IMG/VR virus record: IMGVR_UViG_3300031951_001144 | Span: 1 to 24,773 of that record | Reading direction: 5' to 3' (one strand) | Length of the DNA stretch: 24,773 bases | From: a virus | In this document: one piece after another, positions 1-24,773 of the stretch | Position numbering within the stretch: position 1 is the first letter of the stretch | Layout of the letters: the number at the start of each line of letters is the position of its first letter | Program-made: the position numbers and the translations under genes | Notes under the pieces: model-generated | What the model was told of the DNA's origin: nothing | The model's database searches: none | What the model saw: the letters and a program-made list of their open reading frames with translations, nothing else

Positions 1-2
1 TA

Positions 3-287
3 AGCAAGGACTTTTGCCAGAACGCAGCAGGCACGACCAGCTATTGCAGATGGAATGCGGACACCGATGTTTTTGTGCTGGATTCGCGCATTCTTGAGCT
101 GTCCGTTCTGTGGAAGTGGAAGCAATTAAAGGGCTTGGATTACCAGAAAGACGAGCAGAAATACCGCATTGCCATCGAGCAAGCAAAAGGCAGGGACGGA
201 ACAAAGCCTGCGCTGTACTTGTCTAGGCGGCGCGAGACTTTCCTGCTGACGACAAACAACCTGCCCGATGGGGATTTTCCGGGATGA
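3..287 (+). CDS. Head-tail adaptor protein, C-terminal part (partial)
   Basis: The frame is open from the left edge of the window, so this is the C-terminal ~94 residues of a gene starting upstream. The visible part has a helical segment with the pattern L-x-W-x-W-x-x-x-K-G-L-D-Y, followed by a charged helix. From memory this resembles the adaptor (connector) proteins of podoviruses that dock under the portal; I cannot confirm it without a profile search. Its position directly before a nozzle-like protein matches gp11-gp12 order in T7. The stop overlaps the next start as ATGA, so the two are translationally coupled. The GTG at 75 is internal and not a likely start. Strand and frame are secure; the family is moderate. 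Confidence 0.7.
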   Translation, partial: SKDFCQNAAGTTSYCRWNADTDVFVLDSRILELSVLWKWKQLKGLDYQKDEQKYRIAIEQAKGRDGTKPALYLSRRRETFLLTTNNLPDGDFPG

Positions 288-1804
288 GAACCAAGACAAC
301 ATCGCTACCGGCACCGATTGGCGGTTTGAACGACCGCGATTCAATTGCCGACATGCCGATGACAGATGCTGTGGTGCTGGAGAACTGGTGGCCGTATCCG
401 TCGTATCTCGGAGTTCGCAAGGGCTCAAGTAATCACGTTACAGGGTTCACTTCGCCGGTAGAAACTCTAGTTGAATATCTGCCCACATCGGGCGCTTCTA
501 CGCTTTTTGCAGCGGCTGGCACTTCAATCTACAACGTCACGGCAGCGGGGACTGTTGGTGCTGCGGTGCAAACAGGACTGACTAATGCTCGGTGGCAAGA
601 CGCGCAGATTACCACGCCAGGTGGATCGTTTATCTACCTTGTAAACGGCGCTGACAAGCCTAGACTGTGGAACGGCGCTACGTGGGTAGCCGTCGATGAT
701 TTATCGACGCCGCACATAAATCATGTAACTACCACGCTGCTGGTTCATGTCTGCTTGTTCAAAAATCGCCTGTTTTTTGTAGAGCGCAATTCGATGTCTG
801 TGTGGTATCTGCCGGTTAACAGCGTCGGAGGGAATGCGGCAGAGCTTGATCTAGGCTCTATCTTCCGGCTTGGTGGGTCGATCATGGCTTGCTACACATG
901 GACTATCGATGCAGGCAACGGGGCAGATGACCATTTTGTGATTGTGTCCACAAATGGCGAGGTGGCGGTTTATCGCGGCACTGATCCATCGACTGCGGCT
1001 GATTGGCAGATTGTGGGCGTTTTTGTGCTTGGACGACCACTAGGGAGGCGTTGCGCGGTCAAATATGGAGGAGATTTGGCGATTAACTGCATGGAAGGCG
1101 TGTTCCCTCTTGGGAAAAGTCTTTTATCTGCGTCTGTAGATCGGCGTGTAGCTTTGACAGACAAGATACAGAATAGTGTAAGCCTTTTTGCTAATGGTTA
1201 TGAAGCTTCATTCGGCTGGCAGGTTGCCCTGTTTCCTGCGGCAAACATGCTTATTTTGAATGTTCCGCTTGGATCGGGCGTCAACTTTCAATACGCACAA
1301 AACACCATTACTGGAGCGTGGTCGAAGTTTACCGGCTGGGATGCAAACGTATGGTTGAACGCATCTAACGGCCTTTACTTTGGCGATGACACCACGGTAA
1401 AGAGGGCATGGAATGGAAACCTTGACGGAACAACTCCGATTGTTGCGGATGTGTGCGGCGCGTTTTCGTTTTATTCCAATCGTTCAAATAACAAATACTG
1501 GACGATGGTTCGCCCATACATCCAGACGACCGGCACGCCTTCAATACTCTACGCGCTCAATACTGATTTTTCGCTGTCTGATCCTAATGGCGTGTTGATT
1601 ACAACTCCATTTACGGGCATGACTTGGGGCGCAATGACTTGGGGGACGATGGTGTGGGGTGGCGGTCTGACTCCGACTGCCCGATGGAACACGGTCGGGG
1701 CGGTGGCAAATAGCGCCGCTGTCAGGCTCAAGGTTCAAAATAATGGCGCAGAAGTCAGGTATACAAATGCAGACGTTCTTTACCAAGTCGGAGGCCCCCT
1801 GTAG
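284..1804 (+). CDS. Tail nozzle / DNA-stabilisation-like structural protein
   Basis: A 506-residue protein, mostly beta-strand with frequent Gly, Asn and Trp, as expected for the beta-rich tail tube or nozzle proteins that follow the adaptor in podoviruses (T7 gp12 or P22 gp10 by position). It starts near 'APIGGLNDRDSI', an opening typical of this group. Near the C-terminus are three successive five-residue repeats (MTWGA, MTWGT, MVWGG; residues about 446-460). The start ATG overlaps the previous stop (ATGA). The stop TAG overlaps the GTG of the next gene. Its base composition looks more AT-rich than the ejection genes downstream. The structural role is well supported by context; the exact fold assignment is inferred. 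Confidence 0.75.
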   Translation: MRTKTTSLPAPIGGLNDRDSIADMPMTDAVVLENWWPYPSYLGVRKGSSNHVTGFTSPVETLVEYLPTSGASTLFAAAGTSIYNVTAAGTVGAAVQTGLTNARWQDAQITTPGGSFIYLVNGADKPRLWNGATWVAVDDLSTPHINHVTTTLLVHVCLFKNRLFFVERNSMSVWYLPVNSVGGNAAELDLGSIFRLGGSIMACYTWTIDAGNGADDHFVIVSTNGEVAVYRGTDPSTAADWQIVGVFVLGRPLGRRCAVKYGGDLAINCMEGVFPLGKSLLSASVDRRVALTDKIQNSVSLFANGYEASFGWQVALFPAANMLILNVPLGSGVNFQYAQNTITGAWSKFTGWDANVWLNASNGLYFGDDTTVKRAWNGNLDGTTPIVADVCGAFSFYSNRSNNKYWTMVRPYIQTTGTPSILYALNTDFSLSDPNGVLITTPFTGMTWGAMTWGTMVWGGGLTPTARWNTVGAVANSAAVRLKVQNNGAEVRYTNADVLYQVGGPL

Positions 1805-2214
1805 TGCTGTGCTTGGACGCTGAACGGGTAGGCCCGTGGGTGTGTCAGAGGGCGGGCGGTACGTGGATGAAGGGGCGAGGAACCGCTATCGGCAAGCTGC
1901 AAGATGGCGAGCTAGTGGCGGGGGTGCTATACGAGGATTGGAACGGGTCGCAGGTTGTTTGCCACATCGCCGGTGAGGGCAATTGGGCGACTCGTCGGTT
2001 CTTGGGGGTGATCTTTCATTACCCCTTCATCCAACTGAAAGCGCGGCGAATAACGGTGCCGGTGTGCAGTACAAATGTGAGATGTATTGCACTGGTTACG
2101 CGAATGGGATTTACAATGGAAGCGTGTCTAGCTGGGGCAACCCCCTCTGGCGATCTTCTCCTGTTCGCAATGTTCAAGGATGAGTGTCGATTCTTAGGGG
2201 GTAGGTATGCGTAA
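1804..2214 (+). CDS. GNAT-fold protein, T7 gp13-like by position
   Basis: A 136-residue protein starting at GTG that overlaps the upstream TAG, with a GGAGG ribosome site about nine bases before it. The pattern is that of a small GNAT (N-acetyltransferase-like) domain: a glycine-rich N-terminal strand region ending in 'GTAIG', a strand carrying 'LVAGVLYEDWNGS', a helix with 'FLGVIFHYPFIQL', then a strand ending in 'VPVCSTN' and a final 'RMGF' segment. Similar proteins sit between the nozzle and ejection genes of many podoviruses, as gp13 does in T7. The classical acetyl-CoA loop is not clear, so it may be structural or accessory rather than an active enzyme. Confidence 0.65.
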   Translation: MLCLDAERVGPWVCQRAGGTWMKGRGTAIGKLQDGELVAGVLYEDWNGSQVVCHIAGEGNWATRRFLGVIFHYPFIQLKARRITVPVCSTNVRCIALVTRMGFTMEACLAGATPSGDLLLFAMFKDECRFLGGRYA

Positions 2215-3124
2215 TCACTTGTTAGACATCCACGAGTACAGCCTGGAGGCGTTTCGCCCCGAAGCTGGCCGGATGCGTCTTTACGGGAAAAGCTCCCCTC
2301 CTCCAGCCCCGGACTACGCCAGCGCAGCAAAGGAAACCGCTGCGGGAAATCTTGAGGCCGCACGGTTCGCCACCAAAGCGAACCGCATGACGCAAGTAAA
2401 CCCATATGGCCGGATTGATTACACCGTAGACGAGGCAGATCCCGACCGCTGGACTCAGACGCAAACGCTGTCACCTGAAGCGCAGGACACGGTAAACCGT
2501 CAGATTGCCCTGTCTAACGACTACGCGCAGATCGCGCAGACCGGGCTAGACAAAGCGCGGGGAACGCTGGAAAACCCGGACCTTGATGTAAGCCAACTGC
2601 CACAGCGGGCAATCAATGTCGGGCAGACGGCACAAGACGCCATCATGTCGCGGCTTGATCCTCGTTTTGCACAGCAAGAAGAGCAGTTGCGCACTAGGCT
2701 TGCCAATCAGGGCATTGCGCTTGGCTCCGAGGCTTATGGCCGCGAGATGAACCAGTTCGGCCAAAACCGCAACGACGCCATGATGCAAGCGGCATTGCAG
2801 GGCATCAGCTTGGATCAAGCGAATCGGGGCGCGGCTTTGCAGGAACAGGCGTATCTGCAAGACAGGCCGCTGAACCTCATCAACGCACTGCGTACCGGCG
2901 CACAGGTGCAGAACCCACAGTTTCAGCAGTTTGCCCAACAGCAGACCACGGCAGGCCCGAACATGCTTGGCGCGGCACAGGCTGACTACGGTTCGCAGAT
3001 GGATGCTTACAACGCGGAGCAGGCGCAGTCAGGCGGCTTGATGAGCGGACTTTTCGGGCTTGGAATGGCGGGCTTGGGTAGTCCGTGGGCGGGCGGCTTG
3101 TTTGGCATGGGGGCTAAGAAATGA
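2207..3124 (+). CDS. DNA ejection / internal virion protein 1
   Basis: A 305-residue protein rich in Gln, Ala and Gly with long helices, ending in a glycine-rich hydrophobic tail (about residues 275-300), as in podovirus internal virion proteins ejected at infection (T7 gp14 position). The ATG at 2207 has an AGGGGG ribosome site six bases upstream and overlaps the preceding stop by eight bases. An alternative start at 2273 would begin 'MRLYGKSSPPPAP' and fits related proteins, which often open with a Gly-Lys-Ser-Ser-Pro segment, but it has no good ribosome site. I keep 2207. The stop overlaps the next ATG (ATGA). It is likely co-translated with the two following ejection proteins. Confidence 0.7.
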   Translation: MRNHLLDIHEYSLEAFRPEAGRMRLYGKSSPPPAPDYASAAKETAAGNLEAARFATKANRMTQVNPYGRIDYTVDEADPDRWTQTQTLSPEAQDTVNRQIALSNDYAQIAQTGLDKARGTLENPDLDVSQLPQRAINVGQTAQDAIMSRLDPRFAQQEEQLRTRLANQGIALGSEAYGREMNQFGQNRNDAMMQAALQGISLDQANRGAALQEQAYLQDRPLNLINALRTGAQVQNPQFQQFAQQQTTAGPNMLGAAQADYGSQMDAYNAEQAQSGGLMSGLFGLGMAGLGSPWAGGLFGMGAKK

Positions 3125-4566
3125 GCGCCTACGACCAGCAGCAACAACTTCTAGCCGACCAACTGCGCAAGTACCAAGCGCAGGCACAGACGCAGGCCCC
3201 ACAGGGCCGCATGGCGGGGCGGGTGTACGTTGCCCCTAACGCGCTGGAATATCTCGCTGCAGGGCTTCGTGGCGTGGATGGCATGCGTGGCGAACAGCAG
3301 ACGCAGCAGGCCATGACGGACTTGCAGGCCAAGCGTCAGAAAGAGATGGCAGAACTGCTTGCCGGGTTCTCCAAAGACATGCAGGGCACTCCCTACAACC
3401 CCGGAACGCCGGGGCTGGAGGAGTTTGGCCGCGCATCGATTCCGGAACAGGCGGCGATGCCTAGCGATCCTATGGCGGCTTTCGGGCGGCTGTCTGCAAG
3501 CCAGTTCCCCGAGTTCCAGAAGATGGGCATGCAGGGGCAAGTCTCGACGGCGCAGGCGCAGCAACAACGGGCGCAATTGCTGGCAGATGAAGAACGCAAG
3601 CGGGCGCTGGCATTGGAAGATGCGGAGCGTCAACGCGCACTGAAAGCACAAGAACAGCAGCGCATGATTGGCATCCTCCAGCAGACGCAGGGCAACCCGC
3701 AAGCGGCTATCGCCGCAGGGGTGCCGCCAGAGGTGGTCAAGTCGTTCTATGAGTCGCCTAACTTTGGACGCGAGGAAGTCAAGTTTGAGGATGTCGGCGG
3801 GCAGAAGGTGCCCGTTACCAAGTACGGCACTGCGCCGCAGGGCATTGCTCCGCTGCCAAAGACCGCTGGCCCCGCAAACGCTGCAACCGATTTGCTCATT
3901 CCTGACCCGGCGAACCCCGGCAAATTCATCGTCAATCAGCCGCTTGTTGATGTGAAAGGGAAGATTGCCGAGAAAGGTGCTGCACGCATCAGCAACACCG
4001 TGAAGATGCCCGACAAGAAGTTTTATGAAGGGCTTGGCAGTTCTGTATCTGACTCAGTGGCTGCGGCGCATAAAGAGGCTGTATCCGCTGCGCAGAGTTT
4101 GGGCAACGCTAACCAAATGGCGCAGACGTTGGACAAGGCGTTTATCGGCCCCCTTGCAAATCAGCGTTTGACGCTGGCCCGGATCGGCAGCATGTTGGGC
4201 GTTTCCGGCAAAAACGACAACGAAAAGCTAGTGGCAACGCGCAACCTCATGCAAGGGCTTGCACGCCAAGAGCTTGCCGCAGCGGGACAAATGAAGGGTC
4301 AGGGCCAGATTACAGAATCTGAGCGGGCAATTCTGCGCAAGGCTGAAGCCGGTGAAATTCAAGATTTCTCCAAGCCAGAACTGGAGACATTCATCTCTGC
4401 GATTCGCAAGACTTCGCGGGCGCGGATTGCAGTGCATGAATCCAACTTGAAGAAGCTAGGCGCAGATCCACAGGCGCAAGGGATTGTTGATTTCTTGCGC
4501 GTTGAAGTTCCGCAGGATGTCGGCGCAACTCCAGCGCAGGGCATCACTATTCGGAGACTGCCGTAA
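3121..4566 (+). CDS. DNA ejection / internal virion protein 2
   Basis: A 481-residue, strongly helical protein. The first ~190 residues are Gln/Ala/Arg-rich with a coiled-coil-like stretch (about 140-185, many Glu, Arg and Gln). The C-terminal half is a helical domain with 'LARQELAAAGQMKGQGQIT', a segment I recognise as common in ejection-type proteins of Burkholderia-like podoviruses. It matches the T7 gp15 slot. The start is ATGA-coupled to the upstream gene and the stop TAA overlaps the next ATG. No transmembrane segment or catalytic motif is seen. The role as a virion-internal or ejection protein is inferred from composition and gene order. Confidence 0.7.
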   Translation: MSAYDQQQQLLADQLRKYQAQAQTQAPQGRMAGRVYVAPNALEYLAAGLRGVDGMRGEQQTQQAMTDLQAKRQKEMAELLAGFSKDMQGTPYNPGTPGLEEFGRASIPEQAAMPSDPMAAFGRLSASQFPEFQKMGMQGQVSTAQAQQQRAQLLADEERKRALALEDAERQRALKAQEQQRMIGILQQTQGNPQAAIAAGVPPEVVKSFYESPNFGREEVKFEDVGGQKVPVTKYGTAPQGIAPLPKTAGPANAATDLLIPDPANPGKFIVNQPLVDVKGKIAEKGAARISNTVKMPDKKFYEGLGSSVSDSVAAAHKEAVSAAQSLGNANQMAQTLDKAFIGPLANQRLTLARIGSMLGVSGKNDNEKLVATRNLMQGLARQELAAAGQMKGQGQITESERAILRKAEAGEIQDFSKPELETFISAIRKTSRARIAVHESNLKKLGADPQAQGIVDFLRVEVPQDVGATPAQGITIRRLP

Positions 4567-6311
4567 TGGCCCGCTATGAAGTCACCGGCCCCGATGGCGC
4601 AAAGTACGAAATCACAGCGCCTGACAACCTGAATGAATCTCAGGTGCTTGAGATGGTGCGCCAGCAACTAAGCGGCGCAAGCCAGCAAGCAGCAGACCGC
4701 GAACTGTATTCGCCAACTTCCGGCATGTCCGGCATTGACAAGTTTCGGGCCGGGATTGGCAAAGCATTCTCGGACACTGCGCTAGGCGTGAAACAGTTGC
4801 TAGGCATGGCGTCTGAGAAAGACGTTATAGAAGCAAGAGAGCGCGACCGCCCACTAATGCAGACGGGCGCTGGCATGGCTGGCAATGTGCTTGGCAATGT
4901 TGCGGCAACCGTTCCTATGGCGTTTGTTCCCGGCGTCAATACTATTGGCGGGGCGGCGGCCGCTGGCGCTGGCTTGGGCATGTTGCAATCTGCCGGATCG
5001 CTTGAGGAACGCGGCAAGAACGTCCTGTACGGCGCTGCAGGAGGGGCGGCTGTCCCTGCGGCGGTTACAGGCTTAAGGACTGCGAAAGCGTTTGTAGAGC
5101 CGTTTTATCAGGGCGGGCGGGAGCGGATTATCGGCAGGGCCTTGAATAGCGCATCTGGCGGGGAAGCTCCTGCAGCCATCCAGAATCTTCGGCAAGCGCA
5201 GCCGCTAGTGCCGGGGTCATTGCCAACTGTCGGAGAGGCTGCGGGCGTCCCAAGTTTGGCGGCTACACAGCGGGCCGCTATGGCGGCAAGCCCTGCGGCA
5301 ACAAATCAACTGACGGCGCGGCAGATTGCACAGAATGAAGCCCGTATTGCGGCCTTGCAGGGCGCGACACCAAACGTACCTGCAGCAAGGGCGGCACGTG
5401 AAGCTGCGGCGGGGCCGCTATACGAGCAAGCACGGCAAGCCGGGTTTGATCCTGCAGTAGCGCAAGCAATTGAGCCGCAGATTCAGGCGCTATTGGCCCG
5501 CGTACCTGATGACCTTGTGGCGCAGGCTAGGACGCTTGCACAGGTTTCTGGTGAGCCAATAACGGATATGGGGTCTGTGCAAGGGGCGCACTACCTGAAA
5601 CGCGCCATTGATGCACGAATCAATCAAGCAAGGCGCGGTGGAGACACAGACACCGCTCGGGCTTTCTCTGGATTGCAGACGGCGTACCTTGACGTACTTG
5701 ACCAACTAAACCCAACCTATCGGCAAGCGCGGCAAACATACGCGCAAATGTCTGCGCCGGTTCGTCAGGGGCAGGTAATGGAGGCCATCGGCCAGCAGGG
5801 CACGAACTTTCGCGGGGACCTGACGCCAGCGGCGTTTTCTCGGGCAGCAACGGATCGCACGGCGCAAGCTGTCACACGCAGGCCAGATGCCACGCTGGCA
5901 AACAGCCTTGACCCGCAACAGTTGCAGGCCGTTCGCAATGTCCAAGCGGATTTGCTGCGCTCTGACTATGCCAACACTGCGGGGCGCGGCGTCGGGTCTA
6001 ACACGGTGCAAAACCTCGCCTATACCAACTTGCTTGATTCTGCTGGCGTGCCGTCATGGCTGCGCGGCATGGCTCCTGCTGGCGTTGTTGGAAATGTGGG
6101 GCAGCGGTTTGGGCAGATTGCCTACAGGGATGCAAACGAGCGCATCACGGCAGAGCTTGCGGAGGCCATGCTAGACCCGCAAAGGGCTGCACAACTAATG
6201 ACCTCGGGGATGGTGACGCCACAGATGCAAGCGTTGATACAGGGCTTGAGGAGTGGCGGTGCGGCGCTAGGCGCGTCGGCTCCGGGGCTTATTCAGGCGA
6301 ACCAGCAATAG
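4566..6311 (+). CDS. DNA ejection / internal virion protein 3
   Basis: A 581-residue protein opening with 'MARYEVTGPDGAKYEITAP', a short N-terminal beta-domain common at the start of large podovirus ejection proteins. Residues ~95-165 are Gly/Ala-rich and hydrophobic, a plausible membrane-interacting region. The rest is helical and Ala/Gln-rich. It is the last of three ejection genes (T7 gp16 or P22 gp20/gp16 position). No lytic transglycosylase motif is seen. The start overlaps the previous stop (TAATG). The last ~45 bases overlap, tail to tail, a small gene on the opposite strand. Confidence 0.7.
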   Translation: MARYEVTGPDGAKYEITAPDNLNESQVLEMVRQQLSGASQQAADRELYSPTSGMSGIDKFRAGIGKAFSDTALGVKQLLGMASEKDVIEARERDRPLMQTGAGMAGNVLGNVAATVPMAFVPGVNTIGGAAAAGAGLGMLQSAGSLEERGKNVLYGAAGGAAVPAAVTGLRTAKAFVEPFYQGGRERIIGRALNSASGGEAPAAIQNLRQAQPLVPGSLPTVGEAAGVPSLAATQRAAMAASPAATNQLTARQIAQNEARIAALQGATPNVPAARAAREAAAGPLYEQARQAGFDPAVAQAIEPQIQALLARVPDDLVAQARTLAQVSGEPITDMGSVQGAHYLKRAIDARINQARRGGDTDTARAFSGLQTAYLDVLDQLNPTYRQARQTYAQMSAPVRQGQVMEAIGQQGTNFRGDLTPAAFSRAATDRTAQAVTRRPDATLANSLDPQQLQAVRNVQADLLRSDYANTAGRGVGSNTVQNLAYTNLLDSAGVPSWLRGMAPAGVVGNVGQRFGQIAYRDANERITAELAEAMLDPQRAAQLMTSGMVTPQMQALIQGLRSGGAALGASAPGLIQANQQ

Positions 6312-6443
6312 CCGCTTAAGGCGACTTTCCGGGAAATATTTGATGACCGCAAACCGCACACACAGCAGCAAAGCGAACAGCGCCAACCACGCAAAGGGCT
6401 TTATCGCCATTGCGATGGTGAAAGACAGTTGTTCATTAGTCAC
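6267..6443 (-). CDS. Small inverted membrane protein, 58 residues
   Basis: The minus strand holds a 58-codon frame from GTG at 6443 with a GGGAG ribosome site just upstream. The product starts 'VTNEQLSFTIAMAIKPFAW' and has one hydrophobic segment (about residues 8-34, broken by a Lys-Pro), followed by a basic tail rich in Arg and Lys. This is the normal topology of a single-pass inner-membrane protein with a positive cytoplasmic end. It lies in an otherwise gene-free gap between the last ejection gene and the tailspike, and points against all its neighbours. A promoter is not obvious. P22 keeps its inverted accessory block (sieA, mnt/arc/ant) in the equivalent place, so an accessory or exclusion function is possible; that is inference only. 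Confidence 0.65.
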   Translation of the reverse strand: MTNEQLSFTIAMAIKPFAWLALFALLLCVRFAVIKYFPESRLKRLLLVRLNKPRSRRA

Positions 6444-6468
6444 GCAATCTCCCTAAGAGGTAACACCA

Positions 6469-8064
6469 ATGGCACGAAATGGCAGCGGGGCGTACAGCCT
6501 TCCAGTAAACAGTTGGAACCCGGCAGTAAATGGCGTGGCCGCTAGTGCTGCTGATTGGCAATCGTTGGCCAATGATATAGCAACAGCCCTAACCGCTTCC
6601 GTCGCGGCAGATGGGCAAACGCCCATTACCGGGAATCTGATAATGGGCAACAACAAGCTAACCGGGCTTGCCAGCGGGACGGTTGCGGGCGATAGCGTGG
6701 CTTTCGGACAGGTGCTAAGTGCGCTCTCTTTTCTGCAGGCTGGTACGGGCGGCGTCACCCTCAACGCACAAGATGTGGTGCGCGGGCTGTGCGTGACCCC
6801 CGAGCAATTTGGCGCGGTGGGCGACGGAACTGCGGACGACCAGTTGGCGCTGCAACGAGCGGTGAACACGGGCAAAAATGTTTACCTCACAGCAGGGAAA
6901 ACTTATCGGTACACCGTAGCTCCGTCCATCACTACAAACTTTCAGCGGTTCGGCGGTCCCGGCGTCCTGAAGCCGGACGGAAACATCAATGGAGTGCTTG
7001 TCACGGGTGGCGCGTCGGGCGTCGAGCTTGACGTGACATTCAATTCAGCCACGCACACCGGCACAGCGGTTCGCATCGACAACGCCACCCGGGTGCGAAT
7101 TCGCAAATTGCTCGGCGTCGATGTGGGGTCTGTTCTGCATGTGCAGCAGTGCAACATCTGCACGGTGGATTGGCTGTGGGCAACGGCTCGCACCAAGGGC
7201 ATCACATGGTATGGCACCACGGTGCTGCGTTCTGATGTGCTGCGCATCAATTTTGCCCTGCTCTCGCACGGAGCGGCCGAGTATGGGCTAGATTGGGACG
7301 GCAATTGTCATTCGCTGGAGATTGGCTATCTTGGCCTTGTGTGTGGCTCTGGCGTGTCTTCTGGGAACGCTTACGGGGCGGTGGTGCGCAACACCTCCGG
7401 CGGCACGGCTCCTGCAGTTGGGAAGTTCAATCACATCGAGATTGATTACAGCGGCACGCACGGGCTTGATATTCAAGCTGGCAGTGACTACGACATTTCG
7501 ATGCCGTACATCCTTGGATCGACCGGCTCTGGAATCAAAGTTGGGGCAACGATCACCGATTTTCAGGTTCGGGTCGTCGGCGGTAAGTCTCGCGGCAATA
7601 CGACTTACGGCATTGAGGCGCTTGGCGGGGTTGTGCTGTTTGGCGGGGCGACGGACTTGGGCGCGAACACGACGGCCGAAACGATTGGCACCGTGTGGAC
7701 TCGTTCCCCAAGGTTTGCGGTGGATACAACGCACCACATAAGCAATCTATCAGGCAATCCGCTGCATAGTTGGGATACCAACGACTACACGGCCTACGAC
7801 CGCACGAACAACGTCCTGGCCGACTTCATCGGGGCCGTGGCGGTACTGTCGCGCTCGTCTGCGCGGATCACTGCTGGCGTACCGGTTCGGATGCCCACCT
7901 ACACCGTGGCGGGCTTGCCTGCTGTAAGCGTGGCCGGTGATACGGCCTTTGCCACCAACGGGCGCAAGGCCGGTGAGGGTGCTGGATCGGGTACGGGCGT
8001 TTTGGTGTTTTCAGATGGCACGGCCTGGAGGGCCTGCGATACCGGCGCGACGGTGGCGGCATGA
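6469..8064 (+). CDS. Tailspike / tail fibre with pectate-lyase-like beta-helix
   Basis: A 531-residue receptor-binding protein. The N-terminal ~100 residues form a virion-attachment region, including 'ADGQTPITGNLIMGNNKLTG', a motif found in many phage fibres. At about residue 108 begins 'VTPEQFGAVGDGTADDQLAL', the signature opening of the pectate lyase superfamily beta-helix (Pectate_lyase_3-like). It is followed by ~300 residues of short repeated strands rich in Gly, Asn and Val. A compact Gly/Thr-rich C-terminal domain follows. The protein probably recognises, and may degrade, host surface polysaccharide; catalytic residues cannot be assigned by eye. The ATG has an AGAGGT ribosome site. It overlaps the next gene by four bases (ATGA). 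Confidence 0.85.
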   Translation: MARNGSGAYSLPVNSWNPAVNGVAASAADWQSLANDIATALTASVAADGQTPITGNLIMGNNKLTGLASGTVAGDSVAFGQVLSALSFLQAGTGGVTLNAQDVVRGLCVTPEQFGAVGDGTADDQLALQRAVNTGKNVYLTAGKTYRYTVAPSITTNFQRFGGPGVLKPDGNINGVLVTGGASGVELDVTFNSATHTGTAVRIDNATRVRIRKLLGVDVGSVLHVQQCNICTVDWLWATARTKGITWYGTTVLRSDVLRINFALLSHGAAEYGLDWDGNCHSLEIGYLGLVCGSGVSSGNAYGAVVRNTSGGTAPAVGKFNHIEIDYSGTHGLDIQAGSDYDISMPYILGSTGSGIKVGATITDFQVRVVGGKSRGNTTYGIEALGGVVLFGGATDLGANTTAETIGTVWTRSPRFAVDTTHHISNLSGNPLHSWDTNDYTAYDRTNNVLADFIGAVAVLSRSSARITAGVPVRMPTYTVAGLPAVSVAGDTAFATNGRKAGEGAGSGTGVLVFSDGTAWRACDTGATVAA

Positions 8065-8294
8065 GCTTAGAACAATTCGTAATCGCAATGATCGGCGCTG
8101 CTTGTGCGGTGTTGGGCTGGTTCGCTCGCGAGCTGTACTCAGCAGTGAATCGATTGCGCGACGACCTGCAAAAGCTCGAAGTGAAGCTCTCTACAGATTA
8201 TGTAAGGTACGACAGGCTACAGGACGCATTCAAACCGATCATGCAAAGCCTGGAAGAGATCAAGCAGGCGCTTTCGCATAAGGTAGACAAATGA
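8061..8294 (+). CDS. Small membrane-anchored coiled-coil protein in lysis cassette
   Basis: A 77-residue protein with one N-terminal membrane segment (about residues 5-22, 'FVIAMIGAACAVLGWF') and a following amphipathic, charged coiled-coil region with conserved-looking 'YVRYDRLQDAF'. Proteins of this shape often sit just before the holin in phage lysis cassettes, but their role is not settled; it might be a holin partner or antiholin. It is ATGA-coupled to both the tailspike upstream and the next gene downstream. The coding call is firm; the function is not. Confidence 0.7.
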   Translation: MSLEQFVIAMIGAACAVLGWFARELYSAVNRLRDDLQKLEVKLSTDYVRYDRLQDAFKPIMQSLEEIKQALSHKVDK

Positions 8295-8503
8295 AGATCA
8301 TTCCCAACTGGCGCTCACGGCTGCGGGACTATTCCACCATCGCACTAGGCGCAGGCGCGGCCATCGTGGCGGCATGGATAGCACTGCCCGAAGACCTGAA
8401 AGCGCATCTGCCGGTGGACATCGTGGCGCAGATCGTGGGTGGGCTGAATGCTTTGGGTTTGGCGGGGAAGTTTGTTGTCCAGAAGCCGAAGGATGAAGCA
8501 TGA
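8291..8503 (+). CDS. Putative holin
   Basis: A 70-residue protein with a basic N-terminus (KIIPNWRSRLRDY), a hydrophobic segment at about residues 16-32 and a second, weaker one at about 44-62, ending in a charged tail (QKPKDEA). Size, two possible membrane segments and position directly before the endolysin fit a small holin. The start and stop overlap neighbouring genes by four bases, so expression is coupled to the endolysin. Without a homology search this remains a positional assignment; the protein encoded just upstream is the competing candidate. Confidence 0.6.
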   Translation: MKIIPNWRSRLRDYSTIALGAGAAIVAAWIALPEDLKAHLPVDIVAQIVGGLNALGLAGKFVVQKPKDEA

Positions 8504-9045
8504 CACCTGCCGAGTTCTCGCAAGCCACAGGCGCAACCCTGCCCCGCGTCACCGAACACATGCACCACATAGAACACGCAATGGCGGTGTACGACATCAA
8601 CACTCCCGCAAGGCAGGCGGCTTTCCTGTCGCAGATCGGCCATGAATCGGGCGGGCTGAAGTGGATACGCGAACTGTGGGGGCCGACGCCTACGCAGACG
8701 CGATACGAGGGCCGCGCAGACCTTGGCAACACGCAGCCGGGGGACGGCAGGCGATACGCAGGACGGGGCTGGATTCAGCTTACAGGGCGCGACAACTACC
8801 GCAGGGCATATCAGCGACTGAAGGAAAAGTTCCCCGACTGCCCCGACTTTGAGGAAGACCCCGAGCGGGTGGCGACTGCACGGTGGGCGGCACTGACGGC
8901 GGCAGAGTTCTGGTTCAACGCAGGATGCAACAAGCTGGCAGACGAGGGCAGGTTTGAGCGACTGACTCGCGTCATCAATGGCGGGCTGAACGGGTACGCA
9001 GACCGGCTGGCCAGGTGGGAAGATGCGAAACAGGCGCTTGCGTAA
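8500..9045 (+). CDS. Endolysin, GH19 chitinase-like
   Basis: A 181-residue peptidoglycan-degrading enzyme of the glycoside hydrolase 19-like lysozyme type. Visible marks are 'GHESGGL' with the likely catalytic Glu (about residue 49), 'RYEGR' with a second acidic residue (about 70) and 'GRGWIQLTGRDNY' (88-100), which is the hallmark substrate-cleft segment. There is no signal peptide, so release depends on the holin. The length matches single-domain phage endolysins. The ATG overlaps the holin stop (ATGA). The stop TAA abuts an ATG that opens an eight-codon mini-frame before Rz. Confidence 0.9.
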   Translation: MTPAEFSQATGATLPRVTEHMHHIEHAMAVYDINTPARQAAFLSQIGHESGGLKWIRELWGPTPTQTRYEGRADLGNTQPGDGRRYAGRGWIQLTGRDNYRRAYQRLKEKFPDCPDFEEDPERVATARWAALTAAEFWFNAGCNKLADEGRFERLTRVINGGLNGYADRLARWEDAKQALA

Positions 9046-9075
9046 ATGAACCCCCTTCAATTACGTAACTGAAGG
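9046..9075 (+). promoter_or_regulatory. Eight-codon mini-frame and hairpin over the Rz ribosome site
   Basis: Right after the endolysin stop (TAAATG), an ATG at 9046 opens an eight-codon frame ending at TGA 9070-9072. Bases 9054-9075 form a 22-base near-perfect palindrome (20 of 22 positions, core TTACGTAA). Its right arm contains GAAGG (9071-9075), the ribosome site of Rz (ATG at 9083). Folding would hide that site; ribosomes finishing the mini-frame would open it. This suggests translational coupling of spanin synthesis to the endolysin, which is inference from geometry. Confidence 0.45.
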
Positions 9076-9082
9076 CCCTTCA

Positions 9083-9565
9083 ATGACGTTTTCTTTGTAC
9101 GCCCGCATAGCCGCCGCTGCCCTGGTGGCGGTGTTCCTCGCGGGGACGCACTGGAAAGCCTACAGAACGGGCCAGGACGCGATTACGGCAGAGTGGCAGG
9201 CAGACATAGCCGCAAGGACAGCGCAGGCGCTGGAAGCCTCAGAAGCGGCGAGGAAGGTGGAGCAAGAGCTACAGGGCAAAGCAGACGCCATTAGGAGGAC
9301 GAAGAATGCTGAAATACAGTCTCTTAACGTGCGTGTTGGTGAGTACGCTAGTCGGTTGCAAAACCGCCCCGACCGTCCAAGCGGCGACAACATGCCCGCG
9401 CCTGCCGGAACTGGAGCAAGTGCCAGCGGCTGCACTGGAGCGGAACTATTCAAGCGAGATGGCGAATTTCTTACAGGGCTTGCTGCCGACGCCGACCGGC
9501 TCCGGATTGGGCTTGCGGCCTGTCAAGCCGCTTACAAGTCCTTGACACCAAGGGTAAACCCCTAG
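9083..9565 (+). CDS. Rz: Inner-membrane spanin Rz
   Basis: A 160-residue i-spanin. It has a single N-terminal membrane anchor (about residues 8-24, 'IAAAALVAVFLAG') followed by a long periplasmic helical, Gln/Glu/Arg/Lys-rich coiled coil (about 45-95), then a less ordered tail with 'ACQAAYKSL'. This is the usual Rz architecture: it bridges to outer-membrane Rz1 to complete lysis of Gram-negative cells. The start ATG has GAAGG seven bases upstream, inside the right arm of a hairpin. The Rz1 gene lies wholly inside it in another frame. The stop overlaps the -10 region of a strong downstream promoter. Confidence 0.85.
   Translation: MTFSLYARIAAAALVAVFLAGTHWKAYRTGQDAITAEWQADIAARTAQALEASEAARKVEQELQGKADAIRRTKNAEIQSLNVRVGEYASRLQNRPDRPSGDNMPAPAGTGASASGCTGAELFKRDGEFLTGLAADADRLRIGLAACQAAYKSLTPRVNP
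9306..9545 (+). CDS. Rz1: Outer-membrane lipoprotein spanin Rz1 (nested in Rz)
   Basis: A 79-residue frame embedded in Rz, shifted by one base. It starts at ATG with a strong AGGAGG ribosome site seven bases upstream. The product begins with a lipoprotein signal, 'MLKYSLLTCVLVSTLVGC', whose lipobox LVGC puts the acylated Cys at residue 18. The mature part is Pro-rich, as is usual for o-spanins. The embedded arrangement is well known from lambda. The stop codon TGA (9543-9545) lies within the TTGACA box of the downstream promoter. Confidence 0.88.
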   Translation: MLKYSLLTCVLVSTLVGCKTAPTVQAATTCPRLPELEQVPAAALERNYSSEMANFLQGLLPTPTGSGLGLRPVKPLTSP

Positions 9566-9570
9566 ATAAT
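9542..9570 (+). promoter_or_regulatory. Near-consensus sigma-70 promoter at the end of Rz
   Basis: A perfect -35 TTGACA (9542-9547), a 17-base spacer and GATAAT (9565-9570; five of six bases of TATAAT) face rightward. Transcription would start near 9577, after all late genes. It drives no protein gene; the first thing downstream is the inverted-repeat block and terminator at 9583-9681, implying a short RNA. It overlaps the Rz1 and Rz stop codons. The match is among the best promoter-like sequences I see in the window. Confidence 0.7.
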
Positions 9571-9575
9571 TTCGC

Positions 9576-9681
9576 TTGTCAAGTGGTACCAGCACGCGAC
9601 AATCAGAAGCCTCTAGCCTCTGCTCTCTCCCTTCATTGGGAACGTGCTGGTACCACGGAGAGCAGGAACTAGAGGTTTTTT
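9576..9681 (+). ncRNA. Candidate ~105-nt small RNA with interleaved complementary arms
   Basis: Between a strong promoter and a T-run lie three helices. Helix C: TTGTC (9576-9580) with GACAA (9598-9602), a hairpin with a 17-base loop. Helix A: a perfect 14-base inverted repeat, GTGGTACCAGCACG (9583-9596) with its complement at 9643-9656. Helix B: the terminator stem, CCTCTAG/CTAGAGG and CTGCTCTC/GAGAGCAG. The left arm of A is the loop of C, and its right arm lies in the loop of B. The two hairpin loops are therefore fully complementary and could kiss within or between molecules. Each loop also holds the self-complementary GGTACC. No protein frame fits. The RNA is predicted, not demonstrated. 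Confidence 0.6.
9610..9681 (+). terminator. Intrinsic terminator after the lysis genes
   Basis: The stem is CCTCTAG (9610-9616) with CTAGAGG (9669-9675), plus CTGCTCTC (9620-9627) with GAGAGCAG (9658-9665), separated by a 3x3 internal loop and followed by six T (9676-9681). The 30-base apical loop is unusually long and contains the right arm of an independent 14-base inverted repeat. It should end rightward late transcription. There is no T-run on the other side, so it is one-directional. Confidence 0.75.
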
Positions 9682-9732
9682 GCTTTCCGCTGTCAGGGCG
9701 CAAATTGACGCAGCTAAAGGGCCAATGTCGGG

Positions 9733-9940
9733 GCCGCACCCATATACCGATGCGCTTACTGGCAAGCCAGCGCGAGAACTTGCAGGCGGTATCTCAGGAA
9801 CAGAGCAGACGTGGTGATGTGACGACTAGCCCAACGATATAGGGCGCTCTGGAAATAGAAGCCTGACCTTATGGGTGCGGTAGTCCAACAGGATGGCCGA
9901 AGTCGGGGATATCACCCGCTTGGCTTGCCCTATGCTTCTA
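9733..9940 (+). ncRNA. Candidate structured RNA with a three-way junction
   Basis: No gene fits 9682-9973, but the sequence folds cleanly. P1 is an 11-base perfect helix, CCGCACCCATA (9734-9744) with TATGGGTGCGG (9870-9880). P1 stacks directly on P2 (TACCG 9745-9749 / CGGTA 9787-9791), which carries a hairpin (GCG, CTGG / CCAG, CGC; 9752-9773). A second arm has TCAGG/CCTGA (9794-9798 / 9862-9866), CAGAGC/GCTCTG (9801-9806 / 9846-9851) and GCCC/GGGC. A separate hairpin follows at 9896-9924. Bases 9927-9940 can alternatively pair with two sites in the second arm. Orientation is uncertain: G-U options slightly favour plus, but read-through from the leftward operon would make the minus strand. 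I do not recognise the class. Confidence 0.45.
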
Positions 9941-9973
9941 CGTAAAAGCCATCAAGCCCTAACAATTGATTGC

Positions 9974-10441
9974 TCATGCTTCCCCCTTGAGTGCTGCGTG
10001 GCATTTCGCATATTCGTCGGGCGTTAGCGCGGGTGCCCACTTGAGCGCAGTCTGGAGCGCATCTTCCAGCGCTTTCACCCGCTCCCGCAGCTTCTCCGCC
10101 CCCTCCGTCAGCCCCGCCACCTGAGCAGCCCGCACGGAATCGGCAAGCGCCAGTTGCTCCCGCAGGGCCAGCACCTCGTCCGCATTCTTGGCCGCTTGCT
10201 CTACTGCGTGTTCATATTTGACTTGCAGTGCATCAATCTGCGACAAAAGATCGTGTTGCACTTGGCCGAACTTGGCTTGTGTTTCGCGCAGTGCATCGCG
10301 CTCCCTTTGCATCGCCAGCAAGTCGGATTTGTAATCGTCGCGCTGGATCAGAAGGCGGTCGATTTCTGCAAGCATGGCGGCATCCCTGTCGGCGCGGCTG
10401 GCGTACTGCGACATGGCAAAGCGGTCTGTTATGTCACTCAT
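9974..10441 (-). CDS. Coiled-coil hypothetical protein
   Basis: A 155-residue protein and the last gene of the leftward operon. Residues ~20-130 are an almost continuous charged coiled coil (Leu, Gln, Arg, Glu, Ala). The C-terminal ~25 residues ('PDEYAKCHAALKGEA') look like a short helical cap. There is no catalytic motif, signal peptide or membrane segment. The start is ATGAGTGA, overlapping the previous gene's stop by eight bases, with AAGGGGG upstream as ribosome site. The function is unknown. Confidence 0.7.
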   Translation of the reverse strand: MSDITDRFAMSQYASRADRDAAMLAEIDRLLIQRDDYKSDLLAMQRERDALRETQAKFGQVQHDLLSQIDALQVKYEHAVEQAAKNADEVLALREQLALADSVRAAQVAGLTEGAEKLRERVKALEDALQTALKWAPALTPDEYAKCHAALKGEA

Positions 10442-10676
10442 GGCTGGCCCCCTTGAGTGCGGCCACCGCTATCTGCTGACAAGCCAACCTTTCGCGGTTC
10501 CATGTCCCATCAGGCCGCATAGGGGCAGCGATCAGTTCCAGCGCTTCCCGCAGCCGCACATTCTCGGCAGCACTGACAGCAGCGGCGTGGGCGTGCATGT
10601 CCCCGACAAGGTAGACCTCAGTCTCGCCGTGAATGTCGCGCGCCCAAATGGGCGTCGGCAGCGGTACGTCACTCAT
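10434..10676 (-). CDS. Hypothetical small phage protein
   Basis: An 80-residue product when started at ATG 10676, which has GGAG upstream and overlaps the previous stop by four bases; an in-frame ATG 21 bases further upstream is less likely. The C-terminal half reads like a common accessory module in phage operons: 'ENVRLREALELIAAP' followed by 'ERLACQQIAVAALKG', two helices. No known catalytic residues are seen. The start motif CCATGAGTGA is shared with four neighbours. Function is unknown. Confidence 0.65.
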   Translation of the reverse strand: MSDVPLPTPIWARDIHGETEVYLVGDMHAHAAAVSAAENVRLREALELIAAPMRPDGTWNRERLACQQIAVAALKGASHE

Positions 10677-10948
10677 GGTTGGCTCCACGATGCGCATTCA
10701 ATTTCGGCGGCGGACGGTTGTAGTGCGGCCTCCAGCCACGGGCGGGCTTGCTCTGCAAACTCTTCCCAGTCAGACCTGGCATGCACTACCACCCCGTTCA
10801 TTGGGCCTTGCTTCGTTGCCAGCATTCCGTAATGCCCACAATGCCCATCGAACACTTCCTGCAGTCGTTCCATTGCCGCATCAACATCGTTGGGTAGTTG
10901 CGCAAAGGTGTGGTTGTCGCGCATGTACCAGATTCGCTGTTCACTCAT
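10673..10948 (-). CDS. Hypothetical small phage protein
   Basis: A 91-residue product from ATG 10948. The frame stays open further upstream, but that part lies across the preceding gene, and the ATGAGTGA start is shared with neighbouring genes. The sequence 'DAAMERLQEVFDGHCGHYGM' followed by a Trp-rich C-terminus suggests a small globular helical protein. No family is recognised. It overlaps the upstream gene by eight bases and the downstream one by four. The gene call rests on operon geometry and continuous coupling. Confidence 0.6.
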   Translation of the reverse strand: MSEQRIWYMRDNHTFAQLPNDVDAAMERLQEVFDGHCGHYGMLATKQGPMNGVVVHARSDWEEFAEQARPWLEAALQPSAAEIECASWSQP

Positions 10949-11153
10949 GGTGCTTGACCTTCCTCGCCGTTTTCTTGGCATCAACTGCGGCATTCCACGC
11001 GGCGATTTCTCGATCCTGCTCGGTGTCCAGCCTTGGCGGCGTGGGCCTGAATGCGCGGCTGCTGCCTTTGCGCGGTATAGGCATTGCCGATCCAAGCGCT
11101 GCAATGGATGCGGCGGCAAGCAGGCTTGAAAGTGTGATCTTTGAGTTTCTCAT
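10941..11153 (-). CDS. Small protein with N-terminal hydrophobic or signal segment
   Basis: A 70-residue product starting 'MRNSKITLSSLLAAASIAAL', a basic n-region followed by a hydrophobic stretch, so a signal peptide or membrane anchor is likely (possible cleavage after the Ala-Leu-Gly-Ser-Ala region). The rest is basic and charged ('DREIAAWNAAVDAKKTARK'). It ends in KVKHHE, the same ending as a second gene in the operon because both carry the same 20-base junction sequence. It is ATGA-coupled upstream. Function is unknown. Confidence 0.6.
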   Translation of the reverse strand: MRNSKITLSSLLAAASIAALGSAMPIPRKGSSRAFRPTPPRLDTEQDREIAAWNAAVDAKKTARKVKHHE

Positions 11154-11401
11154 GGCTTCTCCGGTGAGACTGCGATGCCGTGCTTACGCTCTGCGAACCG
11201 TGCGCCAGCGGTGAACGCATGAAAAAACTTGTCAGGCACTCCCGCGTCCATCAGTCCCCCAAGAATCTGGATTGCTGTCAGCGGCACAGGCACAGGGGCG
11301 GGGGCTTGATTGCCGTTCTTCGGGCACATGTTGCACCAGCCAACTTTGTGATCCCCGCACTCGATGTCTTTGATCGGGCAAACGTAGACGGCGTCACTCA
11401 T
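11150..11401 (-). CDS. Cys-rich zinc-ribbon-like protein, cassette paralog 1
   Basis: An 83-residue product from ATG 11401. It has five Cys near the N-terminus, including 'CGDHKVGWCNMCP', a likely metal-binding knuckle. A Pro/Ala linker (APAPVPVPLT) follows, then a helical C-terminal module ending 'FAERKHGIAVSPEKP'. The linker and C-terminal module are repeated in the larger protein encoded at 11932-12528, including a 25-base identical DNA stretch, so the two are paralogs or have exchanged sequence. The function is unknown; nucleic-acid binding is possible. Confidence 0.65.
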   Translation of the reverse strand: MSDAVYVCPIKDIECGDHKVGWCNMCPKNGNQAPAPVPVPLTAIQILGGLMDAGVPDKFFHAFTAGARFAERKHGIAVSPEKP

Positions 11402-11660
11402 GGTGCTTGACCTCCAGAATGCTGATAGCTTTTGCACATTCGTTAGCGACATAGCATGCGCGGTAGTCAACCCATCGCTCCGCGTTTTGCTTACACAGGT
11501 TCGCCGCACCCTCCAGCACAGCCCTTGCCACTTCAAGGTCGCGGGCGCGGAGGGTGTCGGAGTTGTAGTAGTGGACATACTCGATGTTTTCGTCGATGTC
11601 GTTGGCAATTTTCAGAATCTTGTCTGTTGGGGGCAGCGGCGGCAGGGGGATGGTGGTCAT
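11394..11660 (-). CDS. Hypothetical small helical protein
   Basis: An 88-residue product with a Pro-rich N-terminus (TTIPLPPLPPTD) and two or three helices containing 'ARDLEVARAVLEGAANLCKQ'. It ends EVKHHE, with its last bases forming the start of the next gene (ATGAGTGA). The ribosome site GGAAAGG lies within the end of the upstream gene. The same upstream context recurs on the other strand before the gene at 19556. Function is unknown. Confidence 0.6.
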   Translation of the reverse strand: MTTIPLPPLPPTDKILKIANDIDENIEYVHYYNSDTLRARDLEVARAVLEGAANLCKQNAERWVDYRACYVANECAKAISILEVKHHE

Positions 11661-11935
11661 GGCATAGCCTTTCCGATTTCAGCGGCAGCACGGACGATGG
11701 CGCGTCGGGTGGCATCCCACTCATGCGGCCCATCTAGCGACTCTGGGCAGAATTCGCCTTTGCGGTCGGCAATCACAAATGCGCCGTTAATGTTTTCTCG
11801 GTAGTACACATTGATGTTCAATGTAGCCATCAACCGCAGCGCATCGCCATCGTCGGTGAGGGGGTTCCAATGCACGCTTAAACGCGCCATTCCCGCAGCT
11901 TTGGCCGCCAGTTCAAGCAGCTCGTGGTCACTCAT
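11657..11935 (-). CDS. Conserved phage protein, inverted paralog of 19233-19559
   Basis: A 92-residue product. It opens 'MSDHELLELAAKAAG', has a central 'WNPLTDDGDALRLM' segment and ends 'ATRRAIVRAAAEIGKAMP'. The same three segments occur in the 108-residue protein on the opposite strand at 19233-19559, which has an extra Cys-containing insertion. The DNA at the 3' ends is nearly identical. This type is widespread in phages of beta-proteobacteria in my experience, but I know of no function. It is coupled by ATGA on both sides. Confidence 0.7.
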   Translation of the reverse strand: MSDHELLELAAKAAGMARLSVHWNPLTDDGDALRLMATLNINVYYRENINGAFVIADRKGEFCPESLDGPHEWDATRRAIVRAAAEIGKAMP

Positions 11936-12528
11936 GGCACCTCCGGGGAGGCTGCGATGCCGTGGGCGCGTTCGATGGCGCGGGCAAAATCACACACCAA
12001 GCCTCGGGTCAGCTGAGGTTTTTCGCAGGATCGCGTCCACAATAGCCAGATGTCGTCAGCCGTCAGCGGCACAGGCACAGGGGCGGCAGCTTGTTTCGGG
12101 CAGTTAGCGCAGTAGCCACCGGCTCCGCAAGTTCCGCCGTCGCACTTGGCGGCAGGGGCGGCAGATTGCCCAAAAAATTCAGCAACTTCGTCCGCGTGAT
12201 ACGTGTCCATATCGGATGAATGGATGTCCGTAAACACGCCTTCAACCGTGTCGTGATGCCCAAGCATGTAGCCTGCGTTAAATGTGCGGATCAGTTTGGG
12301 CACAGGGGCTGGCTGTGCTGGTTTACACGCATCGTTGAAACCTTCTGCATAGCCCATTGCGTAGTCTGCGGAGGTTGCTGGGGGCTGTGCCAGATGGGCG
12401 CGGATGGCGTCAATAAGCTCAGGACACCAGACGGTGATGGCTTCTACCGTCCCGTCATTGGAGTCGGTGCATCCGCCTTGCAAGGCTTCCAGCGCATCTA
12501 GCGCCTGCTGCAATAGTTCTCTGCTCAT
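11932..12528 (-). CDS. Multi-module phage protein, cassette paralog 2
   Basis: A 198-residue protein. The N-terminal module (about 1-50, 'ELLQQALDALEALQGG' to 'AIRAHLAQPP') is a common phage accessory domain. The middle (55-115) has Asp/His-rich segments. A Cys-rich knuckle 'CGAGGYCANCPKQ' then precedes the linker 'AAPVPVPLT' and a C-terminal helix module ending 'ARAIERAHGIAASPEVP'. The last two parts match the gene at 11150-11401. The mosaic build suggests cassette shuffling. The start ATG overlaps the previous stop (ATGA). Function is unknown. Confidence 0.65.
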   Translation of the reverse strand: MSRELLQQALDALEALQGGCTDSNDGTVEAITVWCPELIDAIRAHLAQPPATSADYAMGYAEGFNDACKPAQPAPVPKLIRTFNAGYMLGHHDTVEGVFTDIHSSDMDTYHADEVAEFFGQSAAPAAKCDGGTCGAGGYCANCPKQAAAPVPVPLTADDIWLLWTRSCEKPQLTRGLVCDFARAIERAHGIAASPEVP

Positions 12529-12728
12529 CCAATCCCCCTTGATTTAATATGCTGATGATCGTTAGCCCCTGGTCGCGCAACATGCGCCACTAAATCAGGA
12601 TGCAGCGGCTCCCACTTCGCCGGGACGAATGTGCGCGGTGGCGCTTCGTTTGGCAATCGTTCGCGGCGGGCATAGCGATATTCCAGACCGAGCGCATCGC
12701 GGGCGCGTTTGCTTAGTGCGTGGTTCAT
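12525..12728 (-). CDS. Hypothetical small basic protein
   Basis: A 67-residue product from ATG 12728, two bases after the stop of the SSB-like gene. An upstream TTG (12734) would overlap that stop and is less likely. The product is Arg-rich at the N-terminus (KRARDALGLEYRYARRERLP) and His-rich at the C-terminus. No motif is recognised. It may bind nucleic acid given its charge, but there is no direct evidence. ATGA coupling to the next gene supports it being real. Confidence 0.55.
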   Translation of the reverse strand: MNHALSKRARDALGLEYRYARRERLPNEAPPRTFVPAKWEPLHPDLVAHVARPGANDHQHIKSRGIG

Positions 12729-12730
12729 GG

Positions 12731-13015
12731 TCAAAAGGGGATATCGTCAGAATCGGCAGACATGCGCGGCGCAGGCTTTGCGGCTTTGGCTTTCTCCAGC
12801 ACGGCGGCGCTAAACTTCTCGCCAAAGTACGTATGGTTCCAGTACTTGCCAGTGTTCGCGTTCTTTGTCGCTGGCCCGCTGACAAACGGCCCTTTAGGCC
12901 CGTCAACGATGCGGCAACCCTTCACGACTAGAAACGGGTCTGCGCCTTCCTTGCCCGACAGAGCCACGTTGAATGATGGGTACTTGCCGTCAATGTGTTC
13001 GATGGTGATGTGCAT
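12731..13015 (-). CDS. SpoVG-like / SSB-like DNA-binding protein
   Basis: A 94-residue protein lying just downstream of the ERF annealing protein. The core 'VVKGCRIVDGPKGPFVSGPA' resembles the SpoVG strand-turn-strand segment (I-R-V-I-D-G-x-x-G-L-F-V-A-M-P). The C-terminus is 'MSADSDDIPF', the acidic tail typical of single-stranded DNA-binding proteins that recruits repair partners. Together with ERF this suggests a single-strand-annealing recombination module. The start is ATG with only three bases between it and the ERF stop. The SpoVG relation is by motif memory; the tail is plain in the sequence. Confidence 0.65.
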   Translation of the reverse strand: MHITIEHIDGKYPSFNVALSGKEGADPFLVVKGCRIVDGPKGPFVSGPATKNANTGKYWNHTYFGEKFSAAVLEKAKAAKPAPRMSADSDDIPF

Positions 13016-13018
13016 AAT

Positions 13019-13648
13019 TTATGCGCGGCTGTAACCGGCTTCCTTTTTCAGTGCTTCAGAATGCGCCTTGAGCGCGGAACGGGTCTTGCTGTCCAACAGC
13101 TTCCACAGGGCTGTGCGCTCCTCGGGGTCTGTCAGGCCGGATGCTTCCTCATACGCGCCCACAAGGTCATCCCCGGCCATGTGCTGTTTGATGCTGTCGG
13201 CAACGTCTGCAATGATGGACATGCGTGCAGGGTTTACCAGCGGCTCGCCCGTGGGTCGGTGGACGATCTTGTCTTTGCCCGTGGTCGCGTCCAGCGCATC
13301 ATGTTCGACAATCTCCAGCGCAGCCACCCACAGGTATCGACGTTGGTACGTTTCGACAGCGCCGATGTTCTGCACTTCGTGGCAACCCTTGAGCGCGGCA
13401 GACCCCATAGGGCTGGTGATGGTCAGGCTGTCGTTTGTTTCGGTGTCCACGATCTGCATGGACGCCATCTCCTTGGTGAACGACACCACGGCGCACAGGT
13501 TGAACTCTTTGAAGACCTTCATGGCGGGAATCAGGAAGTCGCCAAGCTCAAAATACTTGTAGCCTGCAAACTTGTTTTCGCCGGTCTTCTCCAACTTGAG
13601 CGAGTGGAACTTCTCGCGTGCGTCGTTCAGTTTGGTGTAGATGCTCAT
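13019..13648 (-). CDS. erf: ERF family single-strand annealing protein
   Basis: A 209-residue protein from ATG 13648 with GAGGATA upstream. The pattern is that of the ERF superfamily: 'SIYTKLNDAREKFHSLKL' opening, 'NKFAGYKYFELGDFLIPAM' (the conserved F-x-Y/K-Y-x-x-L-x-D segment), a beta-region with 'CAVVSF', and 'NIGAVETYQRRYLWVAALEI', where ERF proteins carry a G-x-x-x-T-Y-x-R-R-Y-x-L-x-x-x-L-G-I-like block. The C-terminal third is variable and helical. It anneals complementary single strands during phage recombination or circularisation. Its neighbours (SSB-like, NinB, nuclease) match this role. Confidence 0.85.
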   Translation of the reverse strand: MSIYTKLNDAREKFHSLKLEKTGENKFAGYKYFELGDFLIPAMKVFKEFNLCAVVSFTKEMASMQIVDTETNDSLTITSPMGSAALKGCHEVQNIGAVETYQRRYLWVAALEIVEHDALDATTGKDKIVHRPTGEPLVNPARMSIIADVADSIKQHMAGDDLVGAYEEASGLTDPEERTALWKLLDSKTRSALKAHSEALKKEAGYSRA

Positions 13649-13656
13649 GGCTATCC

Positions 13657-13770
13657 TCAAAATGGAAGCCCACGGAATGCAATTCCGTAAGCGATGCGGG
13701 CCGCGTACATGCGCGGGTGAACTGCGCGATACAAGCGGTACAGCGCGAAAAACTCAGAGATACGGTTCAT
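13657..13770 (-). CDS. Short basic/aromatic protein, 37 residues
   Basis: A 37-codon frame starting at ATG 13770 with a strong GGAGGAAG ribosome site and an ATGA overlap with the upstream stop; it ends at TGA 13657-13659, nine bases before the ERF start. The product opens 'MNRISEFFALYRLYRAVHP' and closes 'AYGIAFRGLPF': aromatic and Arg-rich, no long hydrophobic stretch, probably a helix. I recall similar tiny proteins near recombination genes in Burkholderia-like phages. The coupling and ribosome site make it a convincing gene despite its size. Function is unknown. Confidence 0.7.
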   Translation of the reverse strand: MNRISEFFALYRLYRAVHPRMYAARIAYGIAFRGLPF

Positions 13771-13955
13771 TCTTCCTCCATAAAAAGCCTAGCCCTGCCC
13801 TGCGGCGACAGCTTCGGCGTTGCAAGCTCCAGCGCACGGCAAAGAATCGCAGCGGTAGCGGCGGCTTCGTCCTCCCGCTTTGCATACGCCCTTGCCCATG
13901 ATTCCGCATGTTGCAGCGTCAGTCGAGCTATTGCGGTTTCCTGTTCGTCTGTCAT
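13767..13955 (-). CDS. Small acidic helical protein
   Basis: A 62-residue product, mostly one or two Ala-rich helices ('ETAIARLTLQHAESWARAY', 'TAAILCRALELA') and ending in MEEE; the codons for this ending supply the GGAGGAAG ribosome site for the next gene. It overlaps the upstream gene by four bases. No motif is recognised. Its placement between a nuclease and the 37-residue protein suggests an accessory recombination factor, which is a guess. Confidence 0.6.
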   Translation of the reverse strand: MTDEQETAIARLTLQHAESWARAYAKREDEAAATAAILCRALELATPKLSPQGRARLFMEEE

Positions 13956-14278
13956 GTCGCAATTTTCTTGCGTTTTGCCGGGTTTTCAATTCGGGTTTTC
14001 CATAGGGCGGCGCATGTCCGCTGATACGCCAAATCCCATATGCGCGTGCGCTCTTCGCTTGTCAGGTAGTGCCCGCTGTCTATCTCGGCGTGACAGCGCT
14101 GGCACAGTGCGGCGGTGTACTCGTCGCTTGCCTTGATCGACCGCCCCTTGCCGTGGATGGCCTGGTTGGAGTGCGCGGCCTGCGATGGGCCACCCTTGCC
14201 GCATAGTTGGCAGTCGAGAGACGCGACGGCCATCAGGTGAGCGCGGGAGCGGATGTAGGGAAACTTGGCGCGGGTCAT
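13952..14278 (-). CDS. YbcO-like / HNH-type putative nuclease
   Basis: A 108-residue protein with a metal-binding Cys/His layout: 'CQLCGKGG' (about residues 23-30), 'AAHSNQAIHGKG' (34-45) and 'ALCQRCHAEIDSGHYLT' (57-73). This C-x2-C ... H ... C-x2-C-H-x-E-I-D spacing matches phage nucleases of the YbcO/DUF1364 type, small beta-beta-alpha-metal enzymes encoded next to NinB in lambdoid phages. The N-terminus is basic. It probably acts on recombination intermediates. ATGA coupling to NinB upstream supports the assignment. Confidence 0.7.
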   Translation of the reverse strand: MTRAKFPYIRSRAHLMAVASLDCQLCGKGGPSQAAHSNQAIHGKGRSIKASDEYTAALCQRCHAEIDSGHYLTSEERTRIWDLAYQRTCAALWKTRIENPAKRKKIAT

Positions 14279-14673
14279 GTCGTCACCTCGTCCACTTCAA
14301 TGCCGTCCTCAATAGCTGCAGCATTAAGCCAATCCAGCCATTCAGAAAACTCGCTTTTCACAAACTTGCTGGTTCGCTTGCCAAGGATGACCATGCGGCC
14401 CCGATAGTTGGCGACCCGTGCGAGTTCTTCCTTGTGCGCCCCGGTCAATACGTCTTTCCATTCCTCCGCGCTGACGTACTCCCAAACGCCGTTAACCAGA
14501 AGCGGCTTTTGTTTGGCGTAGGCGTTCAGGATGGGCCATTGCGCGGCGTTTTGCTCCAGGTTGCGCGTCGGCTCTGCCACGGTCACGACCATGCCATCTG
14601 CGGCGTTCCTGATGGCCTCTACAGCCCTTTGCCGTGCGGTTTCGTGCGCGAGGATGTATACGGCCTTGCTCAC
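14275..14673 (-). CDS. ninB: NinB recombination protein
   Basis: A 132-residue product from GTG 14673, which overlaps the preceding stop as GTGA and has AAAGG upstream. The frame is open further upstream, but that would overlap the previous gene. Features of NinB are visible: 'SKAVYILAHETARQRAVEAI', 'VTVAEPTRNLEQNAAQWPIL' (the E-x-x-R-x-x-x-Q-N-x-x-x-W core), 'TGAHKEEL' and 'TSKFVKSEFSEWLDWLNAAA' near the end. NinB (lambda Orf) binds single-stranded DNA and SSB and stands in for RecFOR. Neighbours ERF, SSB-like and YbcO-like complete the module. Confidence 0.85.
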   Translation of the reverse strand: MSKAVYILAHETARQRAVEAIRNAADGMVVTVAEPTRNLEQNAAQWPILNAYAKQKPLLVNGVWEYVSAEEWKDVLTGAHKEELARVANYRGRMVILGKRTSKFVKSEFSEWLDWLNAAAIEDGIEVDEVTT

Positions 14674-14969
14674 AATGCAAACCTTTCGTCGCGCAAGCTG
14701 TCGTAATAGGCGCACTGGTCGGCTTCTGCCTTTGCCGTCAAATGCTCCTCGATTTCCTGCTCCAAACTCTCAAGCTGCGACTCGCTCAAGCTGTCGGTGA
14801 TCGTCACCCCGCCATACGTCACGGCGTTAATCTCGACATGCGCAGGCTCGCTCGGGTAGCAGAGTTCGGGCGGGCCGTAGGTGCGTCCGGGGCTACCTTT
14901 GTAGTAGTTGTACTCCACGACAATTTCTGCATCGCCGCCGCGCAGCTCGATAGTGGTGGTGTATTTCAT
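14670..14969 (-). CDS. Hypothetical phage protein
   Basis: A 99-residue protein. The N-terminal half is beta-rich ('KYTTTIELRGGDAEIVVEY') with a Gly/Pro loop ('SPGRTYGPPELCYPSEPAH') and a second strand pair. The C-terminal half is an acidic helix ('LSESQLESLEQEIEEHLTAK'). I recall similar sequences in other phages but no function. It is coupled to its neighbours by four-base overlaps on both sides. Confidence 0.65.
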   Translation of the reverse strand: MKYTTTIELRGGDAEIVVEYNYYKGSPGRTYGPPELCYPSEPAHVEINAVTYGGVTITDSLSESQLESLEQEIEEHLTAKAEADQCAYYDSLRDERFAL

Positions 14970-15151
14970 GCCAGCACCGCCACGACGATAACGGCCACCA
15001 CGCCGACCAGATACAACGCCACCTCATGCGCGGGCGTTTTGCTAGCGTCACGCATCGGGTGCAGCGTGTCGTCAGTGTACGGGCCGAACGCTTCAGTCAT
15101 CGTGCGCGGGTGACGGCGGGCGTTCATGTATTGCTTGTCCCATTCAGTCAT
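14966..15151 (-). CDS. Small C-tail-anchored membrane protein
   Basis: A 61-residue protein. The N-terminal 40 residues are polar ('MTEWDKQYMNARRHPRTMTE'), and the last ~18 residues are a clean membrane segment ('ALYLVGVVAVIVVAVLA'), so it would be a tail-anchored inner-membrane protein. The function is unknown. It is next to another small membrane protein with the opposite arrangement (anchor at the N-terminus), and the two might work together. ATGA coupling occurs on both sides. Confidence 0.65.
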   Translation of the reverse strand: MTEWDKQYMNARRHPRTMTEAFGPYTDDTLHPMRDASKTPAHEVALYLVGVVAVIVVAVLA

Positions 15152-15351
15152 ACGATTTCCTTTCCATATGCCGTTCCGGCCTTAATGTGTGGGCGCGTGT
15201 ACGTGCGCAGTTCCTCAAAGTCCAGCGCCTGCCGGACAGAATCAGCGGCTTCCTGTGCGTCGGTGTCGCTGCCGTTCATCTTGCGAAGCGCCGCCAGGAC
15301 GATGGCGATCAGGGCGATGTAGCCGATCACGGCGAGGATTGCGGTGGTCAT
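15148..15351 (-). CDS. Small N-anchored membrane protein
   Basis: A 67-residue protein with an N-terminal membrane segment (about residues 3-21, 'TAILAVIGYIALIAIVLAAL') and a soluble, charged C-terminal part ('ADSVRQALDFEELRTYTRPH'). There is no lipobox. It overlaps both neighbours by four bases. Its function is unknown; with the tail-anchored protein encoded next to it, it could form a small membrane complex, which is speculation. Confidence 0.65.
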   Translation of the reverse strand: MTTAILAVIGYIALIAIVLAALRKMNGSDTDAQEAADSVRQALDFEELRTYTRPHIKAGTAYGKEIV

Positions 15352-15716
15352 GTCGCCTCCTTTGTCAAAAACGGATAAACGCTAGGCGCATCCCATGCCG
15401 CCCGCTCCTGCGCCACATCACCGGCATTGCGCTCGATGTAGTCGCTCACCAGCACATCACGCAGCGCGTCAACAGTGCCCTTGCCTTGCAGCAGCGCGAC
15501 AACAGCGGCAAGGGGGGCTTTGCTGTCGATCTGGTAGCGCACGGCTTCACCGACGGATTGCAGTTGCACCTCCCAGCCGCCCGAAGCAGAGCGGCGCACT
15601 TCGGGGACTGCGTGTTCACCGGGCTTGCCAGCAAACCAAGCGGCATAGGCAGCGCGGATGTTTTCGACCACTGCAATCTCTTGCAGGCGGATGGCTTCGG
15701 TTTCGTCTTCGTACAT
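15348..15716 (-). CDS. Hypothetical phage protein, 122 residues
   Basis: A 122-residue protein from ATG 15716, which has AAGGAG upstream. The longer open frame upstream of this ATG is a shadow of the preceding gene. The sequence opens 'MYEDETEAIRLQEIAVVENI', a helix, then a mixed region with 'GGWEVQLQSVGEAVRYQID', and ends with helices and 'ERAAWDAPSVYPFL'. No family or catalytic motif is recognised. It is the second gene of the leftward operon. Confidence 0.65.
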   Translation of the reverse strand: MYEDETEAIRLQEIAVVENIRAAYAAWFAGKPGEHAVPEVRRSASGGWEVQLQSVGEAVRYQIDSKAPLAAVVALLQGKGTVDALRDVLVSDYIERNAGDVAQERAAWDAPSVYPFLTKEAT

Positions 15717-15738
15717 GTCTGCTCCTTGGTGTGGGTGG

Positions 15739-16017
15739 TTAGGCTGCGAGGGTGGCGCGGGCCAGAGCGGCGGCGTACAGCGGCTGTCCGGCGAGGATGC
15801 GGGCGCGACCCTTCTCGAAATAGTCGGTCTGCGTGTCGGTGTTGTTCTCGTAGCCGTCAGCCAGAATCGCACCCAGCTTGCGGCCGTCGTCGTAGCTCTT
15901 GGCGTACAGCGTGACGCAGTCCTGGCCGGTGGTGACCATGCGGAAGGCGCTGTAGTGGACGCGGGCCTTGGTGGTGCCGTTGGTGACGTAGTGTTTGTGG
16001 AACTTGATGGCTTGCAT
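15739..16017 (-). CDS. First gene of the leftward operon, hypothetical
   Basis: A 92-residue protein from ATG 16017 with GGAGAA as ribosome site. It is beta/alpha in pattern: 'AIKFHKHYVTNGTTKARVHY' then 'QDCVTLYAKSYDDGRKLGAI' and helical C-terminal part. It is not a repressor-like HTH protein, so the usual CI position is not filled by a CI here. It is transcribed divergently from the Cro-like gene, probably from a TTGACA promoter at about 16115. Function is unknown. Confidence 0.65.
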   Translation of the reverse strand: MQAIKFHKHYVTNGTTKARVHYSAFRMVTTGQDCVTLYAKSYDDGRKLGAILADGYENNTDTQTDYFEKGRARILAGQPLYAAALARATLAA

Positions 16018-16086
16018 GCTGTTCTCCGGTGGGTTGTTTGCTGCGATGGGTGAATTCTGCGCCTGTCAACCGAGGTTTGCAAGCGC

Positions 16087-16115
16087 TATTTGTAATGCCC
16101 CTGCGAATCTGTCAA
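16087..16115 (-). promoter_or_regulatory. Candidate leftward early promoter
   Basis: On the minus strand TTGACA (16115 to 16110) is followed at 15-17 bases by a TACAAATA stretch, a partial -10. The same eight bases, CTGTCAAC on the plus strand, recur at 16063-16070, 46 bases away, giving a second TTGACA without a good -10. The copies could be tandem promoters or operator half-sites. It faces the ATG at 16017. Confidence 0.4.
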
Positions 16116-16135
16116 CTATTGTTTCTCTACCGCAA

Positions 16136-16157
16136 CATGCGTTAACATCGGCGCATG
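16136..16157. promoter_or_regulatory. Inverted repeat over the start of the Cro-like gene (operator candidate)
   Basis: CATGCG (16136-16141) and CGCATG (16152-16157) are perfect inverted repeats around a 10-base centre that holds GTTAACAT; the right arm contains the ATG of the Cro-like gene. TAACAT (16143-16148) could be the -10, placing the transcript start on the A of ATG, with TTG-like -35 bases at about 16119. No ribosome site is seen, so a leaderless message is possible. The repeat may be the Cro operator. Confidence 0.4.
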
Positions 16158-16322
16158 AACAAAGCCACAGCAATAAAGCGAGCCGGGTCTATCACCGCCC
16201 TGGCAAGCTTGCTGAATCTTACGCGGCAAGCGGTGAGCAAATGGCCTGCGGAGGTGCCGCCTCTCAGGGTCTACCAACTGCGCGAGCTTCGGCCCGAGTG
16301 GTTTGCAAAGGGAAAGAAATGA
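16155..16322 (+). CDS. Cro-like HTH repressor, 55 residues
   Basis: A 55-codon frame starting at ATG 16155 and ending TGA 16320-16322, overlapping the next ATG by four bases. The product contains 'SITALASLLNLTRQAVSKW', a textbook helix-turn-helix of the Cro/YdaS type (A-x-x-L-x-L-T-R-Q-A-V-S-x-W), and ends with 'PPLRVYQLRELRPEWF', the usual tail of these small repressors. It heads the rightward operon opposite the leftward one, exactly where Cro sits in lambdoid phages. It probably controls both divergent promoters. Another, longer reading frame passes through the same bases and hides this gene if only long frames are considered. Confidence 0.85.
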   Translation: MNKATAIKRAGSITALASLLNLTRQAVSKWPAEVPPLRVYQLRELRPEWFAKGKK

Positions 16323-18526
16323 AGGATTACGACGCATTTGTCGCAAGCAAGCGGCGATCTGAAGTTGCCACCGGCCACAAACCCGGCGCACTTAATGAGC
16401 ATCTGTTTGATTTTCAGCACGCCATTGTGTCATGGGCTATCCGTCGCGGTCGCGCTGCAGTCTTTGCTGATACGGGGCTTGGCAAGACGTTGATGCAATT
16501 GGCATGGGCTGATGACGTTGCGCGGCACACAAGCGGCATTGTGCTGATTCTTGCGCCTCTGGCTGTGTCTGAGCAGACCATAGAGCAGGGCAAGTCGTTT
16601 GGCATTGAAGTGTTCCGAGTGCCGCATGGTGAACCGCCTGCAGGGCCGGGTGTGTGGATCACAAACTATGAGCGCATGGACGCCATTGACTTTACCGAAC
16701 TGCATGGGCTGGTGCTGGACGAATCATCTATCCTGAAAGCGCACGACGGCAAGACCCGCACCAAGCTGATAGAAGCCGCGCAGGGTGTCCCGTATCGGCT
16801 GTCCTGCACTGCTACGCCGTCGCCTAACGATTTTGAGGAACTGGGCAACCAATGCGAGTTTCTCGGAGTGATGACACGCTCGGAGATGCTGGCTACGTAT
16901 TTCGTAAACGATACCGGCGATACCGGCACATGGCGTCTGAAGGGCTGGGGCGCATCTAAGTTTTGGGCGTGGATGGGGCAATGGTCTGTCGTGCTTCGCA
17001 ACCCTTCCGATATTGGATTTGATGGCTCAAGGTATCTGCTTCCGTCGCCTGAGTACGTTGAGCATGTTGTTGAAACCGACCCACTCGGGGACGATCTGTT
17101 TTCCCGGCCTGCTATGGGGCTTGCAGAGCGCCGCGTAGCTCAACGAAACAGCGTAGAAACCCGCTGCCGTGCTTTGGCTGATGTGGTTAACGCCGATACA
17201 TCAGAGCCTTGGCTTATATGGTGCCATTTGAACGACGAAGCAGAACTGCTGAAAAGCCTGATCCCTGGCAGCATCAACGTGCAAGGCTCTGACAGTGCAG
17301 AGGTCAAGACTCGCGGGATGCTGGACTTTACGCATGGCAACCTTCGAGTGCTGATTTCCAAGCCGAAAATTTGCGGCTTTGGCATGAATTGGCAGCACTG
17401 CGCACGCATGGCCTTTGTCGGGCTTGATAGCTCGTTTGAGAAGTTTTATCAGGCGGTGCGGCGGTGCTATCGCTTCGGACAAAAACGCAGCGTACAGGTG
17501 CATCTGTTTACCGCAGAGAACGAAGGGCAGATTCTTGCAGACTTGCGCCGCAAGGAAGTGCAACACCACGAAATGAGTGCGCAAATGGTCGAACACATGA
17601 AAGACATTATGAATCAGGAACTGACAGGGCAATCCAACATCGTGGAAGAGTACCGCGAAGGCACACATACCGGCGATGGCTTTACGGTGCATCTCGGTGA
17701 CTGCGTGAAATGGGCGCGGCGCATGGAAGAGAACAGCATCGACTACAGCGTGTTTTCCCCGCCGTTCGCTGATCTGTTTGTTTACTCCAACAGCGACCAC
17801 GACATGGGCAACTGCAAGGATGACGCAGAGTTTGCTGGACAGCTTCGCTTTTTGGTGGACGAGTTGTTTCGCGTATTGAAGCCGGGGCGAAATGTTTCCT
17901 TTCACTGCATGAATCTGCCGACGACAAAGATGCGGCAGGGTTTTATCGGCCTGCGGGACTTTCGCGGCGATTTGATTCGCACGTTTCAGGATGCCGGGTT
18001 TATTTACCATTCCGAGGTATGCATCTGGAAAGACCCGGTAACGGCTATGCAGCGCACCAAGGCGCTCGGACTGCTTCACAAGACCATCCGCGAGAACTCT
18101 ACGATGTCGCGCATGGGGTTGCCTGACTACGTGGTGACGATGCGCAAGCCTGGGGACGCTGCGGAGCGGGTAACGCATGGCGCCGATCTGCCGGTAGCTA
18201 TGTGGCAGAAGTACGCAAGCCCGATTTGGGACGACATCAACCAGTCGCGCACGTTGAACAAACTGCCCGCTCGGGATGAGAACGACGAAAAGCATATGTG
18301 TCCGCTGCAGCTGGATGTTATCGAGCGTTGCATTCACTTGTGGACAAACCCCGGAGAGTTGGTCTTTTCCCCGTTTACCGGGATTGGCTCTGAGGGTTAT
18401 TGCGCCGTGAAGATGGGCCGCAGGTTTGTTGGAACCGAACTGAAGCCGCAATATTGGGAGCTTGCCTGCCAGAACATTTACGATGCCACCCGCGAGCAAG
18501 TGGGGCTTTTCTCGGAGGCCGCGTGA
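16319..18526 (+). CDS. SNF2-like helicase fused to a DNA methyltransferase
   Basis: A 735-residue two-part protein from ATG 16319. Helicase part: Walker A 'DTGLGKT' (51-57), 'VLDESS' Walker B (132-137), 'SCTATPSPND' motif III (162-171) and 'QAVRRCYRFGQ' motif VI (378-388), an SNF2/SF2 pattern. Methyltransferase part: 'SVFSPPFADLF' (477-487) carries the S-P-P-F catalytic motif IV of amino-methylases (N6-adenine or N4-cytosine), and 'SPFTGIGSEG' (684-693) is the AdoMet-binding motif I. Motif IV before I indicates beta-type order. No nuclease motif is seen. The frame is open upstream of 16319, but that region codes the Cro-like protein and the ATGA overlap sets the start. A role in host-restriction avoidance is plausible but inferred. 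Confidence 0.85.
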   Translation: MKDYDAFVASKRRSEVATGHKPGALNEHLFDFQHAIVSWAIRRGRAAVFADTGLGKTLMQLAWADDVARHTSGIVLILAPLAVSEQTIEQGKSFGIEVFRVPHGEPPAGPGVWITNYERMDAIDFTELHGLVLDESSILKAHDGKTRTKLIEAAQGVPYRLSCTATPSPNDFEELGNQCEFLGVMTRSEMLATYFVNDTGDTGTWRLKGWGASKFWAWMGQWSVVLRNPSDIGFDGSRYLLPSPEYVEHVVETDPLGDDLFSRPAMGLAERRVAQRNSVETRCRALADVVNADTSEPWLIWCHLNDEAELLKSLIPGSINVQGSDSAEVKTRGMLDFTHGNLRVLISKPKICGFGMNWQHCARMAFVGLDSSFEKFYQAVRRCYRFGQKRSVQVHLFTAENEGQILADLRRKEVQHHEMSAQMVEHMKDIMNQELTGQSNIVEEYREGTHTGDGFTVHLGDCVKWARRMEENSIDYSVFSPPFADLFVYSNSDHDMGNCKDDAEFAGQLRFLVDELFRVLKPGRNVSFHCMNLPTTKMRQGFIGLRDFRGDLIRTFQDAGFIYHSEVCIWKDPVTAMQRTKALGLLHKTIRENSTMSRMGLPDYVVTMRKPGDAAERVTHGADLPVAMWQKYASPIWDDINQSRTLNKLPARDENDEKHMCPLQLDVIERCIHLWTNPGELVFSPFTGIGSEGYCAVKMGRRFVGTELKPQYWELACQNIYDATREQVGLFSEAA

Positions 18527-19077
18527 GTGTTTTTGACTGGAACACCGGCCAGCCTTCCATCTTCGGCAACCGGCAGCAAGTTGCCAACATCAGCAAGAAG
18601 CAAAGCCAAGGTACGCGATTCCGCCCCGATCCTGTGCCTACCTTGCGCAAAAAGCCAAACCGCGACAACAGCAAGCGCACTGTGCCGCTGGTAAAGCGCA
18701 TTGATTTTTTCGAAGTGCGAGCGTACCGCATGACCGGCAAGAGTTGGGCGGAGTGCGCGGAGAAGTTCAAATGTAGCGTGAAGCACATTCATGAGCGGTC
18801 TATTTCGCTCTACCCCGAACTGCGCTCAAAGCACTACGGAAAGCCTGCCGGGAACAAGCCAAAGCCACTGCCGCTGCTCGACATCATTGGCGACATCATG
18901 GCGGGAGAATCTTTGCGCAGCGTGTCGCGCAAGTACGGCATAAGCCATGTGTCGTTGCGCTACCGGCTGATGCAATTGCCGGAAGGCGTGGAAGCGGTAC
19001 GGGCGGCGGCGCGTCGGTTTGCCGAGAGCAATGCCAAGCTGAAAGCGGAAGCGAAGAAGCGCCGTGAAGTGCAGTAA
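18523..19077 (+). CDS. HTH DNA-binding protein
   Basis: A 184-residue protein from GTG 18523, which overlaps the helicase stop as GTGA and has GGAGG five bases upstream. There are two helix-turn-helix-like segments: 'GKSWAECAEKFKCSVKHIHE' (about residues 73-92) and 'GESLRSVSRKYGISHVSLRY' (127-146), the latter a good HTH with the Gly turn. The N-terminal ~60 residues are basic and probably disordered; the C-terminus is a charged helix. It may be a sequence-specific regulator or replication or packaging accessory. No exact family is known to me. Confidence 0.7.
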   Translation: MSVFDWNTGQPSIFGNRQQVANISKKQSQGTRFRPDPVPTLRKKPNRDNSKRTVPLVKRIDFFEVRAYRMTGKSWAECAEKFKCSVKHIHERSISLYPELRSKHYGKPAGNKPKPLPLLDIIGDIMAGESLRSVSRKYGISHVSLRYRLMQLPEGVEAVRAAARRFAESNAKLKAEAKKRREVQ

Positions 19078-19267
19078 CTGCGGGCGCGGGATGCGAGAGC
19101 CAGCGGGCTACGTTTCCGGCGCTCCTGTGGGGCCTACGTGCCTTGCGAATCTCGTGGGCAGGGCAGAGGTGCGGCGCAGTCGGAAAACGGCTGTAGTCGC
19201 GGTGGATCAACCTGATTTATTTGGAGACGAAGATGGAAGACAGAGAACTGTTAGAGATGGCGGCTAA
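19064..19267 (+). CDS. Small zinc-ribbon protein
   Basis: A 67-residue product from GTG 19064, overlapping the previous gene by 14 bases. 'CSNCGRGMREPAGYVSGAP' followed by 'GPTCLANL' gives a C-x2-C ... G-P-x-C pattern seen in many tiny phage zinc-ribbon proteins. The C-terminal half is basic then acidic ('DQPDLFGDED'). Its end overlaps the next gene by 35 bases. The metal site is incomplete (three Cys visible), so a fourth ligand is uncertain. Function unknown. Confidence 0.6.
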   Translation: MKCSNCGRGMREPAGYVSGAPVGPTCLANLVGRAEVRRSRKTAVVAVDQPDLFGDEDGRQRTVRDGG

Positions 19268-19559
19268 GGCTGCGGGGATTGAGTGGTGCGCGTATTACCC
19301 AGACAAGGTTTCCCATTGCGACCTTTGTTTGCAACCGTCCGGACGCCTGTGGAACCCGCTGACGGGTGACGGCGATGCGCTGCGGCTGGCAGTGAAGTTG
19401 CGTATCAATCTGCATGTCTGCGAATCCGACGCAATGACAACCGCATATGCGGAAGGTGCCATTCAAGGCGCATCCGTCGATTTCATGGACGACCCATACG
19501 CCGCAACCCGACGCGCCATCGTCCGCGCAGCAGCAGAGATTGGAAAGGCTATGCCATGA
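19233..19559 (+). CDS. Conserved phage protein, paralog of 11657-11935
   Basis: A 108-residue product from ATG 19233 with GGAGACGAAG upstream. An upstream TTG in frame (19221) is less likely. It has the same framework as the minus-strand gene at 11657-11935: 'EDRELLEMAAKAAG', 'WNPLTGDGDALRLAV' and 'ATRRAIVRAAAEIGKAMP', with an added Cys-x2-Cys-type segment ('SHCDLCLQPSGR') in the middle. The two copies are inverted relative to each other. It is followed by ATGA coupling to the next gene. Function is unknown. Confidence 0.7.
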   Translation: MEDRELLEMAAKAAGIEWCAYYPDKVSHCDLCLQPSGRLWNPLTGDGDALRLAVKLRINLHVCESDAMTTAYAEGAIQGASVDFMDDPYAATRRAIVRAAAEIGKAMP

Positions 19560-19798
19560 CACAAACCCAGCGTATCGGCAAGCTCCTGCAGCGCAAGCGA
19601 GGAGCGACATCGATGGAAATCATAGCCTGCGGGCCGACTGTAAGCCCGCATAGGCGCTTGGCCGACCTGAAGTCTCAGGGTTGGATCATCACCCGCGTGA
19701 AAGTGCCTGGGGAGCGATACGGGCGGTATCACGGACAGCCGCCGGAGTCGTGCTACTTCACGGCAATGGGACAAGCGCATGCGCGAAAACTGCGGTAA
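19556..19798 (+). CDS. Winged-HTH protein (HTH_39-like)
   Basis: An 80-residue protein. 'TQTQRIGKLLQRKRGATSME' begins a helix-turn-helix in which a T-x-x-E segment leads into 'SPHRRLADLKSQGWIITRVK', the R-x-x-x-L-x-x-x-G-W-x-I pattern of small winged-HTH domains found in phages (HTH_39 type). It is likely a DNA-binding regulator. The ATG overlaps the previous stop (ATGA), with GGAAAGG as ribosome site. It is followed by a 96-base gap before the replication gene. Confidence 0.65.
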   Translation: MTQTQRIGKLLQRKRGATSMEIIACGPTVSPHRRLADLKSQGWIITRVKVPGERYGRYHGQPPESCYFTAMGQAHARKLR

Positions 19799-19894
19799 AC
19801 TTTAGCATGAACCCGGCTAGGTGTGGATTGATCCCCGCACTGAAAAGCGAACCCGACGCCTGCCGTAAGTTCTTTTCGGGAGCATCGGACGGCT

Positions 19895-20653
19895 ATGAAC
19901 TATTACGAACGCCACATCGGCGACTACCTGAAAGACACGGCGCACCTGTCTTTGCTTGAGCATGGCGTGTACGGCCGCCTGCTGGATGTCTACTACACCC
20001 GCGAAGGCCCGCTGCCTGTCAATCAGGTTGATCGGCTGATAGGAGTGCGCAGCAGAAGCGAACACGATGCGCTTAATGTCGTGCTGGACGAGTTCTTTAC
20101 TGTGGACGGCGATGTTTTGCGCCATCCAAGGTGTGAACGCGAGATAGCCCGTTATCAGGACAAGCAAGAGAAAGCAAAACGCAGTGCGAATGCACGCTGG
20201 GAAAACAAAACGCAGCATACCGAACGCAATGCGAACGCAATGCGAACGCATAGCGAAGGCAATGCTCTCCAGACACCAGTAACCAGACACCAGACACCAG
20301 ATAAGAATACAACGCCTGACGGCGTGTCGGATTCCGTTTGGCAAGACTTCAAAACCTTGAGGGCAAAACTCCGCGCACCGATAACCGCGACATCAATGGC
20401 GGGGATCGTGCGGGAAGCGGAGAAGGCCGGGGTTACGCTGGAAGTGGCCCTGCGGACATGCTGCGAGCGCGGATGGCGGGGCTTCAAGGCGGATTGGATG
20501 GTAGATAAGGGTTTGACAGTAGCAGCGGTTACCGTACCATCTCGGATGGGCGTTGACCCTGCGATAGCAAAGGCTATTGCGGACGCTAGAAACGCAGTGC
20601 CTCCGAGTGAATCTGTGCGGGCAAAGCTCGCAGAACTGAGGACAAGAGCATGA
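19895..20653 (+). CDS. DUF1376-type replication initiation protein
   Basis: A 252-residue protein. Residues 1-95 hold the DUF1376 pattern: 'MNYYERHIGDYLKDTAHLSL', 'EHGVYGRLLDVYYTREGPLP', then 'RHPRCEREIARYQDK', as in YdaU-like phage replication proteins. A low-complexity, Asn/Thr/Gln-rich linker (about 106-145) is encoded by tandem 11-base repeats that look like origin iterons, as in lambda O. The C-terminal domain (about 150-252) is helical with 'ERGWRGFKADWM', typical of this protein type. It probably binds the repeats in its own gene and loads the helicase. No separate loader gene is seen nearby. Confidence 0.75.
   Translation: MNYYERHIGDYLKDTAHLSLLEHGVYGRLLDVYYTREGPLPVNQVDRLIGVRSRSEHDALNVVLDEFFTVDGDVLRHPRCEREIARYQDKQEKAKRSANARWENKTQHTERNANAMRTHSEGNALQTPVTRHQTPDKNTTPDGVSDSVWQDFKTLRAKLRAPITATSMAGIVREAEKAGVTLEVALRTCCERGWRGFKADWMVDKGLTVAAVTVPSRMGVDPAIAKAIADARNAVPPSESVRAKLAELRTRA
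20221..20300 (+). repeat. Tandem 11-base iterons and ACACCAG repeats (origin candidate)
   Basis: Four adjacent 11-mers: CGAACGCAATG (20221-20231), the same (20232-20242), CGAACGCATAG (20243-20253) and CGAAGGCAATG (20254-20264). They are followed by CCAGACACCAG (20269-20279) and two more overlapping copies (20283-20300), then an AT-richer stretch. They lie inside the replication gene and encode its linker, the same arrangement as the lambda origin in gene O. The function as an origin is inferred. Confidence 0.65.
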
Positions 20654-20778
20654 CAAGAGCAGAAGCCCGCGTAATCCTCGACTGCCTACGGGCTGGCGAT
20701 GACTTCCCGCCTGAGGTGATTGAGCTTGCCCTGGTGCTGACGGGCGACATCGCTCCGACGAACTGGAGGATGGCATGA
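20650..20778 (+). CDS. Short hypothetical protein, 42 residues
   Basis: A 42-codon frame starting at ATG 20650 inside the stop of the replication gene (ATGA) and ending at TGA 20776-20778, overlapping the next ATG. The product opens 'MTRAEARVILDCLRAGDDFP' and continues with 'EVIELALVLTGD', two short helices of a type I recall in other phage operons near replication genes. Function is unknown. Coupled overlaps at both ends make it a likely gene. Confidence 0.65.
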   Translation: MTRAEARVILDCLRAGDDFPPEVIELALVLTGDIAPTNWRMA

Positions 20779-20921
20779 TGATCTTGCCAAACAGCACCCT
20801 AGAGCAGCGCATCGCACAGCGCATCCAAGAGCGCCGCGACCAGGGCCACGCAGAGCATGCGGAGGCACTCAGGCGGCAGTTTTGGGCGATTCTGGGGCAG
20901 TTCTATCGGGGGGTGCAGTGA
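20775..20921 (+). CDS. Short hypothetical basic protein, 48 residues
   Basis: A 48-codon frame from ATG 20775 (a second ATG follows directly at 20778) to TGA 20919-20921. The product is helical and charged: 'TLEQRIAQRIQERRDQGHAE' then 'RQFWAILGQFYRG'. Its stop overlaps the GTG start of the cytosine methyltransferase (GTGA), and its last codons include the G-run that serves as ribosome site for the two genes that follow. No function is known. Confidence 0.6.
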   Translation: MMILPNSTLEQRIAQRIQERRDQGHAEHAEALRRQFWAILGQFYRGVQ

Positions 20922-21595
20922 ATGAGTTGGCACTTTTCGCAGGCGCTGGCGGGGGAATACTTGCGGGCAAGTTGCTTGGATGGCGGGCAGTCTGTGCCGT
21001 TGAGCGCAACCCTTATCGACGGGGCGTTTTATTGCGAAGGCAAAACGAGCAAGCAATCCCCGCTTTCCCGGTTTGGGATGACGTTTGCACCTTTGACGGG
21101 CGACCGTGGCGCGGAATTGTTGATGTCATATCTGGCGGCTTTCCCTGTCAAGCCTATTCCTCGGCAGCTTCAGGCAAAAACAATGCAGACGATCTCTGGC
21201 CGGAAATGCGGCGAATCGTGGCAGATGTCGCTCCCCGGAACGTATTTGCCGAAAACGTCTCCCGGCGAGCAATTGACGCAGCGGCCGACGACCTTGAGCA
21301 GATGGGTTACAAAACCCGCGCAATTTCCCTTAGCGCGTCAGACTTGGGTGGCGACCACATACGGGAGCGGTTTTGGCTTCGTGCATACACCGACAGCGAC
21401 GGCGAACTATGCAGCCCCATCAATGCAGAAGCACCAAGTCTGCAGGAATTTCGTTCGGGCGTTTGGCAGGCCAAGCTCGAGGAACCACGAATATCTGATG
21501 AACTGGCCGCAGGGATGGAGCGGCTTAGAGCCACTGGAGATGGGCAAATTCCGCTTGTGGCTGCAACAGCATGGCGACTGCTCGGAGGCCCCTGA
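20918..21595 (+). CDS. C5-cytosine DNA methyltransferase (compact)
   Basis: A 225-residue enzyme from GTG 20918. It shows the C5-methylase motifs in order: I 'LFAGAGGG' (6-13, AdoMet binding), IV 'GGFPCQ' with catalytic Cys77, VI 'AENV' (111-114), VIII 'HIRERFW' (147-153) and X 'GDGQIPLVAATAW' (207-219). The target-recognition part between VIII and X is only about 55 residues, so it is shorter than usual (300+ residues). No partner endonuclease is seen; anti-restriction is the likely job. A GGGGGG run lies four bases before the GTG. The entire gene is also open in a second frame offset by four bases (20922-21599), which begins and ends with recognisable protein features. Confidence 0.85.
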   Translation: MNELALFAGAGGGILAGKLLGWRAVCAVERNPYRRGVLLRRQNEQAIPAFPVWDDVCTFDGRPWRGIVDVISGGFPCQAYSSAASGKNNADDLWPEMRRIVADVAPRNVFAENVSRRAIDAAADDLEQMGYKTRAISLSASDLGGDHIRERFWLRAYTDSDGELCSPINAEAPSLQEFRSGVWQAKLEEPRISDELAAGMERLRATGDGQIPLVAATAWRLLGGP

Positions 21596-21599
21596 ATGA
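20922..21599 (+). CDS. Alternate-frame protein overprinted on the C5-methylase gene
   Basis: A second frame of exactly 226 codons, the same length as the methylase, starts at ATG 20922, eight bases after GGGGGG (a better spacing than the methylase GTG has), and ends at TGA 21597-21599. The product opens 'MSWHFSQALAGEYLRASCLD', has 'PLSRFGMTFAPLTGDRGAEL' and 'VHTPTATANYAAPSM', and closes 'YLMNWPQGWSGLEPLEMGKF'. From memory, phage proteins with these openings (SWHFSQAL) and endings (W-P-x-G-W-x-x-L-x-P-L) are annotated as genes in their own right. If so, this is a true dual-coding pair and not a shadow. No catalytic motif or function is known to me. Confirmation needs a search and codon-level selection tests. 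Confidence 0.55.
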   Translation: MSWHFSQALAGEYLRASCLDGGQSVPLSATLIDGAFYCEGKTSKQSPLSRFGMTFAPLTGDRGAELLMSYLAAFPVKPIPRQLQAKTMQTISGRKCGESWQMSLPGTYLPKTSPGEQLTQRPTTLSRWVTKPAQFPLARQTWVATTYGSGFGFVHTPTATANYAAPSMQKHQVCRNFVRAFGRPSSRNHEYLMNWPQGWSGLEPLEMGKFRLWLQQHGDCSEAPE

Positions 21600-21642
21600 A
21601 CGCCCGCGCAAAAGGCCGCAGAGGCCAGCAATAGGCACGCGC

Positions 21643-21909
21643 ATGAGAGCCGCAAAGATAGACGCCAATCAGCCGGAAATAGTCGATGCCCTGCGCTCTG
21701 TCGGCTGCACGGTGCAATCTCTGGCAAGCATCGGCAAGGGCTGTCCTGACTTGCTGGTGGCGAAGGACGGCAAGACATGGACGATTGAGGTGAAGGGGCC
21801 AAAAGGAACGCTGACGCCCGATCAAGTCGAGTGGATCAACAATTGGCGCGGCCCGGTTCACATTGTTCGCTCGGTGGATGAAGCGCTGCAACTGGTGGGG
21901 GAAGCATGA
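21643..21909 (+). CDS. VRR-NUC-like (PD-(D/E)xK) nuclease
   Basis: An 88-residue protein from ATG 21643. 'ANQPEIVDALRSVGCTVQSL' is followed by 'GKGCPDLLVAKDGKTWTIEV' and K51, giving D36, E49 and K51 of a PD-(D/E)xK core, then 'LTPDQVEWINNWRGPVHIV'. This is the small VRR-NUC-like nuclease type common in phages and likely acts on branched DNA. The start is uncertain: the frame is open further upstream, and a 12-codon ATG frame (21596-21634) lies between the dual-coding locus and this gene in another phase, which could be a leader or the mark of a frameshift. ATGA coupling occurs downstream. Confidence 0.75.
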   Translation: MRAAKIDANQPEIVDALRSVGCTVQSLASIGKGCPDLLVAKDGKTWTIEVKGPKGTLTPDQVEWINNWRGPVHIVRSVDEALQLVGEA

Positions 21910-22280
21910 AACGTGATTGCGACACCTTAGACGACCTCCTGATTGCATGGCACCAGTGGGCAAAAGGCTACCAGTACGTCGGGGACATCGCTAGTTCACC
22001 CATGTTCAACCAAGCCAAAAGCCCGCGAGGTTGGGACGCCGTGCAGGACATCGTAGACCACGAAATAGACGCCCCGCGCATGGTTGCCGTCAATTTCCAC
22101 ATCTTCGAGCTTCCATCTGTCCAATGCACCGCCATCCAGATCAACGCCCGAAACCTCGCCACGGGTAAAGCAGTCTGGAACAGCGCACGGCTACCGGCAG
22201 ACGTAGAGCAGCGGCAGATCATCCTGCGGGACGCGAGAAACGCATTGCAGGCTAGATTGATGGGGGCTTGCATTCTTTGA
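21906..22280 (+). CDS. Candidate late-gene regulator (Q-like by position)
   Basis: A 124-residue protein and the last gene before the terminator and the packaging genes. It has 'LDDLLIAWHQWAKGYQYVGD', 'SPRGWDAVQDIVDHEI' and a C-terminal helix-loop-helix, 'CTAIQINARNLATGKAVWNS' followed by 'EQRQIILRDARNALQARLMG'. The last part has the general look of a region binding DNA or polymerase in phage regulators. The position matches antiterminator Q in lambdoid phages, and a terminator lies 70 bases downstream. No Q family motif is certain, so the function is inference. Confidence 0.5.
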   Translation: MKRDCDTLDDLLIAWHQWAKGYQYVGDIASSPMFNQAKSPRGWDAVQDIVDHEIDAPRMVAVNFHIFELPSVQCTAIQINARNLATGKAVWNSARLPADVEQRQIILRDARNALQARLMGACIL

Positions 22281-22413
22281 GAATTTCTGGCATCATCGCC
22301 GACAGGTGGGCAAGTGCGCCCAAAAATTTCTCCTGGTGTGTTGCACCTTGCCCGATTCGTTCGGGCTTTTTTATTTGGGCTAACTGCTGGGCAACCCCAG
22401 CGAGAGGCAAAAC
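22281..22413 (+). promoter_or_regulatory. Intergenic hairpin region before the terminase genes (cos/pac candidate)
   Basis: A 133-base gap without a gene between the early operon and terminase. It holds a hairpin TGGGC/GCCCA (22307-22322) followed by AAAATTT, a second short one GGTG/CACC (22335-22347) and the terminator at 22350-22372. In many phages the packaging start site lies just before or in the small terminase gene, so this is the natural place to look for cos or pac. No promoter stands out. Confidence 0.4.
22350..22372 (+). terminator. Intrinsic terminator between early and late genes
   Basis: GCCCGA (22350-22355), loop TTCGT, TCGGGC (22361-22366) and six T (22367-22372) form a classic rho-independent terminator. 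It would stop the rightward early transcript just before the packaging genes, so late expression needs read-through, processing or a separate promoter. The candidate regulator gene ending at 22280 is placed to control it. Confidence 0.85.
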
Positions 22414-22695
22414 ATGCAATCCCCGAAAAATACGGGCAAATTCGGCAAAGGAAACCCCGGCAAACCAAAGGGCGCAGTTCAAAAGAACACCAAAGAACTG
22501 AAGGACATGATCCTGACGGCTTTGAGCAACGCCGGAGGGGTGGACTACCTTGAGCGGCGTGCAAACGATCCTAAGACCGCTGCGGCGTTCCTGTCGCTGG
22601 TCGGCAAAGTGCTGCCCATGACCATCGCAGGCACTGGCGATAACGGCGCTCTCATCGTTGAGATAACCCGCTTTGGGCCGGATAAAGCTCCCTAA
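22414..22695 (+). CDS. Small terminase subunit-like protein
   Basis: A 93-residue protein. The basic N-terminus 'KFGKGNPGKPKGAVQKNTKE' (G-N-P-G-K-P-K-G) leads into 'LKDMILTALSNAGGVDYLER' and 'TAAAFLSLVGKVLPMTIAG', the arrangement seen in small phage proteins encoded directly before the large terminase (DUF5681-like opening). It would bind the packaging site and regulate the large subunit. The gene ends 23 bases inside the large-subunit frame, supporting the pairing. AGAGGC serves as ribosome site. The assignment rests on motif memory and position. Confidence 0.7.
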   Translation: MQSPKNTGKFGKGNPGKPKGAVQKNTKELKDMILTALSNAGGVDYLERRANDPKTAAAFLSLVGKVLPMTIAGTGDNGALIVEITRFGPDKAP

Positions 22696-24091
22696 CGGGT
22701 GGGTGCCGCGCCCGTACCAGCTACCCGCATGGACATACCTAGAGCAAGGCGGCAAGCACGCTGAACTGGTGTGGCATCGCCGCTCGGGTAAGGACGAGAT
22801 AGCCTTGCACCGTGCGGCCTGCGCTGCCTTTGAGCGCACTGCAGGCTATTGGCACATGCTGCCAGAGTATGCGCAGGCCCGTAAAGCCATCTGGGACGCC
22901 GTAAGCCCCCACAGCGGCAAGAAACGGATTGACGAGGCATTTCCGCATGAGTTGCGCAAGACTACGCGCAATCAGGAAATGATGATCGAGTTCAAGAACG
23001 GCTCGACATGGCAGGTAGTGGGGTCGGACAACTTCAATAGTCTGGTCGGCTCAACGCCTGCGGGAATTGTCTATTCCGAGTGGGCACTGGCAAATCCAGA
23101 GGCGCGGGGTTACCTTCGGCCAATCGTTGCGGAAAACAACGGATGGCAGATGTTCATCACTACGCCACGGGGGCGCAATCACGCGCACCGAACCCTGATG
23201 GCGGCAATGAAGTCGCCGGATGCGTTCGGTCAGATTCTGTCAGCAGAAGAAACCAGCGTATTCAGTTCGGCGCAGTTGGATGCTGAAAAGCAAGCCTACA
23301 TCGAAGAGTACGGCGAGGAAATCGGCTTAGCGAAGTTTGAGCAGGAATACCTGTGCAGCTTTGAGGCGGCAAACCTCGGGGCCATTCTTGCGCGGCAGAT
23401 CGGACAGCTTGAGAAGGCGGGCCGCATTGGTTCGCATGTTGAGTTTGACCCGCTGGGCGCTCCGCTGCAGATCAGTTCGGACATTGGCCGCGCAGACAGT
23501 TCTACGTGGTGGTTCTGGCAACCCAAGGTGGGCGGGTACTCCGTTATCGACTACGCGGGCGGGTTCGGCATTGATGCAGACGCATGGTGCGACAAACTGG
23601 AAGAGAAGTTAGCCGGGTACAGGCTAGAGGGCGGTAAGTCGGCACTCGGGAAGATTTGGCTACCCCATGACGCAAGGGCCAAGACCTTTGCAGCAAAGCA
23701 CAGCGCAGTCGAGATATTCGCCAAGCGGTTCGGAAATGACCGGGTGCAGATCACGCCTGACAGCAAGAAGAAAGACCGCGTAAACGCTGCGCGGGTGCTG
23801 ATTCGGCGCGTGGAGTTCTCCGACAAGTGCGAGAGGGGCCTAGAGGGCTTGAGGGCTTGGGCCTATGAGTGGGACGCCGAGCGCAAGATTTTTAGCCTAG
23901 AGCCTAAGCACGATTGGGCATCGCACGATGGCGACGGCTTCAGCTACGGGGCAATCATTATGAATATGGTTCAGCCTCCAGCAGAAGAGCCGGAATTGAT
24001 ATGGGCAGCGCGAGGCTTGCCCGACGGAACGATCAGAACCGCAACGCTTGACCAACTATGGCAGCGCAGCAAGAAACAGGAAAGGATATAG
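22673..24091 (+). CDS. terL: Terminase large subunit
   Basis: A 472-residue packaging motor and nuclease. ATPase part: 'VWHRRSGKDE' is the Walker A (residues 33-42), 'GIVYSEWA' the Walker B with catalytic Glu (131-138) and 'FITTPRG' the coupling motif (161-167). Nuclease part (RNase H-like): 'SSDIGRADSS' with first Asp (about 270), 'WLPHDARAK' and 'HDGDGFSYG' near the C-terminus supply further acidic residues. The start is TTG 22673; GTG 22703 is the only close alternative, and no ATG is available. It overlaps the small subunit gene. It cuts concatemers and drives DNA into the prohead through the portal. Confidence 0.9.
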   Translation: MGRIKLPNGWVPRPYQLPAWTYLEQGGKHAELVWHRRSGKDEIALHRAACAAFERTAGYWHMLPEYAQARKAIWDAVSPHSGKKRIDEAFPHELRKTTRNQEMMIEFKNGSTWQVVGSDNFNSLVGSTPAGIVYSEWALANPEARGYLRPIVAENNGWQMFITTPRGRNHAHRTLMAAMKSPDAFGQILSAEETSVFSSAQLDAEKQAYIEEYGEEIGLAKFEQEYLCSFEAANLGAILARQIGQLEKAGRIGSHVEFDPLGAPLQISSDIGRADSSTWWFWQPKVGGYSVIDYAGGFGIDADAWCDKLEEKLAGYRLEGGKSALGKIWLPHDARAKTFAAKHSAVEIFAKRFGNDRVQITPDSKKKDRVNAARVLIRRVEFSDKCERGLEGLRAWAYEWDAERKIFSLEPKHDWASHDGDGFSYGAIIMNMVQPPAEEPELIWAARGLPDGTIRTATLDQLWQRSKKQERI

Positions 24092-24092
24092 C

Positions 24093-24368
24093 ATGGCAGG
24101 CATTGCACACGAGGCATACAGCGCAGTCCCCCTGGCCGCATCTGGCTTGGCCAAGTCCGGCGCTGGTGTGCTTGGCGGCATTCTGGTCGGCACTTCGACT
24201 TCGCTGACCATCAAGGTATGGGACAGCCTGACGGCCACGGGCACGGTCATTGTTGAGACGACTGCGGCACTGACGGCAGGGCAGTTTCTCCGAATCCCTG
24301 CGGCGTTTGCGACAGGGTGTTTCGTGACTATCGGCGGCACTGGCACTGTCACGGTGTTTGTCGGGTAA
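24093..24368 (+). CDS. Small beta-rich protein between terminase and portal
   Basis: A 91-residue product from ATG 24093 with AAAGGATAT upstream. It is Gly/Thr/Val-rich: 'GVLGGILVGTSTSLTIKVWD', 'TATGTVIVETTAALTAGQFL' and 'CFVTIGGTGTVTVFVG', clearly a small beta-sandwich-like protein. Similar short proteins sit near portal genes in phages and may be virion decoration or head-closure proteins, but I know of no proven role. The stop TAA overlaps the portal ATG (TAATG). Confidence 0.65.
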   Translation: MAGIAHEAYSAVPLAASGLAKSGAGVLGGILVGTSTSLTIKVWDSLTATGTVIVETTAALTAGQFLRIPAAFATGCFVTIGGTGTVTVFVG

Positions 24369-24773
24369 TGGACGAGAAAGAGATTGACCGGGGCGGGTTG
24401 GCTCGCCGCTGGTCAACTGACCTTGAGTTAGCGAAGAAGACCGACAAGGACTTTCTCGCTGCCGGACGGAAGATCGTCAAGCGGTATCGGGATGAGCGCG
24501 GGCTGTCTGATAGCGCCCGCAAGTACAACATACTCTGGTCAAACGTCCAAACGCTCGCCCCTGCGGTGTACTCCAAGCGCCCCAAGGCAGAGGTATCGCG
24601 TAGGTTCAAGGATGCTGACCCTGTTGGACGGTGCGCAAGCGAAGTGCTGGAGCGAGCGCTTCAGTTTGAGATCGACCACTATTCGGACTTCGACTCTGCG
24701 CTGAGAAACACGGTGCTAGACAGGCTGTTGCCGGGGCGTGGCGTGGCGTGGCTTCGCTTTGAGCCTGCCGAGG
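24368..24773 (+). CDS. Portal protein, N-terminal part (partial)
   Basis: The frame is open from ATG 24368 to the right edge of the window (about 135 residues), so this is the N-terminus of a longer gene. It opens 'MDEKEIDRGGLARRWSTDLE', then 'YNILWSNVQTLAPAVYSKRP' and 'ALRNTVLDRLLPGRGVAWLR'. The segment N-I-L-W-S-N-V-x-x-L-x-P-A-x-Y-x-x-x-P is characteristic of podovirus portal proteins, as is the position right after terminase. It forms the dodecameric DNA gate. The rest lies outside the window. Confidence 0.8.
   Translation, partial: MDEKEIDRGGLARRWSTDLELAKKTDKDFLAAGRKIVKRYRDERGLSDSARKYNILWSNVQTLAPAVYSKRPKAEVSRRFKDADPVGRCASEVLERALQFEIDHYSDFDSALRNTVLDRLLPGRGVAWLRFEPAE

Follow-up and report, generated by a model that had tools for sequence, protein, structure and literature searches.

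The locus described here appears from its sequence to be a free-standing phage RNA gene, composed of two domains behind a sigma70-type promoter, and the kissing of two hairpin loops within its first domain is essentially proven by covariation. We regard the loop pairing and the two-domain RNA as almost certain. A natural library of 30 loop pairs provides direct evolutionary evidence for the predicted tertiary contact. The loops read as a hypervariable self-complementary code, which is unexpected and directly testable, and which raises the question of why phages would diversify a sequence that must match only itself. If recognition between phages is true, the code would belong to an RNA immunity or timing system; if it is not, the locus would still be a strong example of covariation proving a tertiary contact. 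The 30 orthogonal loop pairs would in addition be ready-made parts for RNA engineering.

Layout of the RNA locus

The window, that is the whole 24,773-nucleotide stretch of DNA analysed, had been described in a preliminary description as carrying a promoter at the end of the Rz gene and a unit of about 105 nt that ends in a T6 terminator. Both were found by inspection of the sequence, and the coordinates of all features are collected in Table 1. A promoter score of at least 8 of 12 was obtained just before hairpin 1 in 22 of 29 relatives, compared with 6.6% of random sites. The predicted fold of element 1 has an energy of -45.7 kcal/mol, against -28.8 kcal/mol for dinucleotide shuffles, none of which (0/200) reached it. 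The T tract is weaker in five members (L004, L098, L233, L100 and L358).

Table 1. Features of the RNA locus and its immediate surroundings in the window.
Feature	Position	Strand	Basis and remarks
Rz spanin, upstream neighbour	9083..9565	+	PHROG Rz-like spanin; 3' part apparently arrived with the RNA cassette (comparison with L083/L084)
Sigma70-type promoter TTGACA-17-GATAAT	9542..9570	+	within the Rz 3' end; matches consensus at 11/12; TTGACA 9542-9547, N17 spacer, GATAAT 9565-9570
Element 1, RNA of about 105 nt: 5' hairpin and long terminator hairpin	9577..9681	+	fold z = -4.8; homologues at related loci
Hairpin 1 (5' hairpin), TTGTC-AA-GTG(GTACCAG)CAC-GC-GACAA	9576..9602	+	fold and loop covariation; kissing loop 1 at 9586-9592
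Terminator hairpin, arms 9605-9627 / 9658-9680, T6 at 9676-9681	9605..9681	+	fold
Small inner hairpin TCCC-TTCATT-GGGA at the terminator apex	9628..9641	+	fold; counterpart in most members
Hairpin B, CGTG(CTGGTAC)CACG, at the terminator apex	9643..9657	+	fold and loop covariation; kissing loop B at 9647-9653
Element 2, 5' part: two small hairpins, ~9698-9711 and ~9720-9735	9690..9749	+	by eye in alignment
Element 2 core, conserved structured RNA domain	9750..9933	+	CM match, 169.7 bits
Rz 3'-end remnant from an L083-like ancestor, ACGTAAAAGCCATCAAGCCCTAACAAT, behind the RNA	9940..9966	+	sequence comparison

Two 14-base arms, GTGGTACCAGCACG at 9583-9596 and CGTGCTGGTACCAC at 9643-9656, had been pointed out as perfectly complementary, and so they are; by a rough estimate, about 1e-5 perfect 14-nt inverted repeats would be expected by chance within about 105 nt. 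They had also been placed in the loop of the 5' hairpin and in the terminator loop; in the minimum free energy fold each arm appears as a hairpin of its own (for loop 1 the local hairpin 9583-9595). The arm consists of a 7-nt loop, complementary to the 7-nt loop of the partner, and of GTG/CAC ends, which also pair inside each hairpin. Because the arm length is that of the loop plus its closing stems, a 7-bp kiss and the full terminator can coexist. The earlier view that both helices cannot easily form in one molecule was thus wrong, since loops of 6-7 nt can kiss with both stems closed.

Element 1 makes up just the 5' half of a conserved RNA locus that continues to about 9933. Directly downstream of it lies element 2, a noncoding stretch of about 240 nt (~9690-9933). 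In its core, 9761-9770 is predicted to pair with 9920-9929, and there are further covarying helices and a pseudoknot. RNAalifold likewise gave a long-range helix, GGCAAGnC/GnCTTGCC, with compensatory changes, together with further helices. Helices C, D and E of element 2 covary in segment tests (0/10000 each), and since C and E interleave, the domain is pseudoknotted. No promoter-like site was seen between the two elements, so element 2 seems to be reached only by read-through of the terminator.

The first relative to be found, L004, keeps the loop core, has entirely different stems that are yet paired, and shares a second stretch downstream. The element 2 signature GCGCTTACTGGCAAG led to 23 loci in a first scan, and a wider scan with nhmmer brought the number in related phage contigs to 82; each phage record examined has one copy. 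Directly upstream of almost every one of these loci we found a promoter, a 5' hairpin and a long terminator hairpin, usually with a T tract, and at most of them the loop sequences differ from those of the window. Three loci are arranged differently: in L103 (2402-2597) and L150 (5472-5664) element 2 has a short 5' part and no long terminator hairpin, and on the reverse strand of L191 (~2813-2980) an extra stretch with inverted repeats at its bounds is inserted between the two elements.

Covariation of the two loops

We catalogued 30 distinct loop pairs, every one an exact reverse complement. The loops are 6-11 nt long, lie in a nearly constant frame and are 47-94 nt apart. The stem finder misplaced the terminator in several members, and the loops for this list were therefore curated and checked by script. 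When loops were swapped between 17 members, the mean pairing of a loop with its own partner was 8.4 bp and with swapped partners 4.7 bp, and none of 20000 permutations reached the observed sum. The preliminary description would have been contradicted by arms that vary in related phages without compensation; the arms vary with compensation, except in three divergent members (L126, L128 and L158), in which no convincing loop pair was found.

The pairing was also examined in set A2, 20 closely related RNAs of one clade. The kissing helix shows changes on both sides at 6/6 pairs and is paired in 99.2% of cases, while 15 of the 18 pairs of the terminator helices are invariant. No shuffle out of 500 matched the covariation, and when the structure was shifted by 1-3 columns, pairing dropped to 37-47%. 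Single steps of such change can be seen in individual RNAs: element 1 of L415 differs from that of L382 solely by two compensated loop pairs, and in L129, L154 and L167 one central kissing pair differs, being T-A, A-T and C-G, with unrelated sequence flanking loop B. A contig of a bacterial genome, G079, from the same order as the Burkholderiales genome G001, has the loops CTCGCAC/GTGCGAG in an RNA that otherwise resembles that of the window.

It could be argued that the complementarity arose by mutation and not by selection, through template switching between inverted repeats (quasipalindrome correction), as the arms are short inverted repeats that change together. Against this, the pairing is confined to the hairpin loops and a few closing bases, and in L129, L154 and L167 the central pair alone changes between unrelated flanks of loop B; we find this origin very improbable. 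Still less credit can be given to an element acting at the level of DNA, with the repeats as operators for a protein or as a recombination site and the RNA folds as incidental. The TGGTACCA of the window's loop type is indeed a palindromic DNA site, yet the 30 loop types have no sequence in common, the features that are conserved are the hairpins, the terminator and the promoter spacing, and the helices of element 2 covary as RNA. The variety of the loops thus largely refutes it. The self-complementarity of GGTACC, to which attention had been drawn earlier, holds for the window's loop type, but none of the 30 catalogued loops contains a 6-nt palindrome, and dimerisation through this motif is therefore not conserved.

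Distribution and genomic setting

In searches with Rfam 15, neither the window nor nine related loci gave a match at the gathering level, and E-value searches gave none either. Among the individual models, those of IsrK, SeqA-CI and C4 had no gathering-level match in the window and the nine loci, and those of GOLLD and ROOL had no match in the window or related loci. No match was obtained with blastn in the isolated-phage collection using six queries (the window and five relatives), an exact search of viral contigs for the window's 12-base arms found none, and a tRNA/tmRNA search was also negative. The element 2 model was run against 768 bacterial genomes and gave one true match. It lies among the 399 genomes of the order of G001; among the 369 genomes of the class of G003, a gammaproteobacterium, there was no true match, the sole one listed spanning 40 nt and being judged false. 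A pattern scan of bacterial genomes yielded nothing but chance matches among those listed, and two candidates from it, L285 and L288, were rejected on inspection. In the literature we found no paper on this RNA. Judged by sequence, this RNA family is uncatalogued in the libraries searched and present in dozens of environmental phage contigs.

On its plus strand the window carries amidase-like, tail, holin, endolysin and Rz genes, and also genes for a helicase-methyltransferase, a primosomal protein and a terminase; Erf and nin-like genes are on the minus strand (holin and nin are our readings of the sequences). The helicase-methyltransferase is a single frame of 843 aa at 15995-18526 that matches families of DNA helicases and of DNA methyltransferases, possibly a fusion. 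By holin and Rz, the nearest relatives of the window are L082-L084, which either lack the RNA or end before reaching it. A remnant of the Rz 3' end of these relatives lies directly downstream of the window's RNA, which indicates that the RNA came as a cassette together with a new Rz 3' part.

In most relatives the order is nin genes, RNA, and terminase or late genes, all in the same orientation; the nin neighbours read as NinB and NinG-like HNH proteins. In other relatives the RNA comes after a head gene, a terminase, Rz or a Cro-like gene, or has an integrase gene nearby. Co-oriented downstream or late genes follow the terminator in most members, the window and L098 being exceptions. In the window, where the downstream gene is convergent, the RNA does not obviously act as a leader.

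Two contigs contain kissing units in other surroundings. L089 has two, at 2423-2522 and 2787-2872, with different loop pairs and without element 2; an open reading frame begins right after each of them, an arrangement like that of a leader attenuator. On the reverse strand of L092 (~5575-5700) a kissing unit is followed by a third loop, GGAGGTACCAGCTCC, immediately before an ATG; the gene 3' of it reads like a DnaB-type helicase, and the order is that of seqA-seqB-seqC of P4.

These positions bear on the earlier suggestion of a multimerising packaging RNA of the phi29 type, for which we found no support. In such a case, loop 1 of one copy would bind loop B of the next to form a chain or ring, perhaps for packaging or as a scaffold. 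The geometry of the complementary loops would allow it, the RNA adjoins terminase genes in several phages, and the large phage RNAs GOLLD and ROOL do multimerise via kissing loops (PMC12286853). On the other hand, other members lie near integrase genes or follow Rz or cro-like genes, and close relatives whose terminases or lysis genes are similar do not have the RNA (a phage whose terminase is 65% identical to that of L154 is without it). Nor are hypervariable codes predicted by structural multimers, and we consider this explanation improbable.

Loop variability, possible action and known systems

The per-site divergence in set A2 was 0.395 for the loops, 0.377 for the unpaired linker, 0.107 for element 2 and 0.033 for the rest of element 1. 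The kissing loops are thus shown by the alignment to be among the fastest-changing parts of element 1, with complementarity still perfect. In L371, L373, L387 and L414 element 2 is identical (0/186 differences) and is preceded by four different codes, CTGGCA, CGGCAA, GTGCAA and CAGCAA. For three codes, one phage has as loop 1 what another has as loop B, and vice versa (L191/L404, L374/L410 and L233/L406), which would in principle let these RNAs pair with each other. Elsewhere on the same strand of the sampled loci, the arms matched 12 and 16 sites where 12.8 and 13.0 were expected; as there is no excess, neither loop has an evident partner apart from the other. Near element 1 no third, seqC-like loop site was found in the main family, L092 alone having one, and a second copy of loop B after the terminator in L208 and L181 was dismissed as chance, because their relatives are without it. 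A specificity code would be expected to give such a loop pattern, which may also have come about by compensatory drift or by recombination among phages.

Our leading proposal is that the loop code is used in trans and in a type-specific manner, to which we assign a probability of roughly 0.4; action in trans is inferred solely from the hypervariability of the loops. Most transcripts would end at 9681 as a short RNA; the remainder, a minority, would continue into element 2 and any genes downstream. By kissing of loop 1 and loop B, both in cis and in trans, the short RNA would make contact with other copies of the same RNA. This type-specific contact would adjust read-through of the nascent transcript or the way in which it folds, and loop pairing may control the terminator. 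The loops would then serve as a self-recognition code, comparable to the RNAs that determine plasmid incompatibility and to the RNA immunity factor of P4, for timing that depends on the number of copies or for defence against superinfecting phages of the same type. A caveat for reading the loops as a code is the unpaired linker, which changes just as quickly. A narrower version, which we think rather unlikely, is an RNA code for self and non-self with both halves of a hypervariable lock and key on one transcript. Only phages with the same code would recognise each other's nascent RNA and alter its termination, a code would be switched by paired loop changes with the rest of the RNA fixed, and the phages would fall into RNA-based superinfection groups.

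The trans code is closely rivalled by a purely intramolecular fold, to which we give slightly less than an even chance. Loop 1 would fold back on the terminator apex of the same molecule, shaping the RNA or delaying or permitting termination in cis, and the loops would drift since only their pairing matters. Kissing within one molecule is favoured by proximity, the partners being close together, and could be the whole story. For the window, a rough estimate makes the combined length of hairpin 1, the kiss and hairpin B similar to that of the terminator stem, and the two could therefore lie side by side. The lack of extra target sites in the sampled loci and the co-orientation of the RNA gene with downstream genes in most members also agree with it. 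It fits less well that all six kissing pairs change on both sides while nearly all of the neighbouring stem pairs are unchanged, that codes differ between phages with identical element 2, and that loops and unpaired positions change at about equal rates, where a drifting paired helix should change more slowly.

Several known systems can be compared with the phage RNA. The packaging RNA of phi29 is part of the DNA-packaging motor and multimerises through interlocking loops. It shares loop-loop complementarity within one RNA species with the RNA described here, which differs in having no evident link to a packaging motor, in the ordinary terminases of its carrier phages and in its unconserved position. 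In lambda, the pR'-tR' late leader has a constitutive promoter and a terminator at the nin/late boundary and gives a short RNA (6S RNA). The promoter and terminator at this boundary, the predicted short RNA and possible read-through into late genes are alike; the kissing loops and element 2 have no counterpart there, our RNA is not fixed in position, and the window has no co-oriented gene close behind it. We know of no description of the loops of GOLLD and ROOL as a hypervariable code. Both are large, structured phage RNAs with no assigned function that have pseudoknots and covarying kissing loops (PMC12286853). The RNA described here resembles them in these features, whereas they form much larger multimeric cages and ours is without an Rfam match.

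The best parallel in layout is offered by IsrK and P4 SeqA-CI, which our RNA resembles, while their defining features fail. At the IsrK locus of Gifsy-1, one phage promoter gives a short terminated RNA and a read-through transcript, on which the short form acts in trans, and isrK adjoins a Q-like antiterminator; in P4, the pairing RNA SeqA-CI promotes termination and keeps the replication genes off in the lysogen (PMC4825925). In these systems the two transcripts of one promoter interact, and their pairing governs termination or translation. The order of promoter, short terminated RNA and further RNA on the predicted read-through is common to nearly all members. In our case, however, the pairing partners sit within the same short RNA, and element 2 is a predicted pseudoknotted RNA and not orf45 or anrP. 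Nor is element 2 a convincing antisense of element 1: the longest complementarity between them averaged 7.7 nt for own and 7.1 nt for swapped pairs (7/5000 permutations), a weak effect with no long antisense stretch.

In specificity, the best parallel is probably plasmid RNAI. In kissing RNAs of this type (ColE1, pT181, IncI/IncK RNAI) the loop sequence sets specificity and small changes create new compatibility groups, and pT181 is a transcription attenuator with a kissing hairpin (PMC10724649, PMC3753616). Short hairpins with complementary loops are found in both. The phage RNA differs in that both loops are on one strand within about 105 nt of a single transcript, with no antisense gene overlapping its target, and in that it has no replication primer or rep mRNA. 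By kind, this previously uncatalogued family belongs with the phage and plasmid kissing RNAs.
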